From Bacteroidales bacterium (lineage in GTDB: Bacteria; Bacteroidota; Bacteroidia; Bacteroidales; UBA932): 64,000 nt of DNA. A model generated the notes under the pieces. It had not been told where the DNA came from and did not search any database. It saw only the letters and a program-made list of their open reading frames with translations. The DNA lies in NCBI GenBank assembly GCA_017627955.1, contig JAGAFU010000055.1, positions 1 through 64,000 of the forward strand, read 5' to 3'. Each line of letters starts with the position of its first letter. The first letter of the stretch is position 1. Below, piece after piece: positions 1-64,000 of the stretch. A program made the translations under genes and the position numbers.

Positions 1-2
1 CG

Positions 3-134
3 GACTATCTCCAGAACTACTTGAACGAGTTCTGCTACAAGTTCAACCGACGGTACTTCGGCGACAGGCTGTTCGACAGGCTCATGGTTGCGGCCCTGGC
101 TTACAAGAATGACTTTAGGTATAACATTGCGTAA
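3..134 (+). mobile_element. IS1595-family (ISXO2-like) transposase, C-terminal end
   Basis: The window opens inside a reading frame of 43 codons that ends in TAA. Its peptide contains YLNEFCYKFNRRYFGDRLF followed by a hydrophobic helix. This resembles the end of ISXO2/IS1595 transposases, where a conserved YL-x-E-F-x-x-R/K-x-N-R segment closes the DDE domain. The start and catalytic residues lie outside the window, so I cannot tell whether the gene is intact. It sits directly upstream of the orphan traN, which fits a mobile-element relic. Confidence 0.7.
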
Positions 135-154
135 TCATTTTATATTTATATATA

Positions 155-1021
155 ATGGCAAGGAGATTATCATTGGGCGTCCTTCTGGTTTTCTGGTGCG
201 CCCTCGCCGCCGGAGAGCGTATCGACACGCTCCGCGTATCGGCTGCCTACACTACCCATATCATTTTCGCCACGGATCTGACATACGCCGACCTGTCGAA
301 CAGCCGTTACGTTGCGGCGAAGATCATCGAGCAGAACAAGAACATGCTTGCCCTGAAGGCGAGGGAGCGTTTCGGGGATTCCTGCAGCGTCTCGGCACTT
401 GAGTCCAACGGCACCATGCGCACTTTCATTGTCGTTTTTGACGAGCATCCCAAGGAGCTCGTGGTGGATTTGCGTAAGCGGGGGGATGGGGCGAGGCCTC
501 AAGCCTCCTCCACGGTAGGCCGTGAGCAGTCTCTGGCACGCTCCAGACCGGCGGATAACGGCTCCGGAAGGGTGGTGTCCACCTGGAAGACAGGTTCCGC
601 GCCGCTGCTGTCCGATGTCGTGAAGCAGCCGCAGCATCTGTTTCATATCGGATGCAAGGAGTACGACATCCAGGTCCTCTGCGAGGACATCAGCTCCTTC
701 AGTGATATCACTTATATCACTATCTCTCTGAGGAACAACTCCGGTATCAGTTATGACATCTCTGACGCCACTTTCGTTGTCGAGAGCAAAAGATCCGGAA
801 AGCGTACCGTTAGGGTGGACAAGACGATCTTCCCTCGCAGCCGGTACGGGAGGCTCTCGGCGGGGCCGGGGGAGTATACCCGTATAGCCTACTCCTTTGA
901 CAAGATGACTCTCTCGAAGGATCAGGTGCTGAAGATATACATGTATGAGGAGGGTGGCCAGCGTAACCTGGTCATGACGGTCGACACCAAGGACATTAAC
1001 AGGGCGAGGACGAACATCTAG
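155..1021 (+). CDS. traN: Conjugative transposon protein TraN (DUF4138)
   Basis: This 288-aa protein starts with a signal-like hydrophobic stretch (LSLGVLLVFWCALAAG). It then has the TraN-type beta-rich start (TTHIIFATDLTYADLS) and, after a low-conservation linker at about 105-160, the C-terminal DUF4138 part with YITISLRNNSGISYDI and a closing DTKDINRAR. In Bacteroides conjugative transposons TraN is an envelope component of the mating apparatus, encoded next to traM and traO. None of those partners is here, so this copy is an orphan and is unlikely to work alone. Its stop codon overlaps the stop of the convergent AbiEii gene. Family assignment is fairly secure; function in this place is doubtful. 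Confidence 0.8.
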   Translation: MARRLSLGVLLVFWCALAAGERIDTLRVSAAYTTHIIFATDLTYADLSNSRYVAAKIIEQNKNMLALKARERFGDSCSVSALESNGTMRTFIVVFDEHPKELVVDLRKRGDGARPQASSTVGREQSLARSRPADNGSGRVVSTWKTGSAPLLSDVVKQPQHLFHIGCKEYDIQVLCEDISSFSDITYITISLRNNSGISYDISDATFVVESKRSGKRTVRVDKTIFPRSRYGRLSAGPGEYTRIAYSFDKMTLSKDQVLKIYMYEEGGQRNLVMTVDTKDINRARTNI

Positions 1022-1845
1022 CCTTGAATATTCATCAAGTCTGCCAATTGTAGGAAATAGTCATTCGACCATATGTCCAATTCACCGGGACTGCTCAGGA
1101 AAGGAAGCACATCCTCTTTGACGCGGGATATGTCGGTACTTTCCAGACGTCCCCGCAACGCGGACTTGAACTCGTCAAGTGTCATCTCCTGACCGTTGGA
1201 CTGGAGGATCCTCTCTTGCAGGTGCCCCCAGTCAAGAGTGATGCCGTTCCGTACATACCATTCAAAATCATACCAGTCGCGCCCCTTGACCCTTCTCTGC
1301 CACGCCCTGAAAACCAGCGCGTGCATTTTCCCGGCAAAAAGGTCTGGGAGCGTAACGCAGCGGGTCAGGAATGATTTCGGCTGCAGCAGGTATTTTTGTT
1401 CCGTCGAGAACTTAAGGGGTGGCACGGTATCCACTTCAATCTTAACTTTTATGGACTTCTCAGTCTGAAATGATATGTCGTATACATCTGTAGTATCTTT
1501 CAGAAAGGCGGATTCCACCTTGCCAAAACTTCTCTTATCCTTCTTCTTGATCTCCACCTTTCGACCAACAAGGGTGAACTGGTCTATGATGGGTTGGAAG
1601 TATTGCTCGAAGTTAAATGATGGGTCTTCCTTTAGCAGCGTGAAATCCATATCCTCGCTGAAGCGGTTCAATCCGTGGAATATTCGAAGGCAGGTTCCAC
1701 CATAGAAAGCTGCCTTGTCGAAGAAACCACCATCGGCGAGCCCGGCGAGCACGATCTGCTGGCTCACTTCATAAACCGCGTTCCTTCTAGCCGTGTCCGT
1801 GCTTTGGTCATAGGCCGAAAGCATCTTTTCATATAGTTGGTTCAT
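1018..1845 (-). CDS. abiEii: AbiEii-type nucleotidyltransferase toxin
   Basis: This 275-aa protein belongs to the AbiEii/AbiGii toxin family. The nucleotidyltransferase signature is visible: FYGGTCLRIFHG at about residues 47-58 followed by RFSEDMDFTL at 61-70, where the two Asp residues bind metal. Family members inactivate translation by transferring nucleotides to tRNA and cause abortive infection when phage attacks (known for AbiE systems). The start overlaps the end of the upstream antitoxin gene by four bases, a typical coupled arrangement that keeps toxin below antitoxin. The gene lies between an orphan traN and an integrase, so it is probably cargo of the inserted element. Confidence 0.88.
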   Translation of the reverse strand: MNQLYEKMLSAYDQSTDTARRNAVYEVSQQIVLAGLADGGFFDKAAFYGGTCLRIFHGLNRFSEDMDFTLLKEDPSFNFEQYFQPIIDQFTLVGRKVEIKKKDKRSFGKVESAFLKDTTDVYDISFQTEKSIKVKIEVDTVPPLKFSTEQKYLLQPKSFLTRCVTLPDLFAGKMHALVFRAWQRRVKGRDWYDFEWYVRNGITLDWGHLQERILQSNGQEMTLDEFKSALRGRLESTDISRVKEDVLPFLSSPGELDIWSNDYFLQLADLMNIQG

Positions 1846-2468
1846 TTCCCTAGCAACTTTATAATGGTTTCAATTGATTGTGTCTTTTTGCCGGTGTCGG
1901 CACATTGCTGAAGAATACCGGCATCGAATTGGCTGAAAGCGTCCATGTCAAAACGCAGGTCCTCTTCCAGAAATGCCTGGGCTTCTTTCTGATAACGCAG
2001 AATCACTCCGGAGGTGGAACAGATCAGGTCGCATAAAGCCTTCTCCGGGGTTGCGATGATGAAGGTCGCCCCCTCTGTCTCACCTTGCCGGAGTCCGATA
2101 GGGAAGTAGTCCCTACCGACACCGGTATATGAGAACCTGCCAAGAGTGTTCTCGAACACGCGCGAATGCTTGATTGTCATGCTTTGTACCATGTGCACGC
2201 GTTCCGGGATGAGACCATACCATCGAAGTGCCGTATGCATGGATACATAGGAAGGGGAGTACAAGTGGTTGGCGACAAGTTCATTGCTGACACGCTTGCC
2301 ACTCCACTCAGGGTTGACTATGTATAATCCGCGCTTCAGGCGCAATAGCTTGCCGCTATGCTCCAAAGAGGATACCTTTTGGTTTGAGCTGGCGACATCA
2401 GGATACAGTGATGAGATGGTCTCCTTGGTGACCGGTATGTTGCCTAATATGTCCAGAACATCCTTCAT
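1842..2468 (-). CDS. abiEi: AbiEi-type antitoxin / transcriptional regulator
   Basis: This 208-aa protein has an N-terminal winged helix (about residues 1-55, ending LKRGLYIVNPEW) and the AbiEi C-terminal region (SYVSMHTALRWYGLIPE, then a basic PEKALCDLI segment). AbiEi antitoxins repress their own promoter through the winged helix and neutralise AbiEii in a type IV manner. It is the first gene of a two-gene operon with AbiEii and overlaps it by four bases. A perfect -7 element lies only four bases before the ATG, so the message may be leaderless or nearly so. Confidence 0.85.
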   Translation of the reverse strand: MKDVLDILGNIPVTKETISSLYPDVASSNQKVSSLEHSGKLLRLKRGLYIVNPEWSGKRVSNELVANHLYSPSYVSMHTALRWYGLIPERVHMVQSMTIKHSRVFENTLGRFSYTGVGRDYFPIGLRQGETEGATFIIATPEKALCDLICSTSGVILRYQKEAQAFLEEDLRFDMDAFSQFDAGILQQCADTGKKTQSIETIIKLLGK

Positions 2469-2472
2469 GACG

Positions 2473-2480
2473 CAAATATA
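2473..2480 (-). promoter_or_regulatory. -7 promoter element of the AbiE operon
   Basis: On the minus strand this reads TATATTTG, a perfect match to the Bacteroidetes -7 consensus TAnnTTTG. It lies four bases upstream of the AbiEi start codon, which implies a very short or absent 5' leader. Confidence 0.6.
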
Positions 2481-2626
2481 GTAAATTCTGGTATAGAAAA
2501 TCAGTTATTACATTATTTTCTGTTCAAAATATCGCTATATGTGACCTTCCCTGAGAATGGTTGACACTTTTTGGGACCTGATGTCAATGATGAATACTTG
2601 TTTTCGGATGAAAATGTGCCCATTGG
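2481..2626. other. Non-coding gap between AbiE operon and integrase
   Basis: This 146-bp AT-rich gap separates the AbiE operon promoter from the end of the integrase gene on the same strand. I see no convincing gene, tRNA or strong terminator hairpin in it. Confidence 0.5.
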
Positions 2627-3820
2627 TTATTGTGGCGTAAGGAGCCTGGCGTTCTTGACTCTCTGCTCGTTTGTGTATCCGTCAAGGTAGTTTTGGGTGG
2701 TTTTTATACTTGAGTGCCCCAGGGCGTTGGATATGAACTCTATCGAGACATTTTTCTGTTGCAGTACGGTGGCGAAGCAGTGCCTGGCGGTATAGGTGGT
2801 GACCTTTTCCGGGATCCGCAGGATTGCCGACACCGCTCTCATGTGCATGTTTATGTTTTTGACAACCTGCCGTATTCTCGCGTGTTCCTCCATCGAGTTC
2901 TCCTTTATTCCTTCCAGATACGGTAGAAGCAGTCTCTTTCCCTTCGCGATCGGTTCGAGGGTCTCGTAAAGCTGGCGGATAAGAGCGACGTGAACCTTTC
3001 TGCCGGAGGAGTCTTCCGTCTTGTGTCTTGTGAAGACAATCTCTCCATCACGAACGTCTGAGCGTTTGATCCGGAGAAGATCCCGCGCGTTCATTCCGTT
3101 CCCGTAGTATAGCGCCCTCCAGTGGAGGAGCCAGAAATACGTGTCCTCCGGCAGATCGGACGGACCTGCGAAGAGGATTTTCTTTAAGGATTCAGGTGAG
3201 ATGGAGAGGTCGCGCCGACGCGGCTGGGGCTTGCGGATCCCGTTCATGGGGTTCCTGGTTATCATTTTCGCCTCGATCGCCCTGTTCATGACAGCGGTCA
3301 GGTTTCTCATCTTTATCGCGACCGTCGTGGGATTGTTGTGCCTTTTGTCCGTGAGCCACCGCACGAAGCTACGGCAAGTGTCAGGGCCAAAGCTTGTTAT
3401 CGGTGTCGGCTTGCCTTTAAGGAACTCGTTCACGCAGACATACAGGTTGTTGTACATGTCCGCCGTGTTGTGTTTCCCATCTCTTCTCAACTGCAGGGTG
3501 TGTTCAAGGAGGATCTCCTGTATGTGGTTCCCCCGACTTCTGTTCGTCGCCTGGGAGAGGTTGGCGAACGAGAAGGCGTCGTCCCTAACCAGGGACTTTA
3601 TCGCGTTAAGGAAAGTCCGGTACGTGGTCATGGCCGGATGGTCTGAGTCTGGAGATTTCTCGAAGAGTGTCCACTCTTCCTTAGACATCTCGCAGTGCGT
3701 TGAGTAGTACCTGTTCGTGTTTTTATGTTGTACTCTAAGGCAGATCGTGTGTTTGCCGCTTTTCAGCGGCTGGTTGTTTATTGTTAGGTGCAGGGTCACC
3801 TCTCCTATTTTTTCTCTCAT
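2627..3820 (-). CDS. Site-specific tyrosine recombinase (phage/transposon integrase)
   Basis: This 397-aa protein has an N-terminal arm-binding-like region, a SAM-like core-binding region (about 90-210) and a C-terminal catalytic domain. Visible catalytic elements are the histidine/arginine box TYTARHCFATVLQQ (R about 346), ALGHSSIKTTQNYLDG with His about 369 and the nucleophilic Tyr about 378. At the first arginine box it reads NGMNARDLLRIK, so the residue equivalent to the Arg in G-L-R-I-S-E-L appears to be Asn. Some Bacteroidetes integrases such as IntDOT also lack this Arg. The gene overlaps the excisionase-like gene upstream by four bases and lies close to a half tRNA gene, so it probably inserted the element there. 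Confidence 0.88.
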   Translation of the reverse strand: MREKIGEVTLHLTINNQPLKSGKHTICLRVQHKNTNRYYSTHCEMSKEEWTLFEKSPDSDHPAMTTYRTFLNAIKSLVRDDAFSFANLSQATNRSRGNHIQEILLEHTLQLRRDGKHNTADMYNNLYVCVNEFLKGKPTPITSFGPDTCRSFVRWLTDKRHNNPTTVAIKMRNLTAVMNRAIEAKMITRNPMNGIRKPQPRRRDLSISPESLKKILFAGPSDLPEDTYFWLLHWRALYYGNGMNARDLLRIKRSDVRDGEIVFTRHKTEDSSGRKVHVALIRQLYETLEPIAKGKRLLLPYLEGIKENSMEEHARIRQVVKNINMHMRAVSAILRIPEKVTTYTARHCFATVLQQKNVSIEFISNALGHSSIKTTQNYLDGYTNEQRVKNARLLTPQ

Positions 3821-4116
3821 TGTGTTTTTTGTTTGGATTTATTCCATCCTTCAATGTTGAAGAGTAGCCGCACCTCATACACGTTGAAGAAAACTTTCCT
3901 GGGGCTTTGCCGTTTGGTGTTGAGTAATCCGGCTCTCTCTTTGTTGAAGAGTGTCTGTTTGCTTACGATGACCCCCTCGAGCGTGAGAGTCCTTACCACA
4001 TCGTCAGCGCTCATCCACTTCTCTTCAGGGGCAGTTGTCTCGATTGTCAGCGAGCTGGTGAATGTCGGGAATACCGGGTGTTTGTCGAGCTTCAGATTAT
4101 ACGATATGCTTTCCAT
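3817..4116 (-). CDS. Small excisionase-like / helix-turn-helix protein
   Basis: This 99-aa protein has a central segment (SADDVVRTLTLEGVIVSKQT, about 36-55) that looks like a MerR/excisionase-type winged helix, followed by a basic tail. It lies immediately upstream of the integrase and overlaps it by four bases, the usual position of a recombination directionality factor in Bacteroidetes elements. A TACTTTCG element on the minus strand around 4140-4147 could be its -7 box. Role as excisionase is inferred from position and size; I do not recognise a specific family. Confidence 0.6.
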   Translation of the reverse strand: MESISYNLKLDKHPVFPTFTSSLTIETTAPEEKWMSADDVVRTLTLEGVIVSKQTLFNKERAGLLNTKRQSPRKVFFNVYEVRLLFNIEGWNKSKQKTQ

Positions 4117-4418
4117 TTCTTAGTTATTCTTTCTTAAGACGAAAGTACGAATATTATATTTTATAGCAAAATAAATTGTTATATTTTGTAAATAATTCGT
4201 TTCGAAAGGAAAATATATCGTTCTAAAGGGATATTAATTTAGTTTACGGACTTTTATTGTTTCGTCCGTTTATATATATGCTCTTTGATGCTGGTAAAAA
4301 CAACAAATAAATTGAAAATCCTTTAATCGGAATTTTCCCTTTTAAGGGGACTGTTTTCGCAATTTGTTGATTTTGAATTAGTTGGAAGGAAAATTTGGGC
4401 ATGAAAAAAGGTTCAGAG
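4117..4418. other. AT-rich junction between integrase operon and half tRNA
   Basis: No gene is visible in these 300 bases. The stretch is much more AT-rich than its surroundings and contains a repeated TTATATTTT motif (around 4155-4195) and a short inverted repeat with arms ACGGAC and GTCCGT around 4236-4258. It lies where arm-type sites for the integrase and excisionase would be expected. That role is an inference only. Confidence 0.4.
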
Positions 4419-4463
4419 CTTGTCTGTCAAGCAAGCGCTCTAAACCAACTGAGCTAAGCCCTC
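4419..4463 (-). pseudogene. 5' half of a tRNA-Val(GAC)-like gene, broken after the anticodon arm
   Basis: Reading the minus strand from 4463, a tRNA begins with acceptor strand GAGGGCT, then TA and a complete D arm (GCTC-AGTTGGTTTA-GAGC). The anticodon arm is CTTGC-TTGACAG-ACAAG, whose loop gives U33, anticodon GAC and A37. After the anticodon stem the sequence runs into an unrelated AT-rich stretch: there is no T arm (GGTTCRANTCC), no 3' acceptor strand and no CCA. The last stem pair is also mismatched. The gene still has its own promoter. Because a tyrosine recombinase lies about 600 bp further along, crossover inside the anticodon loop followed by loss of the 3' half is a likely cause. Confidence 0.7.
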
Positions 4464-4474
4464 GTTTGGGATTG

Positions 4475-4482
4475 CAAAGATA
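4475..4482 (-). promoter_or_regulatory. -7 element of the broken tRNA gene
   Basis: The minus strand reads TATCTTTG, a perfect TAnnTTTG, 11 bases before the tRNA 5' end. A TTG triplet lies roughly 20 bases further upstream at the -33 position. The promoter seems intact although the tRNA is not. Confidence 0.6.
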
Positions 4483-4532
4483 GGAATCTTTTTTGATAAT
4501 CCAAGTATTTTCCGGCTTAAAATGTGGGGAAA

Positions 4533-4967
4533 TTACCTTTTCGACTTGAAAAAGTCGGTCATGAGCATTCCGCACTCCTCAGCCAGCACCCCGGCGCTGA
4601 TCTCTGTCTTGGGATGAAGCAGGGATGGGGAGTAGAGAGAATATCCACGCCTCGGATCAAGCGCGCCATAGACAATCCGGCCTACTTGGGCCCAATTCAG
4701 ACCTCCCGCGCACATAGGGCATGGCTCTACAGTGACATACAATGTGCAGTCGCTCAAGTATTTCCCGCCCATAGCCTCGGTGGCAGCTGTTATCGCGATC
4801 ATCTCGGCATGAGCTGTCGGATCGTGAAGCTTCTCGGTCATGTTGTGGCCTTTGCCGATAATCCGTCCCTTGCAGACAACCACGGCTCCGATAGGGATCT
4901 CACCCTCGTCAAGGGCGATCCTGGCCTCTCTCAGGGCCTCGGTCATGTATCTCTCGTCTATGTCCAT
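4533..4967 (-). CDS. tadA: tRNA-specific adenosine deaminase-like nucleoside deaminase
   Basis: This is a cytidine/deoxycytidylate-deaminase-fold enzyme that likely makes inosine at the wobble position of tRNA-Arg; guanine deaminases share the fold. The zinc site is visible: HAEMIAI (His ligand, Glu proton shuttle) and PCPMCAGGL (two Cys ligands). The upstream reading frame extends nine codons further, but that extension runs into the terminator of rpmH. I therefore place the start at the ATG of MDIDERYMTEALREA, giving 144 aa, close to TadA size. Confidence 0.82.
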   Translation of the reverse strand: MDIDERYMTEALREARIALDEGEIPIGAVVVCKGRIIGKGHNMTEKLHDPTAHAEMIAITAATEAMGGKYLSDCTLYVTVEPCPMCAGGLNWAQVGRIVYGALDPRRGYSLYSPSLLHPKTEISAGVLAEECGMLMTDFFKSKR

Positions 4968-4978
4968 GTTCAGGGGAT

Positions 4979-5004
4979 AAAAAAAGCAGGTCACATGGAC
5001 CTGC
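4979..5004 (-). terminator. Rho-independent terminator of rpmH
   Basis: On the minus strand a perfect 7-bp stem, GCAGGTC with GACCTGC around a 5-base loop, is followed at once by seven T residues. It lies 20 bases after the rpmH stop codon and just before the tadA start. Confidence 0.85.
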
Positions 5005-5023
5005 CGTAAGAGTCATTTGACGA

Positions 5024-5176
5024 TTACCACCTGTCCTCAGATGATACGGTCAACTTCTTGCGTCCGTGACGACGACGGGAGGCGAGAACGCGGCGTCCAT
5101 TGGGAGTGGACATTCTCTCACGGAATCCGTGCTTGTTCACGCGCTTGCGCCTTGAGGGTTGGAATGTTCTTTTCAT
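5024..5176 (-). CDS. rpmH: 50S ribosomal protein L34
   Basis: This short gene encodes 50 residues. It starts [20 protein letters not shown] and continues with [20 protein letters not shown], the unmistakable L34 sequence with the [14 protein letters not shown] core. L34 is a small, highly basic part of the large ribosomal subunit. The gene stands alone between a perfect -7 promoter and a strong terminator. In many bacteria rpmH is next to rnpA, which is not the case here. Confidence 0.97.
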
Positions 5177-5211
5177 ATCTTCTTTATTTTATATTTTCCA
5201 AAAAGGGAGTG

Positions 5212-5219
5212 CAAAGTTA
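5212..5219 (-). promoter_or_regulatory. -7 promoter element of rpmH
   Basis: The minus strand reads TAACTTTG, a match to TAnnTTTG, 35 bases upstream of the rpmH start codon. Confidence 0.6.
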
Positions 5220-5235
5220 AACCTTTTGCTGAAAA

Positions 5236-5907
5236 TTACAAAATATTTATCACGAATTTGCCCTCGAAATAATTGTCATCCAGCCATGAGTCCACCCTCC
5301 AGGTCGAGATGGAGCCTTTTCTCATCTTCTGTCTCGTCATCAACTCGATTATCTCCTCATTGATGTCCCCACCTTTCAGGTACAGGATGCTTTTCGTGTA
5401 TTTCCCTTTGACCCACGGATAGAAGTCCGTCAGGGACGCCACAGCCCTGGACACGACGTAGTCGAACTTCACGGGAAGTGTCTCAGCCCTGGCATTGACG
5501 ATCTCTACATTCTGGAGCGCAAGGTCCTTTGCCACCTCGGAGGCTACAATGGTCTTCTTCCTGATCGAATCGCAGAGGGTGAATCTGACTTCAGGAAACA
5601 TAATTGCGAGAGGAATACCGGGGAAGCCTCCTCCGGTACCCAGATCAAGAACTTTGACATCATTCCCCGATGCGGACCATTGTGAATATTCCTCCGGCAA
5701 ACTGGCCTTGAGATAATAAGCTATCGCAAGCGAATGGAGGACGTGGTGGTCGTACAAACCGTCCAGGTCCTTGCGTGAGATCACGTTGATTTTTGAGTTC
5801 CAGTCTCTGTACAAGGATTCCAGGCGACTAAACTTATCCAATTGGCCGTCAGTAACTTCCGGGAATGATTCCAACAATATTCCCTTGAACCGCTCGAAAT
5901 CCATCAT
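5236..5907 (-). CDS. rsmG: 16S rRNA (guanine-N7)-methyltransferase RsmG (GidB)
   Basis: This 223-aa protein methylates G527 of 16S rRNA using S-adenosylmethionine. The SAM-binding loop is seen as VLDLGTGGGFPGIPLAI at about residues 85-101, followed by FTLCDSIRKKTIVASEVA, both typical of GidB. Length fits the family (about 200-240 aa). Its start overlaps the end of the sigma-factor gene by four bases, so it is the last gene of the C1 peptidase-polA-sigma-rsmG operon. Confidence 0.95.
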   Translation of the reverse strand: MMDFERFKGILLESFPEVTDGQLDKFSRLESLYRDWNSKINVISRKDLDGLYDHHVLHSLAIAYYLKASLPEEYSQWSASGNDVKVLDLGTGGGFPGIPLAIMFPEVRFTLCDSIRKKTIVASEVAKDLALQNVEIVNARAETLPVKFDYVVSRAVASLTDFYPWVKGKYTKSILYLKGGDINEEIIELMTRQKMRKGSISTWRVDSWLDDNYFEGKFVINIL

Positions 5908-6524
5908 ATCTCCTCGTCGTTTTCTACCTCTGCCCTGAGGCTGTCTATTATCATCTTTGCCCTTCGGATGCGGGTCTTCACCGTGTTGAGCTCCAAATCC
6001 ATGTTCTCGGCTATCTCGTCGTATTTCATCCCATCAATAAGACGTTTTCTCGCGACCTCGCGATAAAGTTCCGGAAGACGGTCGATGTACTTGATCCTCT
6101 CCTCCTCGGACTCAGTCTTTATCAGCGTGCCGAGGGCATCTTCAGACAGGTCTGGAATCCCTTCAAGGCCAGTGGATTGCGTCTCGTCATCAAGATAGAC
6201 TATCTGGTTCTTGGGGTGGATCCTGTTCTCTTTCTCCAGAGAGTCCAGGGCAGTGTTCTTCGCGATCTTGCAGAGCCATGTGAGGAACTGGCTCTTGGTG
6301 TCGTCGAAATTGTGGATCTGCCGAAACGCCTTCTCGAAACTCCGGGAGCAGATGTCGTCGACATCGTAATCGTCTATGTTCTTGAAACGGTTTTTGATGT
6401 AGGAACGGAGCTGGTCGATATGACGGTCCCATAGGGCCGTGAACGCCAGTCCGTTACCGTTTCTCGCCAGGATCACCAGCTCATCAATGGGCTTCAAGCC
6501 AGTTGTCACCATAGTCACATTCAA
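5904..6524 (-). CDS. RNA polymerase sigma factor, sigma-70 family (ECF-like)
   Basis: This 206-aa protein has sigma region 2 (ALWDRHIDQLRSYIKNRF, then DVDDICSRSFEKAFRQI at about 50-70) and region 4 with a helix-turn-helix (YDEIAENMDLELNTVKTRIR, about 170-190). That two-domain layout is the ECF type. The reading frame begins inside the end of polA (41-base overlap; a second ATG four codons later is equally possible), and its end overlaps rsmG by four bases. No anti-sigma gene is adjacent, so the signal it answers to is not evident. Confidence 0.88.
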   Translation of the reverse strand: MNVTMVTTGLKPIDELVILARNGNGLAFTALWDRHIDQLRSYIKNRFKNIDDYDVDDICSRSFEKAFRQIHNFDDTKSQFLTWLCKIAKNTALDSLEKENRIHPKNQIVYLDDETQSTGLEGIPDLSEDALGTLIKTESEEERIKYIDRLPELYREVARKRLIDGMKYDEIAENMDLELNTVKTRIRRAKMIIDSLRAEVENDEEI

Positions 6525-9168
6525 CAGTGAGCGGTACGCTCAGTTTCACAACATTCTCCATGAGGCCTTTCACGATCTCCTTGAGCGTCTGGACCTCGTC
6601 CGGCAAGGTGTCGAAGACGAGCTCATCATGGATCTGAAGCACCATCTTGGATTTCATCTTCCTGGCAGCCAGTTCCTTGTCGATAGCTATCATCGCCAGC
6701 TTGATGATGTCCGCCGACGTGCCTTGGATCGGGGCGTTGACGGCATTCCTTTCGGCTAGCGAACGGATTGTGGCGTTTTTGGAGTTGATTTCAGGAATAT
6801 ATCTCCTGCGTCCGAATATGGTCTCCACGTATCCCGTCTCTTTCGCGGCTTCCTTGGTGTCCTCGATGAATGACCGTATGGAAGGGAAGCCCGCGAAATA
6901 GTCATCGATTATCTTCTGCGCCTCCTTGCGGCCAATCCTGAGCCTTTGGGCAAGCCCGAACGCTGATATTCCGTACATTATCCCGAAATTGGCCGTCTTC
7001 GCGATCCTTCTCTGGTCGGCTGTTACTTCCTCGTGGGGGATGCCGAATATCTTGGCAGCCGTCGCCGCATGGATGTCTATCCCGTCCTTGAACGCGTTGA
7101 TAAGGTGCTGGTCACAACTAAGGTGTGCCATGATCCTCAACTCTATCTGTGAGTAGTCGGCGGAGAGGATCAGACCTCCTGGAGCGCTTGGGACGAAGGC
7201 CTTGCGGATCTCACGGCCCCTGTCGGTGCGGATGGGAATATTCTGGAGGTTTGGGTTTGAGGAACTGAGCCTTCCGGTGGCGGTAAGAGCCTGGTTGAAA
7301 GTGGTATGGACCTTGCCGTCAGAAGGGTCGATGTAGGAGGGGAACGGCTCTATGTAGGTTGAGAGAAGCTTCTTCACCGCGCGGAACTCGAGAATCTCGT
7401 CCACGATTGGATGCCTGTCCGCTATGTCCAGGAGCGTGGTCTCGTCAGTGGAATATGTCCCGTTGGCGTTTTTCTTTGGCTTCTCGGTGAGCTTTAATTT
7501 CTCGAACAGGATCTCTCCTATCTGCTTTGGCGAGGACACGTTGAGAGATGGCTCACCGGCGAGTTCCCTGACCTTGGCTTCCCTCTGGACCATTTCTTCG
7601 CGAAGATGGGCGGTGAAGTCCTTCAGCGAGCCGAGATCGACTTTAACCCCATTCCGCTCCATTCTTGACAGGACCTTCAGAAGAGGTTCCTCCATATTGT
7701 AATAGAGGTCATGCAATCCCTTGTCGCCCAACGTTTTCTCCAGACTCTCCCCGAGCATCAGGAGGATCGCTGCCTCCCGGCTCCTGTCAGCTCCTGTTGT
7801 TTCTTCGGGAATATCGTCGAAAAGCGATCCGGTCCGCGCCTCGTTCTCTTGCTGGCCGGACTCAACCGCTAACCCGAGGATGCTTTGGGAAAGCACGTCG
7901 ATCTTGTGGCTTTTCTCCGGGTCGATCAGATAGTGCATCAGTCCGATGTCCTGGAGTTTCCCGTTCAGCCCGACTCCGGCCGAGGCGAGAATATTCATCT
8001 GCCGCTTGAGGTCGTCTCCGCGTTTGGTCACGGAGTCATCTTCCAGGATTGATTTGAAATCCTTTACGCTTCCCTCCGCGGTCAAGAACAGATCCGCTTC
8101 GCTCAGAATGACAGAGGTGGCCGCGATGACCCTTTGGGGTTTGGAATATATCCCCGCGCCGGCCCCTTCGGTGATGACCGAGATGACCTTTCCGTCACCC
8201 CCGGCTTGACCAGGGGTCCCCCTCAAGGCGGTAATGAGCTCCTTGGGGCTTACCTTCTTGATTTCTAGATGTTTCTCTTCCTTGACTTGCGGCGTGCCGG
8301 CATGTCCCAGGAATCTTTGCAAGGAATTGAACTCGTATTTTTCGAACAGATCGGCGAGCTGGGGACCGTAAGCCTTGTCCACAGCCATCGCCTCGGTGGC
8401 GACATCCACGTCTATGTCCGTCTTGATCGTTACCAGCTCACGGCTCAGGCCGATGTGGTCACTGGCTTCCTCGAACATCGCCCGCTGTCTTGGGGACAAC
8501 TCGTCAAGATGGTCGTAGATGCCTTGCACGGAGCCATATTTCGACACGAGCTTGCTGGCTCCGACTTCTCCGACACCCTTGACACCAGGCACATTGTCCG
8601 CGGTGTCTCCGCAGATGGCGAGCATGTCAATGACCTGGGCGGGGGACTGGATCCCATATTTCCCGCAGATCTGGGCGACACCCAGCACCTCGTCATCTCC
8701 TCCAGCCTTGCCGGGCTTGTATTGCCAGATGTGTTCCTCCACCAGCTGGCCATAGTCTTTGTCCGGGGTAACCATGTAGACGTCAAGTCCTTCCCTGGAG
8801 CATCTCTTGGCGACAGATCCGATGACATCGTCAGCTTCGAACCCTTTGATCATGAGGGTGGGGATGTTCATCGCCCCGCAAAGCTCCATCAAAGGGTCGA
8901 GCGCGTCGATCACCAGTTGCGGAGTCTCCGCCCTGTTGGCCTTGTATTGGGGGAACATCTCGTTCCGGAATGTGCCCCCCGGGGGGTCAAAGGCCACTGC
9001 CAGGTAATCGGGGGTCTCCCGCTCGATGAGTTCCAGAATATACTTGGTGAATCCGAACAAGATGGACATGTCAGCTCCTTTGGAGTTGATCATAGGCCTT
9101 CGGAGGAACGCGTAGTACATCTTGAACACGAGGGCGTGTCCGTCGATGAGGAATATTTTGCTCGGCAT
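6484..9168 (-). CDS. polA: DNA polymerase I with degenerate proofreading domain
   Basis: This 894-aa enzyme fills gaps and removes RNA primers. The N-terminal 5'-nuclease/flap domain (about 1-290) has FLIDGHALVFKMYY and GFEADDVIGSVA. The C-terminal polymerase domain has motif A (SADYSQIELRIMAHLS), motif B (RRIAKTANFGIMYGISAFGL) and motif C (QIHDELVFD). The middle 3'-5' exonuclease domain has lost its catalytic acids: where other family members show FDTET it reads VISVITEGAGA, at the NLKYD box it reads DLKRQ, and the YxxxD box is unrecognisable. It therefore probably does not proofread. The gene follows the C1 peptidase by 15 bases and is likely cotranscribed with it. Confidence 0.96.
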   Translation of the reverse strand: MPSKIFLIDGHALVFKMYYAFLRRPMINSKGADMSILFGFTKYILELIERETPDYLAVAFDPPGGTFRNEMFPQYKANRAETPQLVIDALDPLMELCGAMNIPTLMIKGFEADDVIGSVAKRCSREGLDVYMVTPDKDYGQLVEEHIWQYKPGKAGGDDEVLGVAQICGKYGIQSPAQVIDMLAICGDTADNVPGVKGVGEVGASKLVSKYGSVQGIYDHLDELSPRQRAMFEEASDHIGLSRELVTIKTDIDVDVATEAMAVDKAYGPQLADLFEKYEFNSLQRFLGHAGTPQVKEEKHLEIKKVSPKELITALRGTPGQAGGDGKVISVITEGAGAGIYSKPQRVIAATSVILSEADLFLTAEGSVKDFKSILEDDSVTKRGDDLKRQMNILASAGVGLNGKLQDIGLMHYLIDPEKSHKIDVLSQSILGLAVESGQQENEARTGSLFDDIPEETTGADRSREAAILLMLGESLEKTLGDKGLHDLYYNMEEPLLKVLSRMERNGVKVDLGSLKDFTAHLREEMVQREAKVRELAGEPSLNVSSPKQIGEILFEKLKLTEKPKKNANGTYSTDETTLLDIADRHPIVDEILEFRAVKKLLSTYIEPFPSYIDPSDGKVHTTFNQALTATGRLSSSNPNLQNIPIRTDRGREIRKAFVPSAPGGLILSADYSQIELRIMAHLSCDQHLINAFKDGIDIHAATAAKIFGIPHEEVTADQRRIAKTANFGIMYGISAFGLAQRLRIGRKEAQKIIDDYFAGFPSIRSFIEDTKEAAKETGYVETIFGRRRYIPEINSKNATIRSLAERNAVNAPIQGTSADIIKLAMIAIDKELAARKMKSKMVLQIHDELVFDTLPDEVQTLKEIVKGLMENVVKLSVPLTVECDYGDNWLEAH

Positions 9169-9183
9169 CTGGAGGGATCGGTT

Positions 9184-10581
9184 CTATTCTTCTGGCATGA
9201 ACATCGGGTCCCAAGCGGGGAGCAGGATCGGCTTTTGGGCGAGCTGGGCCTTAAGGGACTCGGGAACATATTTCTTTTCGACAACGAGGCGGAACATGTA
9301 TTCGTTGAACCACTCGTCAGTCATTATGAGGTTGCCCTTGTAGCCGCTGGCGGCTCCCCAGCTGTTCTCGACCATCCACTTGACAGGTTTGCCGTCCTTG
9401 ATGTCGACGGCGATGAGTGTCATGGCGTGGGAAGAACCACTGGCGTGGGTCATAATCCTCTGTTTCTTGTCCATCGGGAAAGTGGTCCCGAAGAGTGAGC
9501 CGTAATCGAAGTTGGCGAGGTCGAGGGTGCCTTTCTTGCGGTCGCTGAACTTGCCCACGTCGCAGGAGAAGTACATGGCGGTGTTGTCCTTGATTGACGC
9601 GATCGCGATCTCCTTGATGGTCTCTATGGGGACGTTGAGGTAAACCCAGTTCTGCCCGTCATAGACGTGGCGGTCGTAGGCGATCTCGTAGACTTTGCCA
9701 TATTCCCTGGACGGATCGTTCATCAGCATGACGTAGCTGTTGTTGAGGTCTGTGCCGACCCATTCGTTGTAGAATGAGAGGGGAGTGTAGGTCTTGGTGC
9801 TGATGACTTTGTCCTTGGAGTCACGCATGGTGTACTCGAACTCCTGCGGGGGCTCTCCGAGGCAGAGAACCAGCATGCGGTAGATCTCCTTGAGCATTTC
9901 GGTCTTCATCCCCTGGCAGTCCTTGGGCTTGGCGTCCCTGAGCTTGAGACCGTCCTCGCGGAGCTTGGTGGCGATCTGGGTCCTCATGGCCGATGTGCTG
10001 TTGGCGTTCAAGGTCTCAGGCATCACGTCGGAGGGAACAACTCCGTATTTCATGATAAGGTTGGCGACGCCAGTGAACTGGCCGCCGTCTCCGATGGGGT
10101 TGCTGAAGAGCCAGTCAACCTCTCGGTCGTCGAACCCCTTGTCTTTCGTGTCTATTACTCCCTGGAGGAAGAGATTGGCCTTCTCGAGCTGGTCGTAGAA
10201 GAAGCAGTAGTTCTGGGAGAAGGTGAAAGCGCCCAGGTCGTATTTGTCAATCATTCTGGCTCTCAAGACGTTAAGTCCGGAGAAAAGCCAGCAGCGGCCG
10301 GAAGATTTCTGGTCTGTTATGCCTTTGGTCTTGACCATGTCGGAGAAATGGGTGTCTATCATGGCGATGTTCTCCGAGTTGGCTGCAAGAACGCTTATTG
10401 ATGTGGAGTTGAGAGCGTTTTTTATGGCTTTGTCGGCGGCTGTGCCCTCATAGCCTTTGCGGATCTCCTTGAGCATCTCAGCGGAGATACCTCCCTTGGG
10501 GTCGGCCTTTTGCTGAGCTGAAACAATGCCGCTGGAAATTAATGAAATAGCGGCGGCTAGAAAGAATGTTGCTTTTTTCAT
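9184..10581 (-). CDS. Secreted C1-family cysteine peptidase (bleomycin hydrolase / aminopeptidase C type)
   Basis: This 465-aa papain-fold peptidase starts with a clear signal peptide (MKKATFFLAAAISLISSG, then VSAQQ). The catalytic Cys lies in DQKSSGRCWLFSGLN (about residue 98), the His in ASGSSHAMTLIAVD and the Asn in WMVENSWG near the C-terminus. Bleomycin hydrolase/PepC enzymes are usually cytosolic aminopeptidases; the signal peptide suggests a periplasmic role, as in many Bacteroidetes versions. A TAATTTTA -7-like box lies about 20 bases upstream. It leads an operon with polA, a sigma factor and rsmG. Confidence 0.9.
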   Translation of the reverse strand: MKKATFFLAAAISLISSGIVSAQQKADPKGGISAEMLKEIRKGYEGTAADKAIKNALNSTSISVLAANSENIAMIDTHFSDMVKTKGITDQKSSGRCWLFSGLNVLRARMIDKYDLGAFTFSQNYCFFYDQLEKANLFLQGVIDTKDKGFDDREVDWLFSNPIGDGGQFTGVANLIMKYGVVPSDVMPETLNANSTSAMRTQIATKLREDGLKLRDAKPKDCQGMKTEMLKEIYRMLVLCLGEPPQEFEYTMRDSKDKVISTKTYTPLSFYNEWVGTDLNNSYVMLMNDPSREYGKVYEIAYDRHVYDGQNWVYLNVPIETIKEIAIASIKDNTAMYFSCDVGKFSDRKKGTLDLANFDYGSLFGTTFPMDKKQRIMTHASGSSHAMTLIAVDIKDGKPVKWMVENSWGAASGYKGNLIMTDEWFNEYMFRLVVEKKYVPESLKAQLAQKPILLPAWDPMFMPEE

Positions 10582-10601
10582 GACGGTTCGTTTGATTTCG
10601 G

Positions 10602-10609
10602 TAAAATTA
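10602..10609 (-). promoter_or_regulatory. -7-like element of the C1 peptidase-polA operon
   Basis: The minus strand reads TAATTTTA, one mismatch from TAnnTTTG. A TTTGG lies about 20 bases upstream at -33 spacing. It is placed 20 bases before the peptidase start codon. Confidence 0.45.
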
Positions 10610-10643
10610 ATGATAAATCACCGGATAACCAAACAAAACGTCC

Positions 10644-11081
10644 CTATCGCTTAAGTTTAAGGATTATGTCGTCAAGCATCTTGAACAACGTGGGGATGGT
10701 GTCGGGAGTGACGCTGTCGCATATTACCGCGGATCCCAACTTTTCAGGGACACAGGAAAGCTTCTCCTGTAGTCCCAACCCTTTCGGGGTAAGCCGCACT
10801 ATCATCTGCCTGGCGTCGTCGCGTCCCTTGCTCCTTGTGACCAGACCGTCCGATTCCATCCTTTTCAGAAGGGGAGTCACCGTGTTGGTCTCCAGGAGAA
10901 GCCGCTTGGCGATGTCGTTCACCGGCATCGCGTCCTTCTCCCACAAGACCATCAACACCAGGTACTGCGGATATGTCAGTCCATGTCCGGACAGTAGGGG
11001 ATGATAGGCCTGCGTGAGAAGGCGCGAGGCGGTGTACAACCTGAAACAGAGTTGGTTGTCCAGTTTGAGATTGTCTTGCAT
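10644..11081 (-). CDS. OhrR-like MarR-family peroxide-sensing regulator
   Basis: The true start is the ATG whose A is shared with the upstream stop (TGATG), giving 145 aa; a longer frame only shadows the peroxidase gene. The sequence LDNQLCFRLYTASRLLTQAY carries the single N-terminal Cys (residue 12) at the position used by OhrR/MgrA-type regulators to sense organic peroxides. The winged helix follows (VNDIAKRLLLETNTVTPLLK, then GLVTRSKGRDDARQ). OhrR repressors release DNA when this Cys is oxidised. It is cotranscribed with glutathione peroxidase and a ferritin, and two palindromes in that operon's promoter are candidate binding sites. Confidence 0.85.
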   Translation of the reverse strand: MQDNLKLDNQLCFRLYTASRLLTQAYHPLLSGHGLTYPQYLVLMVLWEKDAMPVNDIAKRLLLETNTVTPLLKRMESDGLVTRSKGRDDARQMIVRLTPKGLGLQEKLSCVPEKLGSAVICDSVTPDTIPTLFKMLDDIILKLKR

Positions 11082-11623
11082 CAGAGCATTTCCTGGATAT
11101 CCTTCTCCATCTCCTTGGGAGTCACGACCGGTGCGAAACGCTTGACAACGGAACCGTCGCGGTTGATCAGGAATTTGGTGAAATTCCAGAGGATGTCGCT
11201 GTCCTTTTCCACGCTCTTGCTGATCCCTTTGAGCATCTTGTGGGTGGCCTTGGCCTTCAAGCCCTTGTATTCCTCGGTGGGGGCCTGTGATTTCAGATAC
11301 TCGAAAACGGGGGACGCGTTCTGGCCGTTGACATCGGTTTTGGCCATCAGCGGGAAGGTCACTCCATGGTTGAGGCGGCAGAATTCGGCGATCTCCTCGT
11401 TGCTGCCAGGCTCCTGATGGGCGAACTGGTCGCAAGGGAAGCCCAGGATAACGAAACCCTGGTCCTTGTATTGCTGATAGAGCGCCTCAAGGCCGTCGTA
11501 TTGCGGAGTGAAGCCGCATTTCGAAGCGGTATTGACTATCATAAGGACCTTGCCCTCATATTGCTTGAGGTCAACTTCGAGGCCCTTGTTTGAAAGGGCC
11601 TTGAAATCATAAATCTTTTCCAT
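11081..11623 (-). CDS. Glutathione peroxidase family thiol peroxidase
   Basis: This 180-aa peroxidase reduces hydroperoxides, in bacteria usually with thioredoxin as donor. The three family boxes are present: NTASKCGFTPQY with peroxidatic Cys at about residue 36, GFPCDQFAHQEPGSNEEI with the catalytic Gln, and LWNFTKFLINRDG with the catalytic Trp-Asn. The active residue is Cys, not selenocysteine. It sits between the ferritin gene (two-base gap) and the OhrR-like regulator (one-base overlap), so the three form one operon for peroxide and iron stress. Confidence 0.94.
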   Translation of the reverse strand: MEKIYDFKALSNKGLEVDLKQYEGKVLMIVNTASKCGFTPQYDGLEALYQQYKDQGFVILGFPCDQFAHQEPGSNEEIAEFCRLNHGVTFPLMAKTDVNGQNASPVFEYLKSQAPTEEYKGLKAKATHKMLKGISKSVEKDSDILWNFTKFLINRDGSVVKRFAPVVTPKEMEKDIQEML

Positions 11624-11625
11624 GA

Positions 11626-12081
11626 CTAGAGCTGTTTTGTAAGCCAGTTCTGAAGTCCGATCTTCTCGATGAGCTCGAGCTGACCCTGGCTCCAGTACAT
11701 GTCCTCTTCCTCATCGAGAGCGTAGGCCCTGAGGATATCGTAGGTCTTGAAATCATCGGAAAGCGATGTTGTAAGTTCCATGAGGATAGGAACTTCCCTG
11801 ACGGAGACCTCGAGGTCTGACTTGATGTATCCGACGGGATCGTCGCACACCGGCATCTCGGGAGCGGCCTCTACTTTCGGGCATCCACCAAGATCGATGA
11901 TGCGGTCGATGAATTTGTCGACCCACTCCATCTCTTCGGCAGCGTGCTCGGCGTATTTCTCTCCGAGTTTGGAAAGACCCTGTGCGGCGAAAATCTTGCT
12001 TTCAATTTTGTGCTGGAGGCTCTGGGCGGCCAGTCCTGTAGCGTAGGCCTGAAGGATCTGGATTGATTTCTGTTTGTCCAT
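11626..12081 (-). CDS. Ferritin-like (bacterioferritin-type) protein
   Basis: This 151-aa all-helical protein resembles bacterioferritin-like iron-storage proteins. Candidate di-iron ligands are the acidic/His residues in SLQHKIESKIFAAQG (helix A), EKYAEHAAEEMEWVDKFIDR (helix B), ELTTSLSDDFKTYDIL (helix C) and YALDEEEDMYWSQGQLELIE (helix D). It would store iron and suppress Fenton chemistry, matching the peroxidase and OhrR-like genes downstream. It is the first gene of the operon. Whether it forms a full cage or a smaller assembly cannot be said from sequence. Confidence 0.82.
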   Translation of the reverse strand: MDKQKSIQILQAYATGLAAQSLQHKIESKIFAAQGLSKLGEKYAEHAAEEMEWVDKFIDRIIDLGGCPKVEAAPEMPVCDDPVGYIKSDLEVSVREVPILMELTTSLSDDFKTYDILRAYALDEEEDMYWSQGQLELIEKIGLQNWLTKQL

Positions 12082-12104
12082 ATTCTAATATTTTAAAGTT
12101 TTAT

Positions 12105-12154
12105 ATCGTTTACGATGCAAATATAGGAATAAAAATTTATATCGCAAGCGATAT
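12105..12154 (-). promoter_or_regulatory. Ferritin-gpx-ohrR promoter with two matching palindromes
   Basis: On the minus strand a perfect -7 element TATATTTG occupies 12118-12125 and a TTG at 12145-12147 sits 19 bases upstream at the -33 position. Two palindromes of the form ATCG-N4-CGAT flank these boxes: 12105-12116 (spacer TTTA) covers the expected transcription start, and 12141-12152 (spacer CAAG, extendable to ATATCG/CGATAT at 12139-12154) covers the -33 region. Their centres are 36 bp apart. This is the layout of a dimer repressor blocking polymerase; the OhrR-like product of the operon is the obvious candidate. The second palindrome also lies about 39 bases before the divergent transporter gene. 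Confidence 0.6.
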
Positions 12155-12192
12155 TTTGTAAAAAGTTTAAAAATCCCGTTTAATAAGGTCTA

Positions 12193-13908
12193 ATGTCCGT
12201 CATTTTGAGTAAATTCGCGGCCGATATGATGAAGTTGTTAACGCAGGGAGGCACAGCGGGTGCCATTTTGATTCTGGCGCTTGTCATCGCCACAGGTTTG
12301 TATCTAAGTCGTTTCAAGTTGAAGGGTATATCCTTGGGAACGACCTGGATTCTTTTCATGGGTATATTGCTCGGCCATTTCGGCTTGAGAGTCAACCCCA
12401 CGATGTTGTCTTTCATAAAGGACTTCGGACTGATTCTGTTTGTTTTCGCAATAGGATTGCAGGTGGGACCTGGTTTTTTCCATTCATTCAAGAAAGACGG
12501 TCTTCCGATGAATTTGTTGGCGATCTGCCTGGTCATTCTGGCGGTCGCTACCACTTACATCATTCACCTCATAACAGGAGAAGATCTTGGCACGATGACA
12601 GGAATAATGTCCGCTGCCGTGACCAATACCCCGGGACTGGGTGCCGCCCAGCAGACCCTTGTTGACGCGACAGTTGCCACCGGAGGCTCTCCGGAGAGGG
12701 CCGCGGCCGCTTCTGCCGGGATCGCGTCGGCTTATGCCGTCGCCTACCCGCTTGGAGTTCTGGGCGCTATAGCTGTCGTGATTCTCACGAAATCCTTGTT
12801 CAAGATCGATCTCGACAAGGAGAAAGAGAAAGCCCGCGGCGCTGACGGGCAGGAGACCAATGCCTATCGTCTCGCGTGCAAGGTTGAGAACCCGGCCGTG
12901 TTCGGGAAGTCTCTCCACGACATCATTGGAGGCGAGAATAGTGACCATCTGGTGATAAGCAGGATGATGAGGGATGGGAAAGTCTCTGTCCCGGATTTGA
13001 ATATGCCTCTTAAAGAAGGGGACAAGTTGCTGATTGTCACAGATGTGCATCATAAGGAAAGGGCTCCTATCATTTTCGGTGAGCAGTGCCCTGTGGATAT
13101 GAATGAGTGGATCACTCCGGATTCGACACTTGTGAACCGTCGTCTTTCCATCACTAAATCCGCGATCACAGGTTACAGCCTCCGCAAGCTCGACATCCGT
13201 CATAAGTATGGTGTCACAGTGACCAGGATCCTGCGCTCCGGAGTCCAGCTCCAGGCCGACCCTGACATTATTCTCCAGGTTGGCGACAGCATACAAGTTG
13301 TCGGAACTGAGGATGCCATCAGCCAGCTCGCGACACTTGTCGGAAATCAGCCGGAGACGCTTCAGAAGCCTAACCTTGTGCCGATCTTTTTCGGAATAGC
13401 CATCGGCGTGATCGTGGGTATGCTTCCGATCAGGTTCCCCTGGATGCCGCAGCCTCTGAAGCTCGGCCTTGCCGGCGGACCGCTGATCGTGGCTATCCTT
13501 CTTGGCCATTTCGGACCGCAGTTGAAGATCACGACCTACACTGCCTTGAGCGCCAACCTGATGATACGGGAGATAGGTATTTCCTTGTTTATGGCCGCTG
13601 TCGGCCTCGGTGCGGGCGAGACATTCGTATCCAGCCTTGTAGGAGGCGGTTACATCTGGATTCTCTACGGTTTGATCATAACTCTCGTGCCAATGTCCAT
13701 CGTCGCTGTACTGGCTCGAGTCTTTTTCAAGATGGACTTTTTCAAGGTCTGCGGACTATTGTCCGGCGGAACTACGGATCCGGCTCTTCTTTCCTTCTCG
13801 GAACAATTGTACGGAGGAAATATCGCTGTCAACTACGCGACCGTGTACCCCTTGACGATGTTCCTCAGGGTTGTCGCCGCCCAGATATTGATTATGATAA
13901 TGTTATAA
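12193..13908 (+). CDS. YidE/AspT-type membrane transporter with two RCK-C (TrkA-C) domains
   Basis: This 571-aa inner-membrane protein consists of two membrane halves (about 1-210 and 390-571) around a soluble centre. Each half carries a family signature (GTMTGIMSAAVTNTPGLGAA; later GLLSGGTTDPALLSF). The centre has two TrkA-C-like ligand domains (about 225-300 and 305-385; e.g. LKEGDKLLIVTD and LQVGDSIQVVGT). The aspartate:alanine exchanger AspT is the best-known relative; substrate here is unknown. It is divergent from the ferritin operon and is followed after 10 bases by a lipoprotein gene, probably cotranscribed. Confidence 0.88.
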   Translation: MSVILSKFAADMMKLLTQGGTAGAILILALVIATGLYLSRFKLKGISLGTTWILFMGILLGHFGLRVNPTMLSFIKDFGLILFVFAIGLQVGPGFFHSFKKDGLPMNLLAICLVILAVATTYIIHLITGEDLGTMTGIMSAAVTNTPGLGAAQQTLVDATVATGGSPERAAAASAGIASAYAVAYPLGVLGAIAVVILTKSLFKIDLDKEKEKARGADGQETNAYRLACKVENPAVFGKSLHDIIGGENSDHLVISRMMRDGKVSVPDLNMPLKEGDKLLIVTDVHHKERAPIIFGEQCPVDMNEWITPDSTLVNRRLSITKSAITGYSLRKLDIRHKYGVTVTRILRSGVQLQADPDIILQVGDSIQVVGTEDAISQLATLVGNQPETLQKPNLVPIFFGIAIGVIVGMLPIRFPWMPQPLKLGLAGGPLIVAILLGHFGPQLKITTYTALSANLMIREIGISLFMAAVGLGAGETFVSSLVGGGYIWILYGLIITLVPMSIVAVLARVFFKMDFFKVCGLLSGGTTDPALLSFSEQLYGGNIAVNYATVYPLTMFLRVVAAQILIMIML

Positions 13909-13918
13909 TACCAACGAT

Positions 13919-15523
13919 ATGAAAAGGAATCTTATATTCATCTTTGCCGCCTTGGCGCTCTTCACCGCTTGCGGGGGAGGAGACAAGTCTCCTTATGCGA
14001 GGAAGGTGTCTGAATATGCCCTTGTGACAATCCCGGCCCCGAATCTCAACGGGATAACCGACAATGGCAAGGAGGTCCTCAATCTCTACCGTTTCGCGGC
14101 TGACGAGATTGACGCGATTTACTGGAAGCAGTATTTCGGGGATAAGGAATCTCTCCTCGGCTCATTGGAGGATCCGCAGCAGAAAGACTTCGCCGCGATC
14201 AACTATGGCCCTTGGGACCGCATTGACGGGCGTTCTTTCGTGGAAGGCTACGAGGACAGGCTTCCCGGCGCCGGCTTTTATCCGGCGGACATGACTCCGG
14301 AGGAGTTCGAAGCTCTTGAGGACTCATCCAAGTTGAGCCCCTACACCATGATCAAGCGCACCCCTGACGGCTCTCTCAAGGCCGTGTGGTATCATGATGA
14401 GTACAAGGAGAATCTCGAGAAGATCTCGGCTTACCTTAAAGCCGCGGCTGACATCACCATCAAGCCTAGCGTGAAAGAGTACTTGCTGAAAAAGGCCGAC
14501 GCCCTGCTTTCCGATAATTATTACGAGAGCGGCAAAGCCTGGCTCGAGATGGAGGACAGCAAGATGGATCTGGTCATCGGCCCTAACGAGACCGCGGATG
14601 ACCAGTTGCTCGGAATCAAGCGTTCCTACGAAGCCTTCGTCCTTCTGAAGAATATGGAAAGGACAGAACAGCTCATGAAATACGCCGGACGTCTCGAGGA
14701 GTTCCAGAGGATGCTCCCTGTCGAGGATTTGTATAAGGAGTTCCACCCTGGAGCCGGTTCTGACATATTCTCATGCGATGCGATCTACTATGCCGGCAAG
14801 GCTAATGCCGGAATCAAGGTGATCGCCCTGAATCTTCCTTATGACGCTGACATCCAGGAGACTCTCGGTACCCGTACCATCCTGTTGGAGAATGTGATCC
14901 GCCAGAAGTTCAACTATGTGATCTATCCGACGGGCAACGTGCTTCTTGAAACAGGGGAGAGGGCCCATCTGTCCCAGGACGCGTTTTTCTGGAATATAGT
15001 TTTCCGCGAGATCGCCCATGGATTGGGTGTCAAGGAGACTATCAATGGCAAGGGCACCGTAGAGGAGGCACTTGGAAGCTCGGCTCTTACTTTCGAGGAG
15101 ATGAAGGGCAATGCTGTCGGTATGTACCTGGTCTGCAAGCTCCAGAGCCATATCGCCATGGACCGCCTGTTCACCGTCGAGGACGCTCTCACCACATTCT
15201 TCACTTCCCTCGCGCGCTCAGAGCGTTTTGGCGAGGGCTCAGCCCTTGGCAGGGCCAACACCATTCTGTTCAATTATTTGAGCGAGAAAGAGGCTTTCGA
15301 GCGTCATCCCAATGGGCGTTACACCATCAATTTCGCTAAGATGGAGTCAGCGCTCGGAGAGCTTTCCGCCTTGATTCTCAGAACCCAGGCCACCGGTGAC
15401 ATCGAATTCGCCATGTCCTTCGAGAACAAATATTCCCACAAGGGGCCTGATTTCGATGCCGACCTTCTGAACCTGAATCTCGAGCATGTCCCTCTGGACA
15501 TCCGCTTCAAGTTCAAAAAGTAG
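13919..15523 (+). CDS. Lipoprotein related to dipeptidyl peptidase III (M49), zinc motif altered
   Basis: This 534-aa protein has a lipoprotein signal (LIFIFAALALFTAC, Cys 18) and so should sit in the envelope. Its C-terminal half resembles bacterial DPP III-like zinc peptidases: FREIAHGLGVKETINGKGTV corresponds to the family's HExxH...GKGTV segment, and TFEEMKGNAVGMYLV corresponds to the EE-x-x-A-D segment. The first zinc-binding His is Arg here (codon CGC, one transition from CAC), and A-D became G-N. The metal site is therefore probably broken, making this a pseudoenzyme or binding protein. A second, intact DPP III is encoded at 29871-31784. Confidence 0.8.
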   Translation: MKRNLIFIFAALALFTACGGGDKSPYARKVSEYALVTIPAPNLNGITDNGKEVLNLYRFAADEIDAIYWKQYFGDKESLLGSLEDPQQKDFAAINYGPWDRIDGRSFVEGYEDRLPGAGFYPADMTPEEFEALEDSSKLSPYTMIKRTPDGSLKAVWYHDEYKENLEKISAYLKAAADITIKPSVKEYLLKKADALLSDNYYESGKAWLEMEDSKMDLVIGPNETADDQLLGIKRSYEAFVLLKNMERTEQLMKYAGRLEEFQRMLPVEDLYKEFHPGAGSDIFSCDAIYYAGKANAGIKVIALNLPYDADIQETLGTRTILLENVIRQKFNYVIYPTGNVLLETGERAHLSQDAFFWNIVFREIAHGLGVKETINGKGTVEEALGSSALTFEEMKGNAVGMYLVCKLQSHIAMDRLFTVEDALTTFFTSLARSERFGEGSALGRANTILFNYLSEKEAFERHPNGRYTINFAKMESALGELSALILRTQATGDIEFAMSFENKYSHKGPDFDADLLNLNLEHVPLDIRFKFKK

Positions 15524-16427
15524 GCAGGAGCCTTTTGTAATATGGCCTGAATGGGTCGTCAACTGTGACGCTTGCGGAGACGACGGGACAGGCGGCGAAA
15601 TAGCCGGCCACGTTCCCGTCGCCTCCTTTTATGTTGGTCGGACAGTTGGCGGGTTGCGGGGAGAAAAGCGGTATCGCCGCCATCGTCCCATTGAGAATCA
15701 CGGCCATCAGGTAGTCATAGAAATCCTTGCTCAAGGTCATCGCCTTCAAGGTCACGACATCCCCTGTCTCCAGATATTTGGCGCAATCGCCATAGAGTTT
15801 CCTCATCTGTGAATATTGCATCAGAGTGGCGATCGGGAAGCCGTTTATCACGTTTCCGCTGAAGTAGATGTCATCCGTCACCTCGGCCATTTCAAATGGA
15901 TAGAAAGCCCCATTTACACCTGCCGTGACATAATAATAATCAGTTGTTTCCAGATCCTGCCCCCAGATGGCCAAGGTCCAAAGGCTGTCCAGCCCCATTG
16001 TCTTGTTGCCGGCGAAGGCGTAGTCTACCTCATCGATCCGGAAGCCATTGTTGGGCATTGTCGCTTCAGCGGTGTAGATTTCTCCTTCCGGGAGGGATAT
16101 TGTCAAATGGTACTTCCCACCAGCCTCGCCATGGTATCCTGCCGGAGCCTCGTAAACACCATTCTCCTTCTCCTTGAAGCGGACTTCTTCTTTTCCGTCG
16201 CTGACTGTAACTAACGCGTCTGTGACTCCGGATTGCGAGGCATCCTCAAAATATGGGATAGTCTTGGATAGGATCACCTGCTGTGGAAGGTCCGCCATGT
16301 CAGTTATGACGGCTTCGACCGTGAGGATCTCCTGATGCTCACCCCTTGAACGTAAGTCGGTCTCTTCAGAGCAAGCGATTGCCCAGAGAATGGCCCAAAA
16401 GATTATGAATATTCGGAAACTCTTCAT
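15513..16427 (-). CDS. DUF4249 lipoprotein (partner of TonB-dependent receptor)
   Basis: This 304-aa protein has a lipoprotein signal (FIIFWAILWAIAC, Cys about 19) followed by a beta-rich domain of the DUF4249 type (LTVEAVITDMADLPQQVILSK, then TPDY-like beta strands). DUF4249 proteins are outer-membrane lipoproteins of Bacteroidetes that are regularly encoded next to TonB-dependent receptors with a carboxypeptidase-like plug extension. That is the arrangement here, two bases after the receptor. Its exact task is unknown. Its 3' end overlaps the convergent DPP III-like gene by 11 bases. Confidence 0.85.
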   Translation of the reverse strand: MKSFRIFIIFWAILWAIACSEETDLRSRGEHQEILTVEAVITDMADLPQQVILSKTIPYFEDASQSGVTDALVTVSDGKEEVRFKEKENGVYEAPAGYHGEAGGKYHLTISLPEGEIYTAEATMPNNGFRIDEVDYAFAGNKTMGLDSLWTLAIWGQDLETTDYYYVTAGVNGAFYPFEMAEVTDDIYFSGNVINGFPIATLMQYSQMRKLYGDCAKYLETGDVVTLKAMTLSKDFYDYLMAVILNGTMAAIPLFSPQPANCPTNIKGGDGNVAGYFAACPVVSASVTVDDPFRPYYKRLLPTF

Positions 16428-16429
16428 TT

Positions 16430-18802
16430 TTAGAATTTTATGTTATATGATACCGAGGGGATGATTGTGAACAAATAGACTTTTATGGCTCGGGCGGTGT
16501 CCTTCTCGCGGTCGTAGTTGAATGCGATGCTCCATGCGTTGTGGCGGGAATACGCGTTGTAGAAAGAGAGGTTCCATTCTCCACTCCAGCGCTTTCTCGC
16601 CGCCCGTCCCGCAGTCCGATAGGTCAGGGATAGGTCCATCCTGTGGTAGTCCGGCAGGCGGTCGCTGTTTCTCTCCGAATAGACAGGCACCCAAGTCCCC
16701 ATGAATGAGTACCTTCCGACAGGGTAAGTGGTCGGTGAACCGCTGTAGAATACCCATTCCGCCGAAGCTGATATTCTCTTGCTGAAATCGTATGTCAACA
16801 CGAAGTTGACAGCATGCTCGTGGTTGAGAGGGGAGCGGTAACTCTTCCCGCCGTTCAGTTCAGGAATGTCGTAAAGGGCTCTCGACCATGTGTACGAGAT
16901 CCAGCCGTTCCATTTGTCGAAGTCGTATTTGAGCATCGTCTCTATTCCGTAAGCTGTCGAGCTTCCGCTCCTAAGAAGCCCCTCCCGGTCCACATTGTCC
17001 AGGACTATCCCGGGGTTTTCCACGAAGTCGATAACGTTTTTCCCTTTCTTGTAGAATCCTTCGACAGACGCCTCCAGGGCCTCGTCGGCGAATAATGCGT
17101 TGAGGCCTAAGGAAAACTGGTCAGAGCGTTGCGGCTTGATGTTTGGCGAGGCTGTGAACCAAGTGTCAATCGGACTTCCGGTGATGCTGATCCTGGCTTG
17201 CTGAATATATTGGAATGAGCGGGAATATGCCCCTTTGACAGACCAGTCCTGCCCGAGCGGCAGGGAGGCGGACACTCTTGGCTCAAGTCCGTTATAGGTC
17301 TTGATTCGCTCTCCCTTCGGGATCTCTGAGGTGCCTGTAAGCTCGTGAGTCACAGGATCAAAGTATCGTTGTGTCGTGCCTCCGAGGGTGGTGAAGGAAG
17401 ATAACCGCATACCGTAGCGGACTGTCAAGGGGCCGATTTTCTGCTCATTCTGCAGGTATGCGAATGGCTGCGCCGCAAAGGTCGAAGGCATCACCACATT
17501 GTTGACGACAGTGCTCCCTTCCCTCGGGGAACACTCTCCGGGGGCTATCGAGTAATATGCCAGTCCGGCACCTGCCTGAACCGTATTCTTCGGGCCTATG
17601 AACCATGTCCATCCGGCTTTGACTCCGGTCTCACGTATGCTCTGCAGGTAGTCGAATTTCGCCTCGCTCATGTCCCCGGCCAACGTATTGCGGTAGATGG
17701 AGTTGTAGAGAGTCACGTCCGAAGTGAGTTTATGGCCGTAGACATGGTTCCACCTCAAGGATTGGGTGTGGTTCGCGAAACCGAAATCCATTTTCCCCAT
17801 GTCGAACTCCTCCATACTTAGACCGAACACATCCTTGCCGTCGAAGGCGCCGAGGTATAGCCTGTCATTCTTGCCGGCAATCCAGGTCAGTTTAGCGTTG
17901 AGATCGTAGAAATACATCTTCGTGTGGTCCGGCAGATTATCCCCTAGCAGGGGGAAGAAGAGGTCGAGATATGTCCTTCTCCCTGCGGCCATAAAAGACA
18001 ACTTCTCGGGAATGATCGGTCCTTCCACGAATACTTTGGAAGTTATAAGACCGATAGACGCGTTCCCTCCGAACTCGCGATTATTCCCGACCTTGCCGCT
18101 GATGTCGAGGATCGAGGAGATCCTGCCGCCATACATGGCCGGGAAATCGCCTTTATACAGTTCAGCGCTACGGATGGCGTCGCTGTTGAACATAGACAGG
18201 AATCCTAGGAAATGGCCGCAGTTGTAAACCGGAGCCCCGTCCATCAGGATCAGGTTCTGGTCCACGCCTCCGCCCCTGACGCTGAAACCGGTGGCTCCCT
18301 CGCTCGGGGTCTGAACCCCAGGCATCATCTGGATCACTCTTATTATGTCGTTCTCACCCATCAGCGATGGAAGGCTTTTCACGAGCGAGGCGTCAACTCT
18401 CTGCTTCCCGAGCTGCGGGATCTTCAACTCGTCCCTCTTTGTCTTTGAGAAAACCGTGGCCGCCTCCAGTGTCTCGTTGTCCGGTTCCATCTCGAAGTCC
18501 TCTATCTTTGAGGCGGTTAAAGTGACGGAGCGCTCTATTGTCTTATATCCGGTAAAAGAACATAGAAGTGTTATTTCTCCTTTCTCGACCGCCAAGGAAT
18601 AGTAACCGGCATTGTCGGCGGAAACACCTGATTTTTTGTCTTTTGTGAATATGACAGCTCCGGTCAGCGGCTCTCCGCTTCCCGCGTCACGGACATGGCC
18701 GGAGATGACAGCCTTCCTGTTTTGCGCGTCAAGGCTCGCGAAGGGCAGTAAGGTAAGTAAGACAAAGGCGGCGAATATGCATGATCTTCTCATCCTTCTC
18801 AT
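16430..18802 (-). CDS. TonB-dependent outer-membrane receptor with CarboxypepD_reg domain
   Basis: I choose the ATG at 18802 (790 aa) because a TATCTTCG -7-like box lies just upstream; a longer frame would start before that promoter. After a signal peptide (SCIFAAFVLLTLLPFASLDAQ) comes a carboxypeptidase-regulatory-like domain (ISGHVRDAGSGEPLTGAVIF), then the TonB plug (VIQMMPGVQTPSEGATGFSV, RGGGVDQNLILMDGAPVY) and a 22-strand-type barrel ending in an aromatic terminal strand (SVSYNIKF). It imports an unknown ligand across the outer membrane, powered by TonB. It is paired with DUF4249 downstream, and an iron/cobalamin-type ABC transporter is divergent. Confidence 0.93.
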   Translation of the reverse strand: MRRMRRSCIFAAFVLLTLLPFASLDAQNRKAVISGHVRDAGSGEPLTGAVIFTKDKKSGVSADNAGYYSLAVEKGEITLLCSFTGYKTIERSVTLTASKIEDFEMEPDNETLEAATVFSKTKRDELKIPQLGKQRVDASLVKSLPSLMGENDIIRVIQMMPGVQTPSEGATGFSVRGGGVDQNLILMDGAPVYNCGHFLGFLSMFNSDAIRSAELYKGDFPAMYGGRISSILDISGKVGNNREFGGNASIGLITSKVFVEGPIIPEKLSFMAAGRRTYLDLFFPLLGDNLPDHTKMYFYDLNAKLTWIAGKNDRLYLGAFDGKDVFGLSMEEFDMGKMDFGFANHTQSLRWNHVYGHKLTSDVTLYNSIYRNTLAGDMSEAKFDYLQSIRETGVKAGWTWFIGPKNTVQAGAGLAYYSIAPGECSPREGSTVVNNVVMPSTFAAQPFAYLQNEQKIGPLTVRYGMRLSSFTTLGGTTQRYFDPVTHELTGTSEIPKGERIKTYNGLEPRVSASLPLGQDWSVKGAYSRSFQYIQQARISITGSPIDTWFTASPNIKPQRSDQFSLGLNALFADEALEASVEGFYKKGKNVIDFVENPGIVLDNVDREGLLRSGSSTAYGIETMLKYDFDKWNGWISYTWSRALYDIPELNGGKSYRSPLNHEHAVNFVLTYDFSKRISASAEWVFYSGSPTTYPVGRYSFMGTWVPVYSERNSDRLPDYHRMDLSLTYRTAGRAARKRWSGEWNLSFYNAYSRHNAWSIAFNYDREKDTARAIKVYLFTIIPSVSYNIKF

Positions 18803-18814
18803 TTTTTCTGGTCG

Positions 18815-18822
18815 CGAAGATA
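18815..18822 (-). promoter_or_regulatory. -7-like element of the TonB receptor operon
   Basis: The minus strand reads TATCTTCG, one mismatch from TAnnTTTG, 12 bases before the chosen receptor start codon. Confidence 0.5.
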
Positions 18823-18866
18823 CGAAGGTGGAAACGCAATCCGGTTGCATTCTCATGGATAATACT

Positions 18867-18874
18867 TATATTTG
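18867..18874 (+). promoter_or_regulatory. -7 element of the ABC transporter genes
   Basis: TATATTTG matches TAnnTTTG exactly. It overlaps the earliest possible start codon (TTG at 18872) of the permease frame, which argues that translation starts at the ATG at 18902 instead. Confidence 0.6.
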
Positions 18875-18901
18875 ACAATCATTTTCCCGTTTCGTTTAGT
18901 G

Positions 18902-19849
18902 ATGAGGAACCGTTATCCGGCAGTGGTGTTGTTACTGGTTCTGGCCGTCATTTCACTGGCGGCGGCAGACTTGTTGTGCGGTGGGGCCGGGTTCGGCGTT
19001 CCAGACAAGGTGATATTCCTTAAGCTGCGGTTTCCGAGGATGTTGACAGCCCTTCTTGCCGGAGCCTCACTTGCCTTGGCCGGCCTTCAGATGCAGACAA
19101 TATTCCGGAACCCCTTGGCCGATCCCCACATCATGGGTGTCAGCGCGGGGGCAGGTACCGGGGCCGCGGTCGCCACTTTGCTGATCGGGACGTCGCTTCC
19201 GGCCGCGTTGTCCGGGCTGACGGTGGTCTCGGCGGCTTTCATTGGGGCATTGCTGACCTCTGCTCTCGTTGTCCTGGTCGCCACGAGAGTCCGTGGAGCT
19301 ACCACTCTGCTGATTTTCGGCGTGATGCTTGGCTTCGTGTTCAGCGCGGTCACCTCCATCCTTGAATATTCAGCCAATGCCGAGAGCCTTAAAGTCTTTT
19401 ACAGCTGGTCAGCCGGCAGCTTCATTGGGGGTGGATATGGCGGGATAATGATCATGGCAATTGCCATTCTGGCCGGCTTGGTACTGGCCCTTGTCAACAA
19501 TCGCAGGCTAGATGTGGCCCTTTTCGGGGAAGACTACGCTTCAATGACCGGAGTCAGTCCAGTCCGTACCAGAAATATCTCAATGATAGGAAGTTGCCTC
19601 ATGGCTGGAGCGGTCACAGCATTCTGCGGCCCGTTGGGTTTCGTCGGGATTGTGGCCCCACACGTCGCAAGAGCGGTGGCCGGATCATCCTTACATATCA
19701 GGACAATTCCTGTGACACTCTTGACTGGAGCCGGTCTTTCCGTCATGGCGGATATCCTCTCGCAAGTTTTCAGCCGTCCGCTTCCGGTCGGCAGCACCAT
19801 GGCGATAATCGGCGCCCCGATAATCATTTATATTCTTTTACGGAAATGA
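18902..19849 (+). CDS. FecCD/BtuC-type ABC transporter permease
   Basis: This 315-aa integral membrane protein (about 9-10 helices) belongs to the FecCD family that moves cobalamin, haem or ferric siderophores across the inner membrane. Recognisable segments are GASLALAGLQMQTIFRNPLA, DPHIMGVSAGAGTGA and near the end CGPLGFVGIVAPHVAR, which contacts the ATPase. I use the ATG after the -7 element rather than the earlier TTG. The stop overlaps the ATPase start (ATGA). No periplasmic binding-protein gene is adjacent. The divergent TonB receptor may serve the same substrate. Confidence 0.93.
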   Translation: MRNRYPAVVLLLVLAVISLAAADLLCGGAGFGVPDKVIFLKLRFPRMLTALLAGASLALAGLQMQTIFRNPLADPHIMGVSAGAGTGAAVATLLIGTSLPAALSGLTVVSAAFIGALLTSALVVLVATRVRGATTLLIFGVMLGFVFSAVTSILEYSANAESLKVFYSWSAGSFIGGGYGGIMIMAIAILAGLVLALVNNRRLDVALFGEDYASMTGVSPVRTRNISMIGSCLMAGAVTAFCGPLGFVGIVAPHVARAVAGSSLHIRTIPVTLLTGAGLSVMADILSQVFSRPLPVGSTMAIIGAPIIIYILLRK

Positions 19850-20520
19850 TAAAGGCTTCTGACATAGTAGTTGGATATCTGTCCACGGCGAGAGGACGGC
19901 TCCTGCCGAGCATTTACCCGGATAGGGCGCGAAGCGCAGCGAGGCAGGAGCCGTACCTCTCGCCAGTAGTCGCCGGGCCTTTGTCCTTTGAATATGCGGA
20001 CGGGGAGTGTGTCATGCTCAGAGGCCGGAACGGTAGCGGCAAGACGACCTTGATGAAGACCATAACAGGGTTGCTGCCACCGTTGTCCGGAACCCTCGAG
20101 ACCGGTGGCGTAGCGGTTCTTGTCCCGACTCGTATTCCCAAAGTCAAAGGATTCACAGTCAGTGATTTCATTAGGACTGGGATGCTGGCGGAGTCCGGTT
20201 CTTTCAGAAAACTTGACAGGAGAGCGGAGAGCCGGGCCCGGGAGGCTATCCGTATGATGGAGTTGAACCAATTGGCGGATAAGGATTTAAGCCGGATCAG
20301 TGACGGAGAGTTCCAGAAAGCCTGTGTCGCCGCGGCGCTAACCCGCAGGGCAAATGTCCTTATGCTTGACGAGCCCACCGCTTTCCTTGATGTGGAGAAC
20401 AGGGTAATGGTCCTTCAGACCCTTCAGCGCATAGCTCACGAGACCGGAACCACCATTATCTTCTCCACCCACGACATCCACGACGGCGCCCTCTACTCCG
20501 ACTCCGTCCTCGTCCTCTGA
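19846..20520 (+). CDS. ABC transporter ATP-binding protein carrying an in-frame palindromic insertion
   Basis: The start is the ATG overlapping the permease stop, giving 224 aa. The nucleotide-binding domain shows Walker A (RGRNGSGKTTLMK), a degenerate signature loop (LSRISDGEFQKA in place of LSGGQ), Walker B (NVLMLDEPTAFLD) and the H-loop (IIFSTHD). It would power the FecCD-type permease. Residues about 15-39, between the first beta strand and the strand before Walker A, are foreign in composition (Arg/Ala/Pro/Tyr) and are encoded by a 74-bp palindromic repeat element. The insertion keeps the frame and lies in a surface loop position, so the protein may still fold. Confidence 0.88.
   Translation: MIKASDIVVGYLSTARGRLLPSIYPDRARSAARQEPYLSPVVAGPLSFEYADGECVMLRGRNGSGKTTLMKTITGLLPPLSGTLETGGVAVLVPTRIPKVKGFTVSDFIRTGMLAESGSFRKLDRRAESRAREAIRMMELNQLADKDLSRISDGEFQKACVAAALTRRANVLMLDEPTAFLDVENRVMVLQTLQRIAHETGTTIIFSTHDIHDGALYSDSVLVL
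19889..19962 (+). repeat. Palindromic repeat element inserted inside the ABC ATPase gene
   Basis: The arms 19889-19908 and 19942-19962 are inverted repeats over about 20 bp with one bulged base (12 bp perfect: ACGGCTCCTGCC with its complement). The 35-bp centre, 19908-19942, is in reverse orientation the same as 33511-33545 in a distant gene except for 3 positions, although the arms differ between the two copies. The element is read through in frame as part of the protein. Confidence 0.8.
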
Positions 20521-20530
20521 ACTCATTGCT

Positions 20531-20556
20531 TGTCATCCTGAGCGCGGCGAAGGATC
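20531..20556 (+). repeat. Interspersed repeat, family A (TGTCATYCTGAGCG...)
   Basis: A single copy of the short repeat that begins TGTCATCCTGAGCG and ends GCGAAGGATC lies 10 bases after the ABC ATPase stop codon, in the gap before the convergent rpn gene. It differs slightly from the other copies (CGCGGCG instead of CGAAGCG). Confidence 0.75.
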
Positions 20557-20584
20557 CATCTTTACCTCCCCCTAAATGACAATA

Positions 20585-21481
20585 TTATAAACCGCTGATT
20601 ACCTCCTTGGGAAGGGTGGTCAATTCAGAAATGGTGTCCACATCGAAGCCTTTTAGCTTCATACGGCGAGCAGTCTCTAACGAACTCTCCGCTTTCCCTT
20701 CCGCTCTTCCTTGAGCCAAACCCTCGTTTCTGGCCGTGCGGAGCTGGCTCCGCTGGTCAACCTCCCACATGTAGCGGGCAAGATACTCTCTCTGGCTCAT
20801 CTCTTCCATGGAAGCGAAGTTAGACAATTGGAACATCTTTTCCAAATAACTGCCACGATATTCAGAAGGCATCTCCTTCATCGACCCCATGTTCTTGATA
20901 GTGTAAAGGATCCACTCCGGAGTGTCCTTGACCTCCTGCAAAGTCTCAGTCAGCTTCGGCAACTCCACGGTGATGTAGTGCAGGCTGTCCGTGAACTCGA
21001 TGCCGTTGTCCTTGACGTTCCGGATCGTGTAGTGGTTTATCATGTCATCGTTGCGGGGCACTCCCGGGATGATGAAATCCGTGATGCCGACCATGTAAAG
21101 AGGCGTCAGGGAATAGGTGGTGTTATCCCCCTGCTGGAGGTGGTTGACAATGGGGAATGATGAGTAGAACACGAGCCGGTCAGTGAAGTCGTCCTGGCTG
21201 CGGACCTGCATCTCGATGATCATCTCGCTGCCGTCATCTGTCCCGCAGCGCACATCGACAACAGAGCGCCGTGAATCAGGCCTGAGACCGACTTGTTCCT
21301 GTTGCTCCAAGGCAACAGAGACAATACCCTTTTCCGGCAATATGGCCTGGACAAGGCGCAAGAGAAGGTCCTCGTTGCCGGGTGTGCCGAATATTAATTT
21401 GAAAGCGTAGTCGATCCGGGGATCGATAAACACGATGCCCTGTGAGCGGGCCTTCGTGAGAATTGAGGATAAGGAATTCAT
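20585..21481 (-). CDS. Rpn-family recombination-promoting nuclease (PD-(D/E)XK transposase-like)
   Basis: This 298-aa protein starts with the family's FIDPRIDYAFKLIFGTPGNE and then has the nuclease core VDVRCGTDDGSEMIIEMQVR (Asp...Glu-x-Gln pattern). The C-terminal tail GLAQGRAEGKAESSLETARR and KLKGFDVDTISELTTLPKE is typical of the very common Bacteroidetes Rpn/PDDEXK_2 proteins. In E. coli RpnA stimulates RecA-independent recombination by cutting DNA; in vivo role of the Bacteroidetes copies is uncertain. It has its own -7 element and is insulated from rbfA by a terminator, suggesting an independently acquired single-gene unit. Confidence 0.88.
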   Translation of the reverse strand: MNSLSSILTKARSQGIVFIDPRIDYAFKLIFGTPGNEDLLLRLVQAILPEKGIVSVALEQQEQVGLRPDSRRSVVDVRCGTDDGSEMIIEMQVRSQDDFTDRLVFYSSFPIVNHLQQGDNTTYSLTPLYMVGITDFIIPGVPRNDDMINHYTIRNVKDNGIEFTDSLHYITVELPKLTETLQEVKDTPEWILYTIKNMGSMKEMPSEYRGSYLEKMFQLSNFASMEEMSQREYLARYMWEVDQRSQLRTARNEGLAQGRAEGKAESSLETARRMKLKGFDVDTISELTTLPKEVISGL

Positions 21482-21506
21482 AGTTTAGCTGAAATTAAGA
21501 CTTCCG

Positions 21507-21514
21507 CAAAAATA
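21507..21514 (-). promoter_or_regulatory. -7 element of the rpn gene
   Basis: The minus strand reads TATTTTTG, matching TAnnTTTG, 25 bases before the rpn start codon and right after the rbfA terminator. Confidence 0.55.
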
Positions 21515-21518
21515 TCGG

Positions 21519-21556
21519 AAAACCTCCTTCCGCACAAGGGTAGGAAGGAGGTTTTT
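21519..21556 (-). terminator. Rho-independent terminator after rbfA
   Basis: A perfect 13-bp stem (21519-21531 with 21543-21555; core AACCTCCTTCC/GGAAGGAGGTT) has an 11-base loop and T/A tracts on both sides, so it could work in both directions. It closes the tyrS-rbfA operon. Confidence 0.88.
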
Positions 21557-21597
21557 CTGTTTCTTAAAGAAAAAATTTCTGTGTTTTATCGAAGAGG

Positions 21598-21945
21598 CTA
21601 CTTCTTCAGCAGTTCCTCGATGTGCTCGGCGTAATCGAGGGTGGTGTCGAGGTAATAGACGATCTCAGGAACAATCCGAAGCTGACGACCGATCTGACGG
21701 CCGAGAGCCCCGCGGATCTCTCCCATGTTGTCATTAAGGGTCTTCATCGCCTCTTCCGCCTTGGCGGAAGGGAATATGCTGACATAGGTCTTCGCGATCG
21801 AGAGGTCCGGGCTGACCCTGACCTCGCTGACCGTCACCATGGCTCCTCCGAAGAAGGCCATGCCTTTGCTCCGTATGATCTCGGCAAGGTCCTTCTGGAT
21901 CTCCCTCGCGACCTTGAGCTGTCTTGTCGTGGCCTGTTTCTCCAT
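21598..21945 (-). CDS. rbfA: Ribosome-binding factor A
   Basis: This 115-aa KH-fold protein assists late maturation of the 30S subunit and the 5' end of 16S rRNA. Family features seen are the N-terminal helix RQLKVAREIQKDLAEIIR, the strand VTVSEVRVSPDLSIAKTYVS and the C-terminal GRQIGRQLRIVPEIVYYLDT. Length is normal. It follows tyrS by two bases and precedes a strong terminator. Confidence 0.95.
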   Translation of the reverse strand: MEKQATTRQLKVAREIQKDLAEIIRSKGMAFFGGAMVTVSEVRVSPDLSIAKTYVSIFPSAKAEEAMKTLNDNMGEIRGALGRQIGRQLRIVPEIVYYLDTTLDYAEHIEELLKK

Positions 21946-21947
21946 GA

Positions 21948-23255
21948 TTAGATAATATTGATAATGAAGTAGTTCTTCTTACCTTTCTGGGCAAGGATAT
22001 ATTTCCCGTCCACAATGTCATTCTCCGATATCTGATACTCGATGTCAGTGACCTTATCCTTGTTGATAGACACTCCGTTACCGATAATCATTTTCTTAGC
22101 CTCAGTTTTTGAAGGGAAAACTTCGGTATAACCATTTGCTGTACTACCGGAAAGAAAAGTCACAACATCACAAGGAAGCTTCTGTTTAGAAACATCGAAA
22201 GTCGGAACACCGGCGAAAACCGCCAGGAAAGTCTTCTCGTCAAGCTTGCGGAGCTCGTCGGAAGTGGAGTTGCCGAAAAGCATCTTGGAAGCGGAGACGG
22301 CGTTCTCATATTCAGGAGCCCCGTGAATTGTCGTGGTGATCTCCTTCGCTAGGAGCTGCTGGAGGGTCCTGCGTCCAGGATCGGCACGATGCTCGGCGAT
22401 AGCGGCGTCAATGGTCTCCTTATCCAGCATCGTGAATATCTTGATGTACCTCTCTGCGTCCTCATCGCTGACATTGAGCCAGAACTGGTAGAACTCGTAG
22501 GGGGAGGTCTTATCAGGGTCGAGCCAGATGTTACCCTTCTCGGTCTTTCCGAACTTGGTGCCGTCGGCCTTCTTCACGAGAGGGCAGGTGAGGGCGAAAG
22601 CGTCGGTCTTGCCGAGGATCCTGCGGATAAGCTCCGTACCGGTGGTGATGTTGCCCCACTGGTCGCCTCCTCCAAGCTGGAGGCGGCAGCCCTTGTGCTC
22701 ATAGAGCCAGAGATAGTCATATCCCTGAAGCAGCTGGTAGCTGAACTCGGTGAAGGACATGCCTTCGCGGGACTCGTCGGAAAGACGCTTCTTGACGGAA
22801 TCCTTCGCCATCATGTAGTTGACTGTGATATGCTTTCCGATGTCGCGGATGAAATTGAGAAAGGAATATCCCTTCATCCACTCATAGTTGTTGACAAGCT
22901 CGGCCTTGTTCGGCGCGTCTGAATCGAAGTCCAGGATCTTGGAGAGCTGGGCGCGGATTCCCTCGATGTTGTGCTTAAGAGTCTCCTCATCAAGGAGTTT
23001 GCGCTCCTGGGATTTCATCGATGGGTCGCCGATCATGCCCGTGGCACCACCAATGAGGGCGATAGGCTTATGCCCACACTGCTGGAAGTGCTTCAGGATC
23101 ATTATGCTGACAAGGTGACCGATGTGCAGGGAATCAGCTGTCGGGTCGATTCCGACGTATGCCGCCTGCGGACCTTCCATGAGTTTCTCCTCTGTCCCGG
23201 GCATGATGTCCTGGATCATGCCTCTCCACTTAAGTTCCTCTACGAAATTCTTCAT
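21948..23255 (-). CDS. tyrS: Tyrosyl-tRNA synthetase
   Basis: This 435-aa class I synthetase charges tRNA-Tyr. The HIGH motif is in [20 protein letters not shown] (about 36-55), tyrosine-site residues are in [13 protein letters not shown] and [12 protein letters not shown], and the KMSKS-type loop reads [11 protein letters not shown]-terminal S4-like RNA-binding domain follows (ending [15 protein letters not shown]). It leads a two-gene operon with rbfA and has a perfect -7 element back to back with that of tpiA. Confidence 0.97.
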
Positions 23256-23304
23256 CTTATTATGCTATGTTATCTTTTTATTCTTTAAATCTCGCGAATT
23301 TAGG

Positions 23305-23323
23305 CAAAAATAAGTTAAATTTG
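23305..23323. promoter_or_regulatory. Back-to-back -7 elements of tyrS and tpiA
   Basis: The minus-strand TATTTTTG at 23305-23312 (for tyrS) and the plus-strand TAAATTTG at 23316-23323 (for tpiA) both match TAnnTTTG and are separated by three bases. Each polymerase would therefore use the other promoter's leader as its upstream region. Confidence 0.55.
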
Positions 23324-23365
23324 TAGGCTATTACGAAATTAACAATTTAAAGTATATCAAAGAAC

Positions 23366-24121
23366 ATGAGAAAGAAAATCGTCGCCGGTAACTGGAAGAT
23401 GAACACCAACCTCCAGGAAGGCATTGAACTCGCCAAGGCTGTAGCCGCCAAATCAGTTGAGACTCCCGAGAATGTCGGTCTTATCGTGGCCGCTCCTTTC
23501 ACCCACCTCCGCGCTGTCGCCGAGGCTGTCAAGGGCTCTAAGGTTGAGGTCTCCGCGCAGAACTGCGCTGACCATGAGAAGGGCGCTTACACTGGTGAGG
23601 TCTCTGTCGGCATGCTGACTTCCGTCGGTTGCCAGTGGACCATCCTTGGCCACTCAGAGAGAAGGCAGTACTATGGTGAGACTGACGAGAAACTTGTCGA
23701 GAAGGTCAAGCTCGCCCTTGGCGCCGGTCTTGGTGTCATCCTTTGTGTCGGTGAGAACCTCGATGAGAGGGAGGCCGGAAAGCACTTCGATGTCGTGAAG
23801 ACCCAGATCGAGAACGTCCTGTACAACTTCACAGCTGAGGACATGGCCAAGATCATCGTCGCCTACGAGCCCGTCTGGGCCATCGGTACCGGAAAGACCG
23901 CCACTGCCGAGCAGGCTGAGGAAATCCACGCTTGCATCCGCAAGGTCCTTTGCGCCAAGTTTGGAGAGACTGTCGCCGAAGACACCACCATCCTCTACGG
24001 TGGAAGCTGCAAGCCTTCCAACGCCAAGGAGCTCTTCGCCCAGAAGGACATCGACGGTGGACTGATCGGTGGCGCCGCCCTCAAGGCCGACGACTTCATC
24101 GCCATCGCCCAGAGCTATTAA
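23366..24121 (+). CDS. tpiA: Triosephosphate isomerase
   Basis: This 251-aa TIM-barrel enzyme interconverts dihydroxyacetone phosphate and glyceraldehyde 3-phosphate in glycolysis. The N-terminal [14 protein letters not shown] carries the catalytic Asn-Lys, [14 protein letters not shown] carries the electrophilic His, and [15 protein letters not shown] carries the catalytic Glu and loop 6. The phosphate-binding [10 protein letters not shown] and GGLIGGAAL are present. Codon use is strongly biased to C- and G-ending codons, as expected of a highly expressed gene. It is monocistronic with a strong terminator. Confidence 0.98.
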
Positions 24122-24157
24122 TCCGTTTCGGAAATATCTGATAGTTAAGCAAATATG

Positions 24158-24193
24158 AAAAACGCGTAGCTAAATAGGCTACGCGTTTTTTGT
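24158..24193 (+). terminator. Rho-independent terminator of tpiA
   Basis: A perfect 13-bp stem (24158-24170 with 24178-24190; core AACGCGTAGC/GCTACGCGTT) encloses a 7-base loop and ends in a T run. The A run on the other side allows it to stop the convergent lipoprotein operon as well. Confidence 0.9.
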
Positions 24194-24221
24194 TAAGTGT
24201 TAACTACCAAATAGTTATGAT

Positions 24222-24638
24222 TTACTTAAGAATACGTACAGTGACGCCTACGGGGTTCTTTTTGTCTCCGCACCAGAGCCAGTAAGTGTCGCCCTGGGCT
24301 TTGGCGACCTCGAACTTGCCCTTGGCTGATTGCGTGGAACTGCCGGAAGACCAGGTGACTGTCGCCTCCAGCTTCTGTCCGGTGGATGATGGGATGGCTG
24401 CGCAGGTGACTATGTAGTAATTCTTCATCGAATCGTCGAAAACCCGAAATTCCCTGGCGGAAGGATTGTAGCCAAGCTGCCAAGTCAAAGGGTCATATTT
24501 ATGGATAACGCTCCCGGCCACATTGAGTTCCATGCCGGTTCCGCCGACCCACAGGCTATCCGGCTCCAGTGTCCTTGAGCATGAACAAATCGCCAGGGCC
24601 GCGGCCAATATCTGGAGTAGTCTTATTAAAGTCTTCAT
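24222..24638 (-). CDS. Small lipoprotein of unknown function
   Basis: This 138-aa protein begins with a lipoprotein signal (LLQILAAALAICSCS). The rest is beta-rich and has repeated Trp/Gly-containing strands (DSLWVGGTGMELNV, YWLWCGDKKNPVGVTVRILK). I do not recognise a family. The start overlaps the stop of the upstream M6 protease gene by one base (TAATG), so the two are cotranscribed and may act together in the envelope. Confidence 0.7.
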   Translation of the reverse strand: MKTLIRLLQILAAALAICSCSRTLEPDSLWVGGTGMELNVAGSVIHKYDPLTWQLGYNPSAREFRVFDDSMKNYYIVTCAAIPSSTGQKLEATVTWSSGSSTQSAKGKFEVAKAQGDTYWLWCGDKKNPVGVTVRILK

Positions 24639-26770
24639 TATTGGATAGTTATCTCTTTTGATAATATTTCTTGTGATCCGTCAGAATGACGAATGGTGGC
24701 CTTGAGCGTCCCGGACCTGTCAGGGTGGAAATAGCCGCTTCCGTCTGTCTGGACAGAAACCCCGTCATAGCTCCAGCTTACTTTCTCCCCGATGGCATTG
24801 AATACTCTCAGAGGAAGTCCCACGCCCTTGGGAAATTTTCCACCGGTCCTGGATGAGGCGAGGTATTCAAGATAAATGTATGGCCTGCCACCTGTCTGCG
24901 CGGCCTTTGTCAAGAAGTCGAGGGCGACTTTCTCCCCGGAAACCCCTGACCGTTGGAAGGCTATGTTCACGCTATAAGCCGTGGTAGGGGAGAGACCTTC
25001 CAGGGTAACCGAATATTTGCCTTTCTCATACGGGGAGACTGTCACGTCAGTAAGGCTTCCGGATGATTTCCCCCATGAGACAACCGCCTCGCCATCATAT
25101 CCCTCCACATCTGAGGACCAAGTCAGTATGGCGGCGTCTTGATAAACTTCCATTGAAGGGTCGATCGCTTTTGGAACTATTTCGTCGCTGTTGTAGACGG
25201 TGAAAGTCACATTGTCCCCCGACCGGGTTATTCCCGAGATGGCAAACGGGGATTCCGTGCCGTCGTTGAACTTGAAAGCGGGACGCGAATTGGGCGAGAA
25301 GGAGTTGATAGTCTTGAAAGGGAAAAACGCTTGCCTGACGTCGATGGCGTCATTGGAGCTCTCGATCATGTCCGCGCACTCATGGTCGGGGTTGCAGTTG
25401 ATCTCGTTGTTCTGCCACCGGTATTCCGCCGTCACTACCTTGCTGGCTTCGTCAGAAAATCCGGCCTCATGTCCGCTCATGTCGACATGGTAGATCACAA
25501 GTCCTTCGCCTCCGATGAAGGCGTCCCAGCCTTTCCTGGCCCTGCATTCGAAAAGGAAGAACTCGTTCGGTTCCTGGGGATTCTCGAGGATGATGTAGCG
25601 CCCGTTCTCGGAGACAGGCTCGAGTGTGACTTTCCCGAGTTTCATTTCCTCGGGCTTTCCTATTCCCAGTATTTCCCTGTCCAAAGCATTGAAAGAGGGG
25701 GGAGTGCGTCCGGCATCGTTGAAGTTCCCCCCATCCATCAGCGCCGTGATCTCCCACATGCCATTGGCCATTCCTCCGCTCTTCTCCTCATCCGTGTCGT
25801 AATAGTCATCCAAGCCGAGCACGTGGCTGTACTCGTGACAGAATGTCCCTATCGAGCACAATCCCCAGACGAGTTGACCTGAGCTTTTCTGGCTTTGGAC
25901 CGTCAGCTCGGTGGACAGGGCATAGGTGAAAACACGTTTCCCGTCCAGGACGAGGTCAGACACGATCCATTGATGCGGCCACATATAATCAGAATCGGCG
26001 CCCTCGGCCTCACTTTTACCGGCGACAATCACGAACACATTGTCCACAACCCCGTCCCCGTCATCATCGAAGATCGAGAAATCAATCATGGGATCCGACA
26101 GGAGACATGCCTCTTTTACAAGCTCTTGGGGATGCATGTCCTCGCCCGCGACATCGTCATCGTTCTTCCCATAGTAATCGTGGTTTTTTGACAAGGTGAC
26201 GATCGGTCCTATGGTGAAATCGAATTCGTACTGCCCCTGGAATTGGTCATTGAAGTAGTCCAGGACGCTTTTGTTCCCTTCTTTTTTGATGAGATTCTCG
26301 AAATCTGTCCGCCTGGTCTCACCTCCTGTGAAACTCAAGTCCGGGAACTGGGCCAGTAAGACCACGCAGTGCTTTTTGACAGGTGTGGTGGCTCTGGTGG
26401 ACATACGGGGCCTCCGTACGCCCTGATGGTTTCCTCTTGACCTGGTCGCTCTGGCTCTGATGGTTATCCACGGGATAGCGAGGCTTTTATCCAGAGTCGC
26501 TGAAGGAGTCTTGGCTCCAACCCTATAGCCGGAACTTACCCTTGAGCCGTCCGGCCTGAAGGTGGCGTAACAGTAATATCCGTCCGCCCCTTTGACAACG
26601 GCGTGCCCTTCAGCTGTGGTGAGGACCTTGAGGAACTCGTCACCTTTCAGGCGAGCCGTAAATGATGTCCCGTCGGGCTGATACATCAGGAAAGTGCCCT
26701 TCCTGGGAGCGGATCCCCGGGCGAGGACACATAAGAGAATAGACAGTGTGACTATTAAATACCTTCTCAT
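24638..26770 (-). CDS. Secreted M6-family metalloprotease
   Basis: I use the ATG of MRRYLIVTLSILLCVLARG (710 aa), because the longer frame starts inside the terminator of the upstream gene. After the signal peptide and a propeptide-like part, the catalytic domain (about 125-480) has the zinc motif FCHEYSHVLGLDDYYD, characteristic of immune-inhibitor-A-like (M6) peptidases, and DDDGDGVVDNVFVIVAG, a Ca-binding-like loop. The C-terminal part (about 540-710) has a fibronectin type III-like and an Ig-like domain. The substrate is unknown. There is no convincing -7 box between the terminator and the start. Confidence 0.9.
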   Translation of the reverse strand: MRRYLIVTLSILLCVLARGSAPRKGTFLMYQPDGTSFTARLKGDEFLKVLTTAEGHAVVKGADGYYCYATFRPDGSRVSSGYRVGAKTPSATLDKSLAIPWITIRARATRSRGNHQGVRRPRMSTRATTPVKKHCVVLLAQFPDLSFTGGETRRTDFENLIKKEGNKSVLDYFNDQFQGQYEFDFTIGPIVTLSKNHDYYGKNDDDVAGEDMHPQELVKEACLLSDPMIDFSIFDDDGDGVVDNVFVIVAGKSEAEGADSDYMWPHQWIVSDLVLDGKRVFTYALSTELTVQSQKSSGQLVWGLCSIGTFCHEYSHVLGLDDYYDTDEEKSGGMANGMWEITALMDGGNFNDAGRTPPSFNALDREILGIGKPEEMKLGKVTLEPVSENGRYIILENPQEPNEFFLFECRARKGWDAFIGGEGLVIYHVDMSGHEAGFSDEASKVVTAEYRWQNNEINCNPDHECADMIESSNDAIDVRQAFFPFKTINSFSPNSRPAFKFNDGTESPFAISGITRSGDNVTFTVYNSDEIVPKAIDPSMEVYQDAAILTWSSDVEGYDGEAVVSWGKSSGSLTDVTVSPYEKGKYSVTLEGLSPTTAYSVNIAFQRSGVSGEKVALDFLTKAAQTGGRPYIYLEYLASSRTGGKFPKGVGLPLRVFNAIGEKVSWSYDGVSVQTDGSGYFHPDRSGTLKATIRHSDGSQEILSKEITIQ

Positions 26771-26775
26771 CAATG

Positions 26776-26805
26776 AAAAAGCGGCCGCCAAGATGGTAGC
26801 CGCTT
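26776..26805 (-). terminator. Rho-independent terminator of the histone-like gene
   Basis: On the minus strand AAGCGGC and GCCGCTT form a 7-bp stem around a 13-base loop, followed by a T run. The hairpin ends six bases before the M6 protease start codon. Confidence 0.75.
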
Positions 26806-26824
26806 GTAATTAGTTAGTAATAAA

Positions 26825-27001
26825 TTACTTCTTGGCCTCGGTGACGGAAACTTTCCTGAATTCCTTGAGATCCTTCATAAGATCAAGAGCGGCCTTGCGG
26901 GCACGGGCGCCAGCAGCCTTGTTTCCCTTTTCAACCTGAGCGTCAGCGTTCACGACGAAAGCTTCGATCTCTGCCTTGATTTGTGCGACAAGTTTTTCCA
27001 T
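26825..27001 (-). CDS. Histone H1-like protein (Hc1 family)
   Basis: This short gene encodes 58 residues beginning MEKLVAQIKAEIEAFVVNAD and containing QVEKGNKAAGARARKAAL and LKEFRKVSVTEAKK. That sequence is the small Hc1-type histone-like protein widespread in Bacteroidales, rich in Lys/Ala and predicted to be largely helical. It is thought to bind and compact DNA, by analogy with chlamydial Hc1. The gene stands alone with a terminator behind it. Confidence 0.88.
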   Translation of the reverse strand: MEKLVAQIKAEIEAFVVNADAQVEKGNKAAGARARKAALDLMKDLKEFRKVSVTEAKK

Positions 27002-27123
27002 TTTTTGAATATTTTTTAGTGAGTTGTTGATATATAATGCTTTGTATTATGCTACTAATTCACACTTTGCACGCAATTTATGTAAAAAAATGGAATAAAC
27101 AAACAAAAAAATAAAAAAAGCCA

Positions 27124-27690
27124 TCATCGCTTAGTGTTCAAGAAGTTCATCGCGCGATCAGGACCTATTGTCGAATAGCTCTTGATTCCTTCGATGACTT
27201 TCTCGCAGAGGGCGGGAATCATGTCTTTTTGCTCATCAGTGAAAGACCCCAGCACATAGTCGACCTGGCGGCCAGGTGCAAAATCGTTACCGACGCCGAT
27301 CCGGATTCTTGTCCACGCCGTTGTCCCCAGGCGGTACTCAATGTCTCTCAATCCGTTATGCCCTCCGTCGCTGCCGTTTTTACGCATTCTGACCGTTCCG
27401 AAAGGAAGATTGATGTCATCACAGACCACCACGAGGTTCTCCATCGGGAGTTTAAGCTTGTCCATCCAGTACCTGACGGCATTGCCGCTCAGGTTCATGT
27501 AGGTCGAGGGCTTGAGGAGATAAAACTTCCTGCCTTTGAAAGACACCTCGGCCACATCTCCGTACCGCTGGGTATTGAAAGTAGTGTTGGATGCCTCAGA
27601 CCAGGCATCCAACACCATGAAACCTATGTTATGTCTGGTAGAAGCGTATTCAGCGCCAATGTTACCAAGGCCGGCGACGAGATAGTTCAT
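27124..27690 (-). CDS. pth: Peptidyl-tRNA hydrolase
   Basis: This 188-aa enzyme frees tRNA from prematurely released peptides. Family segments seen are YLVAGLGNIGAEYASTRHNI with the catalytic His, LLKPSTYMNLSGNAV, VVVCDDINLPFGTVRMRKNG with the catalytic Asp, and GGHNGLRDIEYRLGT. The frame is open further upstream, but family alignment and the overlap with rplY support the internal ATG of MNYLVAGLGN. It lies 25 bases after rplY, as in many bacteria. Confidence 0.95.
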   Translation of the reverse strand: MNYLVAGLGNIGAEYASTRHNIGFMVLDAWSEASNTTFNTQRYGDVAEVSFKGRKFYLLKPSTYMNLSGNAVRYWMDKLKLPMENLVVVCDDINLPFGTVRMRKNGSDGGHNGLRDIEYRLGTTAWTRIRIGVGNDFAPGRQVDYVLGSFTDEQKDMIPALCEKVIEGIKSYSTIGPDRAMNFLNTKR

Positions 27691-27715
27691 ACCAGAGTCA
27701 GCTTCAGGCCGCTTC

Positions 27716-28321
27716 TTACTCAGCAGCTCCCTCAGCGCCCTCAGCACCTTCATCGGCTACCTGTGCGGACATGTTGCGGGTCGCCTTGACGGTGCAGATG
27801 ATGGTGTCCTTAGGGGAGACCACGCTGACACCTTCAAGTTTGATGTCACCAGCGACAAAACGCTTCTCGATGTCGAGAGGAGTCACGTCGATGTTGATGT
27901 TGTCAGGAAGATCCTTCATAAGGGCGCAGATCTTGACAGACCTGGAGACGAGAACGAATTTACCACCTTTCTGGACTCCGACAGGGTGTCCGCTCACGGT
28001 GATAGGAACCTTGATGGCGATCGGCTTGTCCTCGGAGACAGCAAGGAAATCGACATGGAGGCAGTTGTCCTTGACAGGGTGGAACTGAAGCTCATGGACC
28101 ACGGCGGTGTAGGCCTTGCCGTTGTCAAGCTTGATGTCGATGATGAAGGAGGCGGGTGTGTTGGTTATACCCTGGAGATCCTTGTCAGTGACGGTGAAAA
28201 GGACATTCTCCATGCCCTGGCCATAAAGGTTGCAAGGGACAAGACCCTGCTTGCGGATGGCTTTGATGACGGCCTTGTTGCCGACCTCGCGGACTTTGCC
28301 GCTCAACTCAAAATGCTTCAT
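27716..28321 (-). CDS. rplY: 50S ribosomal protein L25 (general stress protein Ctc type)
   Basis: This 201-aa protein binds 5S rRNA. It has the L25 N-terminal domain (ALIRKQGLVPCNLYG-like VIKAIRKQGLVPCNLYGQG) and the longer C-terminal TL5/Ctc beta domain (about 95-185), then an acidic alanine-rich tail (EGAEGAEGAAE). It is followed by pth. Its leader of about 80 bases contains two hairpins. Confidence 0.93.
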   Translation of the reverse strand: MKHFELSGKVREVGNKAVIKAIRKQGLVPCNLYGQGMENVLFTVTDKDLQGITNTPASFIIDIKLDNGKAYTAVVHELQFHPVKDNCLHVDFLAVSEDKPIAIKVPITVSGHPVGVQKGGKFVLVSRSVKICALMKDLPDNINIDVTPLDIEKRFVAGDIKLEGVSVVSPKDTIICTVKATRNMSAQVADEGAEGAEGAAE

Positions 28322-28349
28322 TGTACTTTATTAAAATGTGTTACTCAAC

Positions 28350-28415
28350 CCCGGATGGGCCGGGGCCCCATTGCACCAAAAACGCCCTACGCGTTTTTAA
28401 GCGGCCGCAAAGATA
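28350..28415 (-). promoter_or_regulatory. rplY promoter and leader with two hairpins
   Basis: The minus strand has a perfect -7 element TATCTTTG at 28408-28415. Just downstream, within the expected leader, are a hairpin with AAAAACGC/GCGTTTTT arms at 28378-28397 and a CCCCGG/CCGGGG inverted repeat at 28350-28366. The first hairpin may be the terminator of the upstream clostripain gene, an attenuator for rplY, or both. Confidence 0.5.
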
Positions 28416-28438
28416 GTGATTAATTATTTAAGACGCAA

Positions 28439-29797
28439 TTATTTTACCAGCCCGACAGCCTTGTTCCAAGGCTCCTCCTTATAGTAAGAGTCCAGAAGGG
28501 CTGTGCCGGCGCATGGAAGGTACATGCTCAGTCCGGAGTAGTTCTTGATCTCGAAGGTGCTGATGAAAGAAGGAGTCGCGGCTTTGTAGACAATGCAGCG
28601 GTCCATCGCGCTCTTCAAGGTGGCGAGATCCTCGGCGGAGACTCCGCTCTTCTCGAAGATGTCCACAAGGTCGTAAAAATAGTGCCTGTTCTGCCTGAAA
28701 TAGCCTTGGATCTGGTTGTAGGGGGCGTTCCGGATCTGCTCAGGATACTTTGAGATCAGTGTGGCGCAAGCAGTGGCGATGTCATCAAGGCCTTCTGTCT
28801 TAACGAGGGTGACAGTCGAGGAGCGATAGTCTCCGTTTAACTTGTCATACCTTTCGAAAGAATGCTTGTAGAGTCCGGTGAGATCTGGGGAACCACCATT
28901 GAACAGGAAACCGGTAATGGCCGCATAGCTGTACATTCCGGCGGCGAGCACTTCGGCGGGAGAGACCCCGAGATAGTCCGCCTTGTCCTTCAAGGCGTAG
29001 GCGACTTCTATGCCTCCGCTGAAGCACATGTCGAACAGGAGGTAATCAAGGTGGAAAGGAATCCCCTCGGTGAACTCGGAGACGCTCATCTCCTCGTCGC
29101 CAGTGGACATCTTGTCCTGACCTATACTTCTGACCATGAACGCGTAAGGATCATCAGTCTCCATCGATCCTTCCGGGATGTCAAGATACTTGCCCGGGCT
29201 GGAGAGTTTCTTGCTGCTTTTCCTGTGACTCGTCTCGAACTCCCGGGGATTGTTATAATATCCTTTCGGCAGCCATCCTGATCCGTGAGACGAATAGACC
29301 ATTCCGTAGCCTTTGGCCGGGAATGACTCCTTGACAAACTGAAGCACTTCCCTCATGGTCTTGCCGGAAGCCGCTACGGTGGATGGGCTGTAGGTCTTCA
29401 ATGTGTCAGAGACAATCTCGCCTTCCGAGTTCGTGTATATTCGCCGGAGATAAGAAGGGACATCCTTGTAGTTGAGATTCTTGGCCAGTTTGGAGAACAC
29501 CAGGAGGACATCGTCGTGTCTTCCGCCTCCAGGGATTTTCCCTTGCGGCAGGTCTGTTTCCATGTTGATCTGGATATAGTCGTACAGGGAATTGAAACCG
29601 CATTCGTAGAACAGGAGCACATTTCTGGTCTCTTCCATGGGTTTGCGGCTCCCTCTCGGGGTATATTGGATGCCCTCTTCGTCACCGCTGATGCCGATGT
29701 CCGGGTCTTTCTTGTCGCAAAACGACAAAACAAGGGCGGCTGATAAAATAGCCACCAGGCGAGGGATCGAGTGCAAGAATTGGTTGTTCAGGCGCAT
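28439..29797 (-). CDS. Clostripain-family (C11) cysteine peptidase, lipoprotein
   Basis: This 452-aa protein has a lipoprotein signal (LVAILSAALVLSFC, Cys 27). The caspase-like catalytic pair is visible: His in YGMVYSSHGSGWLPKGYY (about 172) and Cys in LLFDMCFSGGIEVAYALKDK (about 258). C11 enzymes cleave after Arg or Lys, and Bacteroidetes versions often sit on the cell surface. The substrate here is unknown. It is transcribed from a perfect -7 element divergent from the DPP III gene. Confidence 0.88.
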   Translation of the reverse strand: MRLNNQFLHSIPRLVAILSAALVLSFCDKKDPDIGISGDEEGIQYTPRGSRKPMEETRNVLLFYECGFNSLYDYIQINMETDLPQGKIPGGGRHDDVLLVFSKLAKNLNYKDVPSYLRRIYTNSEGEIVSDTLKTYSPSTVAASGKTMREVLQFVKESFPAKGYGMVYSSHGSGWLPKGYYNNPREFETSHRKSSKKLSSPGKYLDIPEGSMETDDPYAFMVRSIGQDKMSTGDEEMSVSEFTEGIPFHLDYLLFDMCFSGGIEVAYALKDKADYLGVSPAEVLAAGMYSYAAITGFLFNGGSPDLTGLYKHSFERYDKLNGDYRSSTVTLVKTEGLDDIATACATLISKYPEQIRNAPYNQIQGYFRQNRHYFYDLVDIFEKSGVSAEDLATLKSAMDRCIVYKAATPSFISTFEIKNYSGLSMYLPCAGTALLDSYYKEEPWNKAVGLVK

Positions 29798-29827
29798 AAT
29801 CTCCTTATCGTTGTTGTTCCTAAATCA

Positions 29828-29866
29828 CAAATATAATAAATAATTCCTCGATATCGCGTATCTTTA
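29828..29866. promoter_or_regulatory. Divergent promoters of C11 peptidase and DPP III
   Basis: The minus strand has TATATTTG at 29828-29835 for the C11 gene. The plus strand has TATCTTTA at 29859-29866 (one mismatch), only four bases before the DPP III start codon. Confidence 0.5.
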
Positions 29867-29870
29867 CGTC

Positions 29871-31784
29871 ATGAAAACACTGATTGACGAGTTCGCTGAC
29901 ATAAAGATAATGCGTTTCGAGGTCCCCGGTTGGGAGGACCTTGACTTCAAGCAAAAGCAATTAGCGTACCATTTGTCCGAAGCGGCCAAATGGGGACGTG
30001 ATATTACCTGGGATCAGTACTGCAAATGGAACCTTCCTGTCCGCCATCTGGTGGAGCATATTCTCGCAAATTATAAAGGTGATCGGAACTGCTTGGAATT
30101 CAAGGATTTCCTGATCTATGCCAAACGTCTTTTCTTCTCTGGCGGAATTCATCACCATTATGCCGAGGACAAGTTTTTCCCCTCATGCCCGAAAGAGTAC
30201 TTCCGGAATATGATGGAGTCGACAGGATTCCAGGGCGATTCCGACACCTTGTTGGAGGTAATATATTCCCCCTTGATCTGCCCTCGCCGCCGGTCCGATT
30301 CCGCGGAAGGAGACATCGTCGCCTTGTCATCCGTTAATTTTTATGAGGGTGTCACCCGGGAAGAAGTTGACGCCTTCTATCAGGCGATGGAGGATCCGGC
30401 GGATCCCCGCCCGGTTTCCATGGGTCTTAACTCCACGGTCGTGAAGGAAGACGGCAAGCTCGTGGAAAAAGTCTGGAAATCAGGAGGATTGTACGGGAAG
30501 GCCATAGACAGGATCATCGCCGAGCTGGAAAAGGCGATCCCATGCGCGGGGAACGAGACCCAGGCCAAGGCGCTCAGGATCCTTATCGAATACTATCGCA
30601 CAGGGGATTTGCGACTGTGGGACGAGTTCAATGTCGTCTGGACATCGGAGACCCAGGGCACAGTCGACTTTATCAATGGCTTCATCGAGGATTATGACGA
30701 TCCTCTGGGCAGGAAAGCCACATGGGAGGGCTTTGTCGACATCAAGGATCAAGAAGCTTCCCGCCGGACAGAGATCCTCAGCGCTAACGCCCAGTGGTTT
30801 GAAGATCACTCGCCGGTCGATCCCCGTTTCCGTAAGCGTGTCGTCAAGGGCGTGTCGGCGAAAGTGGTCACGGCTGTATCTTTGGGCGGGGCGACCTATC
30901 CCTCCACGCCCATAGGGATCAATCTGCCCAATGCCGAATGGATAAGGAAAGAATATGGATCCAAGTCAGTGACTATCTCGAATATCACCAAGGCGTACGA
31001 TAAGGCCGCCCTTGAGGCCCCGAAAAGCGCCATTGAGGAATTCGCTTTCGATGAGGCTGAGATTGCCGCCTACAAGAAATACGGGAGCCTTGACGATGAG
31101 ATACACACGGATCTTCATGAGTGCCTGGGCCACGGGTCCGGCCAACTCCTTCCCGGAGTGTCCCCGAACGCTCTCGGCGAGTACCAGAGCACGCTGGAGG
31201 AGGCCAGGGCGGATCTTTTCGGACTGTATTACATCGCTGATCCCAAACTGGTCGAGCTTGGTATATTGCCGGACTCCGAGGCGTGGAAACCCGCTTATTC
31301 CGGCTATATCCGGGGTGGGCTGCTCACGCAGTTGTCCAGGATTGAGCTCGGGAAGAAGGTCACCGAGGCCCACATGCGGAACCGGAAGCTGATAGCCCAA
31401 TGGTGTCTTGAGAAAGGGGCTGAAGGTAATGTCATAGAGAAGAAGGTCCGTGACGGTAAAACATATTTCATCGTCAATGACTTCCATGCTTTGCGGAGGC
31501 TGTTCGCCACCCTGCTGGCCGAGGTCCAGCGGATCAAGTCCGAGGGTGATTACGAGGCCGGGAAGAATCTTGTCGAACAATATGGAGTGGAAGTCGACCG
31601 GGAACTCCACGCCGAAGTTCTTGAGCGTTACAACTCTCTTGGACTCAAGCCCTATGGAGGCTTCGTCAATCCTGACATCGTCCCTGTCGTGGTCGATGGT
31701 GATATTGTTGATTACAAGGTTGTTCCGGTCACTGACTACCTTGCCCAGCAACTTGAGTACGGCATTAAATACAAGACCTTATAA
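29871..31784 (+). CDS. Dipeptidyl peptidase III (M49), cytoplasmic
   Basis: This 637-aa enzyme removes dipeptides from peptide N-termini. The M49 zinc motifs are intact: HECLGH in IHTDLHECLGHGSGQLLPG (about 415) and EEARADLFGLYYI with the third ligand Glu. The substrate-binding segment RLFATLLAEVQRIKSEGD is also typical. There is no signal peptide, so it probably recycles peptides in the cytoplasm. Its stop overlaps the xerD start (TAATG). It contrasts with the envelope relative at 13919-15523 that has lost a zinc ligand. Confidence 0.92.
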   Translation: MKTLIDEFADIKIMRFEVPGWEDLDFKQKQLAYHLSEAAKWGRDITWDQYCKWNLPVRHLVEHILANYKGDRNCLEFKDFLIYAKRLFFSGGIHHHYAEDKFFPSCPKEYFRNMMESTGFQGDSDTLLEVIYSPLICPRRRSDSAEGDIVALSSVNFYEGVTREEVDAFYQAMEDPADPRPVSMGLNSTVVKEDGKLVEKVWKSGGLYGKAIDRIIAELEKAIPCAGNETQAKALRILIEYYRTGDLRLWDEFNVVWTSETQGTVDFINGFIEDYDDPLGRKATWEGFVDIKDQEASRRTEILSANAQWFEDHSPVDPRFRKRVVKGVSAKVVTAVSLGGATYPSTPIGINLPNAEWIRKEYGSKSVTISNITKAYDKAALEAPKSAIEEFAFDEAEIAAYKKYGSLDDEIHTDLHECLGHGSGQLLPGVSPNALGEYQSTLEEARADLFGLYYIADPKLVELGILPDSEAWKPAYSGYIRGGLLTQLSRIELGKKVTEAHMRNRKLIAQWCLEKGAEGNVIEKKVRDGKTYFIVNDFHALRRLFATLLAEVQRIKSEGDYEAGKNLVEQYGVEVDRELHAEVLERYNSLGLKPYGGFVNPDIVPVVVDGDIVDYKVVPVTDYLAQQLEYGIKYKTL

Positions 31785-32659
31785 TGGACCTGACGCACAA
31801 AATCATCTCCGATTATTCCTTCTACTTGAAGATCGAGAGGGCAATGTCCCCGAATACTGTGGAGGCATACACTTCAGATGTCGAGAGCTTTCTCTCTAGT
31901 TCCGGCTTGGAGCCGTCCCAGGTCACTTCCGGCGACATTTTGGATTACCTGGCCTCTTGTGAATCGCTATCCAAGAGATCGCAATCCCGGCTGCTCAGCT
32001 CCCTGCGGTCCTTTTTCGACTGGCTGGTCCTGGAGGGTGACAGGAAAGACAATCCTTGTGACGCTGTGGATTCCCCGAAATTGGGGCGCTACCTTCCGGA
32101 GGTGCTCTCTGTGGAGGAGGTTTCGGCCATAATGGACTCTGTCGACGTCTCCACTTGGAATGGGAAAAGGGACAGGGCAATCCTTGAGGTCCTGTACGGC
32201 TGCGGGTTGAGGGTGTCGGAGGCGGCTGGACTCAAGATCTCGGAACTGTTCCTTGACGAAGGGTTCGTCCGGGTAGTCGGTAAAGGTGACAAGGAGAGAA
32301 TTGTCCCCATCGGTGAGATGGCGGTCGCAGCGTTGAGGAACTATCTTGCTGCCAGACCGGAGCCGGCCTCAAGGCAATATGACGACATCCTTTTCCTGAA
32401 TAAATTCGGAAAGGGGATCAGCAGGGTGTCCTTGTTCAATATGGTGAAAAAGCAGGCGATGGTGGCAGGAATCGCCAAGGAGATCTCGCCTCACACCTTC
32501 CGTCACAGTTTCGCCACACATCTCATTGAGAATGGCGCTGACTTGAGAGTCGTGCAGGAGATGCTTGGCCACGAGAGTATTCTTACTACTGAAATATACA
32601 CCCATATTGACAGCTCAACCTGGCAAAGAGCCGTCCTGGAACACCATCCAAGGGGATAA
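31784..32659 (+). CDS. xerD: Tyrosine recombinase XerD
   Basis: This 291-aa recombinase resolves chromosome dimers at dif. It has the SAM-like N-terminal domain (YSFYLKIERAMSPNTVEAYT) and the full catalytic set: Arg in YGCGLRVSEAAGLK, Lys in VVGKGDKERIVPIG, His-x-x-Arg in SPHTFRHSFATHLIENGADL, His in MLGHESILTTEIYTHI with the nucleophilic Tyr. Length and motifs match XerD rather than a phage integrase. It overlaps the DPP III gene by one base. Confidence 0.93.
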   Translation: MDLTHKIISDYSFYLKIERAMSPNTVEAYTSDVESFLSSSGLEPSQVTSGDILDYLASCESLSKRSQSRLLSSLRSFFDWLVLEGDRKDNPCDAVDSPKLGRYLPEVLSVEEVSAIMDSVDVSTWNGKRDRAILEVLYGCGLRVSEAAGLKISELFLDEGFVRVVGKGDKERIVPIGEMAVAALRNYLAARPEPASRQYDDILFLNKFGKGISRVSLFNMVKKQAMVAGIAKEISPHTFRHSFATHLIENGADLRVVQEMLGHESILTTEIYTHIDSSTWQRAVLEHHPRG

Positions 32660-32660
32660 C

Positions 32661-32735
32661 GCCCCTCCTGTCATCCCGAGCGCCCTCCTGCCATCCCGAG
32701 CGCCCTCCTGTCATTCTGAGCGAAGCGAAGAATCT
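32661..32735 (+). repeat. Tandem family A repeats between xerD and tdk
   Basis: Three tandem 20-bp units (32661-32680, 32681-32700, 32701-32720; core CCTCCTGTCATCCCGAGCG) end in the full family tail CGAAGCGAAGAATCT at 32721-32735. The tail overlaps the tdk stop codon by two bases. The repeats fill the whole gap between the two convergent genes. Confidence 0.85.
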
Positions 32736-33318
32736 ATCTCCTATGCTCCGCCTCCTCGGCCATCACCCTGTTGTAGCAGTCGCGGCAAAGAGGCTCGTAA
32801 GCGTCTTTCTCTCCAAGAACGACCAGTTCCATGCTGTTGGAGAGCCGGTGGGAATGGTTCGCCAAGTTCCCGCACCTGACGCAGATGGCGTGGACTTTCC
32901 GGACTTCTTCAGCCACCGCCATAAGGTAAGGCATGGGCCCGAATGGCTTTCCGAGGTAGTCGGTGTCCAACCCGGCGATGATGACTCGTTTACCCCTGTT
33001 CGCCAGTTCCTGCGCGACTTCCACCAGCGACATGTCGTAGAACTGGGCCTCGTCGATGCCTATCACCTGTATGTCGTCACCGACATTGAGCATCTCTTTG
33101 GGGTCCTTGACCGCATGGCAAGGAATCTTGTGAAAATCATGGGAGACAACATCGTCCTCGGAGTAGCGGGTGTCGATCGTTGGCTTGAATATTTCGATCT
33201 TAAGGTTGGCGAATTTGGCCCTTCTGATCCTCCTTATGAGTTCTTCGGTCTTCCCCGAGAACATTGAACCGCAGATGACTTCTATCTCCCCGGCTTTTTT
33301 TATGTTTTCTGAAAACAT
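32734..33318 (-). CDS. tdk: Thymidine kinase
   Basis: This 194-aa type II thymidine kinase phosphorylates thymidine in the salvage pathway. The P-loop is in ICGSMFSGKTEELIRRIRRA, the Walker B/DEAQ-type motif in VIGIDEAQFYD, and two zinc-binding Cys pairs in CVRCGNLANHSHRLS and PLCRDCYNRV. Length fits the family. Its stop codon lies inside a repeat. It has a perfect -7 element (33352-33359). Confidence 0.96.
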   Translation of the reverse strand: MFSENIKKAGEIEVICGSMFSGKTEELIRRIRRAKFANLKIEIFKPTIDTRYSEDDVVSHDFHKIPCHAVKDPKEMLNVGDDIQVIGIDEAQFYDMSLVEVAQELANRGKRVIIAGLDTDYLGKPFGPMPYLMAVAEEVRKVHAICVRCGNLANHSHRLSNSMELVVLGEKDAYEPLCRDCYNRVMAEEAEHRR

Positions 33319-33323
33319 TTCGT

Positions 33324-33359
33324 TAGATTTGTAAGAAATTCACTTGTCTTACAAAGATA
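33324..33359. promoter_or_regulatory. Overlapping divergent promoters of tdk and the 33376 gene
   Basis: The plus strand has TAGATTTG at 33324-33331 (towards the 33376 gene). The minus strand has TATCTTTG at 33352-33359 (towards tdk). Both match TAnnTTTG, and the two transcripts would overlap at their 5' ends by roughly 20-30 bases. Confidence 0.5.
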
Positions 33360-33375
33360 ATAAAAGATAACTTAT

Positions 33376-34245
33376 ATGAGCGTTATTGACGAGAAAACAA
33401 TCGCCGGCCTCCTAGAGCGGATAGGTGTCCTGAAGAAAGAACTTTCCAATTTGGAATCTGCTATTCTGGCTATCAAACTTGAGCCGGAGACGGCAAGTCC
33501 CGACTCAGGCTCGCTGCGCTCCGCGCCCTATCCGGGAGAATGCTCGCCTGAGCCGGACTTGACCGTCTCCGAAAGTCCGGAGGCTGCTCCGGCTGAATCG
33601 CCAGAACCTGTGGCGCAACCTGTCGAGGAACCTGAGATGCAACTTGTCGATGAACCAGTGGAGCAACCTGTCATCCTGAGCGAAGCGAAGGATCTCGAAG
33701 CGAAGGATCTCCCTGCGGATGAGGATCTTCCAGCGGGCGAGCCGGAAGAGGAACCTATCGACATCGCTCCGGTGGATGACACCCCCATCGACATATCAAT
33801 ATCTGACATAGAGGATCTTCCAGAGGAATTAGGGAACCGTGGTTCGACTCCTGTCCGGTCCCTGAGCGGAGCCGAAGGGCCGGCCCCCATCACCTCTGCA
33901 CTTGGCCAAAAAATCGAGGAACCCAAGAAATCAATCCTTGACACCGCGAAAGCCGACACCGCCGTGATGGATGTCATGGCCGAGAAACAGGCTTGGAGAA
34001 CGGATCGTCCCGGAATGCCTGTGAAAAACATCATCAGCGCCATCTCCTTGAACGACAGGGTGTATCTCATCAATACCCTTTTCGGAGAGGATCCGATGCT
34101 CTTCCAGGAGACGATCGGCAAATTCAACGCGATGGGCTCCCTGTCGGAAGCCCTTGCGTTTATCGCTGAAAATCACTCGGATTGGGATATGAGCTCAGAG
34201 CCTGTGTACAGGCTCATGATGGCTGTCCGCCGGAAACTGGCCTGA
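33376..34245 (+). CDS. Hypothetical protein with acidic linker built largely from inserted repeats
   Basis: This 289-aa protein has a short N-terminal helical region (ERIGVLKKELSNLESAILAI, about 14-33), a long Pro/Glu/Asp-rich low-complexity linker (about 38-185) and a conserved-looking C-terminal domain (about 205-289; MPVKNIISAISLNDRVYLIN, then WDMSSEPVYRLMMAVRRKL). The C-terminal domain resembles a Bacteroidetes-specific domain of unknown function. The linker contains three different repeat-element insertions, all in frame. It ends by overlapping the rsmI start (TGATG). I do not know its function. Confidence 0.75.
   Translation: MSVIDEKTIAGLLERIGVLKKELSNLESAILAIKLEPETASPDSGSLRSAPYPGECSPEPDLTVSESPEAAPAESPEPVAQPVEEPEMQLVDEPVEQPVILSEAKDLEAKDLPADEDLPAGEPEEEPIDIAPVDDTPIDISISDIEDLPEELGNRGSTPVRSLSGAEGPAPITSALGQKIEEPKKSILDTAKADTAVMDVMAEKQAWRTDRPGMPVKNIISAISLNDRVYLINTLFGEDPMLFQETIGKFNAMGSLSEALAFIAENHSDWDMSSEPVYRLMMAVRRKLA
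33495..33560 (+). repeat. Palindromic repeat element inside the 33376 gene (second copy of the 35-bp core)
   Basis: The arms 33495-33510 and 33546-33560 pair imperfectly (7 bp perfect next to the core: CTCAGGC/GCCTGAG). The 35-bp core 33511-33545 matches, in opposite orientation, 19908-19942 within the ABC ATPase gene with 3 differences. The arms differ from those of the other copy yet are still complementary to each other. Confidence 0.78.
33669..33710 (+). repeat. Family A repeat, in frame inside the 33376 gene
   Basis: A full 27-bp family A unit (33669-33695) is followed by a partial 15-bp duplication of its end (33696-33710). Both lengths are multiples of three, and the translation runs on as VILSEAKDLEAKDL. 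Confidence 0.85.
33857..33879 (+). repeat. Family C repeat (GGTCCCTGAGCGGAG...) inside the 33376 gene
   Basis: This 23-bp repeat starts GGTCCCTGAGCGGAG and ends CCGAAGGG. It recurs in reverse orientation with one difference at 35225-35247 in the ComEA-like gene. It is read in frame as VRSLSGAEG and is flanked by CCGG on both sides. Confidence 0.75.
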
Positions 34246-34964
34246 TGGGGATGGCCGGGATTCTTTACATAGTGCCCACTCCTGTAGGCAACCTTGAAGA
34301 CATGACTTTCAGGGCTGTTCAGACGCTCAAGGACGCCGACTTGATCCTTGCGGAGGACACCAGAACAAGCTCAGTTCTTCTTCATAAATACGACATACAC
34401 GGGAAACTCCAGTCGCACCATAAGTTCAACGAGCACCAGACTGTCGAATTGATCAAAGACAAGATCCTTTCGGGACTTAACGTCGCGCTCATCAGCGATG
34501 CCGGTACTCCGGGCATATCCGATCCGGGTTTCTTGCTGGTTCGGACTTGTGCCAGTGAAGGCATTGAGGTCCAGACACTTCCCGGAGCGACCGCATGTAT
34601 TCCCGCGATTGTCTCATCGGGACTTCCTTGCGACAGGTTTTGCTTCGAGGGTTTCCTGCCCGTAAAGAAGGGGAGGCAGACGCTTCTGAAAGAACTGGCC
34701 TTCGAGCCGAGGACTATGGTTTTCTATGAGTCTCCCTACAGGCTTGTCAAGACTTTGGACCAATTCGCTGAATATTTTGGCCCGAACCGCCTTTGCTCCG
34801 TCTCCCGCGAGATTTCCAAGGTCCATGAGGAGCATCGGAGAGGCACTCTCGCTGATGTCGCCGCTTGGTTCCGTGAGCATGAGCCGAAGGGGGAGATAGT
34901 GATCGTTGTGGCGGGCTGTGTCAGGGATAAGAAACAATTGAAAGATAATATATTGGAAGAATAA
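34245..34964 (+). CDS. rsmI: 16S rRNA (cytidine-2'-O)-methyltransferase RsmI
   Basis: This 239-aa tetrapyrrole-methylase-fold enzyme methylates C1402 of 16S rRNA. The family signature ILYIVPTPVGNLEDMTFRAV at the N-terminus, LILAEDTRTSSVLLHKY, and SDAGTPGISDPGFLLVR (the SAM-binding part) are clear. The start is the ATG sharing an A with the upstream stop (TGATG); a second ATG two codons on is possible. A longer frame upstream only shadows the preceding gene. Confidence 0.96.
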   Translation: MGMAGILYIVPTPVGNLEDMTFRAVQTLKDADLILAEDTRTSSVLLHKYDIHGKLQSHHKFNEHQTVELIKDKILSGLNVALISDAGTPGISDPGFLLVRTCASEGIEVQTLPGATACIPAIVSSGLPCDRFCFEGFLPVKKGRQTLLKELAFEPRTMVFYESPYRLVKTLDQFAEYFGPNRLCSVSREISKVHEEHRRGTLADVAAWFREHEPKGEIVIVVAGCVRDKKQLKDNILEE

Positions 34965-34981
34965 ATAAGAACCTTTAACAC

Positions 34982-34989
34982 TAGATTTG
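34982..34989 (+). promoter_or_regulatory. -7-like element directly before the ComEA-like gene
   Basis: TAGATTTG matches TAnnTTTG and ends three bases before the ATG at 34993. If used, transcription would start at or within the start codon. Confidence 0.4.
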
Positions 34990-34992
34990 AAC

Positions 34993-36093
34993 ATGAAAGA
35001 CTCTCATCGTGGCGGCAAACCGTCCGCATCGTTTGTCGTGGGCTCCGTAGCCCTTCTATTCCTTATCATCGGCTATCAGGCCGCGCTTTTCATCTCCAAG
35101 GCTTCTGTCGCCAGGATTGTCGCCAACCACGACCATCCCGACACCGTCTTCGTCTACCTCGACCCTCTCGGTACCAGAGTAGAGGCCGGCCAGCCGCTCG
35201 AGCCCGGCCGCGTCCATCCTCGCGCCCTTCGACTCCGCTCAGGGACCGCTGCGGCTGAGTACGGCCTAAGCTCGACGGCTGCTCCGGCAGTTGCCAGTCT
35301 GGCAAGCTCAACCCATGCCACCCTCGGCACTGTAAGAGGGGGGACCGGAGCGGAACGAAGTGAAGCGAGCGGTGGGGCCGAGCGGAGCGAGGCGGTTGAG
35401 CTGCCAGAGCTGGCAACTGCCGGTCGGTCGAAAGCCAGCCGGTACAGCTCAACCGCGATGGAAATCTGGCGGGCGAATACAAAGAGGCGGTACGAGAGCT
35501 TCCGGTTCGATCCGAACACGGTGAGCGTGGACGACCTTATGCGCCTTGGGTTTAGCCAGAAGCAAGCGGAATCTATTGATAATTACCGCAAAAAGGGAGG
35601 ACGCTTCAGGCGGAAAACCGATTTTGCCAAGTCGTACGTCGTCGAAGACTCCGTGTACAGGCGACTGGAAAAATACATCGATATTCCTAAAATTGACATC
35701 AACCGGGCGGATTCGGCGGCCTTCGAGACGCTTCCTGGAATCGGGAAATTCTTCGCCGCGAAGATGGTGTCCTACCGGGAAGAGCTGAGGGGATATTCAT
35801 ACCCGGAGCAGCTGATGGACATCTGGCACTTCGATCAGGACAAATACGACGGCCTGAAGGATCTCATCAAGGTTGGACCTGCGGAACCGTACCCGCTCTG
35901 GACTCTGTCCGAGGCTGAGCTTTCCAAGCATCCCTACATAGGCAAAAGAGCCGCGAGGGGAATTGTGATATTCAGGGAAAACACTCCCGTTCAGGATTGG
36001 ACGCTCGGGAATATAATCAAGGCCGGAATCCTTGATCCCGGCCTTGAAGAAAAGCTTGCCAAATGCAGGATTGCCCTGCCGCCTAGTCCTTGA
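34993..36093 (+). CDS. ComEA-like helix-hairpin-helix DNA-binding membrane protein with repeat insertions
   Basis: I use the ATG (366 aa) rather than the TTG two codons before it. A membrane anchor ([20 protein letters not shown], about 13-32) is followed by a variable region and then three helix-hairpin-helix units at about 175-360 (e.g. [56 protein letters not shown]). ComEA binds DNA during uptake; in Bacteroidetes such proteins are common and their role is unproven. Residues about 78-150, between anchor and DNA-binding part, are encoded by several repeat elements. The 3' end overlaps recA by 11 bases (convergent). Confidence 0.85.
35225..35247 (-). repeat. Family C repeat inside the ComEA-like gene
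   Basis: This copy (CCCTTCGACTCCGCTCAGGG on the plus strand) is the reverse complement of the unit at 33857-33879 apart from one position. It lies in frame in the variable linker. Confidence 0.75.
35284..35423 (+). repeat. Long imperfect inverted repeat inside the ComEA-like gene
   Basis: The 30-bp arms 35284-35313 and 35394-35423 are nearly perfect reverse complements (both contain CCGGCAGTTGCCAG or its complement). The 80-bp loop holds two related units containing CGGAGCGGAACGAAGTGAAG and GCCGAGCGGAGCGAGG, translated as the repeated peptide G-x-A-E-R-S-E-A. The reading frame is kept throughout. Confidence 0.8.
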
Positions 36094-37111
36094 CATTCTT
36101 GAGGGCCTCGCGGAGCTTGGCCTCGATCTCGTCGCAAAGCTCGGGGTTGTCTTTGAGCAGTTGCTTGACAGCCTCACGGCCCTGGGCGAGCTTCTGGTCG
36201 TTGTAGCTGAACCAGGAGCCGCTCTTGCCGATCACCCCGTACTCTACACCGAGGTCGATGATCTCTCCGACCCTTGAGATACCCTCTCCGAAAACGATGT
36301 CGAACTCGGCCTTCTTGAAAGGCGGGGCCATCTTGTTCTTGACGACCTTGACCTTTGTCCTGTTGCCAAGGGCCTCATCTCCGTCTTTGAGCTGGGTGGT
36401 CCTCCGGACATCGATACGGACTGAAGCGTAGAACTTCAGCGCGTTACCTCCAGTCGTGGTCTCAGGGTTGCCGAACATGATGCCGATCTTCTCCCTGAGC
36501 TGGTTGATGAAGATGCAGCAGGTGTTAGTCTTGGCGATGTTAGCCGTAAGTTTCCTCAGAGCCTGGCTCATCAGCCTGGCCTGGAGGCCTACCTTGTTGT
36601 CACCCATCTCGCCTTCGATCTCAGCCTTCGGAGTGAGGGCAGCGACGGAGTCGATGACGACGATGTCTATCGCTCCGGAGCGGATGAGATTGTCAGCGAT
36701 CTCGAGGGCTTGCTCGCCGTTGTCCGGCTGGGAGATCAGGAGGGTTTCCAGATTGACTCCCAGGGCCTTAGCGTACGTCCTGTCAAAAGCGTGCTCGGCG
36801 TCAATCATAGCGGCGATCCCGCCGGCTTTCTGTGCCTGGGCTATCGCGTGGATCGCCAGCGTTGTCTTACCGCTGGACTCCGGACCGTAGATCTCGACGA
36901 TCCTGCCCCTTGGATAACCTCCGATCCCAAGGGCGTGGTCGAGGGCTATGGAACCGCTCGGAATAACCTGCACGTCCCATTGTGGCTGCTCTCCCAGCTT
37001 CATGATCGTCCCCTTCCCGTAATCTTTCTCAATCTTGTCGATCGTGGCCTGCAGCGCCTTTAGTTTGGCGGCGTTGATGTCTGCGGCCTGTACTTCTACC
37101 TCTTTTGCCAT
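36083..37111 (-). CDS. recA: Recombinase RecA
   Basis: This 342-aa ATPase drives homologous recombination and the SOS response. The Walker A motif is in [20 protein letters not shown], the MAW-like region in [15 protein letters not shown], loop L1 in [17 protein letters not shown] and loop L2 around [20 protein letters not shown]. Length is standard. A perfect -7 element lies about 125 bases upstream, giving a long leader that contains three tandem repeat copies. Its 3' end overlaps the ComEA-like gene by 11 bases. Confidence 0.98.
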
Positions 37112-37151
37112 AATGTGAAGTTAATAAACTGTTAGTATTATCGGCGTCTTG

Positions 37152-37218
37152 AGATTCTTCGCTTCGCTCAGAATGACATTGCTTCGCTCAGAATGACATT
37201 GCTAGGCTCAGAATGACA
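37152..37218 (-). repeat. Three tandem family A repeats in the recA leader
   Basis: A full 27-bp unit (37152-37178) is followed by two 20-bp partial units (37179-37198 and 37199-37218; core GCTCAGAATGACA). They lie between the recA -7 element and the recA start codon, so they should be transcribed. Confidence 0.85.
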
Positions 37219-37236
37219 TGCAAGTCGCCTTCTTTA

Positions 37237-37244
37237 CAAAGATA
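37237..37244 (-). promoter_or_regulatory. -7 element of recA
   Basis: The minus strand reads TATCTTTG, a perfect match to TAnnTTTG. No equally good element is visible between the repeats and the recA start codon. Confidence 0.5.
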
Positions 37245-37290
37245 TTAAAATAACCTCAAATCCGGCATTAAAACTGACATAATTTTTCAT

Positions 37291-37298
37291 TAAATTTG
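37291..37298 (+). promoter_or_regulatory. -7 element of rlmN
   Basis: TAAATTTG matches TAnnTTTG and lies 13 bases before the rlmN start codon. Confidence 0.55.
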
Positions 37299-37311
37299 TA
37301 TTCTGAAATCT

Positions 37312-38352
37312 ATGTCCCAAATGAGAGATATTTTACTTGGAAAAAACCCTGCCGAACTGAAGGAAGCCGCCCTTCAAGCCGGTCTCCCGGCTTATGCCGG
37401 CAAGCAGATCGCTGGCTGGCTTTATGACCGCAGGGTGAAATCTTTCGACGAGATGACCAATATCTCCAAGGTCGGGAGAGAAAGGCTTAAGGAAGAGTTC
37501 GACCTCGGAGTCGTTCCGCCTTCAGCCTGCCAGGTCTCTACGGACGGGACAAAGAAGTATCTTTTCCCAGCCGGAAAGTCTGATGCGGTCGAGGCTGTGA
37601 TGATCCCGGACGACGACAGGAAGACTCTCTGCGTGTCCAGCCAGGCGGGTTGCCGGATGGGCTGCAAGTTCTGCATGACAGGCCGCCAGGGGTTCCATGG
37701 CAACCTCCCGGTCTCCATGATCCTCTCGCAGTTCATAGCCATTGAAGAGGCCCCCGACCTGACGAATGCCGTTTTCATGGGCATGGGGGAGCCTTTGGAC
37801 AATTATGACAATGTCATGAAGGCCATCGAGGTCCTGACTTCTGACTGGGGATTCGGATGGAGCCCGAAGCGGATCACGTTGTCCACTATCGGGGTTCTCC
37901 CGAACCTTAAGAGATACCTTGACTCCACCAAGTGCCACGTCGCCGTGAGCCTGCACAATCCTTTCCCCGACGAGAGGGCGTCCATCATGCCGGTCCAGAA
38001 AGCCTGGCCGCTTTCGGACGTTGTCGGTCTTCTCCGTGAATATGATTTCACGGGGCAGAGGAGAGTCAGTTTCGAGTACATCATGTTTGCCGGGCTGAAT
38101 GACACCAAGCGTCATGCTGACGCGTTGATAAGGCTGCTGAAGGGCCTGGAATGCAGGGTGAACCTCATCCGATTCCACAAGATTCCCGACGCGCCTTTTG
38201 AGACTTCCCCCCGGCTTGTGATGGAGAATTTCAGGGACCGTCTCTCGAACCATGGGATCACGTGTACCATCAGGGCTTCCAGGGGAGAGGACATAATGGC
38301 CGCTTGCGGCATGCTGGCGGGGGAACACCGCAAAGAACAAGAAATAACATAG
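37312..38352 (+). CDS. rlmN: 23S rRNA / tRNA adenine-C2 methyltransferase RlmN
   Basis: This 346-aa radical-SAM enzyme methylates A2503 of 23S rRNA and A37 of some tRNAs. The iron-sulfur motif CxxxCxxC is in SQAGCRMGCKFCMTGRQGF, MGMGEPLDNYDNV is the SAM-binding GEP loop, and the catalytic C-terminal Cys is in ITCTIRASRGEDIMAACGML. Length is normal. Confidence 0.97.
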   Translation: MSQMRDILLGKNPAELKEAALQAGLPAYAGKQIAGWLYDRRVKSFDEMTNISKVGRERLKEEFDLGVVPPSACQVSTDGTKKYLFPAGKSDAVEAVMIPDDDRKTLCVSSQAGCRMGCKFCMTGRQGFHGNLPVSMILSQFIAIEEAPDLTNAVFMGMGEPLDNYDNVMKAIEVLTSDWGFGWSPKRITLSTIGVLPNLKRYLDSTKCHVAVSLHNPFPDERASIMPVQKAWPLSDVVGLLREYDFTGQRRVSFEYIMFAGLNDTKRHADALIRLLKGLECRVNLIRFHKIPDAPFETSPRLVMENFRDRLSNHGITCTIRASRGEDIMAACGMLAGEHRKEQEIT

Positions 38353-38363
38353 CCAGCCCGATC

Positions 38364-40781
38364 ATGAGAAGGACAGTTTTCGGAATATTGGCGGCTTTGG
38401 CCGTGACGCTCACCTTCAATCCTTCGGCGAGATCGCAGAATCATGCCGTCCTGGATGCCGCCGCCGAATCCAGGGACTTGAGAGTCAGGGTCATCAAGCA
38501 CAGGCTTGACTCGATCAGGATAGTCGAGCACCGTCCGACGGTCGCTCTGGTACTTGCCGGAGGCGGGGCCAAGGGCGCCGCTCATGTCGGAGTCATCAGC
38601 TATCTCGAATCGATCGGGATGCCTGTGGACCTGGTGATGGGAACGAGCATGGGAGGACTTGTCGGTGGAATATATGCCCTTGGTTATGATGCCCCGCACC
38701 TGGATTCCTTGATCAGGAGTATTGACTGGGACATGGCCCTGTCGGATAAAGTCCCGAGGAAATACCTGTCGTATTCCACGATTAAGTACAAAGAGAAATA
38801 CGTCTTGTCATTCCCGTTTTATTACGACAAGAAAGAGTTCTTGCGCCAGAAGGCGGATGAGTTGCAGTATCCCCACAAAAGCGAGGACATCCATTTCGGT
38901 GCCGATGGGGATGACGCGACTGGCCTGGTGAGGTCGAACCTTATGGGAAGCCTGCCTTCCGGAATGGTGTTCGGGCAGAATGTCAATAACCTACTAAGCT
39001 CACTGTCAGTGGGTTACCAGGACGAGATCGACTTCTATAAGGATCTCCCGATTCCGTTCCTCTGTGTCGCCACGGACCTTGTCAGGGGTACCGCGAAGAT
39101 CTGGACCCAGGGCAAGTTCAACACGGCCCTTCGTTCCACTATGTCCATCCCGGGACTTTTCACCCCCATCAAAACGGATGGAATGGTCCTTGTCGACGGA
39201 GGAATGAGGAACAATTACCCGACAGACCTCGCCAAGAAATGTGGCGCCGACATAGTCATCGGAGTCAACCTCTCAAGCGGATACAAGTCATATTCGGAGA
39301 TCAACAATCTCGGGGATATTCTCGACACTGGTATTGACATGATGGGGCGCGCCTCGTTCGAGAACAACATCAACATTCCCGATGTCACGATCAAGCCTGA
39401 CCTGCATGAATATTCGATGATGAGTTTCGACTCCGCGAGCATCGATGTCATTATCGGGAGGGGATACGAGGCGGCGGTCGCCGTGGCAGACCAGCTCGAC
39501 TCCCTCAAGCGTGTGATCGGCCCCGGCAGGAAGACAATAAATAATCCGGTGGCGGATGACATCCGGCTCGGGAAAGTGATGATTTCCGGAGTGGAGATCA
39601 CGGGGGTGAGCGACAAGGAGAGCTCCTATCTTCAGAACAAGATCGCGATAAAGGCCGGTACCAGGGTCGGAAGCACCGACATCGAGGATGCCGTCGCGAC
39701 AATTTACGCGACAAACTCTTTCGACTATGTCAACTATGAGCTGCTTGGGGATGACCAGCCTTATCGTCTGAAGTTCAACTGTAAGAAAGGACCTATCAAC
39801 AAGGTCGGGATCGGAGCCAGGTTCGACACCGAGGAAGTGGTGGCCGTTATGGTCAATGTGGGCCTCGGGGTCCAGAAACTCCGCGGTGCGTCCTGGGATT
39901 TCACCGGGAAGGTAGGTGCCAATCCGTACGTCGGGGCCGTGTATTCCTATGTCGCCCAGAGGGGAATGACTGTCAATGCGGCCGCGAGCCTGCGCTACAC
40001 TGACAGGAACACCTTCAGCGTCGGGGACAACAACTTCAGGATCAACAACACGAACCTTCGCCAGGAGGTTTACCTGTCCAATATCAAATGGTCGAAGTTC
40101 TTCCTGAAAGAGGGATTCAGAAACGATTATTACAACATCAGCTCCATCCTTTCCGAGAGGGCTATCTTCGACTATAATTCCGACCAGCTGAAAAACAGCT
40201 TCCTCTCGTTCTTCGTGGATGGCAGAAATGATTCGCTGAACGATGGATACGTCCCTTCAAGCGGCCATTCAATCGGGATCTCGTACAGATGGATCTTCGG
40301 CGCTTTCCCGCACAGATTCAAGAATATTCACACTCTTCAGTTCGACGCCTTGAAGGTGTACGGGAGCGACGCGTTCGCTTTTATCCCATCGCTTAACGCC
40401 AGGGTGTTGATCGGGGATCAAGTCCCGATCCAGTTCGCGAACACCATGGGAGGAAGCATGGCCGGGCGCTATCTTGAGCAGCAGATGCCATTCATCGGCA
40501 TCAATAACGCCGCTTCCATGTCGAAGATGCTCGGCATCGCCCGGGCGGACTTCCGGGTCAGGCTCTATCGCAACAACTACCTGACCGGAATCTATAACTA
40601 CGCCGTCTCCGCGGACGGACTGAATGACTTCAAGAATTGGGGGACAAAGGTTTACGATTACCACGGCCTGGGCCTCCAGTACACGTACAATTCAATAGTC
40701 GGTCCCATCAGCGCCAATGTCCATTGGTCTAACTACACCAATTCGGCGGGCGCTTACGTCAGCATAGGTTTTGATTTCTAG
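38364..40781 (+). CDS. Patatin-like phospholipase with C-terminal outer-membrane barrel
   Basis: The start is the ATG of MRRTVFGILAALAVTLTF (805 aa), just after the rlmN stop; a longer frame only shadows rlmN. A signal peptide precedes the patatin domain: oxyanion loop LAGGGAKGAAHVGV, nucleophile GTSMGGLVGGIYALG and catalytic Asp in LVDGGMRNNYP. Then comes a POTRA-like domain (about 390-470) and a BamA/TamA-type 16-strand barrel ending SAGAYVSIGFDF. The same design is known for PlpD-type autotransporters, so the lipase part may be exposed or exported. It is followed after three bases by recX. Confidence 0.9.
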   Translation: MRRTVFGILAALAVTLTFNPSARSQNHAVLDAAAESRDLRVRVIKHRLDSIRIVEHRPTVALVLAGGGAKGAAHVGVISYLESIGMPVDLVMGTSMGGLVGGIYALGYDAPHLDSLIRSIDWDMALSDKVPRKYLSYSTIKYKEKYVLSFPFYYDKKEFLRQKADELQYPHKSEDIHFGADGDDATGLVRSNLMGSLPSGMVFGQNVNNLLSSLSVGYQDEIDFYKDLPIPFLCVATDLVRGTAKIWTQGKFNTALRSTMSIPGLFTPIKTDGMVLVDGGMRNNYPTDLAKKCGADIVIGVNLSSGYKSYSEINNLGDILDTGIDMMGRASFENNINIPDVTIKPDLHEYSMMSFDSASIDVIIGRGYEAAVAVADQLDSLKRVIGPGRKTINNPVADDIRLGKVMISGVEITGVSDKESSYLQNKIAIKAGTRVGSTDIEDAVATIYATNSFDYVNYELLGDDQPYRLKFNCKKGPINKVGIGARFDTEEVVAVMVNVGLGVQKLRGASWDFTGKVGANPYVGAVYSYVAQRGMTVNAAASLRYTDRNTFSVGDNNFRINNTNLRQEVYLSNIKWSKFFLKEGFRNDYYNISSILSERAIFDYNSDQLKNSFLSFFVDGRNDSLNDGYVPSSGHSIGISYRWIFGAFPHRFKNIHTLQFDALKVYGSDAFAFIPSLNARVLIGDQVPIQFANTMGGSMAGRYLEQQMPFIGINNAASMSKMLGIARADFRVRLYRNNYLTGIYNYAVSADGLNDFKNWGTKVYDYHGLGLQYTYNSIVGPISANVHWSNYTNSAGAYVSIGFDF

Positions 40782-40784
40782 GTC

Positions 40785-41267
40785 ATGGAGGAGTATTCGA
40801 AAGTTCTGGACCGGCTGCAAGCCCAGTGCTCAAAGAGGGAATACTGTTCCTCGGATGTCTTCCGCAAGGCCATGAAAGCCTTTGACGGTGACAGGGAGAT
40901 GGCGGAGAATATCCTTCAGTCCCTTCTGGAAGACAGGTTCGTGGATGATTACCGTTATGCCTCCGCTTTCGCGAGGGAAAAGTCCAGGCTTTCCGGCTGG
41001 GGCCCAGCCAAGATAACCTATACCCTTGTCGGGAAAGGAATCCCGCGGCCGGTGGCCCTTGAGGCTCTCGGCGAGATAGACCAGGAAGAGGCGGACCGTA
41101 AAATGAAGTCTGTCATCCAGTCCAAAGTCGGCTCCCTGGTGGGGGATCCGCAAATCAAATTCAAGCTCCTCAAGTTCGCCCTGACCAGGGGATACGAGTA
41201 CGACAAGGTCGCCCCCGTAGTCGAGGAGGTTTTAAAAGATATTGATTCTAAAGATATTGATAAATGA
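40785..41267 (+). CDS. recX: Regulatory protein RecX
   Basis: This 160-aa all-helical protein has the three RecX tandem helical repeats (e.g. [53 protein letters not shown]). RecX limits RecA filament growth. recA itself is nearby but on the opposite strand and with other genes in between. It overlaps purC by four bases. Confidence 0.9.
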
Positions 41268-42202
41268 AAGCTATTGTTCAAACAGGGTTCAGCCTCCCGG
41301 GACAGGTTGGAAAGTATGTCGGTAAGGTTCGTGACGTCTATGACATCAATGGTGATTATCTGGCCATGGTGGTGACCGATAGGATTTCGGCGTTCGATGT
41401 CGTCCTGCCTGAGGGAATTCCCTATAAGGGACAGGTCCTCAATAAGATAGCCGCCAAGTTCCTGGATGCGACCTCCGACATCCTCCCGAACTGGAAAGTC
41501 GCCGTGCCGGATCCTGCCGTGACTGTCGGTTACAAGTGCGAGCCCTTCAAGGTCGAGATGGTGATCAGGGGATATCTCGCCGGTCACGCCTGGAGGGAGT
41601 ACAAGGCAGGGAAGAGGACCCTTTGCGGAGTCCCGCTTCCGGACGGGATGGTTGAGAACCAGAAGTTCCCCGAGCCTATCATCACGCCCACGACCAAGGC
41701 CATGGAGGGACACGATGAGGACATCTCGAAGGAAGAGATCATCTCGTCCGGCCTCGTCGGCAAGGAGGATTACGAGCGTCTTGAGGAATATACCCTGGCG
41801 ATTTTCAAGCGCGGTACCGAGATCGCCGTGAAGCAGGGGCTTATCCTTGTGGACACGAAATATGAGTTCGGCAAGCGAAACGGTGAGATCTACCTGATGG
41901 ATGAGGTCCACACTCCGGATTCCTCCAGGTATTTCTATGCCGAAGGGTATGAGGAGAGACTCTCCAGGGGTGAGCGACAGAGGCAGCTCTCCAAGGAGTT
42001 CGTCCGTGAGTGGCTGATGGCCAATGGTTTCCAGGGACAGGAAGGACAAAAAGTCCCCGAGATGACTCCTGAGGTTGTCGCCGGGATCACGGACAGGTAC
42101 ATCGAGCTTTATGAGCACATCACCGGCGAGAAGTTCGAGAAGTTCGAGTATTCCGAGGCGTCCGTTGAGGCGAATATCACTTCCTGGATCAACAGTCTTT
42201 GA
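41264..42202 (+). CDS. purC: Phosphoribosylaminoimidazole-succinocarboxamide synthase
   Basis: This 312-aa enzyme joins aspartate to CAIR in purine synthesis. The family's [20 protein letters not shown] and [14 protein letters not shown] are at the N-terminus, [20 protein letters not shown] in the middle, and [20 protein letters not shown] with [12 protein letters not shown] at the active site. It starts by overlapping recX and is followed after nine bases by the epimerase. Confidence 0.97.
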
Positions 42203-42211
42203 CAATCCGGT

Positions 42212-43285
42212 ATGAAAGTTCTAGTGACAGGTGCCGCTGGTTTCATAGGCTCCAATCTTGTGGGGAAACTCGCGGGAAGGGGAGATGAGATTGTCGGCCT
42301 GGACAATATCAATGACTACTACGATGTCCGTTTGAAATACCGCCGTCTGGAGGAAAACGGATTCAGCGGTCCATACCCTGAGTGGGAAATGAAGTCCAGC
42401 TCCCGCTGGCCGTCATGCCGTTTCATTAAGGGGGACATCTGTGACAAGGAGTCGTTGGACAGGCTTTTTGAAGCCGAGAAGTTCGACATCGTCGTCAACC
42501 TGGCAGCTCAGGCCGGTGTGAGGTATTCAATCACCAATCCATATTCCTATCTCCACAGCAACCTGGAGGGCTTCCTGAATATCCTTGAGGCATGCAGGAA
42601 CAATCCGGTTCGGCATATGGTGTTCGCTTCTTCCAGCTCAGTCTATGGGCTCAACACCAAGGTCCCTTTCAGCGAGGAGGATAAGGCGGACAGTCAGGTG
42701 AGTCTCTATGGGGCGACGAAGAAGGCCAATGAGCTGATGGCTCACTCCTATTCCAAGCTCTACGGGATTCCTGCCACGGGTCTGCGTTTCTTCACTGTCT
42801 ATGGTCCCTGGGGGCGTCCTGACATGTCTCCGATGCTCTTCGCGACAGCGATTGCCCATGGAAAGCCCATCAAGGTTTTCAACGGTGGAGACATGATCCG
42901 GGATTTCACCTACGTCGACGACATTGTCGAAGGCACCATCCGCGTCATCGACAATCCTCCCACCTGTCATCCTGAGCGAAGCGAAGGATCTATGCGAAGC
43001 GAAGGATCTATGCGAAGCGAAGTATCCTTTGTCCCCTTCGAGGTCTACAACATCGGCTGCTCCACCCCTGTCAAGCTGATGGACTTCATTTCCGAGATCG
43101 AGTCCGCCATGGGCAAGGAGGCCGTGAAAGAATTCCTACCCATGCAAGCCGGCGATGTCTACCAGACCTATGCTGATTGCTCAAAGCTTGAGACACGCCT
43201 CGGCTATCATCCCTCCACCACGCTCCACGAGGGTATAACCGCCTTTGCCGAGTGGTTTAAGTCAGATAAGAACCCGTTGAAATAG
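42212..43285 (+). CDS. NAD-dependent nucleotide-sugar epimerase (UDP-glucuronate 4-epimerase type) with repeat insertion
   Basis: This 357-aa short-chain-dehydrogenase-fold enzyme has the NAD loop VTGAAGFIGSNLVGKL, the Ser-Tyr-Lys triad (FASSSSVYGLNTKVPF, then YGATKKANELMAHSY) and VYGPWGRPDMSPMLFATAIA, all typical of UDP-glucuronate 4-epimerases that make UDP-galacturonate. Residues about 252-272 (CHPERSEGSMRSEGSMRSEV) are the translation of family A repeats and interrupt a loop between IDNPP and VYNIGCSTPV. The frame is intact. It opens the glycan locus and may share a transcript with purC. Confidence 0.9.
   Translation: MKVLVTGAAGFIGSNLVGKLAGRGDEIVGLDNINDYYDVRLKYRRLEENGFSGPYPEWEMKSSSRWPSCRFIKGDICDKESLDRLFEAEKFDIVVNLAAQAGVRYSITNPYSYLHSNLEGFLNILEACRNNPVRHMVFASSSSVYGLNTKVPFSEEDKADSQVSLYGATKKANELMAHSYSKLYGIPATGLRFFTVYGPWGRPDMSPMLFATAIAHGKPIKVFNGGDMIRDFTYVDDIVEGTIRVIDNPPTCHPERSEGSMRSEGSMRSEVSFVPFEVYNIGCSTPVKLMDFISEIESAMGKEAVKEFLPMQAGDVYQTYADCSKLETRLGYHPSTTLHEGITAFAEWFKSDKNPLK
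42965..43027 (+). repeat. Family A repeats in frame inside the epimerase gene
   Basis: A full 27-bp unit (42965-42991) is followed by two 18-bp partial units (42992-43009 and 43010-43027; core GCGAAGCGAAGGATCT). All unit lengths are multiples of three, so the epimerase frame is preserved. Confidence 0.88.
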
Positions 43286-43298
43286 AGTTGATTAAGCT

Positions 43299-44276
43299 GT
43301 GCCGAAGATCTCTGTCATAGTTTTAGCCTACAACATAGAGAATTATCTTGGCAGATGCCTGGACTCGCTTGTCGTCCAGTCTTGCCAGGACATCGAGATA
43401 ATTATCATTGATGATTGCTCGACTGACGGCACGCCTGGTATCGCCGCTGATTACGCCTCGAAGGATCCAAGGATCAGGATAATCCGTCATCCGGAGAATT
43501 CGGGGATTCTCTGGGGACGAAAAACCGGAGTTGACGCATCCACCGGGGATTATATCATGTTTGTCGACGGGGATGACTCTATTGACAGGAGTATGTGCGG
43601 GCGACTGCTTGAAGTCGCCGTGGCCGAGGATGCGGATCTGGTGATCTGTGGCGCCGTCGTGCATAAGTCTGACGGCACTCTGGGACGGAAGTCGTTCAGT
43701 CTCAGCCATGGTAACGACCGGGGCGCTTACCTGCTCTCACTCGTGAGCGGCGAAATGTCGGTTTATGTTAACATGCGGCTCTATCGCAAGGAACTCTGGA
43801 AAGACAGACCCTACTCATATTCGAAGAAATGTAATTATTTCGATGACTTCCTGCTGACGTATGAGTGCATGGAGCATGTCAATAAGGTCATATACATCGA
43901 CGAGCCTCTTTACCATTATTATGAGAATCCTTCCTCGATGTCCGCTTTCCGGCTTAACGAACGGGGATTGGACAACCTGACGCTCTCAAGCCGTCTGGCC
44001 TTGGAGGCTGTCTCAAGGGTTGATCCGGGCATGATAGGCAGGATGCGGCAGAATGTCCTCAGGAGAATATTCGCCATAATCAGGAAGCGCTACCCATGGG
44101 ATGCCGTCATGGGAAGCGTGAAGTCCAACGGCTTGTCGGGCTTGTTTGAATATTCAGCGCTTCGGGACACCCTGGGGCCTTGGAAGGCATGGTATTATTA
44201 TCTTGTGGGGAAGAGTCCGGCCGCGTCGATAATCATCTGCCGGTTGTTGGATTGGAAAGACGGGAACCTTAAATAG
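43299..44276 (+). CDS. Glycosyltransferase family 2 (GT-A)
   Basis: This 325-aa enzyme starts with GTG. The GT2 domain shows ISVIVLAYNIENYLGRCLDS, IIDDCSTDGTPGI and the DxD metal motif in YIMFVDGDDSIDRS. Similar overall to the GT2 at 48902-49852 (shared W-x-R/K-x-G-x-x-A-T/S-G and EDADLVI segments), so the two are probably paralogs. Donor and acceptor are not predictable. It follows the epimerase by 13 bases. Confidence 0.9.
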   Translation: MPKISVIVLAYNIENYLGRCLDSLVVQSCQDIEIIIIDDCSTDGTPGIAADYASKDPRIRIIRHPENSGILWGRKTGVDASTGDYIMFVDGDDSIDRSMCGRLLEVAVAEDADLVICGAVVHKSDGTLGRKSFSLSHGNDRGAYLLSLVSGEMSVYVNMRLYRKELWKDRPYSYSKKCNYFDDFLLTYECMEHVNKVIYIDEPLYHYYENPSSMSAFRLNERGLDNLTLSSRLALEAVSRVDPGMIGRMRQNVLRRIFAIIRKRYPWDAVMGSVKSNGLSGLFEYSALRDTLGPWKAWYYYLVGKSPAASIIICRLLDWKDGNLK

Positions 44277-44300
44277 CCGAAACCTTAATCAATTGAGGAA

Positions 44301-45344
44301 ATGATCAAGATTTGCTGTCTGCATAAGAATGTGAGCGACATCCCTTCGATGTTGCGGTTCTTGCTGCTCGATCCCTCGTTCGCGGGGAAACTGGTCTGGG
44401 ATGAGGAAGCTCCCGACATCCTAATCGCCTCTGAATGGATTTATTACAAATCGGCATTGTTCCGCAAGTTCCGGGACTTGTACGGCAAGTCCGGGATCAA
44501 GGTCTCTTTCATGGGCGAGGCGATCGAGCCGGATTTCAATGTCTTTGACTACTGTGTGGGTTTCAGTGACGGTTTCAAGGATAACCCTGCCTTTTTACGC
44601 CTGCCCTCTCCTTATCACATGTTCAGCGAGTTCCTGAAAGAAAAGGAGAACCCAATCAAGACTCCAGACGAGGCTCGGGCGGAATTGGAGCGAAAGAGCG
44701 GTTTCTGTTCGTTCTTGTATTCGAACCCCAAGGCAAATCCGGTGAGAGACCAGTTGTTTTATGAGATAAGTGCCTATAAGAAAGTTGATTCCCTTGGGAG
44801 GCACCTCAATAATGTCTCCATTCCCGGGACCGGCTATATTGGCCATAAGGGAGAAGGGGTCCTGATAAAGGCCAATTATAAATTCTCGATTTCCTCGGAG
44901 AACTCATGTTTCAGGGGCTACACCTCAGAGAAGCTCCTGACCTCTCTCGAGGCTCACTCTCTGCCTATTTATTGGGGGAACCCGAATGTGGCCGACGACA
45001 TCAATCCGGAGTGTTTCATCGATGCCGGCAAGATGTCCGGCATGGATGAATTGATCTCAGTGATAGAGCGCTTCGACAATGACGATGCCCTTTGGTGCGA
45101 AATGGTCTCGAAGCCTTGGATGACACCGTCCCAGGAATCGGCGCACAAGATCAGGACCGAGGCTTTCCTTCAGGGAATGAGAAGGTTGCTTACCGGCGAG
45201 CTGCCTCCCATTATGGCCCGGGGGTATCATGTGGACATGTACCGCGACCATTTCCTTTCGGGAGAATTCTTCCTCGATTCGCGGAAAGAGAAACTCAGGA
45301 ATCGCCTTTCACAGTTATCTCTTTCCCGTCATCCTCAAGGCTGA
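44301..45344 (+). CDS. GT10-family fucosyltransferase-like enzyme
   Basis: This 347-aa protein carries the GT10 alpha-1,3/4-fucosyltransferase signature: YKFSISSENSCFRGYTSEKL followed by LPIYWGNPNVADDINPECFI. These residues bind GDP-fucose. Bacterial relatives add fucose to surface glycans and can build Lewis-type structures. No GDP-fucose synthesis genes are in the window. The 3' end overlaps the convergent 45295-47718 gene by 50 bases. Confidence 0.88.
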   Translation: MIKICCLHKNVSDIPSMLRFLLLDPSFAGKLVWDEEAPDILIASEWIYYKSALFRKFRDLYGKSGIKVSFMGEAIEPDFNVFDYCVGFSDGFKDNPAFLRLPSPYHMFSEFLKEKENPIKTPDEARAELERKSGFCSFLYSNPKANPVRDQLFYEISAYKKVDSLGRHLNNVSIPGTGYIGHKGEGVLIKANYKFSISSENSCFRGYTSEKLLTSLEAHSLPIYWGNPNVADDINPECFIDAGKMSGMDELISVIERFDNDDALWCEMVSKPWMTPSQESAHKIRTEAFLQGMRRLLTGELPPIMARGYHVDMYRDHFLSGEFFLDSRKEKLRNRLSQLSLSRHPQG

Positions 45345-47718
45345 CTTCTTTTCTGGCGATCTCCCCTTCTGGACTTGAATATATGACGGTCACTTTCCTG
45401 GAACCGGAGAGCGACCTCAAGCGGACCGTGTCAGTGTTCTCCAGCCGGGCCTCGACATCCTCACCGATAAGGAACACCCTGGTCGATTCGCCGGACGCCT
45501 CTCCACGGCCGAGCCGGATGGCATATTCGCAATGGAATATTCCCTCACGGTCGCCGCTGGTCACCCTGACGGGGGTGGAGTAGACCGGAACTCCCGGAAT
45601 TAAGGAAGAGTCGATGTCAAAAGGAATAGCGGCTTCGGAGTTCTCCTTCGTGAAATTGGCCATCAGAATGGCCTGGGAGCCGTCTTTATCGGCGGCGATA
45701 CACCCCGACCAGCCCTCCGGCAATGTCTTTCCGTCCGGCAGGAACATCTTCTTGTTAAGCTCTGCGGTCTCCTCTGGGTTCACACCGGTGTAGTAGACGG
45801 CGGCCCTGGAGCGAATGGTTTCTCCGGAACGGATCATCCTCGGGGTGTCTGAATATGAGCCGTAGAGTTTGGCTGTCATGATGCTGTGGTTGTCGGTCTT
45901 TTCCCCGAAAGCCATAGAGTCAGAACCCCTTGCGAGAAGTCCGATCTCGCCTTCGATGTTGGCCCATGAATTTCCGGGGAATCTCACCAATGTCTCCCCG
46001 TCGACAACCATCCCAGCCTCCTTATTGAATGAGAGAACCCGCTTGAGACCAGTGAATTCGTCAATTGAGATCGCCGCTGCCAAACCTCTTTCGGTCAGGA
46101 TGTTAACTTCCTGTGTGGCTATGACATGGTCGATGTAAATCACAGCGTCGCATGAAGTGGCGTAAAGTGCGAAACTCTGTTCCAATGAATCCTCATTGAG
46201 GCCCAAAACGCCTCCAGTTACGAATGAATCCCCTTTAAGGGAATAGAAGGGTTCCCCTTTGAGAACGGCGTTGGACTCCCGTCCCTCGACAGTAAACCAG
46301 CCAGTGAAGTTCCCGCCTCCGCCTTCCCTGTACGGGACCATGATTTTTGCCTTGTCTGGAGAGTTCGGAACCACATAACCCGTAAAGTTGCCCAGCCCCT
46401 TGCTGTAGGAGAATATCGCGAAGCGGGACTTGGGGAAAGCCCGGACCACATCCTGGCAAGGAAGTACGAAGGCGCCCGAATGAGCCTTGCGGAAGTCTTC
46501 CCATCTGGTCGGGACCAGATCAGGATCCCCGCTTGTCAGATTCATCAAATAAGCCATCATGACCCGGTGGCCTTGCACTCCCATCCTTTGTGGCCCGATG
46601 TCCGCGCGTAATAGCCAGCCTCCGTCCGGAGTGGTCTGTTGTCTGGCTTCTATGTTCTTGAAAGCAAGCCTCTCAAGCATGGCCGCGTCGGGATCCTTCA
46701 TGAAGGTCGACATCGTGGAGAAAGACGTGATCTGGTCGAAAAGGAACAAGTTCCAGTCGTTGCTGTTGGGCATGGACAGCTCCCCGTCCGGAAGCGCCAG
46801 GCACTCAAGCACTTTGTCCATGACCGGCTCAATGTTGTGGAACAAAGACCTGGACTTCCACTTCTCTTCGCCATTCAAGCTCTTCTGGAATAATCGCAGG
46901 GCCAAGGCGGCCTCTCCAAGTTCCTGGATGACAACGTTCTGGTATGAGGTGTGGAAAAACCCGTGTTTGAGCAAGGTGTAGTCCTCAAAGAGATTTTGGC
47001 TTATGTATAAGTCAGCGACTGATGTCTTGTCATACCAGGGATCAATGGGGGCCGTCTTCTCAGTGTCCGAGGGATGAGAGTAACTGTTGACAGCAAACAC
47101 CCGCATCTTCTCAAACCATTTGGGAGCGAGCGGATCATCGGGGAAAAGTCCCAGAGTCGCGGCGAGAAGGCAAGCTGACCATCCGTTTTCCTCGGCTCTC
47201 GTGAACTTTGAGTACGCGGTCCTGACTTTTGCCTGAAGAGCGCTGTGGCACTCGGCTTTAAGCAGCTTGTACACGCTCTCCTTCTGCCTGGAGGACAGGC
47301 TGTCCCATTGGAAGAAAGCTGACCAGGCTACTGAAAAGGCCCAAAGAGGGCTTTCCCAGACAGCCTTCTTGGCGTTGACGCTGCCCCAGTACAGTCCATC
47401 GGCGCACCGCCTCAGCCTTACCGCCTTGTGGGTGGAATATGCGTGAACAAGGCTCTGGCGAGCCATTTCTTCAAGCATGTCATAGCTGACTCCTTCAGGA
47501 AGTTCCACTCCGAGCGGCTTGGCGCATTTTACCAGAAACGCGCACAACATCGACATGTCCGCGTTGGTCCGGACTCCGTCCACAGCGCTTGGCTTGTTCA
47601 AGCGTGATTTGAAGAAGCCTCGTTTCTCCCGTCTTCTGTTCGGACTGTCGCACGGGACAAAGTCAGCGACCATATATTCGCTGAAACGAGCCAGACATTT
47701 CAAAAAGCCATCCATCAT
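45295..47718 (-). CDS. Large uncharacterised protein, possibly polysaccharide-lyase-like, without signal peptide
   Basis: I take the ATG overlapping the upstream glycosyltransferase stop (807 aa); a longer frame only shadows that gene. The N-terminal half (about 30-380) is helical and Trp-rich (KKAVWESPLWAFSVAWSAFF), resembling an alpha/alpha toroid. The C-terminal half (about 400-807) is beta-rich (GGGGNFTGWFTVEGRESNAV, VLSFNKEAGMVVDGETL). That order is seen in heparinase- and PL8-type lyases. I could not identify catalytic residues with confidence, and no signal peptide is visible. It is cotranscribed with the GT2 before it. Confidence 0.6.
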   Translation of the reverse strand: MMDGFLKCLARFSEYMVADFVPCDSPNRRREKRGFFKSRLNKPSAVDGVRTNADMSMLCAFLVKCAKPLGVELPEGVSYDMLEEMARQSLVHAYSTHKAVRLRRCADGLYWGSVNAKKAVWESPLWAFSVAWSAFFQWDSLSSRQKESVYKLLKAECHSALQAKVRTAYSKFTRAEENGWSACLLAATLGLFPDDPLAPKWFEKMRVFAVNSYSHPSDTEKTAPIDPWYDKTSVADLYISQNLFEDYTLLKHGFFHTSYQNVVIQELGEAALALRLFQKSLNGEEKWKSRSLFHNIEPVMDKVLECLALPDGELSMPNSNDWNLFLFDQITSFSTMSTFMKDPDAAMLERLAFKNIEARQQTTPDGGWLLRADIGPQRMGVQGHRVMMAYLMNLTSGDPDLVPTRWEDFRKAHSGAFVLPCQDVVRAFPKSRFAIFSYSKGLGNFTGYVVPNSPDKAKIMVPYREGGGGNFTGWFTVEGRESNAVLKGEPFYSLKGDSFVTGGVLGLNEDSLEQSFALYATSCDAVIYIDHVIATQEVNILTERGLAAAISIDEFTGLKRVLSFNKEAGMVVDGETLVRFPGNSWANIEGEIGLLARGSDSMAFGEKTDNHSIMTAKLYGSYSDTPRMIRSGETIRSRAAVYYTGVNPEETAELNKKMFLPDGKTLPEGWSGCIAADKDGSQAILMANFTKENSEAAIPFDIDSSLIPGVPVYSTPVRVTSGDREGIFHCEYAIRLGRGEASGESTRVFLIGEDVEARLENTDTVRLRSLSGSRKVTVIYSSPEGEIARKEVSLEDDGKEITVKGDS

Positions 47719-48662
47719 GATTTCCCGGGGGTGACTTCTTCCGTGTTCAAAGACAGCCAATTCGGCCCGGGCCGCCTGTTGGCCTCGGCATGCGACTTCA
47801 GCATCGGCACTTTTTTCAAGAACCTCCGCTCCGCCGCGATAATGGCGGAGGCGTCCTTGAATTTCCCAGTCAGGGACAGCATGGCGGCTTTTTTCAGAAG
47901 CCTTAAGTGGGTCTTGATCCTTCCCATGCGGTTGACAGGCCGTACTCCGTACATTTGGAGGAGTGCCACCAGCAGCTTCTGCTTGTTCCACATCTCCGAA
48001 TTACCTTTGCCAACCCTGTCATGGAACATCTTGGCGTCGGGAACAATGTAGGGGGAACCTCCATGGTAAGAAAGCCGATCGCAGAAATCATCGTCTTCCC
48101 CATAGTGGAAATAGATCGGATCGAATCCTCCGACTTTCTCTATTGTTTCCTTGGGCAGCAGCCAGCATGCGGCATTGACGAAACGGACCTTGTAGCGGTC
48201 TTTGACTGTCCCCTTCAGAAGGTCGCTCAGAAGGTCGTTGATGCCCGGGTTCTCAGACACGAACAGGCAGAAACTGCTGTCAAGCCTGTCTCCTGACCCA
48301 TTCCAGTGAACAGGGGAAACAAGCGGCAGTCCTCCACTCAATTGGACCTCGATCAGCTTTTTGACGGATCCCGGAGCCATGGACGCGTCCTGGTTCAGCA
48401 ATAGAAAATGGGACGCTCCAAGTTTGTAGGCACATTCGATACCGATGTTGTTCGCTTTCCCGAAACCAAGATTCTTCCCGTTTTGAATGACAACGACATC
48501 CGGGTACTCCTTCTTGATGATGGAGAGGGTATCGTCTGTGGATCCGTTATCCACCGCTATTACCCTGATGGGGAGTTCCTGCTCTCCATCCGATAAGCTG
48601 TCAAGAGTGCGCCGGATCCACTTGGACCCGTTGTAAGTTACTATGATGCAGAAGATATTCAT
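47715..48662 (-). CDS. Glycosyltransferase family 2 (rhamnosyltransferase-like)
   Basis: From the ATG of MNIFCIIVTYNGSKWIRRTL the protein has 315 aa; a start five codons earlier would overlap the preceding short frame (TAATG). GT2 features are VIAVDNGSTDDTLSII, GKNLGFGKANNIGIECAYK and the LNQDASM metal-binding motif typical of rhamnosyltransferase-like GT2 enzymes. The same motif set occurs in the GT2 at 57361-58239. It overlaps the downstream large gene by four bases. Confidence 0.88.
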   Translation of the reverse strand: MNIFCIIVTYNGSKWIRRTLDSLSDGEQELPIRVIAVDNGSTDDTLSIIKKEYPDVVVIQNGKNLGFGKANNIGIECAYKLGASHFLLLNQDASMAPGSVKKLIEVQLSGGLPLVSPVHWNGSGDRLDSSFCLFVSENPGINDLLSDLLKGTVKDRYKVRFVNAACWLLPKETIEKVGGFDPIYFHYGEDDDFCDRLSYHGGSPYIVPDAKMFHDRVGKGNSEMWNKQKLLVALLQMYGVRPVNRMGRIKTHLRLLKKAAMLSLTGKFKDASAIIAAERRFLKKVPMLKSHAEANRRPGPNWLSLNTEEVTPGKS

Positions 48663-48676
48663 TACCGATGCTGTCA

Positions 48677-48790
48677 TTATATGTGCTCTTCAACTCCGCG
48701 GAAATGGACGTTCAATTCATGCGGATGCTCCAGCCAGTCTTTCAGGGCTCCACCCACGAAGCCGCATCCGATAATTCCAACGTTAATCAT
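48677..48790 (-). pseudogene. N-terminal remnant of a Rossmann-fold dehydrogenase
   Basis: A short frame of 37 codons begins MINVGIIGCGFVGGALKDWL, a dinucleotide-binding GxGxxGG fingerprint as at the start of UDP-sugar dehydrogenases. It then stops, far short of any complete enzyme, in a TAATG overlapping the glycosyltransferase frame. A TATATTTC -7-like element lies just upstream on the minus strand. I take it as the leftover of a larger gene, although a tiny expressed leader peptide cannot be excluded. Confidence 0.55.
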
Positions 48791-48875
48791 TATGTCGAAG
48801 GTTTCTGACCGAAATATATGCTTTTTTTCGCAAATACGGCAAGCTTCATTCAAGCTTCAATATCAAATATTTTTA

Positions 48876-48883
48876 TATATTTG
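48876..48883 (+). promoter_or_regulatory. -7 element of the ten-gene glycan operon
   Basis: TATATTTG matches TAnnTTTG and lies 18 bases before the ATG at 48902. No other convincing promoter is visible until 59144, so this may drive all ten genes. Confidence 0.6.
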
Positions 48884-48901
48884 TATAAAATAGATGTAAG
48901 T

Positions 48902-49852
48902 ATGCCTGAAATCTCAATCGTCATTCCTATTTTCAATATGGAAAAACTGCTCCCCAGATGCCTGGATTCTATCCTTGGGCAGACTCTGCGGGACATTGAG
49001 GTTGTCGCTGTAGATGATTGTTCCACCGATGGGTCAGTCGGTGTCCTGGAGTCCTACAGGGCAGCGGATTCTCGGGTCAAGATAGTCAGGCATCCAGTCA
49101 ACCATGGCACGATGTGGACCAGGGAATCAGGCATAGAGGCTGCGACAGGGAATTATTTCCTGTTCATGGACCCGGACGACGCTTTAAGGAAAGACGCATG
49201 CTCCCAGCTTGTTGAGGCCGCCATCAGGGAAGACGCCGACTTGGTGATTTTCGACTATGAGACCGTGTATGCCGACGGGTCTTCCCAGGTTTTCAGCCAG
49301 TCTCTCCCATACGGCTCCTCCGCCCATGGATTCACAAAAGCAATGCTTCTTGGTGACGTGGAGTACACTCTTACGAGGAAACTCTTCAGGAGGGATCTCA
49401 TAGAAACGTATGACCATCTGCACATTCAAGGCTACATCCGTTCCCAGGATGCCGCCGCGATGTGTATCATCTCGCCCCATGTCAAGAAAGCCATCCTGCT
49501 CGATTCCCCGTTCTATTTGTACTACCAGAATGCCGGCTCAGCCACTAATAAGCGGATGGGCGAGAACGCTTTGCGGAATATCATGTGGACCAATGCGATA
49601 AGGTTGGAATCGCTCGAATGGGATAAAGAGCTTAAAGAAGAGGGCCGCAGGTACTGCGCCCGCACCCTTCTCAATATGCATAAGAACGGATACGACCACA
49701 AGATGGTCCGCTCCCTGGCGAAGGAAAGCGGTCTTTGGGACTGTGTCTCCTTTGGAACACTCACACGTACCATGGGCCTGAGGAAAGCCTTGTCATATTG
49801 GGTTCTGACCCATGTCCCGGGAGTAGCTCCTATTGTTTATCCTCACAAATGA
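48902..49852 (+). CDS. Glycosyltransferase family 2 (GT-A)
   Basis: The start is the ATG of MPEISIVIPIFNMEKLLPRC (316 aa), downstream of the -7 element; the longer frame begins before the promoter. GT2 features are VVAVDDCSTDGSVGVL and the metal motif in YFLFMDPDDALRKD. It is a paralog of the GT2 at 43299-44276. It is the first gene of the operon, 12 bases before the first ATP-grasp gene. Confidence 0.9.
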   Translation: MPEISIVIPIFNMEKLLPRCLDSILGQTLRDIEVVAVDDCSTDGSVGVLESYRAADSRVKIVRHPVNHGTMWTRESGIEAATGNYFLFMDPDDALRKDACSQLVEAAIREDADLVIFDYETVYADGSSQVFSQSLPYGSSAHGFTKAMLLGDVEYTLTRKLFRRDLIETYDHLHIQGYIRSQDAAAMCIISPHVKKAILLDSPFYLYYQNAGSATNKRMGENALRNIMWTNAIRLESLEWDKELKEEGRRYCARTLLNMHKNGYDHKMVRSLAKESGLWDCVSFGTLTRTMGLRKALSYWVLTHVPGVAPIVYPHK

Positions 49853-49864
49853 AAGAATCAAGTA

Positions 49865-50722
49865 ATGTCCCTTTCCGCAACATATAACCGAGTCTTGGAA
49901 TTCGTCTTCAGAAAGGTTGGACGCTATCTTCCGGACAAGCTTTTTTTCAGTCTGCATTACCGCAGCGTATTCGGCAAGTCGCCCGACCTTAAGCATCCCC
50001 GCACGTTCAATGAGAAGATTATCAACTTGATCCTCAATGAAAGGGATCCGCTGCTGAACATCCTTGTGGACAAACACAGGGTCAAGAAATATGTCGCGGA
50101 TCTAATAGGGGAGGAATACATCGTGCCTACTATCGGGCTATGGGACTCGGCCGACGAGATCGATTTCGACTCATTGCCGGATCAGTTCATCCTGAAGTGC
50201 AACCACGACAGCGGAAGCGCGGTTATCTGCATGGACAAGTCCAGTTTTGATTTTGAGGAAGCCCGGAGCAGTCTCGCCAGGTCATTAGCCAGGGTTTATT
50301 CTTTCGGTAAGGAATGGGCCTATAAGGATGTCCCGAGAAAGATCCTTGCCGAGCCGATACTCAATCCTGACGGATCTCACCTTGACGATTATCGTTTCTT
50401 CTGCAGAGATGGCGAACCGAAGTTCGTGTATGTCTCGACGGCAGGGCATATCAACTTCCTGTCCCTGGACTGGAAGTTCCTTCCTGTCGGCAGAACTGAC
50501 TTCCCGCCCCAGGACACCTTGCCTGAGAAGCCGTCCCGTTACGAGGACATGCTGCGTGTGGCCCGGATTCTCGCGAAGGGACTCAAATTCGTCAGGGTGG
50601 ATCTCTACCAGGTAGGGGAGCAGGTATTTTTCGGAGAATTGACCCTCTATCCCAGCGGAGGAATGATGCCTTTCCGTAATGCGGGAGAAGATCTTGCCCT
50701 GGGAGAATTCATGGATAGTTAG
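49865..50722 (+). CDS. TupA-like ATP-grasp protein (copy 1)
   Basis: This 285-aa protein matches the ATP-grasp TupA family, named for teichuronopeptide synthesis in an alkaliphilic Bacillus. Seen are the N-terminal helix TFNEKIINLILNERDPLL, DKHRVKKYVADLIGEEYIVP, the ATP-binding strand FILKCNHDSGSAVICMDKSS, and the metal-binding VRVDLYQVGEQVFFGELTLY with PSGGMMPF. Such enzymes are expected to form an amide or similar bond using ATP, perhaps attaching amino acids to a glycan. It is the most diverged of the four copies at the C-terminus. Confidence 0.85.
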   Translation: MSLSATYNRVLEFVFRKVGRYLPDKLFFSLHYRSVFGKSPDLKHPRTFNEKIINLILNERDPLLNILVDKHRVKKYVADLIGEEYIVPTIGLWDSADEIDFDSLPDQFILKCNHDSGSAVICMDKSSFDFEEARSSLARSLARVYSFGKEWAYKDVPRKILAEPILNPDGSHLDDYRFFCRDGEPKFVYVSTAGHINFLSLDWKFLPVGRTDFPPQDTLPEKPSRYEDMLRVARILAKGLKFVRVDLYQVGEQVFFGELTLYPSGGMMPFRNAGEDLALGEFMDS

Positions 50723-50742
50723 TCTTTTCAGAGGAGGTTCCA

Positions 50743-51636
50743 ATGGGTTTGGGCAGCAAGTTATATTACGGCATATACCAGCGTTTCATGCTCTCTCATT
50801 TCTATGAGAAGATGGTTGACCGGACTTACTTGAAGTGGAAAGGACGCAAGATAGACTGGGATAACCCTCGTGACATCAACGAGAAGATCTATTGGCTCAT
50901 AAGCCGCACGGACACGTCCATGTGGTCCCTGTGCGCCGATAAGGTCCGGGTCCGGGAATATGTCTCGTCAAAAGGCCTTGGGGATCTGCTCGTGCCGTTG
51001 CTCGGTGTTTGGGACCGTTTCGAAGACATTGATTTTGACCTTCTTCCTGATAAGTTCGTGCTTAAATGCAACCATGACAGCGGCTCTTTCAGGATAATTG
51101 ACAAGAAAAAGGGTTTTGATCCCGTGGCCCTCAGGGAGCATTTCACAAGGCGCACGAGCCGAAAGATAGGGTATCTCAATGGTGAGATATATTATAACGA
51201 GATAAAGCCCAAGATAATGGCCGAGACTTTTCTTGGTGAGGGTGACTCTGGCGTGACCGACTACAAGATCCGGTGTTTCGGAGGGAAACCATATTCGATC
51301 GTGACCTGCAGCGGCAGGACGTATGACACTGTCCGGCTGGATCTTTATGACCTGGACTGGAAGTCCCATCCCGAATCACTTGTTTTCTCGGACACCTGTC
51401 TTGACGGCGGAGGACGGATCCCCAGGCCTGACTGCCTTGACCGCATGTTGGAAGTGGCTTCGATCCTTTCTGATGGTTTCCCCCAGGTGAGGGTTGACTT
51501 GTACGTGGTCGGAGAGAAGATTTATTTTGGTGAGCTGACTTTCTCAAGCGGAGGCAGGATGCCTTATTTTACTGACGATTATCTCGTCGAGCTTGGAAAT
51601 CAGTGTGTCCTTCCGGTGGAAAATAGAAAGAGATGA
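50743..51636 (+). CDS. TupA-like ATP-grasp protein (copy 2)
   Basis: This 297-aa protein has the same family layout: WDNPRDINEKIYWLISRTDT, DKVRVREYVSSKGLGDLLVP, KFVLKCNHDSGSFRIIDKKK and VRVDLYVVGEKIYFGELTFS. Its N-terminal half is strikingly similar to copy 3 (54755-55645). It follows copy 1 by 20 bases and overlaps the GT8-like gene by four. Catalytic role is inferred from the family. Confidence 0.85.
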   Translation: MGLGSKLYYGIYQRFMLSHFYEKMVDRTYLKWKGRKIDWDNPRDINEKIYWLISRTDTSMWSLCADKVRVREYVSSKGLGDLLVPLLGVWDRFEDIDFDLLPDKFVLKCNHDSGSFRIIDKKKGFDPVALREHFTRRTSRKIGYLNGEIYYNEIKPKIMAETFLGEGDSGVTDYKIRCFGGKPYSIVTCSGRTYDTVRLDLYDLDWKSHPESLVFSDTCLDGGGRIPRPDCLDRMLEVASILSDGFPQVRVDLYVVGEKIYFGELTFSSGGRMPYFTDDYLVELGNQCVLPVENRKR

Positions 51637-52616
51637 GAACGAAAATCCTATATGTGATTGTCAGCGGCGCCGATGATTATTACATGGAGCAGCTTCTTGT
51701 CTCTGTTTACTCGGCCCGTCACCACAATCCCTCGGCGCATGTGGAGATCCTGATGGACAAAACCACTTTCGACTCTCTTCCGGGGCGAGGAGAGCTGTCC
51801 CGTACCCTCGAGGAATTGTCCAGTCATATCACGGTGGCGGACCTGGATCCCTCCTTGTCGAAAAAGAGGCGCTCCAGGATGTTGAAGACCGGGATGAGGG
51901 AATATGTTGAAGGCGATTTCCTGTTTTTGGACTGCGATACCATAGTCACGGCTTCTTTGGAAGGGATAGATGCCATTGAAGGGTCTGTCGCCGCTTGCCT
52001 TGACTCACATTGCCTATTCAAGGACAACCCTTACAGGAGAGCGGACATCCAGATGTGCCGGAAAATAGGGATTGACATTTCCTACGAGAAAAACTTTTTC
52101 AACAGCGGAGTGATATTTTCCAGGGACGACCTGAAGTCCAGGGAGTTTTTCCAAAAGTGGAGCTCTTTCTATTCGGAAGGTTTCCAAAAGGGTGTGACCC
52201 AGGACCAGCCGGCTTTCAACAAGGCAGACATCCTTCTCGGCAGGATTATCCAGGTGCTTGATGATGTCTGGAATTGTGAACTGAAACATGGTGTCCGGTT
52301 CCTGCGGGATGCCTTGGTGGTGCATTATCTATGCAGCCTTCCTGACCCTGGCCGGGAATACTTTGTCATGAATGACAGGGAGGTCCTTCAAAGAATCAAG
52401 GAAAGCGGACGTGTCCCGGAGGAGATTGCCGCGTTGGCGGACAATCCGTTTACGGGAATACCGCCGCTGACACGCTTGTTCGCCGGAGAAGATCTCGAAC
52501 TGTTCAGCACGTTGAGGTTCCGTCATCTTCGCCGTATCCACAAGAAGGGCCGGCGCTCTATCGCGGATTTTATTTTGAGGGTCTATTATCATTTTGTCGG
52601 CTATGGCGGATTATGA
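51633..52616 (+). CDS. GT8-like glycosyltransferase
   Basis: This 327-aa protein begins KILYVIVSGADDYYMEQLLV and has the DxD motif in GDFLFLDCDTIVTASLEGI. The later FFNSGVIFSRDDLKSREFF and QDQPAFNKADILLGR are typical of GT8 (retaining galactosyl/glucosyl) enzymes. It overlaps the second ATP-grasp gene by four bases and glf by 14. Donor sugar is not certain. Confidence 0.82.
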   Translation: MRTKILYVIVSGADDYYMEQLLVSVYSARHHNPSAHVEILMDKTTFDSLPGRGELSRTLEELSSHITVADLDPSLSKKRRSRMLKTGMREYVEGDFLFLDCDTIVTASLEGIDAIEGSVAACLDSHCLFKDNPYRRADIQMCRKIGIDISYEKNFFNSGVIFSRDDLKSREFFQKWSSFYSEGFQKGVTQDQPAFNKADILLGRIIQVLDDVWNCELKHGVRFLRDALVVHYLCSLPDPGREYFVMNDREVLQRIKESGRVPEEIAALADNPFTGIPPLTRLFAGEDLELFSTLRFRHLRRIHKKGRRSIADFILRVYYHFVGYGGL

Positions 52617-53733
52617 TTACCTGATTGTTGGAGCCGGTCTTTATGGGTCGGCATTCGCTCACCGGGCCCGCAAGGCAGGAAAACGCTGCCTTGTTATCGA
52701 CAGGCGTCCTGTCTTGGGAGGCAACCTTTACTGTGAGGAAATCGAGGGGATCCATGTCCACAGCTACGGCCCCCATATCTTCCACACGTCAAATCCCCGG
52801 GTGTGGGAATTTGTCAATTCGATAACTCCCTTCAACTCATTTATCAATTGTCCGATTGCCGATTATTATGGCGAGCGCTACAATCTGCCGTTCAACATGA
52901 ACACTTTCAGGCAGATGTGGGGCGTCGAAGATCCCGAGGAAGCGAAAGCTATCATCGAGCGTCAAAGGGCGGAGGCTATGGCCGCCATGGCGGCGGAGGG
53001 GGTGAAGGAGCCTCGTAACCTTGAGGAACAGGCACTGCTGATGGTTGGAAGGGACATTTTTGAGAAACTCGTCAAAGGATATACCCAGAAACAGTGGGGA
53101 AGGAAGTGCTCCGACCTGCCCGCGTTTATCATCAGGCGTCTCCCCGTGAGATTCACCTTCGACAACAACTATTTCAACGACACCTTCCAGGGAGTTCCTA
53201 TCGGAGGCTATAACAAGTTGATCGAAGGACTTTTGGACGGGATTGAGACAAGAACGGGCGTCGACTTTCTGGAGAGCCGTTCCGAGTTGTCCTCCATTGC
53301 CGACAAGATTGTATTCACGGGCCCCTTGGACGCGTATTTAGGGTTCCGCTTCGGCAATCTTGAGTACCGTTCTGTGCGTTTCGAGACGCGGACCATGGAC
53401 ATCCGTGATTTCCAAGGGAACGCCATCGTGAATTACACGGATCCTGACACGCCTTTTACCCGTATTATCGAACATAAGCATTTCGCCCAAGGGGAACCAT
53501 CCGTCCTTCTTAATCCCAAGACAGTGATATCCAAGGAGTTCTCAATGGAATGGAAGCCCGGAGCGGAACCATTCTATCCGGTCAATGACGCCAGGAACGC
53601 TGCACTGTATTCAAAGTATAAGGCCCTTGCGGACGCGGAGGAAAATGTTATTTTTGGAGGCCGGCTTGCCGAGTACAAGTATCTCGACATGGCCCCGATT
53701 GTTGAAAAAGTATTGGAAATAAACACTTTCTGA
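52603..53733 (+). CDS. glf: UDP-galactopyranose mutase
   Basis: I use the ATG of MADYDYLIVGAGLYGSAFAH (376 aa) instead of a TTG three codons earlier. This flavoenzyme converts UDP-galactopyranose to UDP-galactofuranose. The FAD motif GAGLYGSAFAHRARKAGKRC, the substrate segment SYGPHIFHTSNPRVWEFVNS, and YTQKQWGRKCSDLPAFIIRR are diagnostic. The product sugar should therefore be part of the glycan made here, with one of the GT2 enzymes as galactofuranosyltransferase. Confidence 0.96.
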   Translation: MADYDYLIVGAGLYGSAFAHRARKAGKRCLVIDRRPVLGGNLYCEEIEGIHVHSYGPHIFHTSNPRVWEFVNSITPFNSFINCPIADYYGERYNLPFNMNTFRQMWGVEDPEEAKAIIERQRAEAMAAMAAEGVKEPRNLEEQALLMVGRDIFEKLVKGYTQKQWGRKCSDLPAFIIRRLPVRFTFDNNYFNDTFQGVPIGGYNKLIEGLLDGIETRTGVDFLESRSELSSIADKIVFTGPLDAYLGFRFGNLEYRSVRFETRTMDIRDFQGNAIVNYTDPDTPFTRIIEHKHFAQGEPSVLLNPKTVISKEFSMEWKPGAEPFYPVNDARNAALYSKYKALADAEENVIFGGRLAEYKYLDMAPIVEKVLEINTF

Positions 53734-53735
53734 AT

Positions 53736-54758
53736 ATGAAAAAACTATTGTCGGTGATAGTCCCGGCCTACAAGGTCGAGAAATACATCCAGGAGTGCCT
53801 GGAGTCTTTGCTGGTCCCGGACTCCCTACACCCCAAATATGAAGTCTATGTTATCAATGACGGGACTCCTGACTCCTCAGCTGAGATCGCCAGGACTTTC
53901 CAGACGAGATACCCTTCTGTCTTCAAGGTCATCGACAAGGAAAACGGAGGTCACGGATCAGTCTGGAACATGGGCTTGTCGATGTGTGAGGGAAAATATG
54001 TCCTTTTCCTTGATAGCGATGATCATGTGGAGAATCTCGACAGGCTCATCTCTTTCCTTGACACTTCCGATGCCGATCTTGTCATGACTGACAAGGTCGT
54101 GTTCATCGACGGGACGACCAGCTCGAAGACGATAAAGATAGCAGGGGTCGCTCCTGGTAAGGTGTATTCCCTCGACCAGGAGGCATGGTCCTACCGCGGG
54201 AACGGGATATTCAACGCCCATTTCCAGTCGTGTGTGTACAAGACAGATGTGTTGAGGCGTTTCGGTCCGCTATTCATCGAAAAGTCATATTACGATGACA
54301 TCATTCTCTTCGTGGCCCCGTTGATAGGGGGAACGACTTATACTTACACGGATTTCGCTTTGTATCATTATCGTGAGGGCAGGGCTGGACAGACAATGGA
54401 TAGCGCTGTGATCAGGAAGAACATGAAAATGCAATTGAGGCAACGCGAATATGCCGTGTTTTTTGCCGGGGATTATCTTCCGCAAATCTCCGGGCCGAGA
54501 AAAGCTCTGGTGGAGGGGGTCGTCCGCCGTATCTGCAAGACATTATGCGATTATATTTATAAGCTTCCGTCTTCGGAGGAAATTCCTATGCTTGAAGAAT
54601 GGATATCCTTCGTCAAGGAGAATGTCAGCAGTTGGAAGAAAGTGCCGGAGATCTCATTGTACGGGGAAATGCCATTCGCCCTTTATCGCCTCGCCATAAA
54701 AACCAAGAACGCTTGCGTCCGTTTTTTCCAAAAGATTGCTCATAATCAGTGTATATGA
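53736..54758 (+). CDS. Glycosyltransferase family 2 (GT-A)
   Basis: This 340-aa enzyme has KLLSVIVPAYKVEKYIQECL, VINDGTPDSSAEIA, KENGGHGSVWNMGLSMCEGK and the metal motif in YVLFLDSDDHVENLD. It lies two bases after glf and overlaps the third ATP-grasp gene by four. Sugar specificity is not predictable. Confidence 0.9.
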   Translation: MKKLLSVIVPAYKVEKYIQECLESLLVPDSLHPKYEVYVINDGTPDSSAEIARTFQTRYPSVFKVIDKENGGHGSVWNMGLSMCEGKYVLFLDSDDHVENLDRLISFLDTSDADLVMTDKVVFIDGTTSSKTIKIAGVAPGKVYSLDQEAWSYRGNGIFNAHFQSCVYKTDVLRRFGPLFIEKSYYDDIILFVAPLIGGTTYTYTDFALYHYREGRAGQTMDSAVIRKNMKMQLRQREYAVFFAGDYLPQISGPRKALVEGVVRRICKTLCDYIYKLPSSEEIPMLEEWISFVKENVSSWKKVPEISLYGEMPFALYRLAIKTKNACVRFFQKIAHNQCI

Positions 54759-55645
54759 CTTTACGCAAGAGATTATACCACACTTACCACAGGTTTATGC
54801 TGGACCATTTCCGCCGTTACCTGGTCGACAGGGACTGGCTGAAATGGAAAGGCTATAAGGTCGATTGGGACAACCCGCGGGACATAAACGAGAAGATCCA
54901 GTGGCTGATTTGTTTCTACGACACCTCCATGTGGTCATTGTGTTCGGACAAGTACCGGGTCCGGGACTTCGTGCGGTCAAAGGGTCTGGAAGACTTGCTC
55001 GTTCCTTTGCTTGGAGTTTGGGATAACGTGGAGGATATTGATTTTGAGTCGCTTCCGCGGAAATTCGTGCTTAAATGCAACCATGATAGCGGCTCCTATC
55101 ACATCGTCGACAAGGAGGCCGGGCCTGACTATGACGCTATCCGGGCTGATCTGCGAAAGAGTCTTGGCGAAAAATACGGGTACCGTCACGGTGAGGTCTA
55201 CTACAATAAGATCAAGCCTCTTGTGCTCGCCGAGAGTTTCCTGTCTCCGGATGAAAAATCTCTTCCCGTGGACTACAAGGTCTGGTGTTTCGACGGTAAG
55301 CCCTATTCAATCTGGGTGTGTTATGGAAGGTCGGCCAATGAGGTGTTTGTCAATCTATATGACCTGGATTGGAATGTCCATGCGGAAGTCTCGGTGTTTA
55401 CCGAGCATTATAAGGATGGGAAGGGGAAGGTCCCCAAACCTGAGTGCCTGGACAGTATGCTCGCCGCGGCTTCCAAACTGTCGGAGGGCTTCCCTGAGGT
55501 CCGGGTGGATTTCTATGTCAATGGCGGAAAGCTCTACTTCGGCGAACTCACTTTCGCGAGCCTTTACGGTAAGATGGACTACTTCACGGATGAATATCTT
55601 GTGGAGCTTGGAAAACAATGTATCCTCCCTGTGGATAAAGTATGA
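54755..55645 (+). CDS. TupA-like ATP-grasp protein (copy 3, mosaic)
   Basis: The start is the ATG overlapping the upstream stop (296 aa). The N-terminal half (WKGYKVDWDNPRDINEKIQW, DTSMWSLCSDKYRVRDFVRS, LVPLLGVWDNVEDIDFESLP, KFVLKCNHDSGSYHIVDKE) is very close to copy 2. The C-terminal half (DYKVWCFDGKPYSIWVCYGR, VNLYDLDWNVHAEVSVF, HYKDGKGKVPKPECLDSML) is much closer to copy 4. This suggests recombination between paralogs. ATP- and metal-binding residues appear intact. Confidence 0.85.
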   Translation: MTLRKRLYHTYHRFMLDHFRRYLVDRDWLKWKGYKVDWDNPRDINEKIQWLICFYDTSMWSLCSDKYRVRDFVRSKGLEDLLVPLLGVWDNVEDIDFESLPRKFVLKCNHDSGSYHIVDKEAGPDYDAIRADLRKSLGEKYGYRHGEVYYNKIKPLVLAESFLSPDEKSLPVDYKVWCFDGKPYSIWVCYGRSANEVFVNLYDLDWNVHAEVSVFTEHYKDGKGKVPKPECLDSMLAAASKLSEGFPEVRVDFYVNGGKLYFGELTFASLYGKMDYFTDEYLVELGKQCILPVDKV

Positions 55646-56406
55646 GAAAGGTTATATATACTTGTGTGACTGGCGCTTACGACTCTCTTAGGCAGCCTTG
55701 CCGAGTCGACCCGTCATACGACTATATCTGTTTCTCAGACAACCCTTCCGGGAAACGGGACGGAGTGTGGAACATGCTTCCGATCCCATTTGCCTGCCCG
55801 GACAAGACCCGGCAGTCGAGGTTTGTGAAACTTCAGCCTCACAAGGTTCTCCAGGACTATGACGTCAGTGTCTGGCTGGATGCCAACATCACGATCACCG
55901 GCGAGTCGTTCTACGAGGCATTGGAAAGGAAGGTGGATTCCGGCTGCCTGGTGTCCCAGGTCCCGCATCTTTCCCGCGACTGTGTATATGAGGAGATCGT
56001 CAGCTGCTACAAGGACATGAGAATAAGTCTTCGGGATGCGGTCAGGCAGTTCCGCCATCTCAAGGCTGAGGGTTTCCCGTCCCATTTCGGGCTTTGGGAG
56101 AACAACGTGATCTTCCGGCGTCACAATGATCCGCGGGTCCGGAGAATCTCGGACGCGTGGTGGAATGAATATATGTCATATTCCAATAGGGACCAGCTCG
56201 CGCTTATGCCGGTGTATTGGAAAGAAGGTTTCACTCCTGAGCCTCTATTCGGGGATGGTGTCAATTCGAGGAACGCGCGATGTCTTGAGATTGTCAGGCA
56301 TCCGTCCACTAAAGATGCCGGAGATGTGTCTTGGGCTCATCATCCGATTATCAAGATGGCATGGTCTTGGAGGCGGGTGATGGCGGCTTTGTTTTTGTGG
56401 AGATAA
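55642..56406 (+). CDS. DUF616-type glycosyltransferase
   Basis: This 254-aa protein matches the DUF616/TOD1-like glycosyltransferase family: VIYTCVTGAYDSLRQPCRVD, DYICFSDNPSGKRDGVWNML, the metal motif in DVSVWLDANITITGESFYEA and later WWNEYMSYSNRDQLALMPVY. These occur in many surface-polysaccharide loci. It overlaps the ATP-grasp gene before it by four bases. Confidence 0.85.
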   Translation: MRKVIYTCVTGAYDSLRQPCRVDPSYDYICFSDNPSGKRDGVWNMLPIPFACPDKTRQSRFVKLQPHKVLQDYDVSVWLDANITITGESFYEALERKVDSGCLVSQVPHLSRDCVYEEIVSCYKDMRISLRDAVRQFRHLKAEGFPSHFGLWENNVIFRRHNDPRVRRISDAWWNEYMSYSNRDQLALMPVYWKEGFTPEPLFGDGVNSRNARCLEIVRHPSTKDAGDVSWAHHPIIKMAWSWRRVMAALFLWR

Positions 56407-56413
56407 TGAGAAT

Positions 56414-57364
56414 ATGGATCCGAAGGTCAGCATAGTGATAGTCTGCATGAACAGGATGGATCTCCTCCGTCCTTGTCTGGAGAGCATCCGGACCCACACA
56501 TCGGTCCCTTATGAGACCTTTGTTGTCGCGTACATGTTCACTGAAGACAACCTTAAAGCCCTCACGGAAGAATTCCCGTGGGTAGAGGTAGTGCGAAGTG
56601 ATGAGATCCGGGGATTCTCCGAGAATAATAACCTGGCTTTGCGAAAGGCCAGGGGAGAGTATGTGTTCATCGTCAATGATGACACCTACATCGACTCTCC
56701 TGTAATAGACTCGCTTGTCGCCGATTTCGGGAAGCTTCCGGATAACGCCGCTGTCGTCTCGCCTAAAATAGTGTTCCCTGACGGTCAGGTTCAGACTTGC
56801 GGTCGTCAGAAGTTCACCGGTTGGGGCTATACTCTCCGCTATCTCCATTTCAACAATGAGACCCGCCGGTCCAAGTGGACAATGCGCGAAGGTTTGTTCA
56901 GGACCTACACCCTCAATGGTGCCGCATTTCTTGCCAAGACGAAGATATTCAAGCGATTGGGCTGGTTCGACGAGACATATTTCTTCACCCCCGAAGACGT
57001 TGCCCTGGGGACCAGGATGAATGAGGAAGGTTACGGTGTCTACACTGACGCCGATGTTATCCTTTACCACATCGCCGGCTCCACAGCCTCTCCTTTGGAA
57101 GCGGCCATCAAGCCCGCCCGAGTCAAAGGGGCTCTCATGTTCTACTCCCGGGGCAGCCGCCTTGCCTATTACCTTCTGGGAGCGTATTGCTGGTGTGTGG
57201 AGGCTGCCAGAAGCTTCAAATATTTGTTCAAGGATTGCAGCGACCCCGCCAGCAAGAATGGGATAATGTCCGCGACCGCACGTAATGTTCGGCATAGTAT
57301 TTTCAGCCCACTCACGCCGAAGGAGATTTTCATCAGGTATTACAATTTGTTGAGAAGTAAATGA
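56414..57364 (+). CDS. Glycosyltransferase family 2 (rhamnosyl/galactofuranosyl-like)
   Basis: This 316-aa enzyme has VSIVIVCMNRMDLLRPCLES, DEIRGFSENNNLALRKARGE, the metal motif in YVFIVNDDTYIDSPV and TLNGAAFLAKTKIFKRLGWF with DETYFFTPEDV. That pattern is typical of GT2 enzymes using deoxyhexose or furanose donors. It overlaps the next GT2 gene by four bases. Confidence 0.88.
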   Translation: MDPKVSIVIVCMNRMDLLRPCLESIRTHTSVPYETFVVAYMFTEDNLKALTEEFPWVEVVRSDEIRGFSENNNLALRKARGEYVFIVNDDTYIDSPVIDSLVADFGKLPDNAAVVSPKIVFPDGQVQTCGRQKFTGWGYTLRYLHFNNETRRSKWTMREGLFRTYTLNGAAFLAKTKIFKRLGWFDETYFFTPEDVALGTRMNEEGYGVYTDADVILYHIAGSTASPLEAAIKPARVKGALMFYSRGSRLAYYLLGAYCWCVEAARSFKYLFKDCSDPASKNGIMSATARNVRHSIFSPLTPKEIFIRYYNLLRSK

Positions 57365-58239
57365 AAGTTCTGGTTATAATCGTCACTTATAACGGCATGC
57401 GGTGGGTTGAGAGGTGCTTCGGCAGCCTGCCCCGCTCCGAGATGCCGGTAGACGCCATAGTCATCGACAATGGCTCCACCGATGGCACACCCCAGTGGAT
57501 AAGTGAGCATTATCCGGATGTCAAAGTGATCGTCAACGAGAAGAACACCGGTTTTGGCGCGGCGAATAATATCGGCATGCGTCATGCCCTGGAGAATGGC
57601 TATGACTATGTCTACTTGTTGAATCAGGACGCCTGGCTGCTTCCGGATACGATCGGAAAACTTGTGGCTGTGGCCCAGTCCGCTCCCGATTATGGCATCC
57701 TCAGCCCAATCCAGATGAACGATGGGATGGAGGAGATGAATGGCCTTTTCAAGAACAGGGTAGTGCCGAGCCGTGTCGTTCGGAGGGAGGACCTTTGGGA
57801 GGTACCTTTCGTGATGGCCGCCCATTGGCTGGTCTCCAGGCGGGCCATGGAGGAAGCGGGGCTTTTCTCTCCCTTGTTCCATGTCTATGGCGAGGATGAC
57901 AACTACTGCGCCAGGGTCCTTTACCATGGGATGAGGATAGGCGTCGTTCCCGGGGCGGTCGCGGTCCATGACATCGGTGACCGCAAGCAGGGAAAAGACC
58001 GGTTGATGCTTCGTTCTGTCTACACCCTGGCTTTGTCCCGTTTCTCCGATCCGAGGCGGAAGCCGTCTTCGCAGCTGCTGTTCGTTGTTTTCCATTCCTT
58101 CTCAGCATGCTTGAGATTCAAGTCTTTGAGACCCTTGAGTCTTCTGGCCGACGCGATCAGGGATTATCCGGAGGCGAAGAAATACAGGTCCTTGTCAATG
58201 TCAAAAGGAGCGTTTGTGAAAGATGAGAAAGTGGTTTAG
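57361..58239 (+). CDS. Glycosyltransferase family 2 (rhamnosyltransferase-like)
   Basis: This 292-aa enzyme has VLVIIVTYNGMRWVERCFGS, AIVIDNGSTDGTPQWI, EKNTGFGAANNIGMRHALEN and LNQDAWLLPD. It is related to the GT2 at 47715-48662 on the other strand. It overlaps the fourth ATP-grasp gene by 17 bases. Confidence 0.88.
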   Translation: MKVLVIIVTYNGMRWVERCFGSLPRSEMPVDAIVIDNGSTDGTPQWISEHYPDVKVIVNEKNTGFGAANNIGMRHALENGYDYVYLLNQDAWLLPDTIGKLVAVAQSAPDYGILSPIQMNDGMEEMNGLFKNRVVPSRVVRREDLWEVPFVMAAHWLVSRRAMEEAGLFSPLFHVYGEDDNYCARVLYHGMRIGVVPGAVAVHDIGDRKQGKDRLMLRSVYTLALSRFSDPRRKPSSQLLFVVFHSFSACLRFKSLRPLSLLADAIRDYPEAKKYRSLSMSKGAFVKDEKVV

Positions 58240-59137
58240 CGATTTGTTCAACTCGGTACTGCGGATCCTGGCGAAGACTCATTTGCTGGGGCCTGGGCCG
58301 GTCGCTAAGCTGAAGTATTACCAAATGCTTCACCGCTGGCCTGACCTCAAGCATCCGAAAGATCTCAACGAGAAGATCAACTGGTTGAAGTTCAATGGCG
58401 ACACATCCATGTGGCCAATGCTTGCCGACAAGTACGCGGTCCGTTCCTACGTCAGGGATAAGGGATTAGGTGACACTTTGACAAAGTTACTTGGGAAGTG
58501 GGAAAGGCCTGAAGACATTGATTGGGAGAACCTTCCGGAGGCCTTTGTGCTGAAACTGAACAATGGAAGCGGAGATGTCGTCGTCTGCAAGAATAAGAGT
58601 GAGTTGGATATTCCCGCTACTGTGGCCCATTTCTCCAAGCTGATGAAAATCAGGTGCGGGTTCGAGACCTCGGAACTCCATTACACCAAGATCAAGCCTC
58701 TGGTCATCGCCGAGGAGCTTCTGGACTCGTCGACCCAGCCCGCGGGATCAAGCTCATTGGTTGACTACAAGTTCTGGTGTTTTGACGGCGAGCCATATTC
58801 CGTGTGGGCCTGTTACGGAAGGACCCCTTCGGAGGTCTATGTCAATCTCTATGACCTTGAATGGAACGTCCACCCGGAAGTCTCCGTGTTCACAGGACAT
58901 TACAAGGACGGGAAAGGCGCCATCCCCAGGCCCGAAAGTCTCCCGAGGATGCTGGAGATCGCGTCGGCTCTTTCAAAAGGGCATCCCCAGATGAGGGTCG
59001 ACCTTTACGAAGTCGACGGGAAGGTCTATTTCGGCGAGCTGACGCTCACTTCCGCCGGCGGTTACATGAAGTATTTCACCCAGGACTATCTCATTGAGAT
59101 GGGAAACAAGGTAAAGTTGCCTTCAGGCAATATTTGA
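58223..59137 (+). CDS. TupA-like ATP-grasp protein (copy 4)
   Basis: This 304-aa protein is the last gene of the operon. It has HPKDLNEKINWLKFNGDTSM, DKYAVRSYVRDKGLGDTLTK and an ATP-binding strand that differs from the other copies (FVLKLNNGSGDVVVCKNKSE instead of KCNHDSGS). The C-terminal DYKFWCFDGEPYSVWACYGR and MRVDLYEVDGKVYFGELTLT agree with the family and with copy 3. The altered ATP-loop may reflect another substrate. A purine-rich AAAGGAG lies 13 bases before the ATG. Confidence 0.85.
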   Translation: MRKWFSDLFNSVLRILAKTHLLGPGPVAKLKYYQMLHRWPDLKHPKDLNEKINWLKFNGDTSMWPMLADKYAVRSYVRDKGLGDTLTKLLGKWERPEDIDWENLPEAFVLKLNNGSGDVVVCKNKSELDIPATVAHFSKLMKIRCGFETSELHYTKIKPLVIAEELLDSSTQPAGSSSLVDYKFWCFDGEPYSVWACYGRTPSEVYVNLYDLEWNVHPEVSVFTGHYKDGKGAIPRPESLPRMLEIASALSKGHPQMRVDLYEVDGKVYFGELTLTSAGGYMKYFTQDYLIEMGNKVKLPSGNI

Positions 59138-59143
59138 ACATCT

Positions 59144-59151
59144 TAAATTTG
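59144..59151 (+). promoter_or_regulatory. -7 element of the outer-membrane protein gene
   Basis: TAAATTTG matches TAnnTTTG and lies 8 bases before the ATG at 59160. The first ATG at 59154 is only two bases away, so the second ATG is the better start. Confidence 0.5.
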
Positions 59152-59159
59152 AAATGAAT

Positions 59160-59795
59160 ATGAAAAAGTTAATCACAACGATCCTTGCGGCGTCCTTGGC
59201 GCTTGCCGGATCCAACGCGTTCGCGCAGAACCTTATGGCAGAAGTCGGCTTCGGAATGAGCGACACGAGGTTCGACTATACTCTCGGCCACACCAACGCT
59301 GCCCTTTTCGGGGGGACTCTCGGGCTTTCTTATGAGATCCCTGTCGTTGAAGGCACGCTCGGATTCGCCCCTGGAGTGAGGGTCGGCTATTTCACCAAAG
59401 GGGATGTGGACATCTATGGGTACGAGGATATCTCGTTCACGGAGTCTTACCTTTCCGTTCCCCTCGACTTCAACCTCAAGTTCGACATGAGTGAGGACAT
59501 GAGGTTTCTGGTTTTCGCTGGTCCTACTCTGGACATTGGACTGACTTCCAGGGTCAAGGAAAAGTCGACCAGTGTCAATTATGACATCTACGACGGCGCG
59601 TTGAGCAGCTACACCAAGTATTCCCGTTTCGATGTCTTGATCGGAGGTGGAGTCGGGTTTGATGTCATGGATGCTGTCCGTTTCTCTGTCAGGTACGATT
59701 ATGGCCTTATCAATCGCAACGGCGGCAATCTGACCAGCGGTTTCCTGAAGATTCACCGCAGCCAGCTGAAGCTTGGAGTCGGATTCCTGTTTTAG
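59160..59795 (+). CDS. Outer-membrane beta-barrel protein (OmpA-/porin-like)
   Basis: From MKKLITTILAASLALAGSNA the protein has 211 aa with a clear signal peptide cut after NAFAQ. The mature part consists of alternating amphipathic strands (GGTLGLSYEIPVVEGTLGFA, FAPGVRVGYFTKGDVDIYGY, ...QLKLGVGFLF) and ends in Phe, as outer-membrane barrels do. It looks like an 8-strand PorT/OmpW-type barrel. The stop codon abuts a repeat. Function is unknown. Confidence 0.8.
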   Translation: MKKLITTILAASLALAGSNAFAQNLMAEVGFGMSDTRFDYTLGHTNAALFGGTLGLSYEIPVVEGTLGFAPGVRVGYFTKGDVDIYGYEDISFTESYLSVPLDFNLKFDMSEDMRFLVFAGPTLDIGLTSRVKEKSTSVNYDIYDGALSSYTKYSRFDVLIGGGVGFDVMDAVRFSVRYDYGLINRNGGNLTSGFLKIHRSQLKLGVGFLF

Positions 59796-59910
59796 ATCCT
59801 TCGCTTTCGCTCAGGATGACAAGAGGTGCTTGGGATGACAAGAAGTGCTTGGGATGACAAGAAGTACTTGGGATGACAAAATGTCATTCTGAACGCCAGT
59901 GAAGAATCTG
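59795..59910. repeat. Repeat array between the OMP gene and secA
   Basis: A family A unit in reverse orientation (59795-59821) is followed by three 19-bp tandem units (59821-59839, 59840-59858, 59859-59877; core GTGCTTGGGATGA) and then by a family A unit in forward orientation (59883-59910). The outer units form an inverted pair that could fold into a long hairpin after the OMP gene. The first unit overlaps the OMP stop codon by one base. Confidence 0.85.
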
Positions 59911-59936
59911 GTATTGTTATTGTCTCTGATTATCGC

Positions 59937-59944
59937 TATATTTG
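59937..59944 (+). promoter_or_regulatory. -7 element of secA
   Basis: TATATTTG matches TAnnTTTG and lies 27 bases before the secA start codon. Confidence 0.6.
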
Positions 59945-59971
59945 TAGGTTAATCAGAGACAAACTTTTTTT

Positions 59972-62900
59972 ATGGCTATATCAGGCATATTAAGAAAAAT
60001 TTTCGGTTCCAAGGCCGATCGTGACATGAAACTCATCAAACCGGTCCTGGACAAAGTCCTGGCGGCATACCCCGCCATCGACGCTTTATCGGATGACGAA
60101 TTGAGGGAGAGGTCGCGGGCATTGCGTCAGAAGCTCAGCGAGTGCGAGGCCCCGTTCGAGGCCAGGATCGCCGAGATCAAGGCAAAGCTTGAGGAGGATA
60201 TTCCGGTCTCGGAAAAAGAGAATCTCGCCACTGAGTCTGACAAACTCGTCAAGGAAGAGGATGAGAAGATCGAGGAAGTCCTGGATGAGATCCTTCCCGA
60301 GGCTTTCGCCATCATGAAGTCGACTGCCCGCAGGTTCAAGGAGAATGAGTCTATCGTGGTGAATGCCACACAGTTCGATAAGGATCTCAGTATCAATCAT
60401 GATTTCGTGACCATCGACGGAGACAAGGCCGTGTATCACAACCATTGGATGGCCGGTGGCAACGAGATCACCTGGGATATGGTCCACTATGACGTTCAGC
60501 TCATCGGTGGTATCGTCCTGAACGGAGGAGTAAAATCCAACAAGGAGCAGATGGGTAGCATAGCCGAGATGGCTACCGGTGAGGGTAAGACCCTCGTGGC
60601 GACCTTGCCGGTGTTCCTCAACGCCCTTGCGGGGAAGGGAGTCCATGTCGTGACTGTCAACGACTACCTCTCCAAGCGAGACTCCGAGTGGATGGGACCT
60701 CTCTACATGTTCCATGGCCTTTCGGTCGACTGCATTGACAAGCATGAGCCGAACAGCGACGCCCGAAAGAGGGCCTACAACTGCGACATCACTTTCGGTA
60801 CCAACAATGAGTTCGGTTTCGACTACTTGAGGGACAACATGGCCGTCAACATGAACGACCTTGTCCAGCGCAAGCATCACTACGCCATCGTCGATGAGGT
60901 CGACTCAGTCTTGATCGATGATGCCCGTACCCCTCTGATCATTTCCGGTCCTGTGGCGAAAGCGGAGGATGACGAGCAGTACATGGAGTACCGTCCGTAT
61001 GTCGAGAGTCTGTACCAGAAGCAGCGCAACCTTGTCAACCAGGTGCTTAACGAGGCGAAGAAAGCTATCGCCGCGGGCAAGATGGACGAAGGCGGCATGC
61101 TCCTCTACAGGGCCTACAAGGGACTCCCCAAGTACCAGCCGCTCATCAAGTTCCTCAGCGAGCAAGGCATGAAAGCCCTCATGCAGAAGGCCGAGAACTT
61201 CTACATGCAGGACAATGAGAGCCAGATGCACATCGTGACCGACGAGCTGTATTTCGTGATCAGCGAGCAGCAGCACTCTGTGGACATGACCGACAAGGGT
61301 CATGACGCCCTGGCGAACGCGGTTTCCGATCCTGATTTCTTCGTCCTTCCCGACATGGGCAGCAAGATCGCTGACATCAAGAAGGACGAGAACATGACAC
61401 CCGAGCAGAAGCAGGAGGCCCAGGACAGGCTCATGGAGGAATATTCACTCAAGAGTGAGAGGGTCCATGCCATGATCCAGCTCCTGAAGGCTTACGCGAT
61501 GTTCCAGAAGGACGTCGACTACGTCGTCATCGACAACAAGGTCAAGATCGTCGATGAGCAGACCGGCCGTATCATGGAGGGACGCCGCTGGAGCGACGGT
61601 CTCCATCAGGCTGTCGAGGCAAAGGAAAATGTCAAGGTCGAGGCCGCTACCCAGACCTTCGCGACCATCACCCTGCAGAACTACTTCAGGATGTATCACA
61701 AGCTTGCTGGTATGACCGGTACCGCCGAGACTGAGGCTGGTGAGTTCTGGTCCATCTACAAGCTGGATGTCGTCGTGATCCCGACCAACCGTCCTGTGAT
61801 AAGGAACGACCAGGACGATCTCATCTACAAGACCAAAAAAGCCAAGTATCAGGCTGTTATCAATAAGGTAAAAGAGCTGACCGATGCCGGCAGGCCGGTC
61901 CTGGTGGGAACGACCGATGTCGAGACCTCCGAGCTTCTCAGCCGTATGCTCCGTATGAGGGGAATCAAGCATAATGTCTTGAATGCCAAGGAGCATGCAC
62001 GTGAGGCTGAAATCGTCGCTCAGGCTGGACAGAAGGGGAATGTCACCATCGCAACCAACATGGCAGGCCGTGGAACCGACATCAAGCTGACTCCTGAGGT
62101 CAAGGCCGCGGGTGGACTCGCGATCATCGGTACGGAAAGGCATGACAGCCGCCGTGTGGACCGTCAGCTGCGTGGCCGTTCCGGCCGACAGGGCGACCCG
62201 GGTTCCTCTGAGTTCTACATCTCCCTTGAGGATAAGCTGATGCGTCTGTTCGGTTCCGAGAGGATCGCCGGAGTCGTGGATAAGCTTGTCATGGCGGATG
62301 ACGAGGCTCTTGTCAACGGAATGCTCTCCAAGTCGATAGAGAACGCGCAGAAGAAGGTGGAAGAGAACAACTTCGGTGTTCGTAAGAGACTCCTTGAGTA
62401 TGACGACGTGATGAACTATCAGCGCGAGGCTGTCTACGCCCGCCGTCGTAACGCCTTGTCCGGCGAGAGGATCGAGATCGATGTCCAGAACATGATGATC
62501 GACTCCTCCAACATAATCTCCGAGAGGGCGGAAGGCATGTCGTACCAGGCCTTTGAGGAATATGTAATGGGCCAGATGTCCATCGACCTCGGTTTCGACG
62601 AGGCCTTCTATACTTCAGCTAAGCCGGAGGACATCTCCAAAGCCTTGTGCGCTCACATGCAGGAGGTCTATGACCGCAGGATGAACACTCTTTCCGAGAA
62701 GGTCTATCCCTTCATCAAGCAGATATTCGAGAAGCAGGGGAGTATGTATCAGAACATCGCCATCCCTATCTCTGATGGACGTAAGATGTTGACCCTCAGT
62801 GTTAATCTCGAGAAGGCCTACAACACCCAGGGCAAGGAGATCGCTAAGGCTTTGAGCCGTACGATCATTCTCTACCAGATTGATGAGCACTGGAAGCAGC

Positions 62901-63277
62901 ACCTCCGCGAGATGGACGATCTTCGTACAAGTGTCCAGAACGCCGCTTACGAGCAGAAGGATCCGCTGGTGGTCTACAAGCTTGAGAGTTACAACCTTTT
63001 CGCCTCGATGCTTGAAGATCTCAACAAGGATGTTCTCTCATTCCTCCTGAGGGCCTTCGTGCCGCTGAGAGACGAGAATGAGGCCCGTCCGGCCCAGGCG
63101 CCGAGGCGCCGTACCGACATGAGCCAGATGCAGACCCGTCGCAATGACCTTGTCACTAACGGGGAGCAGAAGGCGAACGCCCCGGTCCATGTGGAGAAGA
63201 GGGTTGGAAGGAACGATCCTTGCCCTTGCGGCTCTGGCAAGAAATACAAGAACTGCCATGGTGCAGGCCTAGTGTAA
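59972..63277 (+). CDS. secA: Preprotein translocase ATPase SecA
   Basis: This 1101-aa motor drives protein export through SecYEG. Motifs seen are the Walker A in EMATGEGKTLVATLPVFLNA, the DEAD-type Walker B in AIVDEVDSVLIDDARTPLII, motif TNMAGRGTDIKL, and the preprotein cross-linking and scaffold domains. The C-terminal zinc-binding tail VGRNDPCPCGSGKKYKNCHG, which contacts SecB and ribosomes, is complete. The length with an insertion near 340-400 is usual for Bacteroidetes SecA. The bactofilin gene follows after one base. Confidence 0.98.
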   Translation: MAISGILRKIFGSKADRDMKLIKPVLDKVLAAYPAIDALSDDELRERSRALRQKLSECEAPFEARIAEIKAKLEEDIPVSEKENLATESDKLVKEEDEKIEEVLDEILPEAFAIMKSTARRFKENESIVVNATQFDKDLSINHDFVTIDGDKAVYHNHWMAGGNEITWDMVHYDVQLIGGIVLNGGVKSNKEQMGSIAEMATGEGKTLVATLPVFLNALAGKGVHVVTVNDYLSKRDSEWMGPLYMFHGLSVDCIDKHEPNSDARKRAYNCDITFGTNNEFGFDYLRDNMAVNMNDLVQRKHHYAIVDEVDSVLIDDARTPLIISGPVAKAEDDEQYMEYRPYVESLYQKQRNLVNQVLNEAKKAIAAGKMDEGGMLLYRAYKGLPKYQPLIKFLSEQGMKALMQKAENFYMQDNESQMHIVTDELYFVISEQQHSVDMTDKGHDALANAVSDPDFFVLPDMGSKIADIKKDENMTPEQKQEAQDRLMEEYSLKSERVHAMIQLLKAYAMFQKDVDYVVIDNKVKIVDEQTGRIMEGRRWSDGLHQAVEAKENVKVEAATQTFATITLQNYFRMYHKLAGMTGTAETEAGEFWSIYKLDVVVIPTNRPVIRNDQDDLIYKTKKAKYQAVINKVKELTDAGRPVLVGTTDVETSELLSRMLRMRGIKHNVLNAKEHAREAEIVAQAGQKGNVTIATNMAGRGTDIKLTPEVKAAGGLAIIGTERHDSRRVDRQLRGRSGRQGDPGSSEFYISLEDKLMRLFGSERIAGVVDKLVMADDEALVNGMLSKSIENAQKKVEENNFGVRKRLLEYDDVMNYQREAVYARRRNALSGERIEIDVQNMMIDSSNIISERAEGMSYQAFEEYVMGQMSIDLGFDEAFYTSAKPEDISKALCAHMQEVYDRRMNTLSEKVYPFIKQIFEKQGSMYQNIAIPISDGRKMLTLSVNLEKAYNTQGKEIAKALSRTIILYQIDEHWKQHLREMDDLRTSVQNAAYEQKDPLVVYKLESYNLFASMLEDLNKDVLSFLLRAFVPLRDENEARPAQAPRRRTDMSQMQTRRNDLVTNGEQKANAPVHVEKRVGRNDPCPCGSGKKYKNCHGAGLV

Positions 63278-63278
63278 A

Positions 63279-63812
63279 ATGTTGAATATTAACAATAAAA
63301 TGATAAAGAATATGGCAGCGAATTATGACAGGTCCGGCGATAGTGTCGGTGTCAACGACATCAGCAGAATCTCGGCTGGCTCGAGCATCAAGGGAGAGAT
63401 CACATCTCCTAACGACATCAGGATAGACGGTACTTTTGAAGGTAAGATAGTTTCACAGGCAAAGGTTGTTGTCGGAGAGAAGGCAATCGTCAAAGGTGAC
63501 ATCATCTGCTCAAGTTGCGACTTCTGGGGAAAGATCGACGGTAATTTCTATGTCAAGGACACCCTCAGCCTCAAAGACACGTGCGTCGTGACCGGCGACC
63601 TTCACATCAGAAGGCTCCAGGTCGATCTTGACGCCACCTTCAACGGCAATTGCAAGATGATCACTGAAGGCGAGTTCACCCAGTTGACCACTGGTGAGCG
63701 TCCCTCCATGTATGATATTCCCGGTAATGAGGACAATGATGAGACCTTCAAGGTCGGTTCATCCTCTTCTCCTTTCTCAACTCCCGCCGGGAGCGATATT
63801 CCCGAAGCATAA
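63279..63812 (+). CDS. Bactofilin-family polymer-forming cytoskeletal protein
   Basis: This frame gives up to 177 aa; the ATG of MAANYDRSGDSVGV (166 aa) is an equally plausible start. The central beta-helix repeats (SIKGEITSPNDIRIDGTFEG, KAIVKGDIICSSCDFWGKID, DTLSLKDTCVVTGDLHIRRL) are the DUF583/bactofilin fold, flanked by disordered tails. Bactofilins polymerise without nucleotide and position envelope-making enzymes. It is probably cotranscribed with secA. Confidence 0.9.
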   Translation: MLNINNKMIKNMAANYDRSGDSVGVNDISRISAGSSIKGEITSPNDIRIDGTFEGKIVSQAKVVVGEKAIVKGDIICSSCDFWGKIDGNFYVKDTLSLKDTCVVTGDLHIRRLQVDLDATFNGNCKMITEGEFTQLTTGERPSMYDIPGNEDNDETFKVGSSSSPFSTPAGSDIPEA

Positions 63813-63831
63813 GAAAAACCGTAAGGTTTTC
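63813..63831. terminator. Short bidirectional terminator-like hairpin
   Basis: AAAACC and GGTTTT form a 6-bp stem around a GTAA loop directly between the stops of the convergent bactofilin and TolC-family genes. The stem's T run could end transcription, but it is weak. Confidence 0.5.
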
Positions 63832-64000
63832 TATTCTACTCCTCCGCCCAAGGCCTGGTATAAGGCTATCTGGGCGGAGGTTATTGATTGTAAGTCGCTG
63901 ATAATCCCCAGCTCAGCGCTCAGAAGGGACTGTTGGGCCGTGAGAACTTCCAGATAATTGGTTGAGGAATAGATCATCGTCAGCTCGATCTTCTCCATGG
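63831..64000 (-). CDS. TolC-family outer-membrane efflux protein, C-terminal end
   Basis: The last 56 codons of a minus-strand gene are in the window. The peptide includes YSSTNYLEVLTAQQSLLSAE and LQSITSAQIALYQALGGGVE before the stop. The Y-L-E-V-L-x-A-Q-Q-S-L-L pattern and the final ALYQALGGG are typical of the second helical hairpin of TolC/NodT-type outer-membrane channels of RND efflux pumps. The rest of the gene lies outside the window. Confidence 0.8.
   Translation of the reverse strand, partial: MEKIELTMIYSSTNYLEVLTAQQSLLSAELGIISDLQSITSAQIALYQALGGGVE

Follow-up and report, generated by a model that had tools for sequence, protein, structure and literature searches.

Rickettsia and Wolbachia have palindromes that invade protein-coding sequence. 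Those of Rickettsia, the Rickettsia palindromic elements (RPEs), are read in several frames. We know of no settled account of how these elements move. In the part of PMC3767692 cited here, RPEs are described as palindromes of 100-150 bp that sit in pre-existing open reading frames (ORFs) and leave the frame intact, and their insertions as solvent-exposed and possibly located at hotspots. According to the section of PMC6649704 that treats them, RPEs lose their repeat identity over time; that section also suggests repeat conversion by template switching for the coding palindromes of nematomorphs. REPs are described, in the cited portion of PMC3733652, as carrying GTAG/CGTC tags.

The window, which is the whole 64,000-nucleotide stretch of Bacteroidales DNA that was analysed, contains two copies of a hairpin element (Table 1). 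A preliminary description had reported two nearly identical 35-bp cores in opposite orientation, flanked by self-complementary arms and translated in frame within two unrelated genes. The cores, 19908-19942 (+) and 33511-33545 (-), are indeed identical at 32 of 35 positions, and no third match to the core occurs within the 64-kb window when up to 10 mismatches are allowed. The reading frame is kept through both copies, in agreement with the suggested in-frame translation. The arms pair with themselves as described, but their lengths had been underestimated. The minimum-energy DNA fold of copy 1 has 23 bp with two single-base bulges (z = -6.57) instead of about 20 bp with one bulge, and that of copy 2 has 25 bp over its full span (z = -4.82) instead of about 15 bp at 33495-33560. 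For neither copy was any of 200 shuffles as good. The covariance model described below matches copy 1 at 19884-19967 (95.2 bits) and copy 2 at 33486-33569 (81.2 bits). The host of copy 1 has a PF00005 match, the NCBIfam ABC ATPase models scoring below their own cut-offs; the host protein of copy 2 matches no Pfam family at E <= 0.001.

Table 1. Positions in the window of the two element copies, their parts and their host genes.
Feature	Position	Strand	Evidence
Copy 1, hairpin element in frame in ABC ATPase gene	19885..19967	+	DNA fold, covariance model
Copy 1 conserved head CGAGC...GCGAG, three-way junction	19907..19943	+	Columns mostly (near-)invariant, 21 copies
Copy 1 head mini-hairpin CCC-GGATA-GGG; contains TAG, a stop in one element frame	19917..19927	+	Fold, covariation
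Copy 1 head mini-hairpin CGC-GAA-GCG	19928..19936	+	Fold, covariation
Copy 1 inner left arm, partner 19943-19954	19896..19907	+	Pairing; 19899 co-changes with 19951 in L210
Copy 1 inner right arm	19943..19954	+	Pairing; L210 comparison
Copy 1 host gene: ABC transporter ATPase	19849..20520	+	ORF, PF00005, element-free orthologs
Copy 2 of hairpin element, orientation opposite to host gene	33485..33571	-	DNA fold, covariance model
Copy 2 conserved head	33510..33546	-	Core match
Copy 2 host gene: 289-aa protein of unknown family	33376..34245	+	ORF

The core is not confined to these two places. A pattern search allowing up to 3 mismatches finds 23 copies in the 2.58-Mb assembly (G000), and the reversed pattern finds none in the same assembly at the same tolerance. 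A covariance model trained on 21 copies also reports 23 places. Of these, 22 coincide with core copies and the last, L091, is a weak and degenerate match; the core copy without a report of its own belongs to a tandem pair on contig C40. In that pair (L089, G000:C40:6568-6654) the two element heads are 55 nt apart. Within the genus, 101 genomes were sampled, and the model matches 26 of them at E <= 0.001. In a less sensitive search of the order, in which 11 candidates were scored per genome and 11 of this genome's copies were recovered, this genome was the only match among 393 genomes from 206 genera; neither of the two other genomes of this genus in that sample matched. A collection scan gave 98 stretches, and the 80 listed ones are all from Bacteroidales/Bacteroidia MAGs, several of them labelled rumen or omasum. 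Carriage by viruses or plasmids was considered and rejected: two head patterns were searched in viral contigs without an exact match, and one plasmid match (E = 0.008, 81% identity) is taken as chance. A divergent subfamily in G019 and G045 has the head GGAGCATTT-CCCGTACAGGG and long near-perfect arms, and all ten of its fetched, best-scoring copies lie within ORFs. G085 bears a further head type. Four of the five copies fetched from G006 lie outside ORFs or at an ORF edge, and two copies from that genome (L395, L396) have about 22-24 extra bases inside the second head mini-hairpin.

The outer arms of the element pair over about 20-30 bp. Inward of them lie an invariant C-G pair, mostly G.A positions (CGA/GAG) and two more pairs, and innermost is a three-way head with the two mini-hairpins. 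The head is nearly invariant, and the 22-nt left arms have a mean pairwise identity of 0.40 over 121 copies, a set collected by a head pattern. Despite this divergence the arms stay complementary: their positions are paired in 83.1% of cases, against 34-47% after sliding the partner. In the 21 aligned copies, 22 arm pairs have changed on both sides, and doubly changed cells number 112 compared with 40.4 after shuffling, a value reached in none of 500 shuffles. The number of additional pair types discriminates less well, as 12 of 500 shuffles attain the observed value. Compensatory change in the arms is strong, and the covariation reported earlier stands; its cause may be either the selection proposed at that time or correction of the palindrome during replication.

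The same concerted change is seen when copies at one site are compared between genomes. In nine such comparisons 192 arm pairs have a base on each side; 147 of them are unchanged, and 23 have changed on both sides and still pair, where about 2 would be expected if the sides changed independently. Seven have changed on one side yet remain paired, 15 are broken, and 6 more are gapped. The cleanest case is copy 1 compared with its relative L210. The two sequences differ at 101 of 896 aligned bases (11% divergent), and within the 83 nt of the element the only changes are 19899 G>A and 19951 C>T, which pair with each other. Some same-site pairs may be separate insertions, which weakens the reading that arms changed in place; candidates are the sites with reversed orientation (L072, L078, L085) and one pair with different outer arms (L083/L301). 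In the NadE gene the whole hairpin is identical in G000 and G090 (L075, L304) with flanks differing by about 12-17%, which could reflect conservation, conversion or recent re-insertion.

These comparisons bear on whether selection is needed at all. After insertion, template switching during replication could copy one arm onto the other and extend the foot of the stem, and, if acting, would keep any palindrome perfect. We regard this reading as a tentative possibility. The single paired change in copy 1, the long near-perfect arms of the G019/G045 subfamily and the similar mechanism proposed for nematomorph coding palindromes in the relevant section of PMC6649704 are what it would predict. However, the head can stay constant while arms at the same site change: the ATPase copies of G000 and G090, if they descend from one insertion, have no difference in 36 head positions but six compensated and four broken arm pairs. 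Template switching also leaves the mobility of the element unexplained.

The arms show a modest strand asymmetry. Read on the element's own strand, G.T pairs outnumber A.C pairs by 81 to 47; the excess is modest in non-redundant arms (53 to 30, sign-flip p = 0.028). It does not depend on the direction of the gene (29 to 15 and 41 to 20), and the 25 copies outside ORFs have none (11 G.T and 12 A.C). This is weak evidence that the relevant form is a single strand, folded and of one polarity. An RNA acting within the mRNA was rejected as a candidate, because the asymmetry of in-gene copies follows the element and not the gene. A fixed functional RNA or regulatory structure that is not a mobile element would account for the strong conservation of structure, but it is highly improbable, given that copies are scattered in unrelated genes on either strand, that their presence varies between relatives and that Rfam has no match in the window at gathering scores.

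In this genome the element lives mainly inside genes. Twenty of the 23 matches to the covariance model are in frame within ORFs of at least 217 aa, and the in-gene copies use five of the six frames. The other three places (L086, L088, L089) are in no recognised gene, L086 being upstream of L-arabinose isomerase. Hosts identified by family matches, which in many genes flank the insert on both sides, are FolC, CitX, a HAD phosphatase, NadE, MetH (two copies), DsbD, TilS, a U32 peptidase, LplA, 3-dehydroquinate synthase, a class-III aminotransferase, an MBOAT protein, a GH95-like protein and a response regulator with LytTR. Other genes we take, from their sequence, to be UvrA, RsmH, RadA, YfhO-like, MnmA and MATE-like. 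The two MetH elements (L076, L077) have opposite orientations and are both in frame. In the named genomes, copies were scored as genic when an ORF extended 60 aa or more beyond them on each side. Of 69 unique copies with a flank of 300 nt or more, 51 qualified, as did 251 of 400 random stretches; 8 copies near locus ends were omitted. Genes are thus not avoided, and they are only mildly over-represented.

Judged by frame and the absence of stops, the inserts appear to be translated. The first mini-hairpin contains a stop codon in one element frame, and among 106 copies (21 without a qualifying ORF) both in-gene copies in that frame carry GACAGGG instead, as do none of the other 83 in-gene copies; a third GACAGGG copy lies outside any qualifying ORF. 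Because any ORF in the TAG frame is necessarily free of TAG, the information lies in the reverse association alone. In element frame (+,2) all 17 in-gene copies have A at ATTTW, where copies in other frames have A and T. A stop codon was considered as the cause of this preference and rejected, since none accounts for the A.

Comparison of orthologous sites bears directly on mobility. The ATPase site is occupied in G090, G049 and the relative L210, and five orthologs (G042, G072, G033, G017, G093) have short linkers of 3-5 residues at the place of ATPase residues 15-39, the stretch that the preliminary description had proposed as an insertion. Several sites are common to G000 and G090. The orientation is flipped at L072, L078 and L085, which indicates that those loops were hit more than once. 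With orthologous sites empty, occupied or reversed, the element is mobile by this comparison, as had been suggested.

Partial arms or half elements (L081 and L080 in G042, L078 in G033, the L175 site in G788 and G603) may be read as deletion leftovers. At the L175 site, G788 and G603 retain a left arm without a head, and comparison with G667 and G049 favours, without proving, deletion over a pre-insertion source. At G049:C83:656-1043 an element lies between one flank that matches the G000 glycoside hydrolase site (L084) at 100% identity and another that matches the DsbD site (L078) at 92%. This mosaic might stem from recombination at the element or from a chimeric contig, or the joined query might have produced it as a mapping effect.

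Other short repeats occupy some of these loops instead. A second family (GTCATCCTGAGCGAAGCGAAGGATC) is found at 33670-33710 in the window and at many related loci, in frame in genes and read as VILSEAKDL or CHSERSEES; it shares some of the element's loops and has short copy-variable arms around a GAGCGAAG head. In-frame repeats (GGTCCCCCCTCTTAACGTGCCGAGGGTGGC and similar; L175, L458, L459, L490) pile up in one loop of the MATE-like gene and lengthen it by tens of residues.

The moving unit could be delimited in one subfamily. At unrelated sites its copies share an identical or nearly identical block that ends in abrupt divergence, giving a unit of 75 nt (25 codons) at 11 sites after orthologs were merged. 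The flank analysis of these sites used a 75-nt search pattern; when it was repeated without fixing the length, all 14 distinct flank contexts had the same 75-nt unit, so that by this comparison the length is constant. Upon removal of 75 nt from L176 the protein is collinear with the empty G774 ortholog, and the alignment is gap-free across 60 residues. Other subfamilies look about 81 and 90 nt long by eye, and the insertion in the RsmH-like gene of G019 appears, by manual count, to be 87 nt.

Immediately outside the unit, the first five flank positions pair with the opposite flank at 91, 73, 91, 91 and 82% of the 11 sites, and beyond them pairing drops to 27, 9, 9 and 9%. In total, 47 of 55 positions pair, compared with 22.0 after shuffling and a maximum of 38 in 20,000 shuffles. 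The five-base run is perfect at six of the 11 sites, one site pairs at only two positions, and two sites in this genome (L082, L088) have the same flank sequence and thus may not be independent. The sharp stop after five positions is a further point against template switching, as slow correction should taper. Direct target repeats are near chance in 83 non-redundant copies (at least 5 bp, 10 against 6.8 shuffled; at least 4 bp, 28 against 27.3), and the best empty site, in the MnmA-like gene of G774, has a target that is not palindromic; this comparison is between divergent orthologs, at about 74% identity. Of the ends and target duplication that comparison with empty orthologs had been expected to define, the ends are thus given by the 75-nt unit of one subfamily, and a direct duplication is not seen. 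A DDE-type MITE with terminal inverted repeats would likewise be short, non-autonomous and bounded by inverted repeats, but the near-chance direct repeats and the unconserved arm sequence make this reading very implausible.

Two simpler origins of the arms and flanks were set aside. The near-perfect arms and the L081/L080 sites in G042 first suggested a snap-back, in which the arms are an inverted copy of the target. However, copies at unrelated sites share their inner arms, and only about the outermost five pairs are site-specific; the arms therefore travel with the unit. A fixed inverted duplication of 5 nt upon insertion is disfavoured because the net gain of 80 nt would break the frame. 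The observations may instead point to a new kind of integration, in which a 75-nt hairpin enters without disturbing the frame, leaves no direct duplication and comes to lie between inverted, site-specific flanks of about five base pairs. These flanks would arise either by targeting of a 10-bp palindrome or by one-sided rewriting of five bases. We put this forward tentatively; if it is true, the genome has a steady supply of insertions of 25-30 residues in core proteins.

No mobilising gene was found, the head being absent beside the 20 Y1 loci inspected. A REP-like repeat moved on single-stranded hairpins by a Y1 (HUH, IS200/IS605-type) RAYT transposase is nonetheless worth weighing, because such an enzyme suits the hairpin form, the absent target duplication and the single-strand asymmetry. 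A PF01797 (Y1) match at E <= 0.001 is present in all 26 carriers and in 52 of 75 non-carriers (p = 0.0007, uncorrected for relatedness). Against this, GTAG and CGTC at the foot of the stem occur in 1-6 of 83 copies per motif and foot, compared with 3-5 of 166 in a far control, and the highest count, CGTC at the left foot, is 6 of 83 against 5 of 166 (p = 0.19). Stem-foot positions, where an integron attC site would have its conserved R boxes, carry 0.01-0.15 bits. Around the 20 Y1 loci, from seven genomes and including two of this genome's six, the best head match has at least 10 mismatches of 28, and two of seven Y1 loci scanned for inverted repeats show a AAAACGYGTAGC hairpin instead. In addition, REPs are mainly extragenic according to the cited portion of PMC3733652. 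We consider a RAYT-moved repeat unlikely; as a proven mobiliser Y1/RAYT was rejected, since the evidence is association only, which is a lead and not a link. Inverted repeats of AAAACGYGTAGC near the Y1 transposase genes L348 and L351 look like a separate repeat family of GTAG type.

The element is, with good probability, a non-autonomous mobile palindromic element. A protein acting in trans may recognise the folded head on one single strand, in which case the arms need only pair. Insertion would be net frame-neutral, so that copies in tolerant loops would be translated and survive. The arms might then be kept paired by hairpin-templated correction in replication, by selection for mobility or by both. 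The roughly five paired flank bases would be explained if the unit enters the middle of a short palindrome; alternatively, insertion or a later step might convert about five bases on one side to the complement of those on the other. Ordinary deletions would in time remove copies, in some cases with partial arms left behind.

In a genus of gut Bacteroidales, a mobile hairpin of about 80 bases has spread, in this genome mostly within genes that appear intact, where it lengthens the protein by about 25 to 30 amino acids and preserves the reading frame. It is a case of mobile DNA repeatedly lengthening core enzymes, and a clear one of hairpin arms evolving in concert within coding sequence. The many copies, the 75-nt unit, the empty, occupied and reversed sites and the inverted-flank signature make the mechanism directly testable in this genus. 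A title-level literature search, with subscription journals mostly outside its range, found no title on such an element in Bacteroidales.

Among known systems, REP/RAYT pairs resemble the element in having hairpin repeats possibly recognised as single strands, and differ in that here there is no clear GTAG/CGTC tag, no head by the inspected Y1 genes and a mostly intragenic location in this genome. The nematomorph mitochondrial palindromes, as the relevant section of PMC6649704 presents them, likewise have self-complementary arms in translated genes that are apparently kept paired, but here one head is shared and copies are dispersed to unrelated genes. The mitochondrial palindromic elements of Magnusiomyces, associated with translational bypassing, also interrupt genes (same section of PMC6649704); they are untranslated, whereas here the frame and the lack of stops point to translation. 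The closest parallel is with the palindromic elements of Rickettsia and Wolbachia, which in the cited parts of the sources are repeated palindromes in frame in pre-existing genes. The parallel drawn in the preliminary description holds for behaviour, the use of several frames included, without making this element an RPE. Its unit of 75 nt in one subfamily and its folded hairpins of 83 and 87 nt are shorter than the 100-150 bp given for RPEs in PMC3767692, and its arms stay paired, in contrast to the loss of repeat identity described in PMC6649704. Its host is a Bacteroidales genus (the 80 listed loci being Bacteroidales/Bacteroidia MAGs) and not one of the Rickettsiales. The element thus appears to work like an RPE in a new lineage, a likeness of behaviour seen in sequence comparison. 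Unlike the RPEs as we know them, it combines a three-way head that is conserved with arms that covary, a frame-neutral unit of 75 nt and inverted flanks of a few bases.
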